Part shown: positions 1 to 64,000 of the stretch, in pieces | Layout: every line of letters starts with the position of its first letter | Numbering within the stretch: position 1 is the first letter of the stretch | Assembly (NCBI GenBank): GCA_009840445.1 | Contig: VXNS01000021.1 | Coordinates: 1 to 64,000 of the forward strand | Direction: 5' to 3' | Length of the DNA: 64,000 nucleotides | Source of the DNA: Synechococcus sp. SB0662_bin_14 | Lineage (GTDB): Bacteria; Cyanobacteriota; Cyanobacteriia; PCC-6307; Cyanobiaceae | Made by a program: the position numbers and the translations under genes | The notes under the pieces: generated by a model | What the model was told of the DNA's origin: nothing | The model's database searches: none | What the model saw: the letters and a program-made list of their open reading frames with translations, nothing else

Positions 1-256
1 CTGTGTTTGGTGTCGTTCACCACAGCTAGCAACATCGAGATCAATCCTTGCAAACTCTTAGGGATTGTTTACACTTTATTCCTCACGGCGCATATTCCTC
101 ACGCCACACGCCATTCCCGTGTCCCCGTCTTGTTTGATGCTTCAGAAGGTTCCAAGTGTGTGAAAAGAAGACGAGACTGACGCCATGGACTGACTTGCAT
201 GAACCCCAGGCTGGAGCGGCTTGGCCCAGTTCTTGTCCACGGGATGTCTCCGGTGC

Positions 257-1018
257 TTAATCGCCGGTCTTCCCCTGGACTGAGTCTGCCACCGTCAGGC
301 GATGGAGACCCACCACGGCGCTGGCGGTGGAATCCTCCTGGCCCTGACTGATGCGAACCGTCGCCAGTCCCGTGGCAGGCTCCATGCAGACGGACAGGGG
401 AAGGGCAAAAGAGTTGCCCACCTCCACGCCCCCGGCCATGGGGCATTGCCGCCATGGGGTTTCTGGAGGCTGGAGCCCGTCAACGAGCACACGGCTCAAG
501 AAAGACTTCCGGCTCCACACACCCGCCTTGGTGAAGGCTGGCCCACAGCGCATCAGCACGCGGCCGGCCCAGATGCTGGAAGGGGGAGGCCCAATGGCGT
601 AGGTGATCGGCCCGGCTTTGGTGGCAACGACCAATACCGGCTGGCGCTTGCTCATGGAGCAGCGATGCTCCGCCAAGCGCGGATCCGTCAACACGTCGTC
701 TCCCTGGACCAGGTCGTGGCGGATCAGATCCAAGGCCCGCTCCCGCTCTTGCCGCTGCCGCCAACGCTCCGCCATGCGCCCCACCAACTGCCCGTCCGCC
801 AGCAGGGCGTTGAAGCACACCAGGGCCAGCCCCGAGGCCACCAGCAACACGATGAGCAACTCCATCAAGGTGAAGCCGCTGGCGCCATCCTGACCAGCAC
901 ACCGCTGTCTGGCGCGGAGCGACCAGGCCCTGGACTTACTTGTCCTTTTCATGCTTGATGCACTTCCTTTTGTCGTTGTCGTAGACGCCTGTGCGGACGG
1001 TGCCCAGGGGCAGGGCAA
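257..1018 (-). CDS. Type IV pilin-like (pseudopilin) protein with prepilin N-terminal methylation motif
   Basis: GFTLMELLIVLLVASGLALVCFNALL prepilin peptidase site plus hydrophobic helix; clustered with two similar ORFs. True start probably downstream of the ORF start. Confidence 0.75.
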   Translation of the reverse strand: MPCPWAPSAQASTTTTKGSASSMKRTSKSRAWSLRARQRCAGQDGASGFTLMELLIVLLVASGLALVCFNALLADGQLVGRMAERWRQRQERERALDLIRHDLVQGDDVLTDPRLAEHRCSMSKRQPVLVVATKAGPITYAIGPPPSSIWAGRVLMRCGPAFTKAGVWSRKSFLSRVLVDGLQPPETPWRQCPMAGGVEVGNSFALPLSVCMEPATGLATVRISQGQEDSTASAVVGLHRLTVADSVQGKTGD

Positions 1019-1487
1019 TCACGAAGCAGCGTTCCATGGTCAGGTCCCTGTGACCCACCACCACGGTGCCGCCTGCGCCGCTGAGCAGTCCCGTGGGGCC
1101 AATCTCCAGATCCCGGGTCATGGTGGTCGTGATGCGCAGACCCGGCGCTGTGGCGGTGAGGTCGTTGATGCCGGAGCAGGTGGATGCGGAACTGGTGAGC
1201 GGCTCGGCCCAGCCGGAGGCGGTCAAAGCCATGGCACAGGCTTTGCCCTTGGCCACCGCCCCCGCCCTGGACACCTCCAGGCCGTGGAACAGGGACTGCA
1301 CGGCCCCGTCACGACGTTGCCGGGCCAACCAGTTCTGACTCCTGGGCAGCACAAGGCCCGCCAGCAAGCTCAGGAGAACGGCGGTGATCAGCAACTCCAC
1401 CAGGCTGAAGCCCGCCTCCTTCCGCGCCATGGCCTCCCGAATCTGGCCCGGTGGCCATGGCGGCGGCGTCACAAACGGCTTCGTCAC
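936..1487 (-). CDS. Pseudopilin (GspH/FimT-like)
   Basis: GFSLVELLITAVLLSLLAGLVLPRSQNW motif; short pilin-like C-terminal domain. Confidence 0.75.
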   Translation of the reverse strand: MTKPFVTPPPWPPGQIREAMARKEAGFSLVELLITAVLLSLLAGLVLPRSQNWLARQRRDGAVQSLFHGLEVSRAGAVAKGKACAMALTASGWAEPLTSSASTCSGINDLTATAPGLRITTTMTRDLEIGPTGLLSGAGGTVVVGHRDLTMERCFVIALPLGTVRTGVYDNDKRKCIKHEKDK

Positions 1488-1951
1488 AAGGCTTCATCAC
1501 AAATGGAACCTCTTCTCTCGAATGCCAGCAGGCGTTCCCGCGGCGCTGGCAGGTTGGGGGAGGAATAGCGGATGGCCAGAGCCGGTGGCGCATCGTCCAT
1601 GAACCACTGGCGCTCCACGGTTTCCGGCAGGTCGTGGGGGAGGGCCGCCAGCCCCTGCCGCAATTCAGCCAGGGGCATTTCACACGCCCAGGGCGCCTTT
1701 GCTTTCAACGTCTGAATCACGAAGCCCTGTTGCCGCTGCAGATCCTGCTCAACGGCATCCAGGAGCGCCTGTCGTTGGTTGGCTTGTCGCACCAGGGCCT
1801 GCCCCTGGCTCCAGCCCCTGAAGCTGCCGGCCAGGGCAAAGGCAAGAATGCTGCTGCTCACCACCACCTCCGCCAGGGTGAAGCCGGCGCTGCCCCTGGG
1901 GCGCTTGGCGCCGTGGGGCCGCAAGGGCTCTCTCTTCAGGACGGGCATCAT
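1484..1951 (-). CDS. Pseudopilin-like protein
   Basis: GFTLAEVVVSSSILAFALAGSFRGW prepilin-like motif; overlaps the neighbouring pilin ORF by 4 bp. Confidence 0.7.
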   Translation of the reverse strand: MMPVLKREPLRPHGAKRPRGSAGFTLAEVVVSSSILAFALAGSFRGWSQGQALVRQANQRQALLDAVEQDLQRQQGFVIQTLKAKAPWACEMPLAELRQGLAALPHDLPETVERQWFMDDAPPALAIRYSSPNLPAPRERLLAFERRGSICDEAL

Positions 1952-2139
1952 GAATTCTCCCGAGCCTGGGCCTCAGCCTCGGCATGAAGCTGGTCCATGC
2001 GTTGATTGTGGTGAGCATCAGCCTGCTGCTGGGCAATCTCCTGGCGCGCCACCCGCTGGTGGCGCAGTTGGGCCCAGGTCTGCACCGCCGCCGCGGTGCC
2101 CCAGAGCACGAGGGCGGTGATCAAAGCCAACGGGAGCAC
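1948..2139 (-). CDS. Small single-TM hypothetical protein in the pseudopilin cluster
   Basis: 63 aa, N-terminal hydrophobic helix, 4-bp overlap with the downstream pilin ORF. Confidence 0.45.
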   Translation of the reverse strand: MLPLALITALVLWGTAAAVQTWAQLRHQRVARQEIAQQQADAHHNQRMDQLHAEAEAQARENS

Positions 2140-2160
2140 GGCAAAGCCTGCAACTGCTCC

Positions 2161-3162
2161 TCAGGGTTCCCCGGTTTGGGTGTCGCTTTGCTCCATGGGC
2201 TGGAGCGATGGGGGAATTGCAGGAGGTGAGGCAATGCCCAACGGCAACCCGCCTTGTGGTATGGGGAGGGGTACAGGCCCGGGGGGGACAGCGCCTTGCG
2301 GCGGGGAGAAGGCAGGCCCGGATTGGGGGGACGTGTCTCGTCGAGGGGCGGCGGCAGGCTCAGGGGGGAGAGCCCCTTGCTCCGCAAACCAATAGCTCAA
2401 TCCCCTGTAGTAGCCCTCGCGACCCGGCAGGGTTTCCAGGGTGACGCCGCGGCTGGAAAAGGCCCTGGCAAGGGCGGGCAGGGCTTGCAGGTCTAGGTTG
2501 GTGACGAGACGCCCCGCCTTCGCCTCATCCTCCAGAACCTGCTTCAACATGGGCAAACGCGCCCAAATTCCAGGGTTCCGAAACACGTCGTCCAGGGCGT
2601 TGATCACCTGCTGACGCCGTTCCAGTCGACCGATGTCCCCGGAGAAGCCACGCCAGCGAATGAAGTGCTCCACCTGCTGACCGTCAAGCCGCTGCCGGCC
2701 CGGTTGCAGGTCGATGAGTAAGTTCTGGCTCCGATCACGGTAGACCATCCGCATGGGGACCACGACCGTCAGACCGCCGATGGCATCCACCAACTCAGCC
2801 ACAACCCCCTCGTGGACCACCACCAGATAGGGGAAATCGGCATCCACAAGGTCGGCAACCTGCTCTTGCACGGCCTCAGCACCGGCCAGGCCGTAAAGCT
2901 CGCCGATTTTCCAGGAGCCAAGGACCTTGTTGTTGGTAAAGGTGTCACGGGGGATCTGGATGATCCGCATCTGGTCCTGCTCCATGACAACAGCAGCAAC
3001 CACGTCGGCATTGGCGCCGATGGGGTCGATGCCCAGCAGCACCACGTTACCCGGCCGGTTAAAGCGGTTACGCGCTTCTGGCGAGAGGACCAACTGACCT
3101 CCCCAGAACACCAGCACCAGCAGCAGGGGCAGCAACAGCCATCGCCACCGGGAGTGCAGCAA
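2161..3162 (-). CDS. LytR-CpsA-Psr (LCP) family protein with Pro-rich C-terminal tail
   Basis: NVVLLGIDPIGANADVVAAVVM...IQIPRDTF...GGLTVVVPM...DGQQVEHFIRWRGFSGDIGRLERRQQVI matches LCP domain pattern; N-terminal TM. Confidence 0.85.
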   Translation of the reverse strand: MLHSRWRWLLLPLLLVLVFWGGQLVLSPEARNRFNRPGNVVLLGIDPIGANADVVAAVVMEQDQMRIIQIPRDTFTNNKVLGSWKIGELYGLAGAEAVQEQVADLVDADFPYLVVVHEGVVAELVDAIGGLTVVVPMRMVYRDRSQNLLIDLQPGRQRLDGQQVEHFIRWRGFSGDIGRLERRQQVINALDDVFRNPGIWARLPMLKQVLEDEAKAGRLVTNLDLQALPALARAFSSRGVTLETLPGREGYYRGLSYWFAEQGALPPEPAAAPRRDTSPQSGPAFSPPQGAVPPGPVPLPIPQGGLPLGIASPPAIPPSLQPMEQSDTQTGEP

Positions 3163-3295
3163 GACGTGCTTCAGGTCGACCTTCAGTTGACGGGAGGCGG
3201 TTCACCATAGTTTGACGCAACAGGCGCCGAATATGAAGCGCCAAGGACCGGTTTCCCGCTCTCCGTTTTAGAATGCGTTAGAATAAGATCCTTGA

Positions 3296-3826
3296 ATGAG
3301 AATCCGTTCCATGCCGATGACCGGCAGATCCAGGCTCTGGCTTACGGTTGCTGTGTTGCTGGCGCCCCTGTCCCCGGCCCTGGCCCAAAGCACGGGGGAG
3401 TTCTCCATGGTGCTCAGTTCCACCTACAACACCACCAGCCTGAAACACGAGGGCACGGTTTTCACGGCGGGCAGCTTACAAGGCAGCGCGACCGTGACAA
3501 GTGGCAGTGGTTCCCTGTTCCAGCAGGGTGAAAACTTCTTGCGGTCTTGTATTGTGTCTTCAGAACGATCCGAAGACGGTCTCAATTTGAGGTCCCATTG
3601 CACACTCACAGAGGCGGGGGAGGATGGTGGAGATCAAGTCTGGATGTCGGTCTACAGAAATCAGGGGGACCCCATTGGCGTCGCCCAGGACGGGAGGGGC
3701 CGCACAGAGTTTGTTGGCGGCACGGGAAAGTATACGGGCATAACGGGTCACTGCGCCTATGACGTCCAATACCTCATCCCGAGCCTTGGTGTACTGATGG
3801 CGGACTGCAACTGGAGCAAGCCCTAG
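3296..3826 (+). CDS. Secreted hypothetical protein, paralog of the next gene
   Basis: Signal peptide ending SPALAQ; shared core with 3926-4441 including VGGTGKYTGITGHCAYDVQYL. Confidence 0.7.
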   Translation: MRIRSMPMTGRSRLWLTVAVLLAPLSPALAQSTGEFSMVLSSTYNTTSLKHEGTVFTAGSLQGSATVTSGSGSLFQQGENFLRSCIVSSERSEDGLNLRSHCTLTEAGEDGGDQVWMSVYRNQGDPIGVAQDGRGRTEFVGGTGKYTGITGHCAYDVQYLIPSLGVLMADCNWSKP

Positions 3827-3925
3827 ACAGACACCGGGGAAGGCCCAATTCCGTCATTCCCCCATGCCGCCGTTGGATTCCTTCGGTAATGCTACGCTGG
3901 GCACTGTTCTTTCTACGGAGTTTTC

Positions 3926-4441
3926 ATGGATTTCCTTCCCAAATCTACCATCTGGCTTATCGCGGCTGGCCTGGCGACGCCCCTGTCTCCTGCCCTCGCG
4001 CAAACTGGTGGTCAATTTACTCTGGCGGCAAGTTTCGCCTACTCCTATGAACAGATTCAACATGGCAGCACAACTTTTACGGGAGGCAACCTGGAGGGTG
4101 GCGCCACCATTGTCAGCGGTCAGGGCGCTCTCTTTCCAGCGGGCCAGAATTTTCTCCAATCCTGTGTGGTGTTCTCGGAAGAGTCCGCCGGTGGTCTCAG
4201 CCTGACGGCGCCTTGCACACTTACCGAAACGAAAGAGTATGGCGGAGATACGCTGTTTTTCGTCTCAATCAGGGACCAGGGAGGCGTGGCTGACCCTAGC
4301 AGTGGGGGAGCGGGCCGCATGAACCTGGTGGGGGGCACCGGCAAATACGCCGACGTTACTGGCCAGTGCTCCTACGAGACCCAATATCTCAATGCAAGCA
4401 CCCTCGTTACCACGGCGGAGTGTGCCTGGAGTCAGCCCTAG
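3926..4441 (+). CDS. Secreted hypothetical protein, tandem paralog of 3296-3826
   Basis: Signal peptide ...LSPALAQ; VGGTGKYADVTGQCSYETQYL; same cysteine positions as the upstream copy. Confidence 0.7.
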   Translation: MDFLPKSTIWLIAAGLATPLSPALAQTGGQFTLAASFAYSYEQIQHGSTTFTGGNLEGGATIVSGQGALFPAGQNFLQSCVVFSEESAGGLSLTAPCTLTETKEYGGDTLFFVSIRDQGGVADPSSGGAGRMNLVGGTGKYADVTGQCSYETQYLNASTLVTTAECAWSQP

Positions 4442-4519
4442 GCCAATGGCCCTGCTGCGGAGCGTCAGGTCAAGTTTTATGATCCGGAGGGAGAAAAGAG
4501 GGGATTTGCCGGTCGAGTC

Positions 4520-4759
4520 ATGGGATCCTTGTCCCCATGTGTCGTGCCGATGGCCATGTACCCCCACCAGCCCCTGAAAAGCACCCCGCGCCGCTCCTTT
4601 CATATCGATTACATCGACCCCCTGGGTGGCCCGGGAACCTTGCTCATGGAAGGGTTAAGCGTTGGGGGAACCTTGAAGGACGCGGAGCGGCGCTTCCCTG
4701 AGCTCACCATCACCAGGGTCTATCTGCAGGCCAAGGATCTCAAACGGGTTGGTTCCTAG
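4520..4759 (+). CDS. Small conserved-looking hypothetical protein
   Basis: Continuous ORF with plausible globular composition; start may be internal (MAMYPHQ...). Confidence 0.4.
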   Translation: MGSLSPCVVPMAMYPHQPLKSTPRRSFHIDYIDPLGGPGTLLMEGLSVGGTLKDAERRFPELTITRVYLQAKDLKRVGS

Positions 4760-5423
4760 AACCTGGGGACAGGTGGAAGTCGTTACCCTGGACAAACCCT
4801 TCCCCAGGTGCTTCCCTAGGGCTTCCATCCCCACCATCACCATGACGCGACCTGCTGTTGGTTGGTCTTTACTTCGCCAACAAGCCAGGCGCTTCCCGTC
4901 AGGCTTGATCCTTGTGTTGGCTTGGAGCGCATTTGCGCCATGGACCACACCCCTGTCGGCCCAAACTGAAGCTGGCGTCTGTGAGGAGCTCAGCGCAGTG
5001 GGCGGTGAAACCAGCGTCAGCAAAGCGATTCAACTCAATAACCCGCTGACGGTGGTCTTTGGCCGTACCAATTTCAATACGGACTTCACGGTCACAACCG
5101 TGTACCAAGCCTATTGGGTGAATTTCCAGAGCGACGAGGTCCATGAGCCTGAGCCCAATCAGGACGGGGACGAGGAGGGTGTCGTCATGGAGATGGAGAA
5201 AGACCTTTTTCCCGTGGTCTCCTACCTGAAATTCAGTGATCGCACCAATTTACAGATTTTTGGGGACAAGCTCTTGCTGGAGCCTGGCGAATACCGCCGC
5301 CTGGGACCTTTCTACCCTCCCCAGGGCAAGCTGGTGACAGAGGTGAACGTGAAAGTGGGCTCCAGTTCCCGACTTCAGGCATCGGGACTCCGTTACACCA
5401 TTTCCGTGGACGGCTGCTTCTAG
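4749..5423 (+). CDS. Secreted hypothetical protein
   Basis: Hydrophobic leader ...VLAWSAFAPWTTPLSAQ; two Cys; actual start probably an internal Met (MTRPAVG...). Confidence 0.55.
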   Translation: MVPRTWGQVEVVTLDKPFPRCFPRASIPTITMTRPAVGWSLLRQQARRFPSGLILVLAWSAFAPWTTPLSAQTEAGVCEELSAVGGETSVSKAIQLNNPLTVVFGRTNFNTDFTVTTVYQAYWVNFQSDEVHEPEPNQDGDEEGVVMEMEKDLFPVVSYLKFSDRTNLQIFGDKLLLEPGEYRRLGPFYPPQGKLVTEVNVKVGSSSRLQASGLRYTISVDGCF

Positions 5424-5448
5424 CACCCGCCCCTGCTGCGGGCCTTCA

Positions 5449-6969
5449 TCAGTCGTTGGCGGCATGGGCGGAGACCCACTCCACCAGTGTGCGCACCCCG
5501 TAGCCAGTGGCGCCGGCAGGATTGTCCCCATGCCCCTTATCGGACCAGACGGTTCCCGCAATATCCATGTGGGCCCAGGCAACGCCTTGGCTCACGAACT
5601 CCTTGAGGAACAGAGCGGCAGTGATGGCGCCACCGGCACGGGGGCCGGTGTTTTTCAGATCGGCAAAGGGACTCTTCATGCGCTCCAGATAAGATGCCGG
5701 CAACGGCATCCGCCAGAGACCTTCACCGGAGCATTGGGCGGCCTCCAGCAGGTCCGCCGCCAGCTCATCATCGGGGCTCCACAGGCCGGCCAGCTCGTCC
5801 CCCAGGGAAATCAGGCAAGCACCGGTCAGCGTTGCCAGATCCACCACCGCGTCCGGTTTCAAGTTACAGGCATAGACCAAGGCATCGGCCAGCGTTAGAC
5901 GTCCCTCTGCGTCCGTGTTGTTCACCTCGATGGTAATGCCGTTGCTTGCCGTGATAATATCGCCAGGGCGAAGGCCCTCACCGCTGACCATATTTTCACA
6001 GGTTGCACTAATGAAATGCACCTCGACTCCTTTGGGCTTGAGTTGAGCAATGGCGCGGGCCGCACCCAATACTGCACCACAGCCCCCCATGTCGTATTTC
6101 ATCATTTCAATCTGGGCGGCGCCCACTTTCAAGTTATACCCTCCCGAATCAAAGGTGAGCCCCTTCCCCACCAGTGCCAGACACCGCTTGACCGGCTCTT
6201 CCGAGCGGTAGGTGAGGTGCAGAAACTTGGGGGGAAACCCGGAGGCCTGGGCCACGCCCAGGTAGGAGCCCATTCCCAGACGTTTGCAGTCTTCCCGCTC
6301 CAGGATCTTCAATCCCAAGCCGTGATCGTCCGCCAACTGCCGAGCGGTTGCGGCCAAGGACAGGGGGGTCACCACGTTGGGTGGAGCCGCAACCAGCTCC
6401 CTGGCCAACTCCACCCCGGCACAGACGGCCTCAACCCGCTCCAGAACGGCGGCTTGGGCGCCTGGACAGATGATCCGCACATCGTCCAAGGCAGTGGGGG
6501 CGCCTTCCTTGCCCTTGCCACTGGTCTTGTCCCCGTTCTTGCCTTTCCCCTTGAAGCGCAAGTCCTTAAACACCGCCAACCGCACCGCCATGGCCTGCTT
6601 CCGTAGCGCCGCAGTCGGCTCCAACTCCGCCAGGGGCAGGTCCAGCACCAAGGTCTTGATGAGTTGATCCTGGGTAGTCCGTGCCGCCCGAACCGCAGCT
6701 TTTTGCAACCCTTGCAGACTGTGGGCAGAGCGTTCCCCCAATCCCAGCAGCAGCACGGTTTGAGGGGACCCACCGAGGGGCTGGAGGACCAGCGCCTCAC
6801 CGGCATTGGCTTTGAATTTCCGTTGGCTGACCAGGTTGGCCAGAGAGACCCCAAGGCGTGCGTTCAGCCCTGTTACGCCGGCATCCAACTCATCGCTGAA
6901 CAGCCCCACTGCCAGAGCCGCCTCCTCCGGCAGGGGAGCATCCGCAGGAGTGAGATGCAACTCCACCAT
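5449..6969 (-). CDS. pepA: Leucyl aminopeptidase (M17)
   Basis: GKGLTFDSGGYNLK...MKYDMGGC...NTDAEGRLTLADAL...DLATLTGA M17 signature motifs. Confidence 0.95.
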   Translation of the reverse strand: MVELHLTPADAPLPEEAALAVGLFSDELDAGVTGLNARLGVSLANLVSQRKFKANAGEALVLQPLGGSPQTVLLLGLGERSAHSLQGLQKAAVRAARTTQDQLIKTLVLDLPLAELEPTAALRKQAMAVRLAVFKDLRFKGKGKNGDKTSGKGKEGAPTALDDVRIICPGAQAAVLERVEAVCAGVELARELVAAPPNVVTPLSLAATARQLADDHGLGLKILEREDCKRLGMGSYLGVAQASGFPPKFLHLTYRSEEPVKRCLALVGKGLTFDSGGYNLKVGAAQIEMMKYDMGGCGAVLGAARAIAQLKPKGVEVHFISATCENMVSGEGLRPGDIITASNGITIEVNNTDAEGRLTLADALVYACNLKPDAVVDLATLTGACLISLGDELAGLWSPDDELAADLLEAAQCSGEGLWRMPLPASYLERMKSPFADLKNTGPRAGGAITAALFLKEFVSQGVAWAHMDIAGTVWSDKGHGDNPAGATGYGVRTLVEWVSAHAAND

Positions 6970-7033
6970 GGCGTTTGCCTGAAAATGTTTAGTTGTTGAG
7001 CCTAGCTTAGCAAACGGCATCAACAGCCCTGTC

Positions 7034-7609
7034 TCAATCCGCCAGCGCAGTGAACGGGGTTCGCCAACGACCTTGCATTTCCCGATTGAACGGGGGCTGC
7101 CAATAGTGGATCAGCCGGGTCTCCTGGGCTCGGCGTGCTGTCCGTTGTGACGGGGCGTCACACCAGAACCGCACCGAGACGGCTGCGGTGAGGTCCACCG
7201 TTTGTAGCACTTGCAGGTAACTGGACAGGTAGGCCTTGCAGTCATGGCTGCCCTTCCAGCGCCTTGCCGCTTGACCGGTTTCACCCACGTACAACAACAG
7301 GGAATGGGGCAGGTGGGAGGCGTCGTCAACGACGAAATAATGGGCAGCCCCCTGGTTGGGGGGCTCCGGCCAGCGCCAAAAGCTCAGCGGCTGGGGAAGC
7401 AGCGAGAAGGGGTCAATGCCGTAGGGGAGCAGGGAATCCTGGGCAGTGGCAAACAACTGCCCCTGGTGGCCGCTTTCCCCCAAGCGAGCAGCCTTCTGGT
7501 GGCTGGCCACACCAGCTTGCCAGCGCCGCAGTTGATCCTGGCGCAGATGCAGGTGACCACCAACCAGGTGGCTGTCGTCTCCTGTGGGAAACAGGCTGGG
7601 TTGGATCAT
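7034..7609 (-). CDS. GIY-YIG nuclease-domain protein
   Basis: SLLLYVGETGQAARRWKGSHDCKAYL...SQRTARRAQETRLIHYWQPPFNRE resembles a GIY-YIG core; ATGA overlap with the upstream HhH gene. Confidence 0.55.
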   Translation of the reverse strand: MIQPSLFPTGDDSHLVGGHLHLRQDQLRRWQAGVASHQKAARLGESGHQGQLFATAQDSLLPYGIDPFSLLPQPLSFWRWPEPPNQGAAHYFVVDDASHLPHSLLLYVGETGQAARRWKGSHDCKAYLSSYLQVLQTVDLTAAVSVRFWCDAPSQRTARRAQETRLIHYWQPPFNREMQGRWRTPFTALAD

Positions 7610-8367
7610 GTCCCGGCGGAGAAGAAGGGGGGACTGGACGGGTCCGGTTTGAACGCTCGCCCGGGAAGGTCCGGTGGGACCGGGCCACGGCCACAGTGGA
7701 TTCGCCCCACCAGGGCCGCCATCACCGGGTCCGGAAGCCGCAAACGGGTTTGCAGGTCTGCCAACCCACGAAACCGCCCCCGCTGGCGCTCCCGCAGCAG
7801 CAAGGCCACTCGGCCCGTATCCAGGCCAGGCAAGTTGCACAACTGGTGTCCACTGGCCCCGTTCACGTCCACCAACGGGGGCAGGCGTGGGGGGATCCCA
7901 TGGGAACGGAACACCAACACAGGCTGCCAGAGCCGGAGTAAGGCCGGAGATGCCCCCAGGTGTTGCCCCAACTCCGCCAAATCATGGAGGTGGATGCCAC
8001 GGCGCTGGAGTTGCAGCAACCGCTCAATCCACTGCCAATGCATGCCGGGCAGCCGTTGCCACTGGGCTGCGGGGGCCCGATTCACGTCCAACTGGACACC
8101 CAACCGGGCAGCACGTTGCACACTGACCGCGTCCGGCAAGGGCAACCATGGATTTTGGTGAAGTTTTAACGACAACAGTTCCAGCTCCACGGCCTCGTCA
8201 TGGCCATCCCGCTCAGGCGCCGTTGGGGCCACCGGATCCCGTGGCAAATGACCCGTAGCCTGGAGGAGGCGACGGGCCAGGGGATCCAGCCAGTGCCCCT
8301 GTGCCGCCAAAGACCCGTCCCCAAGGAACCTCAAGTGTGGCAAATACGCCAACCACGGCAAGCCCAA
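7606..8367 (-). CDS. Helix-hairpin-helix (ComEA-like) domain protein
   Basis: VDVNGASGHQLCNLPGLDTGRVALLLRERQRGRFRGLADLQ and a second VNRAPAAQWQRLPGM repeat are HhH-type. Confidence 0.65.
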   Translation of the reverse strand: MGLPWLAYLPHLRFLGDGSLAAQGHWLDPLARRLLQATGHLPRDPVAPTAPERDGHDEAVELELLSLKLHQNPWLPLPDAVSVQRAARLGVQLDVNRAPAAQWQRLPGMHWQWIERLLQLQRRGIHLHDLAELGQHLGASPALLRLWQPVLVFRSHGIPPRLPPLVDVNGASGHQLCNLPGLDTGRVALLLRERQRGRFRGLADLQTRLRLPDPVMAALVGRIHCGRGPVPPDLPGRAFKPDPSSPPFFSAGT

Positions 8368-8424
8368 AGGCGGTGGTTCATGGTGACAATTAAAGGCATC
8401 AGGGTTCCTTCACACAGTCAAGCC

Positions 8425-8742
8425 ATGGGCTTCTTCGAGTCGGAGATTGTTCAGCAGGAGTCAAAACGCCTCTTTGAGGACTACCAGCAGCTCATGCACC
8501 TTGGTAGTGACTACGGCAAATTTGACCGGGAAGGCAAAAAGCTTTTCATTGCCCAGATGGAGGCCCTCATGGAGCGTTATCGGATCTTCATGAAGCGCTT
8601 TGAGCTGTCCGACGACTTCCAGGCCCGCATGACGGTGGAACAGCTCAGGACCCAGCTTGGCCAGCTTGGCATCACCCCGGATCAAATGTTTGACCAGGCA
8701 AAGCGCACCTTGGAGCAGATGCGCCGCCAAACAAGCAGTTGA
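8425..8742 (+). CDS. DUF1825 family protein
   Basis: MGFFESEIVQQESKRLFEDYQQLMHLGSDYGKFDREGKKLFIAQMEALMERYRIFMKRFELSDDFQAR, a conserved cyanobacterial family. Confidence 0.8.
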   Translation: MGFFESEIVQQESKRLFEDYQQLMHLGSDYGKFDREGKKLFIAQMEALMERYRIFMKRFELSDDFQARMTVEQLRTQLGQLGITPDQMFDQAKRTLEQMRRQTSS

Positions 8743-8781
8743 GGCAGCGGTCTACCATCCACCCTGGCCACACCGCACTGG

Positions 8782-10014
8782 ATGACACTCCCCAGTTGGT
8801 TGGAACGGGGTCTGGCGGACCTGTTCCCCAATGCCGCTGATCACCACAACCAGACCCTCTCCACCCGGCTGGCTGCTGCCCAGAAGGCCCATCGTCCCCT
8901 GCGGGTGAAACTGGGCATTGATCCCACCGCCAGCTCCATTCACCTGGGGCACACCATCCTCTATCGCAAGCTGCGGGCCTTTCAGGATGCCGGCCACACT
9001 GCTGTTGTGATCATCGGAGATTTTACCGCCCGGATCGGGGACCCCACCGGCAAATCAGCGACCCGACCTCAACTCAGCGTCCAGGAGGTGGAGGAGAACG
9101 CCGGCACTTATCTGGAGCAGTTGCGCTCAATTCTGGATTTCGTCACGCCAGGACGGTTGGAAATTCAGCACAACAGCACATGGCTGGCCAAGCTGGACCT
9201 CACCCAGGTGATCGGGTTGCTGGGCACCACAACCGTGGGGCAGGTGCTGGCCAAGGAGGACTTTGCCCAGCGTTATGGGCAGGGGAGTCCCATTGCCCTC
9301 CACGAGTTTCTCTATCCCCTCCTCCAGGGCTACGACTCCGTGATGGTCAAGGCGGACGTGGAGCTGGGGGGCACAGACCAGAAGTTCAACGTGGCCATGG
9401 GACGGGATCTACAGCGTCATTTTGGCCAACCGCCCCAGTTCGGGCTGCTGATGCCCATTCTCACAGGGACGGACGGGGTGCAGAAAATGAGCAAGAGCCT
9501 GGGCAACACCATCGGTCTCCAGGAGGATCCCCTCACCACCTACTCCAAGCTGGAGAAGGTGGCGGATGTCGTGGTGGACGACTACACCACCCTGCTCACG
9601 GACCTGGATCCAGCCGCCCTGCCCAAGGATCCCCGCCAGCGCCAAAAGGCCATGGCCCTGGAGGTCACCGCCTGCCTCCATGGAAGGGAAGCCGCACAGC
9701 GGGCGCAAGCCGCCGCCGCATCCTTGGTGATGACGCCCCAATCAAGCGCCGCCGCAGCCCAGGTGCCCGAAACTCGCCTGGGGCCTATCTGGAACTGGGC
9801 AACCCCCATCCCAGCCTATCAACTGCTGCATGGGGTCTTTCAAGCCAAGGCAGGCGTCAACAGCGCCAGCGAAGCCCGCCGCCGCATCCAGGGGGGCGCC
9901 CTGCGCCTTGACGGCGAAAAGATCACGGACCCCAAAAGAGCTTTTGCTAAAGACGAGTTGGTGGGGAAGGTGCTCCAGCTTGGGAAAAAGACCTTCTGCC
10001 GTCTGATCGCCTGA
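8782..10014 (+). CDS. tyrS: Tyrosyl-tRNA synthetase
   Basis: [42 protein letters not shown] motifs and C-terminal S4-like domain. Confidence 0.95.
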
Positions 10015-10023
10015 CGGACCAGC

Positions 10024-10806
10024 ATGGACAACATGAACGGCAACACTGTTGATCTTCAGACCCTCTTGCCCGCCTCCCCCGAGGAGCGGCTCATCCTGGC
10101 GCTGGATGGGTGTGACGGGGAGGGGGCCATGGCGCTGGTGGAGGGGATCTCCGGCTTGTGCTGGGTGAAGGTGGGCCTCGAACTGTTCATCAGCGCAGGG
10201 CCGGGCATTGTGACCCAACTGCGCAGCCGGGGCCTTCGGGTGTTTCTGGATCTGAAGTTTCACGACATTCCCGCCACCATGGCTGCCGCCTGCTGCCGTG
10301 CCGCCCGGCTTGGGGCCAGTCTGCTGACGGTCCATGCCAGCGCCGGCACGGAGGCCATGGCCATGGCCCAGCACGCTGCCGCCGAGGCCGCCACCACTGC
10401 CAGCCTGCCGCCACCACTGTTGTTGGCGGTCACCGTCCTCACCAGTTGGCGACCTCAATCCTTCCGCCAGCAACTGGCCGTTGCGGATCCCCTGCCGGCC
10501 CATGTGGAACACTTGGCGCGATTGGCTGCCCAGGCCGGTCTCCGTGGCTGCGTCTGCTCTCCCCGGGATGCCGCCCGGCTCCACCGCCAGCAGCCCGCCA
10601 TGGCCCTGGTCACCCCCGGCATCCGCCCCCACCCCGTCCAGGGAGACGACCAGGCCCGCACCATGACGCCCGCCGAGGCCATGACCTCGGGCGCCACATG
10701 GCTGGTGGTGGGGCGGCCCGTGACCCAGGCGGTGAATCCTGGCTTGGCGTTTGCCCAACTCTGCCAGCAGGTTGCCGCCACTGCTCCCCCTTGCCCCGCG
10801 CCCTAG
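10024..10806 (+). CDS. pyrF: Orotidine 5'-phosphate decarboxylase
   Basis: LILALDGCD...VFLDLKFHDIPATMAAA...LVTPGIRP motifs. Confidence 0.95.
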   Translation: MDNMNGNTVDLQTLLPASPEERLILALDGCDGEGAMALVEGISGLCWVKVGLELFISAGPGIVTQLRSRGLRVFLDLKFHDIPATMAAACCRAARLGASLLTVHASAGTEAMAMAQHAAAEAATTASLPPPLLLAVTVLTSWRPQSFRQQLAVADPLPAHVEHLARLAAQAGLRGCVCSPRDAARLHRQQPAMALVTPGIRPHPVQGDDQARTMTPAEAMTSGATWLVVGRPVTQAVNPGLAFAQLCQQVAATAPPCPAP

Positions 10807-13736
10807 AACTGCGTTCCGAGGCGCAGGCTGGCAGTGTAGTGGTTATCGGCGGAGCCCAGGGCGGACGCGGCAACCTCTCCACCCAGCGACCACCGGTTCC
10901 AGTGGTAGGTTGCACCCAGGCCCAGCACCAGCCTGGTGCGGTCAGCTTCCGAGCCAAGGCGCTCACCCGAGACCTCCACGACTGTTTCCGGGTCCCCCAA
11001 TACCTGTTCGACCCCCAGCCGCCCCCGCAGGTTGAGGCTCCGTTGCCCGTCGTCCCACACGTGTGTGGTTTCCGTGACGACGCCGAGGCCAGCGATGGAC
11101 TGCGCTGCCTCCCGGAGCGAGAACCGTGACCCAACGGTGTCCTGGAAGTTGTCCATGGAAACGTCCGAGTGGGTCAACCAGGCCTGGGGCGTGATCGACA
11201 GACGGTCAGCCAGCAGGAAACGCCGTCCCGCTTCAATGCCGAAGGTGCGGACTGTTGCATCCACGTCATCTTTCAGTATGCCCCGGACATCCGCCCGCAA
11301 GTCCGTTTCGTAGCGGGTCAGCGAGATGCTGCCGCTGGCATAGTAGCCGTCGGTGTTGTCCCAGGAGATCCCGGCCGACCCACCGAAGCCCGAAGCGTCG
11401 ATTGTGCCGCCGCCCGTCGGCGCGGACACGTCCGCCGAACCTTGCACATGGCGCAGCGAGGCCCAACCGGCCATGTTCCCCTCTCGGGGAAGGGCAAACT
11501 CCACCCCCGCCTCAGTCTCGAAGTGGCTGAAATCGTAACCCGCGCCCACGTGGGAGTGATCCGGTTCGTAGGAGCCCTGGCCGCCCGCAACCTTGATCCA
11601 TAGGGGCGAATCGGGAATGCGCAGCCGCGTCCCGGCTGCTTCCCTCTGATCCAGTCGCAGCATGAATCCAGACAACGCCTCGTAGACCGCTGCACGGGGT
11701 GCGTAGGAAGCCACGAAATCCTCCCGCCGGAATACCCGTCCCGCAACGGTCTCCGAAGCCGTAAGGGATACGTCGCGGGCGCCGAATGGCGCCACCGCAC
11801 CGGTGGCGCCCGTATCGTCATGCAGGGTCACATCGTTGACCGCGATCCTTGTCCTGCCGTCGTCGTTTCTGATCTCGCCCATGATCACCTCGCTCGGCAG
11901 GCGTCCGTCCAGCACCACTTCAACACGCAGTGCGGCTCCCTCTCCCTCGGCCGACACGGCAACACCGGAGTCTGCTCCAACGCTACCGTGGGGGCCAATC
12001 TCGACCAGGCCTCCACCGTACATCCGGACGCCCGCCGCCACCACAGGTGCGTCTGAGCCTGGGCAGGAATCACAGATGCCGCCGCCCCGCACCCGCCCGT
12101 TCACAACCACACGCTGCGGGCGGATGCCCGTCCGCAAGGGGTCACCCGAACCGTCCCCATCTATCGTGGGGATCTGCACACCGGCGGGCGCCTCGACCGG
12201 CCTCGTCCTGCTGCCGACTCTCCGGCCGGTGAGGCCCACAAGGATGCCGGAGCTACCCGGTCCCTGGGCTGTAATCGTCCCGCCGTCCACGTTCACGCCA
12301 ATTGTGCCTTCGCCCGAGAAGTTGAACGACCGAATGCCGGCCACTTGTTCTCCCGTGACCGTAATCATCGAATCGTGAACGCTAATGGCGATATCACCCG
12401 TGCCCTCGTAGCGTTGGCCGCCGCCAATCCCTACGGAACGGTCGCCCTCCACCTTGATATCCACCTCTCGAGCGCCTATGTCGATATTGCCGTCGCCGTC
12501 ATGCACGAAGGCCATCCCGCCTGAGTCTGCACCGGTCACCATAATATCGGCGCGGTGTACATCAACGTCAATGGCTCCTGTACCCCTGTGGGTACCAAAA
12601 ATGCCATCCAGGCGTCCTTTACCGCTGACCTGAATGTTCACGTCTCGGGCATCAATGGAGAGGTCACCTGTCGAGTCTTTTCTCCAATAGGCATAAATTA
12701 TACCGTTCGAGAAGAATTCATCTCCACGAACTTGAATATCTGCATCTCGCACGTTGATGGTGGAGTTGCCGTGGCCAAGATGAAAGCCGTAAATTCCCTC
12801 TATTCTGATTTTGCTGCTGACATCTATGGTGACGTCTTGGACATTGACGTCAACGTCTCCGTTGCCACCATGCCCACCGAAAACGCCAGCGGTCCAAGAG
12901 GAGGAATTGATCGTGATTTCGGAGTCCTGCACAGCCACGTCAAAGTCGCCCTCGCCGCCATGGAATCCAACAATGCCGCCACCGGCCCACGCCCCGTCAT
13001 CATCCTCGTCAATGGAAAGACTGCTATCAATGGAAACGTTGCGAATAAAAAGATTGTGGTCGCCTCTGAACTCTTCGTTGGCGCCATAACCATCACCAGT
13101 GTAGCTATCAATTGCATGAGGTTGCGACCATCCACTCTTGATCGAGAAGGATCCACCCGAGATTTCCGTGTGCAATGTACCCGACTTTCCATGATGACCA
13201 ACTGAAATACCTCTCCCGTCCGAAATCACGTTTGCGGAAGAAAACACCGAAATATCGCTCCCATACTCTGCATCCGTCTCGATCCTGACGGCGCTGTAGA
13301 GAGACCTCTCGCTGTCGAGCGGGCTGAAAAACAGACGGTCGTCGTTGGGGTCCTCAAGGGTGTAGGCTATCGAGAGGTCGTCGACAAATCGAATGACAAA
13401 TCCCCCTCCGTCCCCGTTGGCGAGGCGGTATACGATGTTGCCCTCTGTGGCCGCATCGTAGTTGGAGGGTGAGCAAATGACCGACGCTCCAGCACTTTGG
13501 GGCCGACCACATTCCTCCTCTGCCCGCACCGCACCACAGACATCGAGCACGAGGATCGCGACGATGACAGCGATACCGAATGATGGGCGCCTTGAGCAAC
13601 ATCTCCCCCCAGCCCTCCACTGGCCAGGAAGGGCTGGCACTTCATGGTCGTCAGCCTTGTACCTGTCCATACCTGTAACCGGCTTTCTGATGGTGCAAGA
13701 AGGTTGTGGAATTCTAGCAGGGTCAGGACTCATCAC
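10803..13736 (-). CDS. Autotransporter-like outer-membrane protein with repetitive passenger
   Basis: Secretion leader ending AVRAEEECG; repeated GDhxIxVxDxxIxVxG passenger units; C-terminal beta-barrel (PLWIKVAGGQGSY...TASLRLGTQF with terminal Phe). Confidence 0.8.
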   Translation of the reverse strand: MMSPDPARIPQPSCTIRKPVTGMDRYKADDHEVPALPGQWRAGGRCCSRRPSFGIAVIVAILVLDVCGAVRAEEECGRPQSAGASVICSPSNYDAATEGNIVYRLANGDGGGFVIRFVDDLSIAYTLEDPNDDRLFFSPLDSERSLYSAVRIETDAEYGSDISVFSSANVISDGRGISVGHHGKSGTLHTEISGGSFSIKSGWSQPHAIDSYTGDGYGANEEFRGDHNLFIRNVSIDSSLSIDEDDDGAWAGGGIVGFHGGEGDFDVAVQDSEITINSSSWTAGVFGGHGGNGDVDVNVQDVTIDVSSKIRIEGIYGFHLGHGNSTINVRDADIQVRGDEFFSNGIIYAYWRKDSTGDLSIDARDVNIQVSGKGRLDGIFGTHRGTGAIDVDVHRADIMVTGADSGGMAFVHDGDGNIDIGAREVDIKVEGDRSVGIGGGQRYEGTGDIAISVHDSMITVTGEQVAGIRSFNFSGEGTIGVNVDGGTITAQGPGSSGILVGLTGRRVGSRTRPVEAPAGVQIPTIDGDGSGDPLRTGIRPQRVVVNGRVRGGGICDSCPGSDAPVVAAGVRMYGGGLVEIGPHGSVGADSGVAVSAEGEGAALRVEVVLDGRLPSEVIMGEIRNDDGRTRIAVNDVTLHDDTGATGAVAPFGARDVSLTASETVAGRVFRREDFVASYAPRAAVYEALSGFMLRLDQREAAGTRLRIPDSPLWIKVAGGQGSYEPDHSHVGAGYDFSHFETEAGVEFALPREGNMAGWASLRHVQGSADVSAPTGGGTIDASGFGGSAGISWDNTDGYYASGSISLTRYETDLRADVRGILKDDVDATVRTFGIEAGRRFLLADRLSITPQAWLTHSDVSMDNFQDTVGSRFSLREAAQSIAGLGVVTETTHVWDDGQRSLNLRGRLGVEQVLGDPETVVEVSGERLGSEADRTRLVLGLGATYHWNRWSLGGEVAASALGSADNHYTASLRLGTQF

Positions 13737-13870
13737 CTGACCAGCCAGACGGGGCCAGCCACAAGAGAGTCCGTTACAGCAAGAGGCTCTACAGAGTATC
13801 CATAGGGATAGGGACCGGCATCCCGTTACAACACGCTACGACCATCGTGCATCCATATTTTGGTTACAGG

Positions 13871-16780
13871 CTAGAACTGGGTTCCGAGGCGAAGGCTGGC
13901 GGTGTAGTGGTTATCGGCGGAGCCCAGGGCGGAGGCGGCAACCTCTCCATCCAGCGACCACCGACTCCAGAGATAGCTTGCACCCAGGCCCAGCACCGCC
14001 CGTGTCTGCGCTGGTTCCGAGCCAAGGCGCTCGCCCGAGACTTCCACGACTGTCTCCCCATCTCCCAACCCCTGCTCGACCCCCAGCCAGCCACGCAGGT
14101 GGAGCGTCCGTTGCTCCTGGTCCTGGTTCCAGACATGTGTGGTTTCCGTGAGGACGCCGATTCCAGCCATGGATTGCGCTGCGTCTCCGAGGGAAACGCG
14201 GGAGCCAACGTCGTCCTGGAAGTTGTCCATGGAAAGATCCGCGTGGGTCCACCATGCCTGGGGGGTGATGAATAGACGATCAGACAGGGAGAAACGCCGG
14301 CCCGCTTCGATCCCGAAGGAGCGAACGGTTGCATCCACGTCGTCTTTGAGCGTGCCCCGCCCGTTCGAGTGCAGATCCATCTCGTAGCGGGTCAGGGAGA
14401 CGCTTCCGGTGGCGTAATAGCCGGCGGTGTTTTCCCACGAGAGACCGGCTGAGGCGCCGAGGCCGGAGGCCTCGATTGTCCCGCCTCCCGTCGGCGCAGA
14501 CACGTCTGCCGAGCCTTTCACGTGACGCAGCCCAGCCCAACCGGTGATGTTCCCCTGTTGGGACAGGGCAAACTCCAGACCGGCTTCGGCGCCGAAGTGG
14601 TTGAAATCGTACGTTCCACCCACCTGGGAGCGGTCCGGTTTGTAGGCACCCTGTCCGCCGGAAACCTTGACCCATACGGGGGAACCGGATAGGGGCAGCC
14701 GTGGCCCGGTTGTTTCTGCTCCCTGGTGGAGCCGCAGCATGAATCCGGGCAACGTCTCGTAGACCGCTGCACGCGGCGCGTAGGCGCTGCTCTTAAAGTC
14801 TGTCAGCTTGAACGTACGCCCCTTCACGTTCTGCGAGGACTCAAGGGATACATCCCGTGCCCCGTTCGGCGCCAGAGCGCCGGTTGCGCCCGTCATGCCG
14901 TCATGGAGAACCACCCCGTTGACCGTGATGGTGGTCCTGCCGTCATCATTTCTGATCTCGCCCGTGATCCCCTCACTGGGACGGCGACCGTTAAACGCCA
15001 CATGTAGAGCTGCACCCTCTCCCTCAGCCGACACGGCCACACCGGAGTCCGCACCGACGCTGCCGCGGGGGCCAATCTCAACCCGGCCCCCACCGTACAT
15101 CCGGACGCCGGCCCCCGCCACAGGTGCGTCTGAGCCTGGGCAGGAATCACAGATGCCGCCGCCCCGCACCCGCCCGTTCACAACCACACGCTGCGGGCGA
15201 TTGCCGCCCAAGGCGTTGTTACCGGATCTGTCCGCCGGCGAGACCTGCACACCGACGGGTGCTACAATCGGCCCCATCCTGTCGCCGAATATCCGGCCGG
15301 TGAGGCCCACAAGGATGCCGGAACTACCCGGTCCCTGGGCTGTAACCGTCCCACCGTCCACGTTCACGTCGATTGTGCCTTCGCCCGAGAAGTTGAACGA
15401 CCGAATGCCGGCCACTTGTTCTCCCGTGACCGTAATCATCGAATCGTGAACGCTAATGGCGATATCACCCGTGCCCTCGTAGCGTTGGCCGCCGCCAATC
15501 CCTACGGAACGGTCGCCCTCCACCTTGATATCCACCTCTCGAGCGCCTATGTTGATATTGCCCGTGCTGTCATGCACGAAGGCTATCCCGCCTGAGTCTG
15601 CACCGGTCACCACAATATCGGCGCGGTGTACATCAACGTCAATGGCTCCTGTATTCCCATTGTATCGACCAAAAATCCCATCGAGATATCTTTCGCCGCT
15701 GACCTGGATGTTCACGTCTTGGGCATCAATGGAGAGGTCACCTGCTGCATCCTCCCCCCAATAGGAATAGGCAATACCATTCGAGTATTGTGTTCCGCGA
15801 ATTTCAATATCGGTATCTCGCACGTTGATGGTGGAGTTGCCGCGGCCAAGGTGAAAGCCGTAAATCCCATCGATCGTGTCGCCTTCGTCGCTGAGGCTTA
15901 TGGTGACATCTTGGACATTGACGTCAACGTCTCCTTCACTACCGGCGTGGGCAGCGACAACGCCAGTGGCCCAACGGGAGTTGACCTTGATTGCGGAATC
16001 CTGTACAGTGATGCTCAAGTCGCCCTCGGCGTTCTGGACTCCACCGATGCCGGTACTCCATCCGCCACTCTCGTCATCCATGGAAACGTTGCTGTCAATG
16101 ACAACGTTGCGGACGACGAGATTGTGGTCGCCGCTGAACTCCTCACCTGTTCGACGACCGTCGCCGCGGTAGCTATAGATTGCATGAGGGTAGTACCATT
16201 CACTCTCAATCGAGAAGGATCCACCCGAGATTTCCGTGTTCAATGCACCCGATTTCCCGTGGTGGAAGACCGAAATACCTCTCCCGTCCGAAATCACGTT
16301 TGCGGAAGAAAACACCGAAATATCGCCCGCGTAATCAGCATCCGTCTCGATCCTGACGGCGCTGTAGAGAGGTCGCCTCCCGCTGTCGGCGGTGGGATGG
16401 TAGAAAAGAGAGTCGTCGTCTGGGTCGTCGCTACTATAGCTTATCGAGAGATCCTCAACGAATCGGATGACAAAATCCCCGTCCCCGTTGGCAAGGTGGT
16501 ACACGATGTTGCCTTCCGTGACCGCATCATAGTTGGAGGATGAACAAATGATCGACCTTCCGGGGCTTGGAGGCGGACCGCATTCCTCCTCTGCCCGCGC
16601 CGCGCCACAGACGCCGAGGAGGGCGGTCAAGGCGATGGCGGCGGCGCCCAACGGAGACACATGAAAATGTACCTTTTCCCCAACCGGAAAGGCGGCTGGT
16701 TCATATAACTTATAACTCTCCTCGGCTAGAGCTCTTGACAAGTCGTGGAGAGCTGGATTGGAGCAAGGAGAGTCCATCAC
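13871..16780 (-). CDS. Autotransporter-like outer-membrane protein, tandem paralog of 10803-13736
   Basis: Co-linear homology over leader, passenger repeats and barrel; identical ending ASALGSADNHYTASLRLGTQF. Confidence 0.8.
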   Translation of the reverse strand: MMDSPCSNPALHDLSRALAEESYKLYEPAAFPVGEKVHFHVSPLGAAAIALTALLGVCGAARAEEECGPPPSPGRSIICSSSNYDAVTEGNIVYHLANGDGDFVIRFVEDLSISYSSDDPDDDSLFYHPTADSGRRPLYSAVRIETDADYAGDISVFSSANVISDGRGISVFHHGKSGALNTEISGGSFSIESEWYYPHAIYSYRGDGRRTGEEFSGDHNLVVRNVVIDSNVSMDDESGGWSTGIGGVQNAEGDLSITVQDSAIKVNSRWATGVVAAHAGSEGDVDVNVQDVTISLSDEGDTIDGIYGFHLGRGNSTINVRDTDIEIRGTQYSNGIAYSYWGEDAAGDLSIDAQDVNIQVSGERYLDGIFGRYNGNTGAIDVDVHRADIVVTGADSGGIAFVHDSTGNINIGAREVDIKVEGDRSVGIGGGQRYEGTGDIAISVHDSMITVTGEQVAGIRSFNFSGEGTIDVNVDGGTVTAQGPGSSGILVGLTGRIFGDRMGPIVAPVGVQVSPADRSGNNALGGNRPQRVVVNGRVRGGGICDSCPGSDAPVAGAGVRMYGGGRVEIGPRGSVGADSGVAVSAEGEGAALHVAFNGRRPSEGITGEIRNDDGRTTITVNGVVLHDGMTGATGALAPNGARDVSLESSQNVKGRTFKLTDFKSSAYAPRAAVYETLPGFMLRLHQGAETTGPRLPLSGSPVWVKVSGGQGAYKPDRSQVGGTYDFNHFGAEAGLEFALSQQGNITGWAGLRHVKGSADVSAPTGGGTIEASGLGASAGLSWENTAGYYATGSVSLTRYEMDLHSNGRGTLKDDVDATVRSFGIEAGRRFSLSDRLFITPQAWWTHADLSMDNFQDDVGSRVSLGDAAQSMAGIGVLTETTHVWNQDQEQRTLHLRGWLGVEQGLGDGETVVEVSGERLGSEPAQTRAVLGLGASYLWSRWSLDGEVAASALGSADNHYTASLRLGTQF

Positions 16781-16883
16781 AAAAATTTGAATAGAGGAAG
16801 CCCTAGAATAGCTTCATTTTGACCTAGGCACAAGACTTCTGGAATTGACAAGGGAAATGCTGGGAAACCGGAATTGCTGCTAA

Positions 16884-17434
16884 TCATTCTGGCAGGCTGC
16901 GCCGGGTGGCAGACGCGACTTTGGCAATGGCTTGGCGCTGGGCAGCGTCGTAGTTCCAGCGCTTCAGAAACGCCACGTCCGCACCGTGGCCCCCGGTTGC
17001 CGCCAGCAGTTGATCAAGGCGTTGCCGGACGGCCAGGGGATCCAGTTGCGCGAGGAGGGCCTGGGCGCGCCGTTGCACCTGCAGGGACCCTTGGGCCTGC
17101 TCCCCATGCCCCTGTCGTTGATGGGCAAGGGCCATGGCGGTTCCCATGGCCAGATTGCGCACCACCAGATCCACCACCACTTTCCCGCCACGGTGAAGCT
17201 GCTCCACGACGGGGGCGGGGGGCTCATCCAGCAAGGGGCTGGGTCCTGCCAGGGCCACCACAAAAAAGCCGCGTCGGCCATCGGCGCTGGGCAGCAGCCC
17301 TTCCAGTTGCTGGGCCAACGCCTCAGTGGTCATGGAGCCCGCTTGCCACTGCCCCAGCCAGCGCTCTGTGCGGTTGATGGCCTCGGTAAAGGACAGGGGG
17401 TGGTCCTGATGCACATCTCTCACGGCGCCCATGG
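16884..17434 (-). CDS. Conserved hypothetical protein, divergent to era
   Basis: C-terminal part of the 312-aa ORF reads as a coherent globular protein (MGAVRDVHQDHPLSFTEAINRTERWLGQWQAG...); N-terminal part of the ORF is antisense to era. Confidence 0.6.
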
Positions 17435-17540
17435 ACGCAGGTTTGGCACTCTGCCACAAGATGCCACAAGGTGGGTACCCCGCAGCCCACTTCCTGGCAG
17501 GCGCGGCCAAGCTTGGACCTGGGAGATCCATGCGCTGCTC

Positions 17541-18491
17541 TTGTCCCAGTCCCAAGCCCCAGCCCCGACGGTCAAGGGTGACCACGGCGTCGCCCCACCT
17601 CCTCCGGGATATCGCTCCGGTTTTGTGGCCCTGATCGGGCGCCCCAACGTGGGCAAGTCCACGCTGCTCAACCAACTGGTGGGCCATAAGGTGGCCATCA
17701 CCTCCCCTGTGGCCCAGACAACCCGCAACCGCCTGCGGGGCATTCTGACCCGCGCCACGGCCCAGTTGGTGCTGCTGGACACCCCCGGTATTCACAAGCC
17801 CCACCACCTGCTGGGGGAGCACTTGGTGAAGGTGGCGCGTTCAACCCTTGGTGAGGTGGATCTGGTGTTGCTGCTCATGGACGGCAGCACGCCACCAGGC
17901 CGTGGAGATGCCTACATCGTCCAACTGCTGCGCCACTGTGCTGCGCCGTTGGCGGTGGGTCTCAACAAGCAGGACCTGGTCACCCCCAAGCGGGCCGCAG
18001 AGTTGCAGCGCAGCTACCGCAGCCTGGTGGGTGGTTGTCCGTTCTTTGGTTTCAGCGCCTTGAGTGGCGTTGGCTGTGAACAGTTGGTGGAGGGCCTGAG
18101 CCAACGTCTACCGGAGGGACCTCACCTTTACCCGCCCCATGCCGTCAGTGATCAGCCGGAACGTCTGCTGCTCGCGGAGCAGATTCGGGAACAGGTGTTG
18201 CACCTGACCCGGGAAGAGGTGCCCCACAGTGTGGCTGTGCGCATTGACGACATCCGGGAAGAGCGCCACTGCACCCGCGTCACCGCCGTGGTGCTTGTGG
18301 AGCGCAGTAGCCAGAAGGGGATTCTCATCGGCAAGGGGGGGGGCATGCTGAAAGCCATCGGCACCGCTGCACGGTTGCAGATGCAGACCTTGATTGCCGG
18401 TCCCGTGCATCTGGAGTTGTTTGTCAAGGTGTCTCCCCACTGGCGCCGTCACCCGGGACGCCTGGCGGAGCTGGGCTATGGCAATGGGTGA
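17541..18491 (+). CDS. era: GTPase Era
   Basis: FVALIGRPNVGKSTLLNQLVGHKVAITSPVAQTTRNRLRGI, DTPGIHKP, NKQDL and C-terminal KH-like region; start approximate (no canonical ATG near the G domain). Confidence 0.9.
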   Translation: MSQSQAPAPTVKGDHGVAPPPPGYRSGFVALIGRPNVGKSTLLNQLVGHKVAITSPVAQTTRNRLRGILTRATAQLVLLDTPGIHKPHHLLGEHLVKVARSTLGEVDLVLLLMDGSTPPGRGDAYIVQLLRHCAAPLAVGLNKQDLVTPKRAAELQRSYRSLVGGCPFFGFSALSGVGCEQLVEGLSQRLPEGPHLYPPHAVSDQPERLLLAEQIREQVLHLTREEVPHSVAVRIDDIREERHCTRVTAVVLVERSSQKGILIGKGGGMLKAIGTAARLQMQTLIAGPVHLELFVKVSPHWRRHPGRLAELGYGNG

Positions 18492-18504
18492 GGATGGGGG
18501 ATCA

Positions 18505-18999
18505 ATGCCGCCAAACAGTGTTGTGACCCACCCACTCTTCCAACCGCCCGCTACGGCGCAGGAGTTTCTGGAGCGTTGTGCGGGCCGCTGGCTGAGTTTG
18601 CGCACCCTGGTGACCGTCAGCCATGAGGAAGAAGGTTGGGAGCAGAGCGAATCCGCCCAGTTGGAATTCGATTGGCAGCCGGCGGTGGACAATTCCGAAC
18701 TGGGGGTGTTGAGCCTCCACGGGACCCTGCAGCCGGACTTTCAACTGCGCGTGGCGGGCGCAGTCCAGGATCGGGAGGGCTGCTTTGAGGGCAGCGACGG
18801 CCGCCGTGGGCGCTGGCGGTTTGATGCGGACCACGTGCTGCAGCTCACTTGGCACAGCGGTGATCAGCAGTTTTCCGAGCGCATCTGGTTCAGCAAGGCG
18901 AATCTGCGCCTCCGCAGCCGCACGGTCTCCTGCAGAAACGACCCATCGGCGGTGCAGGCCTGCGCCTTCTACTCTGAAATCCGCCGTCTGCAGAGATGA
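18505..18999 (+). CDS. CpcS/CpeS-family phycobiliprotein chromophore lyase-like protein
   Basis: FLERCAGRWLSLRT...SERIWFSKANLRLRSRTV...CAFYSEIRRL matches the CpeS/CpcS pattern. Confidence 0.75.
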   Translation: MPPNSVVTHPLFQPPATAQEFLERCAGRWLSLRTLVTVSHEEEGWEQSESAQLEFDWQPAVDNSELGVLSLHGTLQPDFQLRVAGAVQDREGCFEGSDGRRGRWRFDADHVLQLTWHSGDQQFSERIWFSKANLRLRSRTVSCRNDPSAVQACAFYSEIRRLQR

Positions 19000-19733
19000 T
19001 GGATGAGCGGCACCAGCCACCCTTGCGGCTGGACGTGGTCAGCCTGTTCCCCCGAACCTTCCAGGCACTCCACGGCCTGGGCGTCATCGGTCGGGCCTTC
19101 AAGGCGGGTTTGGCGGAGCTTTACACCCACAATCCTCGGGACTTTGCGCCGGGCCCACACCACAAGGTGGATGATAGCCCTTACGGCGGTGGAGCGGGCA
19201 TGGTGCTCAAGCCTGAACCTGTCTTTGCTGCGGTGGAGGCCATTCCCGTGGGCCGTCGCTGCCGGGTTCTGCTCATGTGCCCCCAAGGGCGTCCCTTTTG
19301 CCAAGCCGATGCACAGCGGCTCGCCACCGACCACGACCAACTGGTGATGATCTGTGGCCACTACGAGGGCATTGATGAACGGATTCGCTGCCTGGCGGAC
19401 GAGGAGTTATGCGTGGGGGACGTGGTGCTCACCGGTGGGGAAATCCCGGCCATGGCCGTGATCAACGGGGTGCTGCGCCTACGACACGGCACCGTGGGAC
19501 AGGCTGAATCCTTGCAGCAGGAAAGTTTTTGCCAGGGCTTGCTGGAGTACCCCCACTACACCCGGCCCCGGGTATTTCGGGGGATGGAGGTGCCCGCGGT
19601 GTTGTGTAGCGGCGACCATGGGGCCGTTTCCCGTTGGCGTCAAACCCAGCGAGAGCAGCGCACTCGCCAGCGTCGGCCGGAGTTGCTGCCCTGCCCATCT
19701 GGGACCATAACCACGTCCGATGACAGCCCATGA
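18996..19733 (+). CDS. trmD: tRNA (guanine-N1)-methyltransferase
   Basis: [11 protein letters not shown]...[17 protein letters not shown]...[12 protein letters not shown]...[11 protein letters not shown]...YPHYTRP. Confidence 0.95.
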
Positions 19734-20230
19734 ACCTTCGCATCGGCCATGGTTACGACATTCATCGTCTGGTGGAAGGGCGCCCCCTGATCCTGGGGGG
19801 CGTGACCATCGACCATTCCCTGGGCCTGGATGGCCATAGTGACGCGGACGTGCTGGTCCATACCGTGATGGATGCCCTGTTGGGCGCCCTGGCCCTTGGG
19901 GACATCGGCCACTATTTCCCCCCTGACGACCCCCGCTGGCGGGGCGCCAACAGCCTGGTGTTGCTCCAGCAGGTGGCGGCGATGGTGCGGGAGAGGGGCT
20001 GGCGGGTGGTGAACGTGGACACCGTGCTGGTGGCTGAGCGGCCCCGCTTGCGGCCCCATGTTGCGGCCATGGCCGTCAACATGGCCACCCGGTTGGGCAT
20101 CAGTCCGGACCGTGTGGGCGTGAAAGCCACCACCAATGAAAAGCTTGGCCCGGAGGGTCGCGAGGAGGGGATTTCCTGCTCTGCCGTGGCGCTGCTGGTC
20201 CATGACCCGGACCGCCGCCATGGCCCGTGA
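19730..20230 (+). CDS. ispF: 2-C-methyl-D-erythritol 2,4-cyclodiphosphate synthase
   Basis: [22 protein letters not shown]...[30 protein letters not shown]. Confidence 0.95.
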
Positions 20231-20924
20231 GGACAGGGGCCTGAATCTGGACCTGGACCGCCGCCGCCGCCTGGGCATGGTGGAGGCCGTCTGGGGGGCA
20301 GACAAGACGGTTGATCAAATTGTCGCGGCTGCCCAACGCTTGCGTGCCGCCGGGGAAACCCTGTTGGTGACCCGGGTGGACGAAGCCAAAGCCAGGGTCG
20401 TGCGCCAGCAACTCCCCGGTCTGTGTTACCACCCCCAAGCCCGCTGCATCACCATGGGGGAGACCATGACAGGCGCCCCATGGCAGCGCTTGGCCCTTCT
20501 GACGGGGGGCAGCAGTGATCTGCCCGTGGCCGCAGAGGCCTCCGTCGCCCTGGCCTGTCACGGGGTGGAGGCGGAGTTGATCGCTGATGTGGGCGTGGCG
20601 GGGCTTCATCGCCTCATGGCCCGGTTGGACCACCTGACCAGGTTTCCGGTCCTGATTGTCTGTGCCGGGATGGAGGGCTCTTTGCCCACGGTGGTGGCTG
20701 GTCTCCTGCCCCAACCCGTCATTGCCGTTCCTGTGTCCGTGGGCTATGGCGTGAGTACTGGCGGCCAAGTGGCCTGTATGGGGATGCTGGCCAGTTGTGC
20801 CCCTGGTCTCTGTGTGGTGAACATCGACAACGGCTATGGCGCCGCCATGGCGGCCCTGCGCATCTTGCGGATGAAGGCGGATTTACCCATTGCCGAATCC
20901 CGTGGATCCGGTAGCCCCAATTGA
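20220..20924 (+). CDS. larB: LarB-family protein (nickel-pincer cofactor biosynthesis / NCAIR mutase-like)
   Basis: [14 protein letters not shown]...[10 protein letters not shown]...[16 protein letters not shown]...[39 protein letters not shown]. Confidence 0.85.
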
Positions 20925-20958
20925 CGGAGAACACCAAGGACTCTGGCCGACGGGGCTT

Positions 20959-21615
20959 TCAGGTCTCCCAGTCCAAAGCATCCAACACAGCTCCACAGGT
21001 GGGAAATACTGTCCGGAAAATCCCCTGGGCTTCCAGGGCAACAGCCCGGTGCTCCGCCTGGGTGCCGGGCTGACTCCGCAGAACAATGTAGTGAATCCAG
21101 CTTCGGCAGTTGCCGGTCATGTAGAGGGTGGTGGTGGTGGCCTGTGGCAGCACCGCACGGGCGCACTCCTTGGCAATGCCTGCGGCCAGCAGTTGACGGT
21201 AAAGCTGGTGGGCGGCATCAAGCTGGGCCTGGATTTTGCCCTGCCAATGGCGCACCACCTCGGGGGGCAACGTATCCAGGGAGGCCTGACGATCCTTGGG
21301 GTGGGGGCTGCGAAGCTGGGGCATGGCCCATGCCACGGGCGCTTGCTCCTCACCTGCATAACGGCGTGAAAGCTGTTGGAAGCAGAAGCTGCGATGCCGG
21401 AGAATCTGGGTGGCGATGTCCAGGGTGGTGACAATCTCCAACGTCATTGAGGCGTGCTCGAACACGCTCCAGTGGCCATGGTGGATGCAATAGCCCAGCA
21501 GGCGGCCGTGATCCGGGTTGGACTGGTTGGCCGGATTGCTGACCCTGGCCACATAGGCCATGAAGGCTTCGGGATCGGGGGTGTGGCCCTGGAGCTTGAC
21601 GTTCATGCTGGCCAA
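20959..21615 (-). CDS. thyX: Flavin-dependent thymidylate synthase
   Basis: HGHWSVFEHASMTLEI...ILRHRSFCFQQLSRRYAG (ThyX RHRxxSxxxxSxRY-type motif). Confidence 0.95.
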   Translation of the reverse strand: MASMNVKLQGHTPDPEAFMAYVARVSNPANQSNPDHGRLLGYCIHHGHWSVFEHASMTLEIVTTLDIATQILRHRSFCFQQLSRRYAGEEQAPVAWAMPQLRSPHPKDRQASLDTLPPEVVRHWQGKIQAQLDAAHQLYRQLLAAGIAKECARAVLPQATTTTLYMTGNCRSWIHYIVLRSQPGTQAEHRAVALEAQGIFRTVFPTCGAVLDALDWET

Positions 21616-21621
21616 GGCGCG

Positions 21622-21783
21622 TTACCGCAAGATGCCCATCACCACCACCAGGACAGCAGTCCCGATGCCCAGAGCAACAAAAATTCGTTCCCTGGGCTGA
21701 AGACGGACACGGCGACCCGGAGGCGCTTGCCCCCGACGGGTCCAAAAGTCCCGACTCAACTGCCGCTCTCTGTCTGTGACCAC
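21622..21783 (-). CDS. Possible small single-TM protein upstream of thyX
   Basis: Manual translation from GTG: MVTDRERQLSRDFWTRRGQAPPGRRVRVRLQPRERIFVALGIGTAVLVVMGILR*; ends just before the thyX start; below the ORF-track length cut. Confidence 0.35.
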   Translation of the reverse strand: MVTDRERQLSRDFWTRRGQAPPGRRVRLQPRERIFVALGIGTAVLVVVMGILR

Positions 21784-22297
21784 AATCGGACTGCCTGAGA
21801 AAGGGAAACGTGAGCGCTCAGCTTAAACGGTTGAGGACTGTGACTTTTGCGACTTTTTGAGTCACCAGGGTGACCAGGACCGGTTTCACGGATCGATGTT
21901 CTGCCCTGTGTTCGGGTTCACCTCAGCTTGCACCACCGCGCCCCATGTGTTACGGTTCTTGCTTGTGCATCTGAGAACTGTGCCTGAGCGCTAGCCAGGC
22001 CGCCAGCCTCGCTGCACAGGCTCATCCGTGGGGATGGGCCTTCGGGTTGATCCATCCGGCCTGGGTCGGGGTTGATCACGGGAAACTGACGCCTTGCGGC
22101 AGGTCTCTGCTGCAGTGCTCAAGTCCCAGCCCTCTGTTGTTGCTGCATCGTCGGGTTGACCGCCGTCAAGGCCGTCAATCTGCCCTCGGACTAGCCCTGC
22201 TGCCCACACCGGCAACGGTCACTTTCGATCACGGTTCAGTATTGCCCCGGGCTTCCCATGGCCCGGCACGGCCCTGCTGACGTACAGCCCTTCGCCC

Positions 22298-22939
22298 ATG
22301 TCCATTGGCATCCTCGGCACCAAGCTGGGCATGTCCCAGTTCTTTAGTCCGGACGGCAAAGCCGTGCCGGTGACGCTCATTCAGGCCGGTCCTTGCCGGG
22401 TCACCCAGCGTAAAAGCACGGCCCGGGACGGCTACAGCGCCGTCCAGATCGGCTATGGCGAGATTCGCGAGAAACTGGTCAGCCTGCCTGCCAAAGGCCA
22501 TCTGGCCAAAAGCGGTGACACCCTGCTCCGCCATCTTCGCGAATACCGTGTTCCTGCCGATGAGGCCGTGGAGACGGGCGCCGTCCTCACGGTGGCCCAG
22601 TTTGAGCCGGGCCAAGTGGTTGACGTGAGTGGGGACACGGTGGGGCGTGGGTTTACGGGCTATCAGAAGCGCCACGGGTTTCGTCGTGGTCCCATGAGCC
22701 ATGGCTCCAAGAACCACCGCCAGCCAGGTTCCACCGGCGCCGGCACCACGCCGGGCCGGATTTATCCGGGCAAGCGCATGGCCGGTCGCTACGGGGGCAA
22801 AGCCACCACCATGCGCAAGCTGGTGGTGATCAAGGTGGACCCTGACCAACATCTGTTGGTGGTGAAAGGTTCGGTTCCGGGCAAGCCCGGATCCCTCCTG
22901 AGCATCCGTCCCAGTCACAAGGTGGGCGGCCGCCAATGA
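22298..22939 (+). CDS. rplC: 50S ribosomal protein L3
   Basis: [13 protein letters not shown]...[34 protein letters not shown]. Confidence 0.97.
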
Positions 22940-22966
22940 TCTGCCTGATGTTCACACTGGAGAGTC

Positions 22967-23602
22967 ATGGTTGATTGCGTTGTTCAAAACTGGGAGGGTG
23001 AGCAGGTGGGTGAGGCCCATCTTGACCTGAAGGCTGCCCGTGAGGGCACGGCGGTTCACCTGCTCCATGCCGCCCTGGTGCGGCAGCAGGCCAACCAGCG
23101 CCAAGGCACCGCCAGCACCAAGACCCGCTCCGAAGTGCGCGGCGGTGGCCGCAAGCCCTTCAAGCAAAAGGGCACGGGGCGGGCGCGCCAGGGTTCCATC
23201 CGCACCCCGCTGCGCCCCGGTGGCGGCATCATCTTTGGTCCCAAGCCTCGCTCCTACGCCAAGGCCATGAACCGCAAGGAGCGGCGCTTGGCCCTGCGTA
23301 CGGCTCTGATGAGTCGGGCAGAGGATTGGGTGGTGGTGCAGGAGTTCAATGCTTCCATCAGCACACCCAGGACCAGGGACCTGTTGGCGGCCCTGGAACG
23401 TTGGGGCGTTGCCCCTGACGCACGGGTCCTTCTTGTGCTCAAGACACCAAGTGAGGCTGTCGTCAAGTCGGCCCGTAACCTGCCCCGGGTTCAACTGATC
23501 CGGGCAGATCAGTTGAACGTCTTCGATCTGCTCCACGCGGACAAGCTGGTGCTCAGTGAAGACGCCGTCACCACTATCCAGGAGATCTACAGCGATGGCT
23601 AA
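22967..23602 (+). CDS. rplD: 50S ribosomal protein L4
   Basis: [37 protein letters not shown]. Confidence 0.97.
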
Positions 23603-23900
23603 ATCCTTTGCCGGACGCCTTGCGGACGTGGTGCGGGCGCCTTTGATCACCGAAAAGGCCACCCGGGGCATGGATCAGAACCAGTACACCTTTGCGGTGG
23701 ACCCACGGGCGGCCAAGCCGGACATCAAAGCTGCCGTTGAGCAGATGTTTGACGTGAAAGTCATTGGCGTCAGCACCATGAATCCACCGCGCCGCAAACG
23801 GCGGGTGGGCCGCTTTGCCGGCGAGCGGGCCCAAATCAAGAAAGCTGTGGTGCGCCTTGCCGAAGGCGACAGCATCCAGCTCTTCCCCGAATCCTCCTGA
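23595..23900 (+). CDS. rplW: 50S ribosomal protein L23
   Basis: [40 protein letters not shown]. Confidence 0.95.
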
Positions 23901-23911
23901 GGCGCTGTTCC

Positions 23912-24775
23912 ATGGCTGTTCGTAAACTCAAGCCCTATAGCCCTGGCACCCGCACTCGGGTGGCCGGGGACTACAGCGAGATCACCCGCCGGGAACCTGA
24001 GCGCTCCCTGGTGGGCGCCAAGCACCGCGCCAAGGGGCGTAACAACCGCGGCGTGATCACCTGCCGCCATCGGGGTGGCGGCCACAAGCGCCGCTACCGC
24101 CTGGTGGATTTCCGCCGTGACAAGCACGGCGTCAAGGCTCGGGTGGCTGAAATTCAGTACGATCCCAACCGCAATGCCCGCTTGGCGCTCCTCTTCTACG
24201 AAGACGGTGAAAAGCGCTACATCCTCCAACCCCAGGGTGTTGCCGTGGGCAGTGAGGTGATGGCCGGACCGGATGCTCCCATCGCCCCTGGCAACGCCCT
24301 GCCGTTGTTTGCCTTGCCCCTGGGCACGACGGTCCACAACGTGGAGCTCTATGCCGGGCGGGGCGGCCAGATGGTGCGCACCGCAGGCGCCAGTGCCCAG
24401 GTGGTGGCCAAGGACGGGGACTACGTGGCCGTCAAGTTGCCCTCCACCGAGGTGCGGCTTGTCCGCAAGGAGTGCTACGCCACTGTTGGCGAAGTGGCCT
24501 ATGGGGAAGTGCGCAACACCAGCTTGGGCAAGGCTGGTCGGCGCCGTTGGCTGGGACGCCGCCCCCAGGTGCGCGGCAGTGTCATGAACCCTTGCGATCA
24601 CCCCCATGGGGGTGGCGAAGGCCGGGCGCCCATTGGCCGCTCCGGCCCCGTGACACCGTGGGGCAAACCGGCCCTGGGTCTCAAAACCCGCAAGCGCAAC
24701 AAGCCCAGCAACCAATACGTGTTGCGCCGTCGCCGTCGTGTGTCCAAGCGCAGCCGCGGTGGTCGCGACGCCTGA
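23912..24775 (+). CDS. rplB: 50S ribosomal protein L2
   Basis: [22 protein letters not shown]...[18 protein letters not shown]. Confidence 0.98.
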
Positions 24776-24801
24776 TGCCTTTCCCCTCTGCCTGACCTCC
24801 C

Positions 24802-25077
24802 ATGGGACGCTCCCTCAAAAAAGGCCCCTTCGTGGCTGCAAGCCTGATGAAGAAGGTGGAGAAGCAAAACGCTTCTGACGACAGGTCCGTGATCAAGACC
24901 TGGTCACGGGCCTCAACCATCCTTCCGGACATGATTGGCCACACCATCGCTGTTCACAACGGCAAGACCCACATCCCCGTCTACATCACCGAGCAGATGG
25001 TGGGCCACAAGCTGGGTGAATTTGCCCTGACCCGCACCTACCGGGGCCATGGCAAAGACAGCAAAGGTTCACGCTAA
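24802..25077 (+). CDS. rpsS: 30S ribosomal protein S19
   Basis: [21 protein letters not shown]...[17 protein letters not shown]. Confidence 0.97.
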
Positions 25078-25089
25078 GGACGTAAGACC

Positions 25090-25446
25090 ATGACCGATCT
25101 CACCAGGACCCCAGCCCGGGCCACGGCCAAGTTTGTGCGGGGATCCGCCAGCAAGGTGCGGCGTGTGCTCACCCAGATCCGTGGTCGCAGCTACCGGGAC
25201 GCCCTGATCATGCTTGAGTTCATGCCCTACCGGTCCACGGCAATGGTCACCCAGGTGCTCCGCTCTGCCGTGGCCAATGCCGAGCACAACCTGGGTCTGG
25301 ATCCCGCCACCTTGGTGATCACCCAAGCCACGGCTGATATGGGGCCCTCCATGCGGCGGTATCGCCCCCGCGCCCAAGGCCGGGCCTATCAGATCAAAAA
25401 ACAAACCTGCCACATCAGCATTGCTGTGGCTCCACAAGACACCTGA
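25090..25446 (+). CDS. rplV: 50S ribosomal protein L22
   Basis: [28 protein letters not shown]...[17 protein letters not shown]. Confidence 0.95.
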
Positions 25447-25460
25447 TTGCCATCCGAGCC

Positions 25461-26195
25461 ATGGGCAACAAAATTCACCCGACAGGTCTGCGACTGGGGG
25501 TCATCCGGCCCCACCTCTCCAGTTGGTTTGCAGACAAGAAGACCTACCCGCTCCTCCTGCAGGAGGACGACACCATTCGCCGCCACATCACCAGGAAATA
25601 CGCCTCTGCCGGGATCAGTGACGTGCGCATTCAGCGCAAGGCGGATCAGTTGGAGGTGGAGTTGAGAACAGCGCGGCCCGGGGTGCTGGTGGGCCGCCAA
25701 GGCAGCGGTATTGAAGAGTTGCGCAGTGGCATCCAAGCCGCCATTCGGGACCGTAGCCGCCAGGTGCGCATCAACGTGGTGGAGGTGGAGCGTGCTGATG
25801 CTGATGCCTCCCTGATGGCGGAGTACATCACCCAGCAGTTGGAGAAGCGGGTGGCCTTCCGTCGCACCATCCGCATGGCCGTCCAGCGGGCCCAACGGGC
25901 TGGTGTCATCGGCCTCAAGCTGCAGATCAGCGGCCGCCTCAACGGGGCTGAAATTGCCCGCAGCGAGTGGACCCGCGAAGGGCGTGTGCCCCTCCACACC
26001 CTGCGGGCGGACATTGACTATGCCAGCAAGACCGCCCGCACCACCTATGGTGTGTTGGGCATCAAGGTGTGGGTGTTCAAGGGGGAGGTGCTTCCGGACG
26101 AGAAGCAGCCCGCAGCCCCCATGGGGGCGACGCCACGGCGCCGGGGGGCTGGTCGGGCCCGCCAGAATTTTGAAGACCGCTCCAACGAGGAGTGA
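25461..26195 (+). CDS. rpsC: 30S ribosomal protein S3
   Basis: [27 protein letters not shown]...[13 protein letters not shown]. Confidence 0.97.
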
Positions 26196-26210
26196 CGGGG
26201 GATCTGAACC

Positions 26211-26687
26211 ATGCTGAGTCCAAAACGGGTCAAGTTCCGCAAGATGCAGCGGGGTCGCATGCGAGGTATTGCCACCAGAGGCAACACCATCGCCTTTGGC
26301 GACTTCGCCATTCAGGCCCAGGAATGCGGCTGGGTCACTTCGCGGCAGATTGAGGCCAGTCGCCGCGCCATGACCCGCGCCATTCGGCGGGGAGGCAAGG
26401 TGTGGATCCGCATCTTCCCTGACAAATCCATCACCATGCGCGCCGCGGAGACCCGCATGGGATCAGGCAAGGGCAACCCGGAATTCTGGGTTGCCGTGGT
26501 GAAGCCCGGACGGATCCTCTTCGAGATGGGCGGTGAGGAGATCAACGAAGAGTTGGCCCGCACCGCCATGCGGCTGGCCCAATACAAGCTGCCGGTCAAG
26601 ACAAAGTTCCTGGTGCGTGAGGGCATGGGCCATACCCCCATGCCTGCCGTTGCCAATGCCAACTTCACGCCCCCTGAAGAGGCCTAG
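26211..26687 (+). CDS. rplP: 50S ribosomal protein L16
   Basis: [25 protein letters not shown]...[23 protein letters not shown]. Confidence 0.97.
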
Positions 26688-26699
26688 GGCGACTTCCCC

Positions 26700-26933
26700 A
26701 TGGATTCCATGACCAACCCTGCATACACCGACCTTCTTCAGTTGGACGACAGCGCCCTCAAGGAGCAGGTTGCGGCGGCCCGCAAAACCCTGTTGGAGTT
26801 GCGCTTCAAACGGGCCACCCGTCAACTGGACAAATCCCACCTGTTCCGGCAGACCCGAGTCAAGCTGGCCCGACTGCTCACCATCCAGCGGCAGCGCCGC
26901 CAAGTCAATCCTTCCACCTCTCCATCCACCTGA
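26700..26933 (+). CDS. rpmC: 50S ribosomal protein L29
   Basis: LLELRFKRATRQLDKSHLFRQTRVKLARLLTI; position between rplP and rpsQ. Confidence 0.9.
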   Translation: MDSMTNPAYTDLLQLDDSALKEQVAAARKTLLELRFKRATRQLDKSHLFRQTRVKLARLLTIQRQRRQVNPSTSPST

Positions 26934-26940
26934 TTAACCC

Positions 26941-27189
26941 ATGGCCACCAAAGAACGACTTGGCGTCGTCGTCAGCGACAAGATGGACAAAACCGTCGTG
27001 GTCGCAGTCGAAAACCGCTTCCCCCATCCCGTCTATAAAAAGACGGTGACCCGCACCAAGCGCTACAAGGTGCATGACGAAACAAATCGCTGCCATGTGG
27101 GCGACCGGGTCCTGATCTCGGAAACCCGTCCCGTCAGCCGCCACAAAACCTGGACGGTGGCAGAGATCGTCAGTTCCACAAAGCGCTGA
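26941..27189 (+). CDS. rpsQ: 30S ribosomal protein S17
   Basis: [40 protein letters not shown]. Confidence 0.95.
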
Positions 27190-27202
27190 GGGGAGACCAG
27201 CC

Positions 27203-27568
27203 ATGATTCAGCAGGAAACCTATCTCAACGTGGCCGACAACAGCGGTGCCCGCAGAATCCAGTGCATTCGGGTTCTGGGCAACAGAGGGCGCTATGCCCA
27301 TGTGGGGGACGTGATTGTTGCCGCGGTGAAGGATGCCACCCCCAACATGGGGGTGAAAAAGTCCGACGTGGTCAAGGCGGTGGTGGTGCGCACCCGGGCC
27401 ACCCTGCGGCGGGATACCGGCAACGCCATCCGGTTTGATGACAACGCCGCCGTGATCATTAACGACGACAAAAATCCCCGGGGTACCCGTGTCTTTGGAC
27501 CCGTGGCCCGGGAGCTGCGGGAGCGCAGCTTCACCAAAATTGTTTCCCTTGCCCCGGAGGTGATCTGA
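27203..27568 (+). CDS. rplN: 50S ribosomal protein L14
   Basis: [26 protein letters not shown]...[29 protein letters not shown]. Confidence 0.97.
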
Positions 27569-27906
27569 TGGCAAAGCCGACACAGACACGCAAGCTGCGC
27601 ATCAAAACCGGTGACACCGTTCAGGTGATCGCAGGGAAAGATCGGGGCAAGACAGGCAAGGTGCTGCGCACCCTGTTGGCGGACAATCGGGTGGTGGTGG
27701 AGGGCATCAACATGCGGACACGCCACGTCAAGCCCAAGCAGGAGGGGGAGCAGGGTCGCATTGCCAACGAAGAGGCCCCGATCCACGCCTCCAACGTCAT
27801 GCTCTATTCCGTGGATCAGAAGGTGGCAAGCCGCATCGAGATGGTCCTTCAGAAGGATGGCAGCAAAAAGCGGCGGCTCAAAAAAACCGGAGAGATCCTG
27901 GATTGA
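27568..27906 (+). CDS. rplX: 50S ribosomal protein L24
   Basis: [38 protein letters not shown]. Confidence 0.95.
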
Positions 27907-27954
27907 CGGTCTTCTTCCCCCCATGTTTCTTTCCCCGTTCCGCACCTGCCCCAG

Positions 27955-28506
27955 ATGACCACCTTCGTTCCCCTCAAACAGCGCTACAAAACAACCATTC
28001 AGCCCAGGCTACAAAAAGAACTACGGCTGGACAACATCCACCAGGCGCCCAAGCTCGTCAAGGTCACCGTAAACCGTGGCTTGGGCGAGGCGGCGCAGAA
28101 CTCCAAAGCTCTGGAAGGATCCACTGCCGAGATTGCCAAAATTACCGGGCAAAAACCGGTCATTACCCGAGCCAAGAAGGCCATTTCCAGCTTCAAGATC
28201 CGTGCGGGAATGCCCATTGGCGTCATGGTGACGCTGCGGGGTGACCGCATGTACGCCTTCCTGGATCGCCTCATCAATCTGGCCTTGCCCCGCATCCGTG
28301 ATTTTCGCGGCGTCAATCCCAAGAGCTTTGACGGCCGCGGCAACTACACCTTGGGGGTGAAGGAGCAACTGATTTTTCCAGAAATCAGTTTTGACGAGAT
28401 TGATGCCGTCCGCGGCATGGACGTCACCATTGTCACCACTGCCCGAAGCGATGACGAGGGCCGTGCATTGCTCCAGGCAATGGGCATGCCGTTTAGCAAG
28501 ACCTGA
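27955..28506 (+). CDS. rplE: 50S ribosomal protein L5
   Basis: [57 protein letters not shown]. Confidence 0.97.
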
Positions 28507-28526
28507 GCCCCCAGCAAAAATTCACC

Positions 28527-28928
28527 ATGGCCAGCCACGACTCCATTTCTGACATGCTGACCCGCATTCGTAATGCGAGTGAGAAACGTCACGCCACCAC
28601 CAGCATCCCTGCTTCACGCATGTGCTGCAGCATCGCCAAGGTGCTGCGGGAAGAAGGCTTCATCCATGCTTTTAACGAAGAGGGCGAAGGCTTCCGCAAG
28701 CAGTTGGTGCTTGAATTAAGGTACACCGGAAAGCATAAGCAACCGTTGATTCGTGTCCTGCAGCGGGTCAGTCGGCCCGGCTTGCGCATCTATTCCAATC
28801 ATCGCCACTTGCCCAAGGTGCTAGGTGGCATTGGTGTAGCGATTATTTCCACATCCAGAGGCGTCATGAGCGACCGCACTGCCCGTAAGCAGGGCATTGG
28901 CGGCGAGGTGCTCTGTTACGTTTACTGA
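28527..28928 (+). CDS. rpsH: 30S ribosomal protein S8
   Basis: [26 protein letters not shown]...[31 protein letters not shown]. Confidence 0.96.
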
Positions 28929-28959
28929 CCCCCAGACCACACCTCCTGAAGACGAAACC

Positions 28960-29499
28960 ATGTCACGGATCGGCAAGCAACCAGTTCCCATTCCTGCCAA
29001 TGTCCAGGTTCAGCTTGAGGGGCGCACGGTTCAGGTGAAAGGCCCCAATGGGGAGTTGCGGCGCATCCTGCCCGAGGGCGTCGCCATTGCCCGTCATGAA
29101 CAAACCTTGGTGGTCACCCCCACCAATGCCAGCCGCACCAACCGAATGCGCCATGGCCTGTCCCGCACCCTTGTGGCCAACATGGTAGAGGGAGTGACCA
29201 AGGGCTACAGCAAAACCCTGGAGATGGTGGGTGTGGGCTACCGGGCTCAGGTCAAGGGCAAAACTCTTGTGCTGAGTGCCGGCTACAGCCATCCCGTGGA
29301 GTTGGTGCCTCCCCAGGGCATCACCTATAAGGTGGAGAACAACACCAGGATCACGGTCAGTGGTGCCGAGAAAGAGGTGGTGGGCAACGAGGCGGCCAAG
29401 GTTCGCGCAGTGTCTCCACCGGAGCCCTACAAAGGCAAAGGCATCAAATACGTGGCTGAGACCATCCTGCGCAAGGCCGGCAAGGCTGGCAAGAAGTAA
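28960..29499 (+). CDS. rplF: 50S ribosomal protein L6
   Basis: [33 protein letters not shown]...[26 protein letters not shown]. Confidence 0.97.
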
Positions 29500-29536
29500 A
29501 CCTCGGCGCCCAACGGCCTTTTCTCCATTCGTGACC

Positions 29537-29902
29537 ATGCTTGCCTCCCGCACAGCCCAGACCCAGCGCCGCCACCGGCGTGTTCGCCGCCGCATTGAGG
29601 GCACCGCGCAGCGGCCCCGCCTTGCGGTCTTCCGCTCCAATAACCACATCTATGCTCAGGTGATTGACGACGGGGCACGGAATACCTTGGCTGCGGCATC
29701 CAGCCTCGACAAGGACCTGCGCCAAGACCTGACGGGATTGGGCGCCAACTGCCAGGCCTCCCAGGCGGTGGGTAAGTTGGTGGCCGAGCGGGCCCTGGCC
29801 AGAGGCATCCGCTCCGTTGTCTTTGACCGGGGCGGCAACCTCTATCACGGTCGGGTCAAGGCCCTGGCCGCTGCTGCCCGGGATGCGGGCCTTATCTTTT
29901 AG
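29537..29902 (+). CDS. rplR: 50S ribosomal protein L18
   Basis: [28 protein letters not shown]...[27 protein letters not shown]. Confidence 0.96.
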
Positions 29903-29910
29903 TGCTGACC

Positions 29911-30534
29911 ATGACCGACTCCAACAACAAAACCCAAGTCCCCGCCGCTGCGGACGTTCCCCCCGCTGCCGAAGGGCAGCAGGATCAGCAGCAGGGCCAG
30001 CGCCGTGAGCGTCGGGAACGCCGGGAACGCCGCACCCGCCGTGAGGAGCGGGATTCCGAGTGGCAGGAACGGGTGGTACAGATTCGCCGCGTGTCCAAGA
30101 CCGTGAAAGGCGGCAAGAAAATGAGCTTCCGCGCCATCCTGGTGGTGGGCAACGAGAAGGGTCAGGTGGGTGTGGGTGTAGGCAAGGCCAGCGACGTCAT
30201 TGGCGCTGTCCGCAAAGGCGTGGCTGACGGCAAGAAGCATCTGGTGAAGGTGCCCCTCACCTCCAGCAACTCCATTCCCACCGTCGCCCTGGGCCGTGAT
30301 GGCGCCGCCAGTGTGCTGATGCGTCCTGCCGCCCCCGGTACCGGCGTGATTGCCGGCGGATCCATCCGCACTGTTCTGGAGTTGGCGGGTGTCAAGAACG
30401 TGTTGGCCAAGCGCCTCGGCTCCAAAACCCCCCTCAACAATGCCCGTGCCGCCATGATGGCCCTTAGTGCTCTGCGTACCCATAAGGCCGCCGCCAAGGA
30501 GCGTGGCATCCCTCTCCAGCAAATGTATTCCTGA
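29911..30534 (+). CDS. rpsE: 30S ribosomal protein S5
   Basis: [41 protein letters not shown]. Confidence 0.97.
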
Positions 30535-30550
30535 CCCCCCACTACTGGCC

Positions 30551-31051
30551 ATGACCGCCCATCTCCACACCCTTCAGCCCCAACCTGGATCCCGCCGACC
30601 CCGCAACCGCAAGGGGCGCGGCATTGCCGCTGGCCAAGGGGCCAGTTGCGGCTTTGGCATGCGTGGCCAGAAATCCCGCTCAGGGCGTCCCACCCGCCCC
30701 GGTTTTGAAGGGGGACAAATGCCCCTCTACCGGCGGATCCCCAAGCTGAAGCACTTCACCGTGGTGAATCCCAAGCTGTTCACGGTGGTGAACGTGGGGG
30801 ATTTGTCCGCCTTGCCGGACGAGAGTGAGGTCACCCTCGCCTCCCTGAGAACGGCAGGGATCGTGGGCAAGAACTCTGCTCCGCTAAAAGTTCTTGGGGA
30901 CGGGGATCTCAAGGTCAAGCTCCATTGCAAGGCCCATGGATTCAGCAAGACTGCCCGTGAAAAAATCCTGGCGGCTGGCGGCACCTGTGACGTTCTGCCC
31001 GGTCGCAGCAAGTGGGTGCGTCCCGGCAAGATCTCTGGGGATCAGCCTTAG
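30551..31051 (+). CDS. rplO: 50S ribosomal protein L15
   Basis: [36 protein letters not shown]...[14 protein letters not shown]. Confidence 0.96.
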
Positions 31052-31114
31052 GGCAGCTCCCCTGCTCCTCTAACGCAAGACTTATCTCGTCAGTTCCACT
31101 ACTCCTCCCAGCGG

Positions 31115-32437
31115 ATGACCCTTAGCCAGGGCAGAGCCCCAACTACCGGCGAAACATTAACCCAGATTGTGACGGCTCCGGATTTGAGGAGGCGCGTCCT
31201 GATCACCCTTGGTCTGCTGCTGCTGATCCGGGTGGGGGCCTACATCTGGATCCCTGGCCTTGACGTGTCCCAACTGCAGAATCAGTTGGGGGGTGGCCAG
31301 TTGATCGGACTGCTCAGCATCTTTACTGGCGGCGCGCCCGGTGGGGTGTTTTCCCTGGGGATTTTGCCCTTCATCAATGCCTCCATCATCATGCAGTTGT
31401 TGACGGCGGCTCTCCCCTCCCTGGAAACCCTGCAAAAGGACGAAGGGGAAGCAGGCCGACGTAAACTGGCTCAGATCACCCGCTATGTGGCCCTGGGATG
31501 GGGCGCTCTCCAGGCGCTGGTCTTTTCCCTTTACCTCAGGGGCTTTGCCAACGGGGACCTGGAAGGGGCCGTTTTTATTGTCTCCACCAGTCTGGCTTTG
31601 ACCACGGGAGCCATGGTGGTCATGTGGATCAGCGAGATCATTACGGAGAAGGGCATTGGCAACGGGGCGTCTCTGGTGATTTTCGTGAATATCACCGCCT
31701 CCTTGCCCACCACTCTGCAGAACATCATTCGCGAGGCCCAAACCGGCAAGACCTTCCCCATCGTGGTGACGGTGGCGGTGGCGCTCTCCATGGTGGTGGC
31801 CATCGTGGCCGTACAAGAGGGCAGCCGGCGCATCCCCATTGTCTCGGCCCGTCGCCAGGTTGGCGTTGTGGCAGTCTTGCCGGAGCGGCAAAGCTACTTG
31901 CCACTCAAGCTCATCTCCGGCGGTGTGATGCCCATCATCTTCGCCTCGGCCATGTTGTTCCTGCCAGCCACTCTGGCCAATTTCACGGGCAATGCGGTAC
32001 TGGTGAACCTGGCCACATGGTTGAGCCCCACCTACACGGTTCCGGGCCTTCCTCTGTCGACGGGCTGGGTCTATGGGCTTACTTACTTCTTCCTGATTTT
32101 CGGGTTTTCGTTTTTCTACGCCTCCCTGGTGGTGAACCCCACGGACATGGCCTTGAACCTGAAGCGGCAGGGTGTGGCCATTCCCGGCGTCCGACCAGGT
32201 TCTTCAACCGCAAGCTACCTCTCTGGCGTGATCAATCGACTCACCCTGATTGGCGGCTCCTTTCTGGGCCTGATTGCCATCATCCCCAACGTGGTCTACT
32301 CCTTTACGGGTACCGGTGTGTTGCAGGGCTTGGGCGCCACCTCCCTGCTGATTCTGGTGGGTGTGGCCATTGAAACAGCCAAGCAACTGCAAACCAGCGT
32401 GATTTCCCAGCGTTACGAAGGCATGGTCAGACAATGA
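31115..32437 (+). CDS. secY: Preprotein translocase subunit SecY
   Basis: RRRVLITLGLLLLIRVGAYIWIPG...YFLIFGFSFFYASLVVNPTDMALNLKRQGVAIPGVRPG; ~10 TM. Confidence 0.97.
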   Translation: MTLSQGRAPTTGETLTQIVTAPDLRRRVLITLGLLLLIRVGAYIWIPGLDVSQLQNQLGGGQLIGLLSIFTGGAPGGVFSLGILPFINASIIMQLLTAALPSLETLQKDEGEAGRRKLAQITRYVALGWGALQALVFSLYLRGFANGDLEGAVFIVSTSLALTTGAMVVMWISEIITEKGIGNGASLVIFVNITASLPTTLQNIIREAQTGKTFPIVVTVAVALSMVVAIVAVQEGSRRIPIVSARRQVGVVAVLPERQSYLPLKLISGGVMPIIFASAMLFLPATLANFTGNAVLVNLATWLSPTYTVPGLPLSTGWVYGLTYFFLIFGFSFFYASLVVNPTDMALNLKRQGVAIPGVRPGSSTASYLSGVINRLTLIGGSFLGLIAIIPNVVYSFTGTGVLQGLGATSLLILVGVAIETAKQLQTSVISQRYEGMVRQ

Positions 32438-33012
32438 GAGAAAGAGTCCTTGTTCTTGGCCCTCCCGGCGCCGGGAAGGGCACCCAATGCAAGCTGCTGG
32501 CGGTAGCCAGGGGTCTGCTGCATCTCTCCACCGGGGATCTGTTGCGGGCCGAAGTGGCCGCTGAGACCACCTTGGGACAACAGGTGAAGGCTGTGCTCGA
32601 CAGGGGAGACCTGGTGAGCGACCACTTGGTGTTGGCCATCGTGCGCAACCGCCTCGCCCTGCATCGGAAAGGCTGGTTGCTGGACGGATTTCCCCGCAAC
32701 TCGACCCAGGCCGCCACACTGGACGACCTCCTGGCTGATCTGGGACAACCGCTACAGGTTGCCCTGCAACTGCAAGTTCCACAGGAGGAACTGGTGGCGC
32801 GGCTTCTCGGTCGTGGGCGCTCCGACGACAGTGAAGCGGTGGTGCGCAAGCGACTACAGATCTATGTCCAGCAAACGGAGCCCATCAACGCCCATTACCA
32901 GGCGCGGGGACTGCTCAAGTGTGTCGACGGGCTGGGCAGTGTCCAGGAGGTGGCCACCCGCATCGCCAACAGCCTGGATGAGTGCCAACGGGGTGAGGGT
33001 ACAATATGCTAG
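32434..33012 (+). CDS. adk: Adenylate kinase
   Basis: RVLVLGPPGAGKGTQCKLLA...HLSTGDLLRAEV...LLDGFPRNSTQA. Confidence 0.95.
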   Translation: MRERVLVLGPPGAGKGTQCKLLAVARGLLHLSTGDLLRAEVAAETTLGQQVKAVLDRGDLVSDHLVLAIVRNRLALHRKGWLLDGFPRNSTQAATLDDLLADLGQPLQVALQLQVPQEELVARLLGRGRSDDSEAVVRKRLQIYVQQTEPINAHYQARGLLKCVDGLGSVQEVATRIANSLDECQRGEGTIC

Positions 33013-33050
33013 AATTTTTGTTTGGCTTTGGTCACGTTTGAGGGCAACCC

Positions 33051-33164
33051 ATGAAGGTTCGCGCTTCTGTCAAGAAGATGTGCGAGAGGTGTCGGGTCAT
33101 CCGCCGCCATGGGCGGGTCATGGTGATTTGCGTCAACCCCAAACACAAGCAAAGACAAGGCTGA
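33051..33164 (+). CDS. rpmJ: 50S ribosomal protein L36
   Basis: Manual translation [37 protein letters not shown]; absent from the ORF track because it is short; located between adk and rpsM. Confidence 0.95.
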
Positions 33165-33249
33165 TGGACTCCATGCTCCGCATCGTGCCCACCAGGGCCT
33201 TGTTGTCTCTGTCCCATCAACCACGCTCTTTTTAGAGGAGAACTTCGTC

Positions 33250-33615
33250 TTGGCAAGGATTTCTGGTGTCGACATTCCCCGGGATAAGCGGGTGGAAGTC
33301 GCCCTGACCTACATCTACGGCATCGGCCTTGTTCGGTCCCAGCAAATCCTGGCCACCACCGGGATCAACCCTGATACACGGGCAAAGGATCTGACGGACG
33401 ACGATGTTCAGAAGCTGCGCACCGCAGTGGAGGACTACACCGTTGAGGGAGACCTGCGGCGGCAGGAGGGCATTGCCCTCAAGCGACTTCAAGACATTGG
33501 TTGTCTTCGAGGTCGCCGCCATCGCATGAACCTGCCCGTCCGAGGTCAGCGCACCCGCACCAATGCCCGGACACGGCGTGGGGCGCGCAAGACCGTTGCT
33601 GGCAAGAAGAAGTAA
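33250..33615 (+). CDS. rpsM: 30S ribosomal protein S13
   Basis: [25 protein letters not shown]...[25 protein letters not shown]. Confidence 0.97.
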
Positions 33616-33660
33616 ATGCCTAGATCCAACGTCCTTTCATCCTCAGCAGTCTCCTAAGCC

Positions 33661-34053
33661 ATGGCCAAGCCTGCCAAGAAAAGCGGTAGTAAAAAGGTGA
33701 AGCGGAACGTCCCCAACGGCGTTGCCCACATCCAGAGCACCTTTAACAACACCATCGTATCCATTACCGATACGTCTGGTGCAGTCATTGCCTGGTCCTC
33801 CGCTGGCGCCAGTGGTTTCAAGGGGGCCCGCAAAGGCACGCCTTTTGCTGCTCAGACCGCTGCGGAAGCAGCGGCCCGCCGCGCTGTTGATCAAGGCATG
33901 CGCCAAATTGAAGTGCAAGTGCGCGGCCCTGGATCAGGCCGTGAGACTGCTATCCGCGCCTTAAGCACAGTGGGGCTGGAAATCACGTTGATCAAAGACG
34001 TGACCCCTCTGCCCCACAACGGTTGCCGCCGTTCCAAGCGGCGCCGCGTCTGA
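33661..34053 (+). CDS. rpsK: 30S ribosomal protein S11
   Basis: [46 protein letters not shown]. Confidence 0.97.
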
Positions 34054-34086
34054 ATTTTGTTCCTCTCCCCCATCCGGACACGGACC

Positions 34087-35031
34087 GTGCTCCAATTCCA
34101 GATTGAACCGGCCCCTGACATCACCATTGGAGACGACAAGTCCCAAACCCAGGAATTTGTGATCGGCCCCCTTGAGCGGGGTCAGGGCATCACCCTTGGC
34201 AATGCTCTACGAAGGACCCTTCTCGGGAGTCTGGAAGGCAGCGCCGTCACAACCGTACGTATTGCAGGCGCCAACCACGAATATGCCATCATCCCTGGTG
34301 TTCGCGAGGACGTGCTCGACATCCTTCTCAACGCCAAGGAACTTGTGGTCAGCAGTCGTAGCCCTGAAGTCGTGGAAATCGGCCGGGTGCTGGTGACAGG
34401 TCCGGCGAAGGTGACCGCTGGTCAGATTCACTTCTCTCCCCAGGTGACCGTGGTGAATCCCGACCAGCACATTGCCACGGTGGCTGAAGGTCACAGTCTG
34501 GAGATGGAGCTCCATGTGGAGCGTGGTGTGGGCTACCGTCCAGCGGATCGTCTCAACGAAGGCGTGGACTCCATTGACACCCTGCAAATCGACGCGGTCT
34601 TCATGCCTGTGCGTCGGGTGATCTACTCGGTCGACGAGAGTGCCGTGGGGGAAGGGGGCTCCGCCAGCGAGAAGCTGCGCCTGGAGATCACCACCAACGG
34701 CGCCATCAGTCCTGACGACGCCATTGCCCAGGCTGCCAATCAACTGATCCTCCTGTTCCAACCTCTGGCCAGCCTGGGCCTTCCTGAGCAGGAGGTGGCG
34801 GAGCCTGAAACCTCTGCAGAAAGCCAGGTTCCCCTTGAAGAGATCAACCTTTCCGTGCGGGCTTACAACTGTCTGAAGCGCGCTCAGGTCAACACCGTAT
34901 CGGACCTGACCACCTTCAGCTACGAAGACCTGTTGGAGATCAAGAACTTTGGGGCCAAGTCCGCCGACGAGGTGATTGAAGCCCTGGAGCGCATTGGCGT
35001 CTCCCTCCCCAAAAGCCGCGCCAAGGCTTGA
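34087..35031 (+). CDS. rpoA: RNA polymerase subunit alpha
   Basis: [29 protein letters not shown]...[15 protein letters not shown]-type CTD; GTG start inferred at VLQFQIEP. Confidence 0.97.
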
Positions 35032-35075
35032 TGGCACGGCGTCCTTGCCCTTCTTAACCCACTGGACCAGCAGCC

Positions 35076-35426
35076 ATGCGACACCAATGCCGCGTTCCCC
35101 AACTTGGCCGACCTGCCGATCAGCGCAAGGCTCTGCTGCGGGGCTTGACCACGGAGTTGCTCCGCAGTGGACGCATCACCACAACCAAGGCGCGGGCCAA
35201 GGCACTGCGCCAGGAAGCTGATCGCATGATTACCTTGGCCAAGGATGGTCGCCTGGCCGCACGGCGGCAAGCCCTGGGCTACATGTACGACAAAGATCTT
35301 GTCCACAAGCTCTTTGAGAAGGTGGCTGAGCGGTACGCCGAACGCAACGGCGGCTACACCCGCATCACCCGCACCGTGCGGCGGCGTGGCGACAACGCCG
35401 AGATGGCCATCATCGAGTTGGTCTGA
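35076..35426 (+). CDS. rplQ: 50S ribosomal protein L17
   Basis: [43 protein letters not shown]. Confidence 0.96.
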
Positions 35427-35430
35427 AGCC

Positions 35431-36228
35431 ATTCGGACGCGCCGTCTGGCCCTGCTGCTTCAGTATGCGGGCACCGCCTACCACGGCTGGCAGCGTCAGC
35501 GCCACGGCCCCACCATCCAGGCCACGCTGGAGGCAGCGGTGGGCAAGCTGCAGCCCGATTTCCAGGGGGCGGCAATTGCCGCCGGGCGTACGGATGCGGG
35601 CGTTCACGCCGCCGGCCAGGTGGTGCATGTGGACGTGACCAGCCCCATTCCCGATCACCGCTGGCCTAAAGCGCTGAACGGCTGTCTACCGCCGGATATC
35701 CGTGTTCTGGCAGCCCGCGCCGTCTCCAGCCAGTGGCACGCCTGCTTCAGTGCCTGCTGGCGCCGTTACCGCTACGTCTTGTACAACAACCCGGTCCCCA
35801 ACCTGTTCCTGCGGACCACCAGTTGGCACCGTTACAACGCCACGTTGAATGAGCAGCGGATGGCTACCGCCTTGCAGTCCCTGCTTGGGCACCATGATCT
35901 TCGTGCGTTCCAGCGGACCGGCAGTTCCCGCCGCCACGCCCGCACCACGGTTCAAGCTGTGAACGTACAACGCCGGGGCGACGTGGTGACCGTTGATGTG
36001 CAGTGCAGTGGCTTCCTCTACGGCATGATGAGATTGCTGGTGGGCCAGTTGGTGGCTGTGGGGGACGGCCGTCTTCCCGTGCCTGTGTTCGAGCAGCGCT
36101 GGCGGCTGGGCAAACGGGAGGAGGTGCAGGAGGCGGCACCGCCCCAGGGCCTCTGCTTCATAGGCGTTGGCTATGAACCGGCCCTGTTTCCCGTCCCCGT
36201 TTCCTGGCCATGGGCCGTCTTGGGGTAG
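35431..36228 (+). CDS. truA: tRNA pseudouridine synthase A
   Basis: [16 protein letters not shown]...[19 protein letters not shown]...[17 protein letters not shown]; start approximate. Confidence 0.93.
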
Positions 36229-36259
36229 GATAAATCGTTTGTGGTCTTCCTTAGGTGCG

Positions 36260-36703
36260 ATGAACAAGACGGTCGTTCCCTCAGTGGACGCCTTGCAGCG
36301 GGACTGGTACGTGGTGGATGCTGCCGGTCAGACCCTGGGACGTCTGGCCAGTGAAATCGCCAAGATCCTGCGGGGCAAGCACAAGCCCACCTTCACGCCC
36401 CACATGGACGTGGGTGACTTTATCGTGGTGGTCAATGCGGAGAAGGTGACCGTGGGGGGCAGGAAAGCCCATCAAAAGCTTTACCGCCGCCACTCCGGTC
36501 GCCCCGGGGGCATGAAGGTGGAAACCTTCAGCCACCTGCAAGCCCGTTTGCCGGAGCGGATCATTGAAACTGCCGTGCGGGGGATGCTGCCCCGCAATGC
36601 CCTGGGCCGCCAGTTGTTCCGCAAGCTCAAGGTGTACCGCGGTCCTGCTCATCCCCATGGGGCGCAGCGTCCAACCACGCTCCCCCTCTCCACCGCCAGT
36701 TGA
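36260..36703 (+). CDS. rplM: 50S ribosomal protein L13
   Basis: [50 protein letters not shown]. Confidence 0.96.
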
Positions 36704-37113
36704 TGATGTCAAACACTGAAAACACCGTCTCCTATTGGGGCACGGGCCGCCGTAAGACTGCCATTGCCCGGGTTCGCCTGGTGCCTGGCAATGGCCAGGT
36801 CACCATTAACGGCCGTTCCGCAACGGACTACCTCAACCACAACCTGGCCTTCATGTCTGCGGTCACCGCCGCGTTGGAGACCCTTGGCCTGGAAAAGGAG
36901 TATGACCTGTTGGTGAATTCCAAGGGGGGTGGTCTGAGTGGCCAGGCGGATGCCATCAAGCAGGGGGTTGCCCGGGCGCTGTGCAAGCTCTCCCCTGACA
37001 ACCGCAAGCCCCTCAAGGCGGAAGGCCACCTCAGCCGTGACCCCCGCGCCAAGGAGCGCCGCAAGTACGGCCTCAAAAAAGCCCGCAAGGCTCCCCAATT
37101 CTCCAAGCGCTGA
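36700..37113 (+). CDS. rpsI: 30S ribosomal protein S9
   Basis: [25 protein letters not shown]...[25 protein letters not shown]. Confidence 0.97.
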
Positions 37114-37121
37114 GTTACGCC

Positions 37122-37355
37122 ATGCCCAAACAGGACATTCACCCCGCCTGGTACCCGGATGCCAAGGTGATCTGCAACGGTCAGGAGATCATGACCGTTG
37201 GCTCCACCCAACCCGAGATCAACGTGGAAGTGTGGAGCGGTAACCACCCCTTCTTTACCGGCACCCAGAAGATCCTGGACACGGAAGGGCGCGTGGACCG
37301 TTTCATGAAGAAGTACGGCATCCGCTCCAATCGGGTGGACGGGAAAAAGCGTTAA
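37122..37355 (+). CDS. rpmE: 50S ribosomal protein L31
   Basis: KQDIHPAWYPDAKVICNGQEIMTVGSTQPEINVEVWSGNHPFFTGTQKI. Confidence 0.95.
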   Translation: MPKQDIHPAWYPDAKVICNGQEIMTVGSTQPEINVEVWSGNHPFFTGTQKILDTEGRVDRFMKKYGIRSNRVDGKKR

Positions 37356-37374
37356 AGCTTCCACTACAACTGTG

Positions 37375-37392
37375 GTGGCCCGCTGGGGCCAC
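37375..37392 (+). promoter_or_regulatory. Perfect GC-rich hairpin between rpmE and prfA
   Basis: gtggccc-gctg-gggccac: 7-bp stem, 4-nt loop, no strong U tract following. Confidence 0.4.
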
Positions 37393-37436
37393 GGTTGCAG
37401 GAAAGGCTCCTCTGTTTTCTAGGAAAGGCTTTGCTG

Positions 37437-38540
<1,104 letters not shown>

Positions 38541-38589
38541 GACCACCGGGGAAGTCCCCCCGTTCCCCCATGCATGCCCGCCTCAGCGC

Positions 38590-39087
38590 TCAAACACCGA
38601 TGACGTACTTCTGCCACTCCTGCCGTTGGCCGTTGCGAATCTGTCGGGAGGCTTCAAAGTAAAGAGAACTGACGGGGCGGCGCGGCCGGCAGGCAATGGT
38701 CATGCCAGCTTCCCGAGGGGTTCGACTCCCCTTATGCACATTGCAGCGGAGGCAAGCCGTCACCACGTTGTCCCAGGTGTGCTGGCCTCCCCGGCTGCGG
38801 GGGCGCACATGGTCCACGGAGAGTTGCTCTCCCCTGTAGCCGCAATACTGGCAGGTGTGCAGATCCCGTTGTAGGACGTTGCGGCGGGTGAGGGGAATTT
38901 CCTTGAAGGGAATGCAGACGTACTGGCGCAGGCGAATCACGGTGGGGACCAGCAGGTCCTTGTGGACAACAACCGTGTCCTGCTCCAGGCTTTCCGCCTT
39001 GCCCTTGAGCATCATGACCACGGCCCGCTTCCAGCTTGTGATGTTGAGGGGTTCGTAGGAGGCATTCAGGACCAGAACCTGCCCCAT
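38590..39087 (-). CDS. HNH endonuclease domain protein
   Basis: CQYCGYRGEQLSVDHVRPRSRGGQHTWDNVVTACLRCNVHKGSRTPREAGM. Confidence 0.88.
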   Translation of the reverse strand: MGQVLVLNASYEPLNITSWKRAVVMMLKGKAESLEQDTVVVHKDLLVPTVIRLRQYVCIPFKEIPLTRRNVLQRDLHTCQYCGYRGEQLSVDHVRPRSRGGQHTWDNVVTACLRCNVHKGSRTPREAGMTIACRPRRPVSSLYFEASRQIRNGQRQEWQKYVIGV

Positions 39088-40027
39088 GCAGACCATGGCT
39101 GATGTTCAGCAGCATAATAGGACAGGACAAGACAGGTACGGTTTCCGGGGGTGTTCATTGACCATTGGGGATCTCACGCAGGCAACGCTGGCCGGCAACA
39201 ACGTTCGGATCCTGGTGGGTGACAGCCGTCACGTGCTGGGACAGATTGGGCCGGGGATCGCCCAGTGCTGCGTCACCTCACCGCCGTACTGGGGGCTTCG
39301 CGACTACGACCATGGGGACCAGATTGGCGCTGAGTCTTCCCCCGAAGCGTACGTGTCGAACCTGGTGGCGGTCTTCCGGGGGGTGCGTCGGGTGCTACGG
39401 GACAACGGGACCCTGTGGCTCAATGTTGGTGACGGCTACGCCCGTAACGGTGGTACGGGACGCAGTGGTCCCAATGCCTTGGTGGGCAATACGAAGAAGC
39501 TGATTCAGCAGCGCAACTGCAAGGTGCCCAACTGCTGGGGACTCAAGGATCGGGACCTGATGGGCCTGCCATGGCGGGTTGCGTTCGCGCTGCAAGAAGA
39601 TGGCTGGCTGCTGCGGTCAAAGATCACCTGGATCAAGAAGGCCCCCATGCCGGAAAGTGTCAAGAATCGACCCTCCAACGCCACTGAGGACATATTTCTA
39701 TTTGCGAAGAATCCAAGCTATTACTACGATAACCAGGCAGCGCGGGAAGAGAGCGGCGCCAACCTGAGAAACTACTGGGTGCTGGGTCCCGATTCCAGTG
39801 GTGTACACCATCCAGCGGTTTTTCCCAGAGAATTGGCCAGACGGTGCATCCTGCTGGGCAGTCGGCCGGGTGACGTTATCCTTGATCCATTTTCCGGATC
39901 CGGGACCAGCGGTGTTGTGGCGGCTCAGTCGAATCGCAGGGCAATTCTTGTCGAATTGAATCCAGTCTACGCTCAGCAGTCGCGGTCGAGGATCAATCAA
40001 GATCTTCAACTGACAATGATTCCATAG
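39086..40027 (+). CDS. Site-specific DNA methyltransferase, beta-class order, N4-cytosine or N6-adenine type
   Basis: Motif IV TSPPYWGLRDYD precedes motif I DPFSGSGTSGVVA (amino-methyltransferase of beta order); adjacent to a restriction endonuclease. Confidence 0.9.
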   Translation: MQTMADVQQHNRTGQDRYGFRGCSLTIGDLTQATLAGNNVRILVGDSRHVLGQIGPGIAQCCVTSPPYWGLRDYDHGDQIGAESSPEAYVSNLVAVFRGVRRVLRDNGTLWLNVGDGYARNGGTGRSGPNALVGNTKKLIQQRNCKVPNCWGLKDRDLMGLPWRVAFALQEDGWLLRSKITWIKKAPMPESVKNRPSNATEDIFLFAKNPSYYYDNQAAREESGANLRNYWVLGPDSSGVHHPAVFPRELARRCILLGSRPGDVILDPFSGSGTSGVVAAQSNRRAILVELNPVYAQQSRSRINQDLQLTMIP

Positions 40028-40033
40028 GAGACC

Positions 40034-40900
40034 ATGACCACCCTCAGAAAGCTACGAAGTGATTACCATGTCAAGCTGGGGCAACAGGTGATCCGTTTTT
40101 CTACTCGAGCAGGCATAAGTTATCCGAATTTTGCGGATTGCAGCAGTCGTTCCAGTGTTCTGATTGCTAACGGCATTGCAGAGGCGTTGGGTGTTCCCCG
40201 ACAGACTTCTATACAGATCCCAGCGCAGAGCGCTGGTGCTCTATTTGAGAACCTCACTTGTGAGTTCATTGAACACACGTTCACAGCGATCAGTCGCATG
40301 AGACCAGGCAAATGGAAGTACTTGACCTCGCAGACCCAGATTTCCAGATTTGCACAGTATCGCCACCTGAAAGTGCTCGATGATCTCGTCAGAGATAACA
40401 GAGACCTATCAACAGCACTCGGACAAGATTATCTTGTGACACCAGATATTGTCGTCGCCCGTAACACCGTATCCCATAACGACATCAATGGGCAGACAAC
40501 GTTTCTGGATCATCCAGGCATCGCAACCCTGACACCGTTCTTAGAATCGAACCGTTCTCCTGCACTGCCTTTTTTACATGCCAGTGTGTCCTGTAAATGG
40601 ACAATTCGGAGTGATCGCTCACAGAATACCAGGACCGAGGCCCTCAATCTGATCCGCAATAGAAAAGGCCGATTGCCTCATATTGTTGCTGTGACCGCAG
40701 AACCTCTGCCGATGCGCATCGCCTCTCTAGCACTGGGCACTGGAGACTTGGATTGCGTCTATCACATTGCCTTGGACGAATTGAAGACGGTTTGTAGGGC
40801 ATTGCCAAGTTGCGAAGATCAGGCGGAGATGCTATTGACCATGATTGATGGGGATCGACTACGAGACATCAGTGATCTGCCTTTTGATCTCGCTGTCTGA
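40034..40900 (+). CDS. Type II restriction endonuclease, NgoMIV-like
   Basis: LHASVSCKWTIRSDRSQNTRTEALNLIRNRKGRLPHIVAVTAEPLPMRIASLALGTGDLDCVYHIALDELK...ISDLPFDLAV strongly resembles recalled NgoMIV; catalytic-type S-C-K segment. Confidence 0.85.
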   Translation: MTTLRKLRSDYHVKLGQQVIRFSTRAGISYPNFADCSSRSSVLIANGIAEALGVPRQTSIQIPAQSAGALFENLTCEFIEHTFTAISRMRPGKWKYLTSQTQISRFAQYRHLKVLDDLVRDNRDLSTALGQDYLVTPDIVVARNTVSHNDINGQTTFLDHPGIATLTPFLESNRSPALPFLHASVSCKWTIRSDRSQNTRTEALNLIRNRKGRLPHIVAVTAEPLPMRIASLALGTGDLDCVYHIALDELKTVCRALPSCEDQAEMLLTMIDGDRLRDISDLPFDLAV

Positions 40901-40905
40901 ACAGT

Positions 40906-41115
40906 TTGGACAACATTGCCTACCGCCCGCACATTCACCGCGCCTCGGAGAGGGCCATTCTGGCAGGCAGGAAACTCGAGTACGACGCGACAGTAACGGA
41001 TCGGTTTCAACCTTTGGAGGGTGCGCTTGCCTGTCTGGTGGAAGACTTTAATGTCTGTGGATTGAACCCCGCTGTCGTTCCAATTGTCCACCCCTTTGCA
41101 ACAGCATGGGATTAA
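40906..41115 (+). CDS. Small hypothetical ORF directly downstream of the restriction endonuclease
   Basis: 69-aa ORF beginning 6 nt after the endonuclease; no family recognised. Confidence 0.3.
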   Translation: MDNIAYRPHIHRASERAILAGRKLEYDATVTDRFQPLEGALACLVEDFNVCGLNPAVVPIVHPFATAWD

Positions 41116-41394
41116 AAATTCGGAATCATGAATGTTAATGACAACAATCCCTGATGCTCCGTCTCCCCACAAGGACAAAATTGATCCCCCTCAGGAGGCT
41201 TTTCAACAAGCTCTTACGGCATTGCACATCGCATCCCCCCAGGCGGAACCGCAACAAGCAAGTTGTTTTAGGAGTTAACACTACGTAGTAGGGGCTGTCC
41301 AGAGGGGAGAACACTCCCGACCTCGCTAGCGGCAATCATGAAGTCCACCTCTTCCTTCAGCTCCGTTCGGATCTCCAGTCCAGCAGGGCGCCCA

Positions 41395-43212
41395 TCAGCT
41401 ATTAAGTTTGAGAACCGCCATAAACGCCTCCTGGGGCACCTCCACCTTGCCCATGGCTTTCATGCGTTTTTTCCCCTTGGCTTGTTTCTTGAGCAGTTTC
41501 TTCTTGCGGGAAATGTCACCGCCGTAGCACTTAGCCAGCACGTCCTTGCGCATGGCGGAAATGGAGGTGGCGGCAATCACCCGGGAACCAATGGCCGCCT
41601 GGATGGGAATTTTGAATTGTTGCCGTGGCACCAGCTCTTTGAGTTTGTCCACCAGGGCCCTGCCAATTCCGTAGGCCTTATCCCGATGCACAATGGTGGT
41701 GAGGGGATCGGCCCGTTCGCTGTTGATCAAAATATCCAGCCGCACCAACTGATTTTCGCGATAGCCAATGAATGCGTAGTCCATGGAGGCATATCCCTTG
41801 GTGCGGGATTTGAGTTGGTCAAAGAAGTCATTGACCACTTCAGCCAAGGGCAGTTCGTAAATCAGCATGACCCTTTCCTTGGTGATGTATTTCATGTCTG
41901 TGAATTCACCCCGCCGTTCCTGGCACAGCTCCATCAAGGCGCCGTTGTAACTGTTGGGGGCGTAGATTTCCAGGCGCACGTAGGGTTCCTCAATGGACAG
42001 GCGCTGTTGAAGATCCGGCAGGGTGGCCGGGTTATCCACAAGCTGGGTGGCGCCGTCCAGACGGATCACGCGATAAATCACCGATGGCGCCGTGACAATC
42101 AAATCCAGGCCGTATTCCCGCTCCAGCCGCTCCTGCACCACGTCCATGTGGAGCAGCCCCAGAAAGCCACACCGAAAGCCGAAGCCCATGGCGCTGCTGG
42201 TTTCCGGTTCATGGTGCAAGGCGGCATCGGACAGCTTGAGCTTTTCCAAGGCATCCCGTAGATCGGGGTATTGGTCCGCTTCCGTTGGAAACAACCCACA
42301 GAACACCATGGGTTTGGCTTCGCTATAGCCAGGCAGGGGGTGATCCGTGGGGGCTGCCGCCGTGGTGATGGTGTCCCCTACCCGGGCATCGGCCACCGCC
42401 TTGATGGAGGCCGCCAGGTAGCCCACCTCCCCGGCATGCAACTGGTCCACCTGTTGCTGATTGGGAGCCATCACCCCCACCTCGTCCAGGGCGTAGCGTT
42501 TGCCGGAGGCCATGAGCAGGATGGCGTCCTTGGCGCCAATGGCGCCAGCCATCACGCGGAAGTACACCACCACACCCCGGTAAGGGTCGTAGTAGGAGTC
42601 AAAGATGAGGGCGGCAAGGGGTTCGGCGGTGCGCTCGCTGGGTGCGGGGATGCGCTCCACAACGGCTTGCAGAATCTCACCAATGCCCAGGCCCGTCTTG
42701 GCGGAGCAGGTGATGGCCGTGCTGGCGTCCAGCCCGATGATCTCCTCGATTTCTGTTTTGACCCGCTCGGGCTCGGCGCCGGGGAGATCCACCTTATTGA
42801 GCACCGGGATGATTTCCAGGTCGTTCTCAAGGGCCAGGTAGACGTTGGAGAGAGTTTGGGCCTCCACCCCCTGGCTGGCGTCCACCACCAGCAACGCCCC
42901 TTCACAGGCCTGCAAGCTGCGGCTCACCTCGTAGGAAAAGTCCACATGGCCAGGGGTATCAATCAGGTTCAGGCAATAGGCCTGCCCATCCCCCGCCTGG
43001 TGCATCATGCGGGCCGCCTGGAGCTTGATGGTGATGCCCCGCTCCCGCTCCAGGTCCATGGTGTCCAGGAACTGGTCCTGCATGTCCCGCTGGGCCACGG
43101 TGCCCGTATCTTGCAGGAGCCGGTCCGCCAGGGTGGACTTGCCGTGGTCGATGTGGGCAATGATGCAGAAATTACGGATGTGGGAGGTGGGAACGTCCGT
43201 CATCAGAGGCAA
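41395..43212 (-). CDS. lepA: Elongation factor 4 (LepA)
   Basis: [24 protein letters not shown]...[16 protein letters not shown]...[23 protein letters not shown]. Confidence 0.97.
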
Positions 43213-43250
43213 TTCACACGATCAACTTTATTCTTTGGACCAGCCCCTGC

Positions 43251-44243
43251 CTACCCCAGCCGCTGCCCCACTTCAGCCTTGAGCACCTGGTACAGGCGTG
43301 GCCCCCGGCAGGGTGTCTTGCCGGCCAACTGGGCCTCCTGCAGGAGCAGGTGTCCCTCACCCGTGAACACCACCAATCCTTCACCGGGGGCCACAGCCAC
43401 CACCTGGCCCGGCTGGCCCGACGGCCATGACGTTTGCGCCAGTGCCATCATCGGGGCGCCAGCCATGGCTCCCAGTTCCTCAGCCCGCTCCGGCAGCAAG
43501 GGTACTGTGGCCATCACCTTGAGCCGCTGCCCTTGCCACCGGGTCACGGCACGGGGATAGAAGGCCATCACCCGGCGGTGCAGTTGCAGGGCAGGCTCAT
43601 GCCAGGGCAGCCAGAGTTCTTCCTTGCTCAGCTTGGCGGCCATGGTGACACCCGCGGTGGGCTGAGGGGTGGGCTGGACTGGACCGGCAGCCAGCAGGGC
43701 CATGGCCTCCACCATCAACTGGGCGGTGAGTTGGCTGAGGCACTGGGCCATGGTGGCGGCAGTGTCGCAGAGACCAATAGGTAGGCCGCGCTCCAGCAGC
43801 ACCGGCCCCGTATCCAGGCCCGCTTCCATGGCCATGATGGTGACACCGGTCAGCGCGTCACCAGCCAGCACGGCCCGCTGAATCGGCGCCGCGCCACGCC
43901 AGCGGGGCAGCAGTGAGCCATGGCCGTTCCAGCACCCCAGCCTGGGCTGGGCCAGCATCTCCGGCGGCAAGATCTGTCCAAACGCCACCACCACAAACAC
44001 GTCAGCCGCCAACTCCGCCAGTTGTTGCTGCAGGGCAGTGTCCTGGCGCAAGGATTGGGTGGTCCACACCGGCAACCCCAAGTCCGCGGCCCGGCGTTTG
44101 ACGGGGGAAGGCTGAAGCCGGCCGCCACGGCCCCGGCGGCGATCCGGCTGGCTCACCACCCCCACCAGCCCATGGCCCGCTGCCACCAGGGCATCAAGGC
44201 AGGGGACGGCATAGGCGGGGGTGCCCCAGAAGAGAATGCGCAC
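43251..44243 (-). CDS. fmt: Methionyl-tRNA formyltransferase
   Basis: MRILFWGTPAYAVPCLDAL...GQILPPEML...NGHGSLLPRWRGAAPIQRAVLAGD. Confidence 0.94.
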   Translation of the reverse strand: MRILFWGTPAYAVPCLDALVAAGHGLVGVVSQPDRRRGRGGRLQPSPVKRRAADLGLPVWTTQSLRQDTALQQQLAELAADVFVVVAFGQILPPEMLAQPRLGCWNGHGSLLPRWRGAAPIQRAVLAGDALTGVTIMAMEAGLDTGPVLLERGLPIGLCDTAATMAQCLSQLTAQLMVEAMALLAAGPVQPTPQPTAGVTMAAKLSKEELWLPWHEPALQLHRRVMAFYPRAVTRWQGQRLKVMATVPLLPERAEELGAMAGAPMMALAQTSWPSGQPGQVVAVAPGEGLVVFTGEGHLLLQEAQLAGKTPCRGPRLYQVLKAEVGQRLG

Positions 44244-44254
44244 GGGGCAAGCCC

Positions 44255-45622
44255 TCAGGCTTCACCGGTGATGGTAAGTCCCTCCACCCAGACGTGGGGG
44301 GAGCGACCACTGGGGGTGCATTGGGGCTCCCCTTCACAGGCGACGATGTGTTGCAGTGCGGAGCGGATGTCCCCGGCCACTGTGGCCGCCTCGATGGAGC
44401 GTCGTTCCCCGCCGGAGAGCAGCCAACCGTCAAACGGCAGGGAAAAGGACCCCTGACTGGCCTTGACGCCGGCATGGAGGGCGGAGAGGGAGTCAATGAG
44501 GACCACCCCGCTGCTGCTGTCGCGACTGAGGGATGAATCCCCCCGCTGGCCCTCCACGTCCAGCCATTGGGGACTCAGGGTGACTTTCGCCCCCAGGTTG
44601 GCGTGGCCGGTGGCCACCGAGCCGTCCGCAAAGGCCCTGGCGGTGCCTTCGCTGTGGAGGAAATGGCGAAGACGGCCACCTTCAATGAGGGGCAGCCGCC
44701 GGGTGGGGGTGCCTTCCCCGTCAAACTCCGGCGCGGCCACATGACCAGGATGGCGGGCATCATCCGCCACCGTGAGCAGGTGGCTGGCCACCTGGGCGCC
44801 CAGGCTGCTGCGCCGGGAGAGGCTGATGCCGTCCAGCACCGCCTGGGCATTCACCATGCTGCCAAAGGCCCACAGCAGATCCAGAAAGGCTTCAGGGCCA
44901 AAGCAGACCGTGTAGACACCGGTGTCGATGGGGGCGTAGTCCAGGTGGCTGATGGTGCGTTCCGTGGCTTCGGCAATGCAGCCCTCCAGATCCAGGTCAT
45001 CCACACCGGTCGCCAACCGCACCGCCCCGGCACTGCGGGGTTTGCGGCCGGCTTCTTCGGCCCGTGGATAGAGCCACAGGCTGGCGCTGGTGGTGCTCTG
45101 ACGGCGCACCGCCCCGGCACTGTTGATATACAGCCGCTCCCGCTGGGACTGGGCCAGGCCGTTGTAGGGCACGGTGGAGATGGCCTGATGGCTGCTCAAC
45201 ACTTGCCGCTCCGCATCCAGGAGTCGCTCCAGAAGCGTCTGCATGGGAAGCGTTGGCTGCGGGGGCTGATGGAGAGGCGTGAGGGGATCCCGGGCCTGGG
45301 GGGACAGGCGGGGTGGGCTCTGGGCATCACCGAAGGCGCTGGCTTGGTGGGCACCTGCCAAGGCCGCCGTCAGCCCTGGTGGGGACAGATCGTTGGTGCT
45401 GGTGACGCCCACCAGACCCTGGTCATTCCAGACCCGCACCATGGCGGTGGTGCTCTGGCGAGCCTTGCGCTGCTTGGGCTCACCACGGTCCACTTGCACG
45501 GACGTGTCGTTGCCGCAGGTGATCCCCAGATCCCAGGTGGCAATGCCCATGCGGGAGGCGTCCTCCGTCATGTGTTGCCGCAACACTGCGGGATCCGGAG
45601 CCAGAAGAGATGATGCCGTCAT
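44255..45622 (-). CDS. tldE: TldE/PmbA-family metalloprotease-like protein
   Basis: PmbA/TldD-family architecture (TVCFGPEAFLDLLWAFGSMVNAQAVLDGIS...DGEGTPTRRLPLIEGGRLRHFLHS); follows tldD. Confidence 0.85.
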   Translation of the reverse strand: MTASSLLAPDPAVLRQHMTEDASRMGIATWDLGITCGNDTSVQVDRGEPKQRKARQSTTAMVRVWNDQGLVGVTSTNDLSPPGLTAALAGAHQASAFGDAQSPPRLSPQARDPLTPLHQPPQPTLPMQTLLERLLDAERQVLSSHQAISTVPYNGLAQSQRERLYINSAGAVRRQSTTSASLWLYPRAEEAGRKPRSAGAVRLATGVDDLDLEGCIAEATERTISHLDYAPIDTGVYTVCFGPEAFLDLLWAFGSMVNAQAVLDGISLSRRSSLGAQVASHLLTVADDARHPGHVAAPEFDGEGTPTRRLPLIEGGRLRHFLHSEGTARAFADGSVATGHANLGAKVTLSPQWLDVEGQRGDSSLSRDSSSGVVLIDSLSALHAGVKASQGSFSLPFDGWLLSGGERRSIEAATVAGDIRSALQHIVACEGEPQCTPSGRSPHVWVEGLTITGEA

Positions 45623-45626
45623 GGAT

Positions 45627-47087
45627 TCAGCGGCCTCCAACGGTGATGCGGTCCACCTTGACGTGGGGTTGGCCAACGGTGACGTAGACACTGCCGCTCA
45701 CGGAACCACAGAAGCCGGCAGCAAGGGCGGTGTCGTCGGCGCACATGGAAATTCTGGGCAGGACCGTCACGGCATCGCCAATCAGGGTGGCCCCCTTCAC
45801 CGGCTTGTCCTCCCGCAGGCAGCCGTTCTCGATCCAATAGGCCTCCTCCACCGCAAAGTTGAACTGGCCGGTGGGTCCCACACTGCCGCCCCCCATCTGT
45901 TTGCAATAGAGGCCGTGGTCAATGGAGTCGATCAGGTCCCCGGGCTTGTGGGGGCCGGAGGCAATGAAGGTGTTGCGCATCCGACTGGCCGCCGCAAAAC
46001 CATGGCTCTGGCGCCGACCACTGCCCGTGCGGGGGTGCCCCGTGCGCATCTCGCCGGCGCGATCACTCAGGAAGCACTGCAAAACACCGTCCTTAATCAA
46101 GACCGTGCGCTGGGGCGCCATGCCCTCGTCGTCCATGGTCAGGGAGCCAAAGCTGTTGGGGCTGAGCCCCTCGTCAACGGCGGTGACCGCAGGATGGGCA
46201 ATGGCTTGGCCAATTTTGTCGGCAAAGGGGGTGGAGCCCCGCTCCACCTGGGTGGTCTCCAGCAAATGGCCACAGGCCTCATGGAAAATGACGCCCCCGA
46301 AACGATTGGCCAGCACCACGGGGTAGTCGCCAGCCTTTACGACATCGGCATAAAGCATCTTGCCGGCGCTCCGGCAGGCGGAAACGGCCACGTCCTCCAC
46401 AGGCCAGTTGGCCAGAAAGTCGGGATCGTCCGCACGCCCGTCACGGCGGCTGATGGTGGCGCGATGGTCCCCGTCGGCGGCCAGCAGGGTGAGGCCCGTG
46501 GTTTGATGGAGGCGCAGGTCACGGGCAAAGGTGCCGTCGCTGGCGGCCACCAGCACCTCCTGCCAGTCCCGGGCGAAGCTGGCCCGGCGGGCCTGGAGGT
46601 GGCGGCCATGGCGATCCAGAGCAGCCGTGGCCTGCCGCAAACGCTCGGCGGCATCCGGCACCGTAGGGCAGGCCTTGAGCCATTGCTCCTTGACGCTGCC
46701 GTAGTCTCGCAACGCCGCCAAGCCCTGCCACCTGCTGGCGCTGGCGCTCCGGCAGAGACCCAACATGCCGAGGGCCTGCTCCAGAGCCGTCATCAGGGCA
46801 GGGCCGCTGAGGTCGTTGGTGGCGGCAAAGCCGTCGCAGTTTCCTTTGAAGACACGGATGCCGGCGCCACAACCCAGGGCGGGACTCACGCTGGTGATGC
46901 GCTCCTGCTCCGCCAACACACTGAGTTGGTCGTTGCGTTCCACGAAAATCTCCACCAGGTCCGCACCGGCCCCCATCCCCGCCGCCAGCAACTCTTCCAG
47001 GCGAGACCGCCACCTTTCATCCAGGGGATCCAGACGGGAGGTGACAGGTGGATCAAGGCAGAGGGAAGGCATAACGCTGAGCAGCAA
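45627..47087 (-). CDS. tldD: TldD-family metalloprotease
   Basis: GGVIFHEACGHLLETTQVERGSTPFADKIGQ (HExxxH motif) and SFGSLTMDDEGMAPQ. Confidence 0.92.
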   Translation of the reverse strand: MLLSVMPSLCLDPPVTSRLDPLDERWRSRLEELLAAGMGAGADLVEIFVERNDQLSVLAEQERITSVSPALGCGAGIRVFKGNCDGFAATNDLSGPALMTALEQALGMLGLCRSASASRWQGLAALRDYGSVKEQWLKACPTVPDAAERLRQATAALDRHGRHLQARRASFARDWQEVLVAASDGTFARDLRLHQTTGLTLLAADGDHRATISRRDGRADDPDFLANWPVEDVAVSACRSAGKMLYADVVKAGDYPVVLANRFGGVIFHEACGHLLETTQVERGSTPFADKIGQAIAHPAVTAVDEGLSPNSFGSLTMDDEGMAPQRTVLIKDGVLQCFLSDRAGEMRTGHPRTGSGRRQSHGFAAASRMRNTFIASGPHKPGDLIDSIDHGLYCKQMGGGSVGPTGQFNFAVEEAYWIENGCLREDKPVKGATLIGDAVTVLPRISMCADDTALAAGFCGSVSGSVYVTVGQPHVKVDRITVGGR

Positions 47088-47222
47088 AACAACAGAGACG
47101 CCTCCCGACGAGACAGGATGACGTCTCCAAAACGCTGTGAATAGTTTAGGGAGTCTTACCGCTTGTGGTGAAGGGTCGCTTGTGGCAGTAGGCTAGCGAA
47201 TGAATGATGTTGACGTTAATCA

Positions 47223-47357
47223 AGGGCACCACGAAAAATTGGACAAAGCCCTCCAGTGGGCTGCCGTCTCACCATGAGAAAGTCAGTTGTAGAGGGGTTT
47301 TTCATAGAGCAGCAAGCTTCCCCATGCAGGGGGAACGGCAATTTTTCGTGGTGCCCT
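47223..47357. mobile_element. MITE-like element, copy 1 (135 bp) with perfect 19-bp terminal inverted repeats
   Basis: Left end agggcaccacgaaaaattg (47223-47241), right end caatttttcgtggtgccct (47339-47357); internal sequence similar to copy 2. Confidence 0.8.
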
Positions 47358-47897
47358 CAGGTTCGCATATCATTTTTGTTGCAGAACTGCCTTTGATATG
47401 ACAAAATGTTTACGTTTTCTTTTTTGTGCTTCCCGTGTCTGCTGCATCCTCAAAATGCCTGGTGTTCCACCTTCTCCGTTTCACCAAGACACTGGTCGCC
47501 ACCATCCTCACCGTTGCTATGGCCATAGCCATGTCCCTCAAGTGGCCAAGGGATAGGGCCAACAGCAGGGACCGCTAGGGATCAACAAGATAGGGAGTAA
47601 GCCCATCAAGGGAGTCCTTTCCCGGTTGGCGGCCAGTTGCCTCCTTGGGGCCGCGCCTGTGCCATAAGACCTGATGGCCGTGGGGCCAAACTGGGGAGCC
47701 TTCCCCGGATTGATCCCAAACCGACAATCTTCCCCCTATGCATCTTCCCTATTAAGGCAAGGGAAGACATGGGGCCATTGACCCTTCTCTGACGGCCTGC
47801 TAAGTTGGGCCTGGGCTGGCGTAGCCTGCACATCGCCCCCAAGCCCTTGGCTACCCCTTCCTTAATTTATTTCAATGCTTTCCTTTGCCCTTTTCTC

Positions 47898-48400
47898 ATG
47901 CCTAATTCCCTTCCTTCAGGAAAATCCACAGCCTCTAAAACAGTAATACAATTTACCGATAATTTAGGATTATTTTTATTCAGCGTCCTTGTTAGTTCTT
48001 TGCTCTCTCCAGCATTTTTATTTTATCCTATGGCAATGGCTTATGTTCATGGGAAATATCCTTCTGTTAAAGATTTTCAAGCTCTAGTATTTACAGGTAG
48101 ATATATTAAAGGCGCTTTAGTTGGTTGGTTGCTGACTTTAATTCCAATAGTTAGGTATTTCTGCTTTACCTTTTTATTCTCATTTTATTTTCACTACAGA
48201 CAAAGAATCGTTTGAGATTATCGGAGAATCAATATCTAAATCTCTTGAAGAACCCATGTTTATTGTTAAATCTATAGTGTTCCAGACAGTAAGCTTATTT
48301 GGAGTCTGTTTATGTTTTATAGGTCAATTCGCAACAGTCCCTTTAGCTTGTATCTCCTTATATGGTAAAGCTGTTAAGATAATGGAAGAATCTACTTAAA
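47898..48400 (+). pseudogene. Membrane protein gene, apparently frameshifted near 48195-48215
   Basis: Frame 1: MPNSLPSGKSTASKTVIQFTDNLGLFLFSVLVSSLLSPAFLFYP...YFCFTFLFSFYFHYRQRIV*. An overlapping frame continues DKESFEIIGESISKSLEEPMFIVKSIVFQTVSLFGVCLCFIGQFATVPLACISLYGKAVKIMEEST* to 48400. A+T-rich relative to neighbours. Confidence 0.5.
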
Positions 48401-48462
48401 GATTTAAAGAACCTCACAGCACTGAGCAGCTACCCCCAACACTGATAAGCCAACACTCTTAA

Positions 48463-48593
48463 GGGCACCTCGAAAAATTGGGCAAAGCTCTCCAGTGTAC
48501 CGTCCCATCATGAGAAGGTCAGTCCTGGATTGGGTTTCGTCTGGACTAGCCAGCTTTGCCAGGGCGAGGGGACGGTAATTTTTCGAGGTGCCC
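48463..48593. mobile_element. MITE-like element, copy 2 (131 bp) with perfect 17-bp terminal inverted repeats
   Basis: Left end gggcacctcgaaaaatt (48463-48479), right end aatttttcgaggtgccc (48577-48593); same orientation and internal similarity as copy 1. Confidence 0.8.
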
Positions 48594-48644
48594 ATGAGAT
48601 AAAAGTCAACTTTAACATGGACAGACCATCTCAACTCTTTCTTG

Positions 48645-48896
48645 TTACAGAATGTCAGGATTTCCTTCCCAAGTTCCTAGAACTTTTTGAAGAAGGACAG
48701 AATTACTAAGGAGGGTCAGACCCAACAAGAAGATGCCCACCGTATTGCCTATGGTCTGACCTATGATGTATCCGCCCATGGTGGGGCCAAAGGTAAAAAC
48801 CCCATGAAGGGAGCGCAGAACCCCAATCAGCAGGTTACCGACGGCGGCAACCAGGAACAGCAGGGCAACGCCTTTACTTAACGGGGATTGGAGCAT
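48645..48896 (-). CDS. Small multi-TM membrane protein
   Basis: 83 aa: MLQSPLSKGVALLFLVAAVGNLLIGVLRSLHG...GYIIGQTIGNTVGIFLLGLTLL; two or more TM helices. Confidence 0.55.
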   Translation of the reverse strand: MLQSPLSKGVALLFLVAAVGNLLIGVLRSLHGVFTFGPTMGGYIIGQTIGNTVGIFLLGLTLLSNSVLLQKVLGTWEGNPDIL

Positions 48897-49025
48897 GGAA
48901 AGGGGTAAAGGGCCAAGCGTGGATTGTAACAGAGACCATCAAGGCGTTCTGCCTGGCGGGTTGCTCTGAACCATGGGATTCCCTGCCAATCCTTGCTCCA
49001 CAACAAGGAGTTGTAAAAATTAATG

Positions 49026-49096
49026 TTTCTGGTTGTTACGACTTCCCAGTGGGCCTACCCTGTTCCTGGATTCTTCAGAATCCCCACAACCAGAAA
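49026..49096. repeat. Inverted repeat with nested hairpins (possible structured RNA or regulatory element)
   Basis: tttctggttgt (49026-49036) / acaaccagaaa (49086-49096), 11/11 pairing; inner ggattc-ttca-gaatcc hairpin at 49068-49083. Confidence 0.5.
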
Positions 49097-49371
49097 GGAG
49101 GAGAGCCAGCGCATGGTAAAATGGTAAAAACGAAGTGCAACGCAGTGGCAAGGTAGCAGCATCAATTATGTCAAGGAAGGTATGTCATAATTCACAAAAC
49201 TTGATTGCTTCAGAATGTTATAATCCTGGAGTCTCAAGCCGCGCTGCTGGATTTCCTCCAAGGAAACCCTGGCACCCCTCACCCCCAGGCCCACCCCTTT
49301 CAACTGTGCGGCAACGACACAGGGAGCCCGGGGAAAAAGCGGGGTGGGGTGTACATGGATGAGGAGGGAGG

Positions 49372-50457
49372 CTAGCGAATGGCGGGTTGCAGAACCTGTG
49401 AGGCAACAGGCTTGAGGAAAAACAACCGGGCCATTTCCCAGGCGTTGGCCACCCAGAAGGGGAGTTTGCGCAACGTCTTCACCACTACGGGAGTCTGATG
49501 GGCATCGGCAGCGGCGAGACGTTTGTTGTTGCCCACAATCCGCTCCAGGCGGGTGTAGAAATCCGGGTGATCCACGTCCAGAACCACTGGAAAGATCCGT
49601 GCGGAGGTTTCGTTGGTTTTGGCAATCACGTGCTTATCGTAATCCCGGGCATCCAGGCCAAGGGCTTCGTAAAACTCCTTGCGGGCCACGTCCCGCACAT
49701 ACATGGTGGCAAAGACCGTCAACAGGAAGAAACGACACCAGAGACGGGCCACGGGACCCCGCACCGTGTCCGGCTGAGACTTCATCAGGGCGTCGAAGAA
49801 GTCCCCATGGCGGTTCTCGTCCTGGCACCATCTTTCAAAGAAGTTGAAGATGGGGAAAATTTTGCTCTCCGGATGCTTTTCAAGATGGCGGAAGATCGTG
49901 ATATAGCGCCAGTAGCCAATTTTTTCCGAGAGATAGGTGGCATAAAAGATGAATTTTGGCTGGAAGAACGTATAGTCTTTGTTGGCGGTGAGGAAGCCCA
50001 GGTCAAGCTGCATCCCAAAGTCCGCCATGGACTTGTTCAGAAATCCGGCATGACGGGCCTCGTCACGGGACATATACTGGAAGCACTCCGCCAGCAGGGG
50101 GTTTTTCTGTTTGATGCGGCGGCTTAACTCCTTATAGAGAAGAAAGCCGGAAAATTCCGACGTGCAACTCTGCTCCAGAAATTCCACAAACACCCGCCGG
50201 GTCTCGGGATCCAGCTTGTCTGCGGCCCCTTCAAATTCCTGGTCGCGGACGAAATGGTGGCGGTTGTAATCCTTACGAAACTCCTCGCAGACCGCTTCGA
50301 GTTCCGCCTCATTGGGCCGCAGGTCCATGGCGGCCATGGCGTCAAAGTCCGTGGTGTAGAAGCGGGGGGTGAGGATGGTGTCCTTGACCGGCGCCTTCAC
50401 CCCTGGGCGAAGCTCGTCAAAGCCGGAGGTGGTGGGTGCTGGGGCAGTGCTAACCAT
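49372..50457 (-). CDS. acsF: Mg-protoporphyrin IX monomethyl ester (oxidative) cyclase
   Basis: [25 protein letters not shown]...[13 protein letters not shown]...[20 protein letters not shown] (di-iron EX(n)DEXXH motifs). Confidence 0.95.
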
Positions 50458-50606
50458 GTGAAGACGGGCGGACGAAACAAGATGGCGCACCGACAATGGG
50501 CGCCGTTTGCAGCCCAGTGTACTGGCGTGGCGCCATGGAGTTCGGCTCTGTTACAGAGTCGGGCAGCGCCGATGAGCTGAAGATGAGATGAGCTGGAACC
50601 GAAGGC

Positions 50607-51086
50607 TCAGTTGGGGCCGAGCCACTTCTGCCCGTTGAGGCGCTGCACCAGGCGCGCCACCAGCAGGGCCAGGGACATGCGCTTCTCGTCGACGAGAAAA
50701 GGCTCCAGAAGGGATGCTTCCTGCCCGGACTCCGCCAGGGCAAAGGTTTTACGGCTGTTGATGTCCGGTTTCTCGAAGCAGAGCCAGAACCGGCGCGGTC
50801 CCGGCAGTTCCCCCTGAATCTGCCAGCACTGCCCCCCCACAACGGGCATGGGACCTTCCTGCCATTGGAGTGTTGGCGCAGGTCTCCCATGGGCGGCGCA
50901 GGCCTGGGCCATGGCTGGCAGCAGCAGATTGGGGACAAACTCGGCAAAGGGTTGGTCCTCCGGTTGGGGCTTTTTCCTGGCCGCCGGCTTGCTGCCCGGC
51001 TTGGCTGCTGCCTTGGCCTTGACCGGCGCCGCTCCACGAGGCGCTGGCGAGGCTGTTGCGTCTCCGGTCACAGGCCTTGTGGTCAT
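50607..51086 (-). CDS. DUF2996-like conserved cyanobacterial protein
   Basis: Lys/Ala/Pro-rich N-terminus then WQIQGELPGPRRFWLCFEKPDINSRKTFALAESG...RMSLALLVARLVQRLNGQKWLGPN. Confidence 0.7.
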   Translation of the reverse strand: MTTRPVTGDATASPAPRGAAPVKAKAAAKPGSKPAARKKPQPEDQPFAEFVPNLLLPAMAQACAAHGRPAPTLQWQEGPMPVVGGQCWQIQGELPGPRRFWLCFEKPDINSRKTFALAESGQEASLLEPFLVDEKRMSLALLVARLVQRLNGQKWLGPN

Positions 51087-51108
51087 GGTTTGTTTCTCAC
51101 CATAGCGC

Positions 51109-51591
51109 TCACCAGGTTTCAGCCTGTGGCGGCTGCCAGTCATCGTCGTCGTTGTAGGCGGGATCGCTATAGGCGGGAGACGGGGACCCGTCAGGGGCGG
51201 GACCGGGTGTCCGCCCCGGTCGCACCACACGGAACGGCACGTCCATGATGGGGGGTGGTCCCCCCAGGCTGGATTCCGTGTCTCGCCACGGCCCCGGGTC
51301 GGGATTGGGCTCGTCCCCCACGTCCTCGTCGCCGGCCCCCTCATGGTGGGTGTTCTCTTCCCGGCGCCGGCCCGGGGCGCTTCCCGTCTGCAGCAGCACG
51401 CCGGCGGCGCCGGCCCCCAGCGTGACACCAAGGCTGGAACTCAGCAGCAGCCAGCCCCCAATGGGGAGTGCAGGGGTGGTTCCAGTGAGCAGTTGCAGGT
51501 GGCGCTGCGGCTGACGCAAATTGTGGAACCCCACCCACACCGCCGCCAGCCACGGGCTGAGCAGCAGGAGAACCAGTAGGCCGCGCTTCAT
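51109..51591 (-). CDS. Conserved cyanobacterial membrane-associated hypothetical protein
   Basis: Two hydrophobic helices ([44 protein letters not shown]) then acidic/Pro-rich tail. Confidence 0.6.
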   Translation of the reverse strand: MKRGLLVLLLLSPWLAAVWVGFHNLRQPQRHLQLLTGTTPALPIGGWLLLSSSLGVTLGAGAAGVLLQTGSAPGRRREENTHHEGAGDEDVGDEPNPDPGPWRDTESSLGGPPPIMDVPFRVVRPGRTPGPAPDGSPSPAYSDPAYNDDDDWQPPQAETW

Positions 51592-52225
51592 GGTCCAGGC
51601 TCCCCGGTCGGAGGCCTGGGACCTTGCCAACGGGGTAGCTGCTGCCCCACGTCACAGCCCAGACTGTCCAAGATGCGGATCACCAGAAAATCCACCATGT
51701 CCTCCAGGGACTCCGGGCGCTGATACCAGGCGGGAATGGGCGGCGCGATGTGGGCCCCGGCCTCCGCGAGCCGCGTGAGGTTGCGCAGGTGGATCAGTGT
51801 CCAGGGCATCTCCCGGGGCGCAATCACCAGGGGGCGGCGCTCCTTGAGTTGCACGTCCGCAGCCCGCTCCAGCAACTCCAAAGACACCCCGGCCGCCAGG
51901 CGGGCGACGGTCCCCATGGTGCAGGGCAGGATCACCATGCCCCGAACCGGATAGCTGCCACTGGCGATGGCGGCCCCAAGGGCGTTCCAGGGGTGACAGC
52001 GCAGTTGGCCGTCCTGGCAACCACACTGCCGACGCCAAAACGCCTCCTGGGCATCAGACTCCCTGGGCAGGATCAGCCCCTGCTCGTCCCGCCACACGTT
52101 GGCACAACCCCGGCTGGCCACCAACTCCACCTGCTGGCCACCACGGAGCAGAAGCTGGAGAGCACGGACAGCCAACTGTTGTGCCGATGCGCCGGTCACC
52201 CCCATCACCAGTGGCCCCAGGTTGC

Positions 52226-52229
<4 letters not shown>
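51588..52229 (-). CDS. ubiX: Flavin prenyltransferase UbiX
   Basis: [20 protein letters not shown]...[73 protein letters not shown]. Confidence 0.93.
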
Positions 52230-54823
<2,594 letters not shown>

Positions 54824-54917
54824 GCCGTAGAAGCTGGAGCAGACGGTTCACCGGCAGCAGAGAAGCAGGATGACAGCCACCATGGGATAAGTCTAGCGAA
54901 GTGCTGCCGACGCTCCC

Positions 54918-56069
54918 GTGTCCCCATTGCACCACCGCACCATGGAGCAGTTGCAGCGCCGTCAGGCTGCAGGTGAGTTGCGGGTGCGCACCAGTGCGGA
55001 ATTTCGTGCGGACGTGGCCACGGTGGGCTTGCAGAAGGCGTTTTCCAGAACCGATGTTCTGGCTGCGGGTGGCTGCAGCGTCAGTACCCAGGCCAGCCTC
55101 AACATTGGTCCGGGTCCCTGCGACCCCCCGATTCGGATCCAGCGGGCTGAACTGGGAGGGGTTCGCCTGCAATGCCATGGCAGCAACAACAGCCTGACCA
55201 TGCCCCTTGGCGGGGGAGACCGCCCGGAACACAGCGGTGCAACTGTGTTGAATGCCTTGCTCAAGGGGGCTTCCGTTCCTTTTGTCGCGTCCGGGGAGAA
55301 GCAGCCTCAGTTTCCGCGGCAAGAATTGGTGACCCAGGTGGATTTGGCCGGCCTGGGCATGACCCGTCTTCTGCTGCCACGGGCCATCAGCGAAAACGGC
55401 ATTGTGGCGGTCAACAGTGGCGAGACAAGAATCTGGTCTTTCCATGGACCTCTGCTGGAGCGGCTGGGTAATGCGGTGTTCACAGCCCCTGGGGGACGCG
55501 GCATTGGCTTGAGCAGCCCTCGCCTGCACTGCCTGGGTGCCGGTTCCCCTGTCTTTGTGGCTGGCGCCGTTGGGGTGGTGACAGGTGCGGGGATTGGCCA
55601 TCAACCCCGCTGCAAACGGCTGCCCGGCGACCATGCCCTGGCGCCGGGAGCCGTTGCGGCGGTCAGTGCCGATGCGGAACACATGAATCCAGCCTGGCTG
55701 CGTCCCTGTTGGTTTGGGGAGTTGGGAGCAGGCGTGATGGTGGCCTTGGCCGCCCCTGTTCCTCTCCTGACCGTGGAGACGGCAGCACCAGCAGGCTGTG
55801 GGGATCACCAACTCCAAGCGCCTGTGCTGGATTTTTCCATTCCACGACGGGTACGTCCCGTATTGGGTTGTGTCTCTTACAAAGACCTTCTCGGTGGACG
55901 GATCACTGTCAAGGGACATGCCGTCCCCACGGCATCCGCCACAAGCCTGCGTCTCACCGACCACGTCACGGCCGCTCTGGCAGAGAAGCTGCGGGACGGA
56001 TCTTTCCCTTTGGTTGCCCCCTTCCAGCCCCTTCCGGAAAAACCGACTTTGACGCCCGTCAACAGCTAG
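54918..56069 (+). CDS. DUF39 / HcyBio-family (homocysteine biosynthesis) protein
   Basis: DVLAAGGCSVSTQASLNIGPGPCDPPIRI...LNALLKGASVPFVASG...FVAGAVGVVTGAGIGHQP resembles the DUF39 family as recalled. Confidence 0.65.
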   Translation: MSPLHHRTMEQLQRRQAAGELRVRTSAEFRADVATVGLQKAFSRTDVLAAGGCSVSTQASLNIGPGPCDPPIRIQRAELGGVRLQCHGSNNSLTMPLGGGDRPEHSGATVLNALLKGASVPFVASGEKQPQFPRQELVTQVDLAGLGMTRLLLPRAISENGIVAVNSGETRIWSFHGPLLERLGNAVFTAPGGRGIGLSSPRLHCLGAGSPVFVAGAVGVVTGAGIGHQPRCKRLPGDHALAPGAVAAVSADAEHMNPAWLRPCWFGELGAGVMVALAAPVPLLTVETAAPAGCGDHQLQAPVLDFSIPRRVRPVLGCVSYKDLLGGRITVKGHAVPTASATSLRLTDHVTAALAEKLRDGSFPLVAPFQPLPEKPTLTPVNS

Positions 56070-56080
56070 TCTGAATTGAC

Positions 56081-56524
56081 ATGCAACGTCCAGCAACAGC
56101 GATGCAGGACACGAAGGATATGCCTGAGCAAGCAAAGGCCACCCGTCAGTCGTCTGACGCCACGTCAGCCACTCCAGCACAACAGGCCTCCCGGCAGGCT
56201 GAGGGCAGTGGTGAGGGGGGAGAATTCCAGCTTCTGCTTGACCTGGTGCAGCGTTGGGTCGACAAGCAGGGCTGGAACCTGTCCTTAAAAAGCCTTGGAC
56301 GGCCCATTCGCAACCTGTTCCTGTTGATCGCTGCTCTGGCGGTGCTCCAGTTGGTCAGTGGTGTTGCCGAAGCATTGAACAGTATTCCCCTCCTGGGGAA
56401 TACCTTGATGCTGGTGGCCTTGGTGCAGATTGCCGTTTTCACCCGTCACAACCTGCTTCGCCAAGCGGACAGACAGAACCTGCGCAAGCGCATCAATACA
56501 TTGCTGGACGATACCTTTGGCTGA
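56081..56524 (+). CDS. Hypothetical membrane protein
   Basis: NLFLLIAALAVLQLVSGVAEALNSIPLLGNTLMLVALVQIAVFTRHNLLRQADRQNLRKRINTLLDDTFG; paired with yggT. Confidence 0.65.
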   Translation: MQRPATAMQDTKDMPEQAKATRQSSDATSATPAQQASRQAEGSGEGGEFQLLLDLVQRWVDKQGWNLSLKSLGRPIRNLFLLIAALAVLQLVSGVAEALNSIPLLGNTLMLVALVQIAVFTRHNLLRQADRQNLRKRINTLLDDTFG

Positions 56525-56565
56525 GACGTCAGGCTCCCCGCGGTCGTCTCCCTTTCCATCCGCCC

Positions 56566-56835
56566 ATGTCTGCTGCATTTCTTCTGATCGAGAGCGTCAG
56601 CCGACTGGTTGCGCTCTATGGATTTCTCCTGATTCTCTACATCCTCAGCAGTTGGATTCCCCAGCTCAGACATTCCCGCGTGGGGGAAATTTTAGCCCAG
56701 GTGAGTGAGCCGTATCTGAGGTTGTTCCGGGGGATCATCCCCCTTTTGGGGGGCATTGACTTTTCCCCCATCCTGGCGTTCATTGTGCTGCGCTTGGTTC
56801 AGGGCATCCTGAACCAAGCGCAGGGAGCGCTGTAG
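56566..56835 (+). CDS. YggT family protein
   Basis: LIESVSRLVALYGFLLILYILSSWIPQLR...LAQVSEPYLRLFRGIIPLLGGIDFSPILAFIVLRLVQG. Confidence 0.9.
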   Translation: MSAAFLLIESVSRLVALYGFLLILYILSSWIPQLRHSRVGEILAQVSEPYLRLFRGIIPLLGGIDFSPILAFIVLRLVQGILNQAQGAL

Positions 56836-56878
56836 GGATCCCACTGCCCTGGACGGGGCGGCAGAGGGGCGGAGCGTC

Positions 56879-57079
56879 TCAACCGATGTGCAGTTGACCG
56901 AGGATGCCGTAACCGCTGAGGGCTTCGGTGAGAACAGCCAGGAGGAAACCCAGCATGGCCACCCGTCCATTGAGCTTCTCGGCTTTGGCCAAGCGCTCCT
57001 GGCGGATTTGGGCTGATGCGGTTTCCTGGAACCACTGCTGATCAGCGTTGGTCGGGAAAGAAAAGGAAGTCGAGGTCAT
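56879..57079 (-). CDS. High-light-inducible / CAB-ELIP-HLIP family protein
   Basis: RLAKAEKLNGRVAMLGFLLAVLTEALSGYGILGQLHIG (ExxNGRxAMxGF motif). Confidence 0.93.
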   Translation of the reverse strand: MTSTSFSFPTNADQQWFQETASAQIRQERLAKAEKLNGRVAMLGFLLAVLTEALSGYGILGQLHIG

Positions 57080-57271
57080 GGGACATCCGCATGTGCAACA
57101 AAACTTTACATCATGATGAAGTGAACGGGAGGTTCGGGTGCCCCCACCTCCCGCAGCCCCTGTTTGTGCCCCGAGGATGGGTTTGTGGGCTGCCATGGTC
57201 TTAAGGTGGGGATGGTTGTTGCTCGTTCCGGGCTGCAGCCTTCTCTTCTGCGGTTTCAGCCCGCCCGTTTC

Positions 57272-57610
57272 ATGAGCATTTACGTCGGCAACGTTCCCTT
57301 CACGGCCGAGAAGGAGGACATCCAGGAGCTCTTTGCCTACTACGGCGCAGTGGCCCGTGTGAGCCTTCCCCTCGACCGGGAAACAGGCCGAAAGCGCGGG
57401 TTCGCTTTTGTGGACATGGTCAACGAGGTTGACGAGCAGTCAGCCATTGACGACCTCCAGGACGTGGAGTGGATGGGACGCGCCATCCGTGTCCGCAAGG
57501 CGGAGCCCCGCGGGGGCGGTGCTTCGGACCGCCCCCGGCGCGGCGAGCGTCCTACCCCGACGGGGGAGCGTCGCGCCTCGGACGATCCGGAGAACGACGG
57601 ACAGGGCTGA
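57272..57610 (+). CDS. RRM-type RNA-binding protein
   Basis: MSIYVGNVPFTAEKEDIQELFAYYGAVARVSLPLDRETGRKRGFAFVDM plus Arg/Gly-rich tail. Confidence 0.93.
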   Translation: MSIYVGNVPFTAEKEDIQELFAYYGAVARVSLPLDRETGRKRGFAFVDMVNEVDEQSAIDDLQDVEWMGRAIRVRKAEPRGGGASDRPRRGERPTPTGERRASDDPENDGQG

Positions 57611-57866
57611 CGTCACAGCGATCACGCTTGGGATGTTGGGGCGGTGGCGGCTTCCTGTTCTCCTTGATGCACCACGGCTGGGAGACACGAATCAGTTCAA
57701 TCTGGTTTGCGGCTTGAGATTCCGCTTCCAGAAGGCGTTGAACCATTTGGCAACGGGGAGCCGCGGCAAGTTCTCCTTCTTCTGTCCACTCCAAGGCAGC
57801 CAACTCCGGTTTGAAGGAATGGGAGGGGATAGCGGATCTTGGCGGTGTTTGTGATCTTTTCATCAT
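57552..57866 (-). CDS. Possible small hypothetical protein
   Basis: 104-aa ORF in an otherwise empty gap, but its 3' end is antisense to the RRM gene; compositional support is weak. Confidence 0.25.
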   Translation of the reverse strand: MMKRSQTPPRSAIPSHSFKPELAALEWTEEGELAAAPRCQMVQRLLEAESQAANQIELIRVSQPWCIKENRKPPPPQHPKRDRCDVSPVRRSPDRPRRDAPPSG

Positions 57867-57981
57867 CTCTACACCTCTGTCAGGGTTTCTTAACTCTCTC
57901 GCCAGGCTTCCTCTTTCCTTAAGAATTTAAGGTTTTCTTTTCCTTTCCGGAAACAAAAGAAATCCTCCCCTCCCTTTTCGC

Positions 57982-59382
57982 TTGCCTGGTCCCATGGCCT
58001 CCTTGTCCACAACCGAAAACCTTGTTGTCATCGGCTCGGGGCCGGCGGGATACACCGCAGCCCTCTATGCCGCTCGCGCCAACCTGGCTCCCCTGCTCGT
58101 CACCGGTTTTCAGGAGGGGGGCATCCCCGGCGGTCAACTGATGACCACCACCCATGTGGAGAACTTCCCCGGTTTTCCCCAGGGCATCCTGGGTCCTGAT
58201 CTCATGGACCGCATGAAGGCCCAGGCCGTGCGCTGGGGAACCCGTCTGCTGGAGGCCGACGCCGATCAACTGGACCTGAGCCAACAACCGTTCACCATCC
58301 AGGCCCAGGGGCAGACCCTGCGCACCCACTCCGTGGTCCTGGCCACAGGGGCCCGGGCCAACCGCCTTCACCTGCCCCGGGAAGAGCGGTTCTGGAGTCG
58401 CGGCATCAGCGCCTGTGCCGTGTGCGACGGGGCCACACCCCAATTCCGCAACGAACCCCTGGCCGTGGTTGGGGGTGGGGACTCGGCCTGTGAAGAAGCC
58501 CATGCCCTGACCAAATACGGCTCCCACGTGCATCTGATTGTGCGCAGAAACAAGCTGCGGGCCTCCAAGGCCATGGCGGACCGGGTGCTGGCCAACGATC
58601 AAATCACCATCCACTGGGAGCACGAGATTGTGGCCCTGCAGGGGGATGACTGGCTCGCGGCCGTTGAGCTGCGTCACCGCCGTGACGGCAGCTCAACAAC
58701 TCTTCCCGTGCGCGGACTCTTCTATGCCATTGGCCACACCCCCAACACGGGGTTGGTCCAAGGGCAGCTTCCCCTGGATGGAGAGGGCTATCTGGCGCCT
58801 CAACGGCCAGGACAGCCGGACACCGTCATCCCCGGTGTCTTCTGGGCCGGGGACGTGGCGGACCGCCGCTGGCGGCAGGCCGTCACGGCAGCGGCCACGG
58901 GTTGCCAAGCAGCGCTTGCTGCCGAGACATGGCTGACGGAGCAGAACCTGGCGGTGACCGTATCCCGCAAGACGCCGGAGCCGGAATCGGCCCCAATGCC
59001 CCAAAAGGTGAGCCTCGCCACGGAAGAGACCTATTCCCCCACAGCCCTCTGGCAGCAAGGCAGCTATGCTCTGCGGCGTCTTTACCACGAGACTACGGAG
59101 CCTCTAGTGGTGGTTTACACCGCACCAGGGTGTGGCCCTTGCCATGTGCTCAAGCCGCAACTGAGGCGGGTAGTGGAAGAGCTGGCGCCTCAGGTCCATG
59201 CCGTCGAGATCAACATTGAGGCGGAACCCGACATTGCCCAGCAGGCTGGCGTGTCAGGGACACCCACCACCCAGGTGTTTTACAAAAAGGAACTGCGCTG
59301 CCAGTGGCGTGGTGTCAAACAGCGGCGCATGATCCGCGCTGAACTGGAGAAGGTGCTGTCCCCTGTCGATTCACGGACGTGA
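57982..59382 (+). CDS. ntrC: NADPH-dependent thioredoxin reductase with C-terminal thioredoxin domain (NTRC)
   Basis: GSGPAGYTAALYAARA...CAVCDG...VGGGDSACEEA...FWAGDVADRRWRQAVTAAATGCQAAL then thioredoxin domain with APGCGPCHVLKP. Confidence 0.92.
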   Translation: MPGPMASLSTTENLVVIGSGPAGYTAALYAARANLAPLLVTGFQEGGIPGGQLMTTTHVENFPGFPQGILGPDLMDRMKAQAVRWGTRLLEADADQLDLSQQPFTIQAQGQTLRTHSVVLATGARANRLHLPREERFWSRGISACAVCDGATPQFRNEPLAVVGGGDSACEEAHALTKYGSHVHLIVRRNKLRASKAMADRVLANDQITIHWEHEIVALQGDDWLAAVELRHRRDGSSTTLPVRGLFYAIGHTPNTGLVQGQLPLDGEGYLAPQRPGQPDTVIPGVFWAGDVADRRWRQAVTAAATGCQAALAAETWLTEQNLAVTVSRKTPEPESAPMPQKVSLATEETYSPTALWQQGSYALRRLYHETTEPLVVVYTAPGCGPCHVLKPQLRRVVEELAPQVHAVEINIEAEPDIAQQAGVSGTPTTQVFYKKELRCQWRGVKQRRMIRAELEKVLSPVDSRT

Positions 59383-59646
59383 TTACCGGCGCCGGCCGCC
59401 AGGTCGGTGGCCTCCACCAGAGCGTGGAGCCCCCATGTTGCGCTCCCGATAGGTAATGCGGCCACGGGTGAGGTCATAGGGGCTGATCTCCACGGTCACC
59501 TTGTCCCCCGCCAGAAGCTTGATGCGGAACTTGGTGAGCTTGCCGGCAGCGCGGCACAGGCATTGGTGTCCTTCTGGCTTATCAAGGGTGACCATGTAAA
59601 AGCCGTTGCCTTGTTCCCGTTCAATCACGCCAGAGGTTTCAATCAT
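59383..59646 (-). CDS. infA: Translation initiation factor IF-1 with Gly/Arg-rich C-terminal tail
   Basis: GVIEREQGNGFYMVTLDKPEGHQCLCRAAGKLTKFRIKLLAGDKVTVEISPYDLTRGRITYRER then MGAPRSGGGHRPGGRRR. Confidence 0.9.
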   Translation of the reverse strand: MIETSGVIEREQGNGFYMVTLDKPEGHQCLCRAAGKLTKFRIKLLAGDKVTVEISPYDLTRGRITYRERNMGAPRSGGGHRPGGRRR

Positions 59647-59713
59647 GGTTGAGCCATGGGGAGAGACAACATCATGGGCAAGCCCAATCCAGACAGAGCC
59701 AAACATCAGCTTA

Positions 59714-62700
59714 TCAGGCTCGCACAGGGGCATCGGCGATGTCTGCGCCAGCCTGGACAGGAGATGGGGACAGCCCCAGGATTTCCTCCTCGGCGGGGGG
59801 GACCAGAGCGATGAAACGGGATTGCTGCTCATCCCAGTGCGCCAGAATTTCCCCTGCCCTGGGGCTTCCTGTGGCCACCAGATGGGCTTCCAGCAGGGCC
59901 TTGAGCTGACTCGCCAGCGCCGCGGACTCCGTCAAGCTGCGCAGCTTGACGGAGTCCCTGTTAATGCGCACGACTGTGGTGTCGTCCTGTTGAAGCAAGT
60001 AGGCCACCCCGCCCGTCATCCCGGCGGCCACGTTGCGGCCCGTGGGTCCCAGCACCACGACTACCCCACCGGTCATGTATTCGCAGCAGTGATCGCCGGC
60101 CCCCTCCACCACGGCCTGGGCGCCACTGTTGCGCACCCCAAAGCGCTCGCCGGCCCGGCCATGGGCAAAAAGCTGGCCCCCCGTGGCCCCGTACAGGCAG
60201 GTGTTGCCCAGAATCACGTGATTGCCCGCTTGCAAGCTGGAGGTTCTGGGGGGCACGATCACCAGGCGTCCCCCATTCATGCCCTTGCCCACGTAGTCGT
60301 TGGCTTCGCCATGGAGAACCATATCCAGGCCCTGGATACAGAAGGCCCCGAAGCTCTGCCCCGCACAGCCGCGGAAGCGCAACTGCAACTGACCGCCAAA
60401 CCCCCGGTTGCCGTGCCGCGCCGCAATCAACCCGGCCAGGCGCGCCCCCACGCTGCGGTCCGTATTGGCAATCTCCAGATCCACCGTCATGGAACCGTGG
60501 TGTTCCACGGCCTGCTGCAGGGCCGGGTCCGTCAACAGCTCATCCAACAGGATCGGCCCGTTGTCATGGGCCCGGGCATCATGCTTGCGCCAGTTGTGGT
60601 CATGGGCTTGGGGCATGGGCCTCAGCAGGCTGCCCATGTCCACCCCGCTGGTTTTGTGCAGGGCGACGTTGCGGGTGACCAGCAGATCCACGCGGCCAAT
60701 CAGGTCATCCATGGACCGCAGGCCCAGGCGGCTGATGAGCTGGCGCACCTCTTCGGCCACGTAGATGAAGAAGTTGACCACGTGTTCGGGCAACCCCACG
60801 AACCGGCGCCGCAGGTCTTCCTTCTGGGTGGCCACGCCAACGGGGCACTTGTTGGTATGGCAGACCCGGGCCATGATGCAGCCCTCGGCGATCATGGCCA
60901 CCGAGCCGAATCCAAACTCCTCAGCCCCCAGCAGGGCGGCAACCACCACGTCCCAACCGGTCTTCAGGCCACCGTCAGTCCGCAGAATCACCCGCTGGCG
61001 CAAACCATTCTCCAACAGGCAGCGATGCACCTCCGCCAGACCCAGTTCCCAAGGAACACCGGCATGCTTGATGGAACTGAGGGGTGAGGCGCCGGTGCCA
61101 CCGTCATGGCCGGAGATCTGAATCACGTCGGCGTTGGCCTTGGCAACCCCGGCGGCAATGGTGCCAATGCCAATTTCCGCCACCAGCTTGACCGACACCT
61201 TGGCGGCGGGATGAACCTGGTGGAGGTCATGAATGAGTTGGGCCAGGTCCTCAATGGAATAGATGTCGTGGTGGGGCGGGGGTGAGATGAGGGGCACCCC
61301 GGGCTTGCTGTTGCGCAGCCCGGCAATGTAGGCATCCACTTTGGTTCCAGGTAGCTGGCCCCCTTCCCCGGGTTTTGCCCCCTGCGCCACCTTGATTTCC
61401 AGTTGTTGGCCGGAGCGCAGATAGGCGGGAGTGACGCCAAAGCGCCCGGAAGCCACCTGTTTGATGGCGGAGCAGGCCGTATCGCCGGGGCGCAGACCCC
61501 GCAGGTGGGGCAGGGTGGGAGAGTGGCCTGCATCGTCCACGTCGGTGAGCACCCCATAGCGCACCGGATCTTCCCCACCTTCCCCGCTGTTGCTCTTGCC
61601 GCCAATGCGGTTGAGGGCAACGGCCAGGGTTTCATGGGCCTCGCGGGAGAGGGCCCCCAAGCTCATGCCACCGGTGCAGAAGCGCCGGCAGATGTCGGCA
61701 ACGCTTTCCACCTCCTCCAGGGGGGTTGGGGATTGGGCGACACGGAACTCCAGAAGATCCCGCAAGGTGGTGGGAGGACGCTGCTCCAGCAGTTGCTGGT
61801 ACGTGGTGAAGTGGTCATAGCCCGGTCCCTGGGCAAGGGCCCTGTGGAGCACCTTGGCCATCTCCGGACTGTTGAGGTGATATTCGGCCCCGGTGCGGTG
61901 TTGCACAAAGCCCATGAACTCCAACTTGCTGCAGCTCAACTCCGGGAACGCCTTGCTGTGGAAGGCCAGGGTCTCACTCGCCAGTTCTGCAAAGGTGAGG
62001 CCTGCCACACGGCTGGTGGTGCCCCGGAAGGCCGCAGCAATCAGGTCAGCCCCAATGCCCACGGCTTCAAAGATTTGGGCGCCGTGGTAACTGGACAACA
62101 AGGAGATGCCGATTTTCGAGAGGATTTTCCGCAGGCCCGCCTCCAGGGCGTGGCGCACGTTGGCTTGGGCCTGGGCGGCATCCATGGCGGGCAGCTTGCC
62201 GCGCTCAATGAGCTTGACGGTGCGGGGATGGTTGCGCCAGTGGCGTGTGGTCTCCCACGTGAGCCACGGGCAAACGGCGCTGGCGCCATAGCCAATGAGA
62301 CAAGCCAGATGATGAGTGGTCCAGCATTGTGCCGTCTCCACCACCAGGGAAGCCCGCAGCCGCAAGCCTGCACGAATCAGGTGGTGGTGGACGGCGCCCG
62401 TGGCCAGCAACGGCGGAATGATGCTGCGCATGGGGCTGAGGCCACCATCCCGACGGTCCGAGAAGACGAGAATTTCCGCGCCGCGGCGCACCGCTTGCTC
62501 GGCTTGACGGCAAAGCTGCTGCACCGCCTCTTGCAGGCCGTCCGGGCCGGCGGCAACAGGAAACAGGGTGCTGAGATGGTGGCAGTTCCAGCCTGATGCA
62601 CTCAACCGGCTCAGTTCCGCTTCATTGAGCAACGGCGAGGGCAGATCCAGGCGGCGGGCCCCCTCGGCAGACGGCTCCAGTGCCGATCCACGGCGCCCCA

Positions 62701-64000
62701 AGTGAACCGCAAGGCTCATCACCAACTCTTCCCGCAGGGGGTCGATGGGGGGATTGGTGACCTGGGCAAACCGCTGCTTGAAGTAGTCGTACAGCAGGTG
62801 AGGCTTGTTGGAGAGGACGGCCAGGGGGATGTCGTCTCCCATGCAGAAGGTGGGCTCCTTCCTCTTGCCGGCCATGTCCTCGATGATGAGGTCCAGGTCC
62901 TCGGCGGTGAAGCCAACCGCGGTCTGCAATTGCAACAACTCCAGATTGCCGAACCGGGGCTCCGTACGCCACGCTTCCGGAGCAAGCTGTTGACGCAGTT
63001 GCAGCCATTGGCCGTAGGGATAGCGGCTGGCTTCTTCCTCCTTCACCTGCCAGTTGCGCAGCAGGCGGCCCTTCTCCAGATCAACGGCCAACATCTGACC
63101 AGGACCCAGGCGGCCCTTCTCCACAATGGCGGCTTCGTCCAACTCCACCACACCGGTCTCGGTCCCCATGACCACCAGGCCGTCCCGGGTGACGCAGTAG
63201 CGGGCCGGACGCAGGCCGTTGCGGTCAAGGCAGGCCCCAATCCAGCGCCCGTCGGTGAACGCCAGCAAGGCGGGTCCATCCCAGGCTTCCTGAATGCCGG
63301 CCCAATAGGCATAGAAGTCCTGCAGTTGCCGGCGATTTTCCAGTTCCGGTTGCTGCTGAAACGCTTCCGGCACCAGGGTCATCAGGCTTTCGATGACGGG
63401 GCGACCGCTGCGCACCATCAACTCCAACATGCCGTCCAGGTTGGCGGAATCACTGAAGGCTGGATTCACCACGGGGTGCAAGTCCGCCGCAGCGTCCCCC
63501 CAGGCTTGCTTGAGGCCGTCCTGGGCTGCCAGGGCCCAGTTGATGTTGCCCAGCAGGGTGTTGATTTCACCGTTGTGGCCCAACAGGCGCATGGGCTGGG
63601 CCAGGGGCCAACGGGGCAAGGTGTTGGTGCTGAACCGTCGGTGGTAGACCGCGTAAGGAACGGCAAAGCGCTCGTCTTGCAGGTCCCTGTAGAAGGCCGG
63701 CAGCACCGCGGAGCGCACCATGCCCTTGTAGACCACTGTGCGGGTGCTCAAGGAGGCAAAGGAGACATGGCGACTCAACGCCGTCCCCAACACCTGGCCA
63801 AGCTGGGCGCCAATGCGGCGGCGGCAACGGAACAGCAAGCGCTCCAACGCTTCCTGATCCCCATGGCCCTCGTCCATGGAGAGGAGCCACTGCTCAATCA
63901 CCGGACAGCTTGCGGCTGCCATGGGACCCAGAACATCCCGGTCAACGGGCACCACGCGCCAGCCATGGCTGCGGAGCCCCAACTGGGCCGCCTGCTGCTC
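59714..64000 (-). CDS. gltB: Glutamate synthase large subunit (probably ferredoxin-dependent), N-terminus beyond window
   Basis: [56 protein letters not shown]...[13 protein letters not shown]; frame stays open to the window edge. Confidence 0.95.
   Translation of the reverse strand, partial: [1428 protein letters not shown]

Follow-up and report, generated by a model that had tools for sequence, protein, structure and literature searches.

A new MITE family with IS5-type ends in sponge-symbiont Synechococcus, and the tendency of its two ends to match

The window analysed here, a 64,000-nucleotide stretch of Synechococcus sp. SB0662_bin_14, carries two members of a MITE family that is repeated in this genome and in most of its congeners. 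The family is new but of an ordinary IS5-type kind, and its two ends tend to stay matched to each other. We are highly confident that the two window elements represent a type II MITE, 130–135 bp long and non-coding, served by an IS5-family transposase that would act in trans by the mechanism set out below. This identifies a repeat family of the sponge symbiont Candidatus Synechococcus spongiarum, together with its likely parent transposase.

Copy 1 occupies positions 47224–47356 on the forward strand (133 bp) and aligns end to end with ~20 copies in its own genome and with copies in nine of ten congeners. Its left terminal inverted repeat (TIR; 47224–47241, forward strand), with A at position 8, is the reverse complement of the right TIR (47339–47356, reverse strand). 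Copy 2 (48463–48593, forward strand, 131 bp) has TIRs at 48463–48479 (forward) and 48577–48593 (reverse), located by an 18-base end search, which are perfect over 17 bases and have T at position 8. This 18-base end occurs four times in the window at three or fewer mismatches, where 0.11 occurrences are expected and no shuffle reached four. The two copies, both with near-perfect TIRs, are 76% identical to each other and share a central block (TCTCACCATGAGAAAGTCAGT at 47267–47287 in copy 1, TCCCATCATGAGAAGGTCAGT at 48503–48523 in copy 2, both forward strand), most columns of which are at least 90% conserved in a 56-copy alignment. The first-pass annotation, made without database searches, had described two related elements with TIR pairs at these places, related interiors and a swap from A at both ends of copy 1 to T at both ends of copy 2, all of which comparison bears out. 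It had drawn copy 1 as 47223–47357; the element stands, but the outermost A/T pair belongs to the target duplication. The bases flanking copy 1, TCAA (47220–47223) and TCAG (47357–47360), match at three of four positions and are assigned as target-site duplication (TSD) copies from the 4-bp TSD seen across the family. For copy 2 the flanks, TTAA and ATGA, do not match and no TSD was detectable in them, so the TSD is not visible from these two elements alone.

The two elements are far from isolated, as is expected of a MITE. The own genome contains ~20 copies, full or partial, nine of which differ by 0–3 bases; exact TSDs are retained in eight of those nine, which points to recent amplification. 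Within the genus (Candidatus Synechococcus spongiarum group), all but one of the ten genomes carry copies; G001 is the sole congener searched in which neither the MITE nor its insertion sequence (IS) was detected. Within the genus the element measures 126–135 bp, with TIRs of at least 16 bases and no coding signal. The window pair belongs to a genuine MITE family. Further genera were searched with a covariance model derived from 56 copies. The search returned at least eight full copies in one of them (g72, genome G080), and elements of 109–111 bp that share these TIRs and have 4-bp TSDs in three others (g6, g23 and g58). The loci of 109–111-bp elements in other genera of the family are L263, L266–L272, L280–L283, L297–L300, L307 and L308, among which L271 is a single 131-bp element. 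The genes next to the elements, and the relatives, indicate Candidatus Synechococcus spongiarum as the host. A scan of named genomes with the 19-base core TCACCATGAGAAAGTCAGT led to the Candidatus Synechococcus spongiarum group and related MAGs; a match in a Lokiarchaeota MAG had no MITE around it and was taken as chance. The MITE had no match in phage records or viral contigs, and a phage or viral origin was set aside. The papers searched contained no earlier description of this family. Its TIR, TSD and length signatures should let annotators spot these repeats across the cyanobacterial family.

Target duplications, which were not clear in the first-pass annotation, emerge when all copies are compared. 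Among 64 full copies, the four bases left of GGGC equal the four bases right of GCCC in 33, while 10,000 shuffles of the flank pairs gave a mean of 2.0 exact 4-bp matches and a maximum of 8. At other lengths, flank matches number 16 (one base), 1 (two bases), 2 (three bases) and 0 (five bases). The consensus of the duplication is TNNA; of the 33 exact cases, 25 begin with T and 27 end in A. To look for empty sites, the flanks of two copies, L173 and L150, were joined with a single copy of the duplication and used in searches. Uninterrupted sites were found for both as gapless matches, for L173 elsewhere among the copies of its host repeat in G003, and for L150 in a related region of G009. The host repeat of L173 is transposase-like, with at least 30 diverged, often adjacent copies in G003 (L206–L214).

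A full-length IS with MITE-like ends, which the first-pass annotation had proposed looking for, is present in decayed form in the own genome and intact in G031. The own-genome IS, a single 1.44-kb copy with ends GGGCACCACGAAGAATA / GGGAACCTCGAAAAAAG, has a decayed, frameshifted IS5-type transposase (DUF772 and DDE_Tnp_1; NF033581 at 4.5e-51, above the cut-off). No intact IS5-type transposase was found in this genome, a draft of 85 contigs that could hide one, and present mobility of the MITE there is putative and unproven. Related decayed IS copies occur in several congeners. In the sister genome G003, contig breaks hold at least nine IS left ends (GGGCACCACGAAAAATAAG), nearly identical to one another, and four right ends (GGGCACCACGAAAAAA), as would be expected of a recent multicopy IS. 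G031, which is completely assembled, has five ISs of 1245 bp, four of them identical and each flanked by its own 4-bp TSD (TTCA, TTGA, GTAA and ATAA). Their ends, GGGCACCTCGAAAAAT, match the MITE end exactly, and their 347-aa transposase (NF033581 at 1e-75, above the cut-off) is 64–69% identical to the decayed own-genome protein. A 1558-bp relative in G080 is flanked by the TSD TGAA, and an IS5-family element of the alphaproteobacterium Cereibacter resembles these at its end, GGGCACCTCGAAAAATTGCG, and shows a TGCG duplication.

The MITE thus has the same TIR as ISs in G000, G003 (ends only), G080, G031 and G093, which belong to the IS5 family (NF033581, IS5_4; DUF772 plus DDE_Tnp_1), and it shares the 4-bp TSD with that family, but it contains no transposase gene. 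Judged from sequence, its parent is almost certainly an IS5-family element (NF033581) that would move it in trans. Similarity between MITE and IS is restricted to ~16–28 terminal bases, and descent of the MITE from the IS is for this reason a candidate only. A type I MITE, formed by simple internal deletion of an IS, was rejected, as similarity stops 16–28 bases in and the interior is not IS-derived; the family is therefore type II in the sense of a review (PMC10969869), where such elements resemble the autonomous IS at their TIRs only. Like other type II prokaryotic MITEs it is short, non-coding, TIR-bounded and multicopy, and we see no essential difference from them. In E. coli, IS5 duplicates 4 bp of the form Py-T-A-Pu, mostly CTAG (PMC5493358); the MITE and its parent IS agree in the 4-bp length but not in the Py-T-A-Pu, their target being TNNA. 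A cyanobacterial MITE, Nezha, has been described (Zhou et al., 2008, cited in PMC10969869). The present family is likewise cyanobacterial. Nezha is similar in size to the present MITE and has a 3-bp TSD and other TIRs.

In the mechanism we propose, IS5-family ISs with the same ends would supply a DDE transposase that recognises the MITE TIRs, GGGCACC[A/T]CGAAAAAT, in trans. The transposase would cut both TIRs and insert the element into a target staggered by 4 bp, with TNNA preferred, and this staggered insertion would yield the 4-bp duplication. Both the strand-transfer chemistry and the role of an IS5-type transposase as the mover are what we infer from the shared ends and duplication length. 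The autonomous IS appears to have mostly decayed in the sponge-symbiont lineage while the MITE amplified, recently so in the own genome.

The covariation of the ends, first noted from the two window copies, persists across 56–64 copies. At position 8, the 64 copies comprise 40 A/A, 15 T/T and 5 A/T, and across the TIRs of 56 distinct copies both-side changes number 23, vs. 10.3 in shuffles. One rival reading holds that the match at position 8 simply marks two old subfamilies, frozen in each of them, with no recurrent covariation. In its favour, well supported branches provide only four independent contrasts, too few for significance. However, each main clade in a tree of the interiors includes both states, and parsimony requires 9–10 changes, at least nine in any case. 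A correlated-evolution test also fits much better with discordant states left 8 times faster (LR 21.4, p ~4e-6), a p value made optimistic by the uncertainty of this weakly resolved tree. We consider the subfamily marker unlikely, though it keeps some weight. In the same test, positions 4 and 5 gave weaker signals, and positions 3, 9, 10 and 15 gave no significant covariation signal. TIR mismatches average 1.4 in copies with an intact TSD and 2.7 otherwise (p 7e-4), so that matching seems to be set at transposition and to decay later; homotypic position-8 ends are not commoner among intact-TSD copies (p 0.73). The first-pass annotation had seen in the pattern either selection for, or coupled replacement of, both ends. 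The covariation holds, while a special coupled replacement is unproven, matching at transposition followed by decay explaining much of it. The matched A/A or T/T states would best be read as transposition favouring elements with equal ends. T is probably the older state and A derived, since the intact IS of related genera has T, as does the alphaproteobacterial IS5-family end; A is also found in the IS ends of G003, where that IS was recently active.

Covarying ends could also reflect base pairing in a transcript, and the first-pass annotation had named a conserved RNA family among the findings that would overturn the transposon reading. The single strands of the two copies do fold strongly (z -6.0 and -4.8), and the excess of both-side changes given above would suit such a structured RNA or regulatory hairpin. 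But the two strands fold about equally well, the consensus fold of the 56 copies has little strength beyond the TIR (-4.5 kcal/mol), and an Rfam search gave no match above the gathering score. An RNA gene would not be expected to insert at many places with 4-bp TSDs or to have empty sites; these largely refute this reading, which we regard as highly improbable. Another alternative is that the element is coding, in a short or degenerate form, and that a small protein starts at the conserved ATGAGAAAGTCAGT core. An ATG or GTG start is retained there in 49 of the 56 copies, with 33 of these frames open to the element end. Yet another same-strand frame is open in 46 of the 56, there is no clean third-position variability pattern (0.62, 0.33 and 0.63 bits), and single-base indels after the core distinguish several copies, which leaves the coding reading hardly credible. 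The non-autonomous transposon proposed at first pass stands, having come through every check suggested with it, on its copy number, TSDs, empty sites, ISs with the same ends and the absence of an Rfam match.

A further reading goes beyond the ends, to a constrained MITE architecture with actively selected matched ends and a putative site at which a protein of the host, or a transposase, would bind or bend the DNA; we regard it as rather speculative. In the 131–133-bp family the conserved block begins at position 44. In the 111-bp elements of related genera, most of whose interiors align without gaps above chance, the motif TGAGACTCA stands at position 42 in 9 of 12 aligned copies. Neither central motif is found in the parent IS. 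A central block held at a fixed distance, starting 42–44 bases from one end and absent from the parent IS, would be an equally tentative part of this architecture, and so would fixed lengths of 109–111 bp in related genera vs. ~131–133 bp in sponge symbionts, some two helical turns apart. We do not press the helical phasing of 111 vs. 131–133 bp, because lengths within the genus span 126 to 135. A protein-binding site behind the fixed central motif is possible, and it would help to bring such close element ends together. With more than 60 full copies, and an intact IS with identical ends in a complete genome, matched ends, lengths and motifs are all open to test.

Both window copies lie in ~2.2 kb of lineage-specific DNA (47137–49368) between a tldD-like gene and acsF. 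At least four congeners (G002, G008, G003 and G007) lack this DNA and have only ~0–45 bp between the two genes. Two small open frames in the island had no Pfam family match. The stretch at 47893–48391 within it is 75% similar to positions 57953–58450 of contig C48 of G000.
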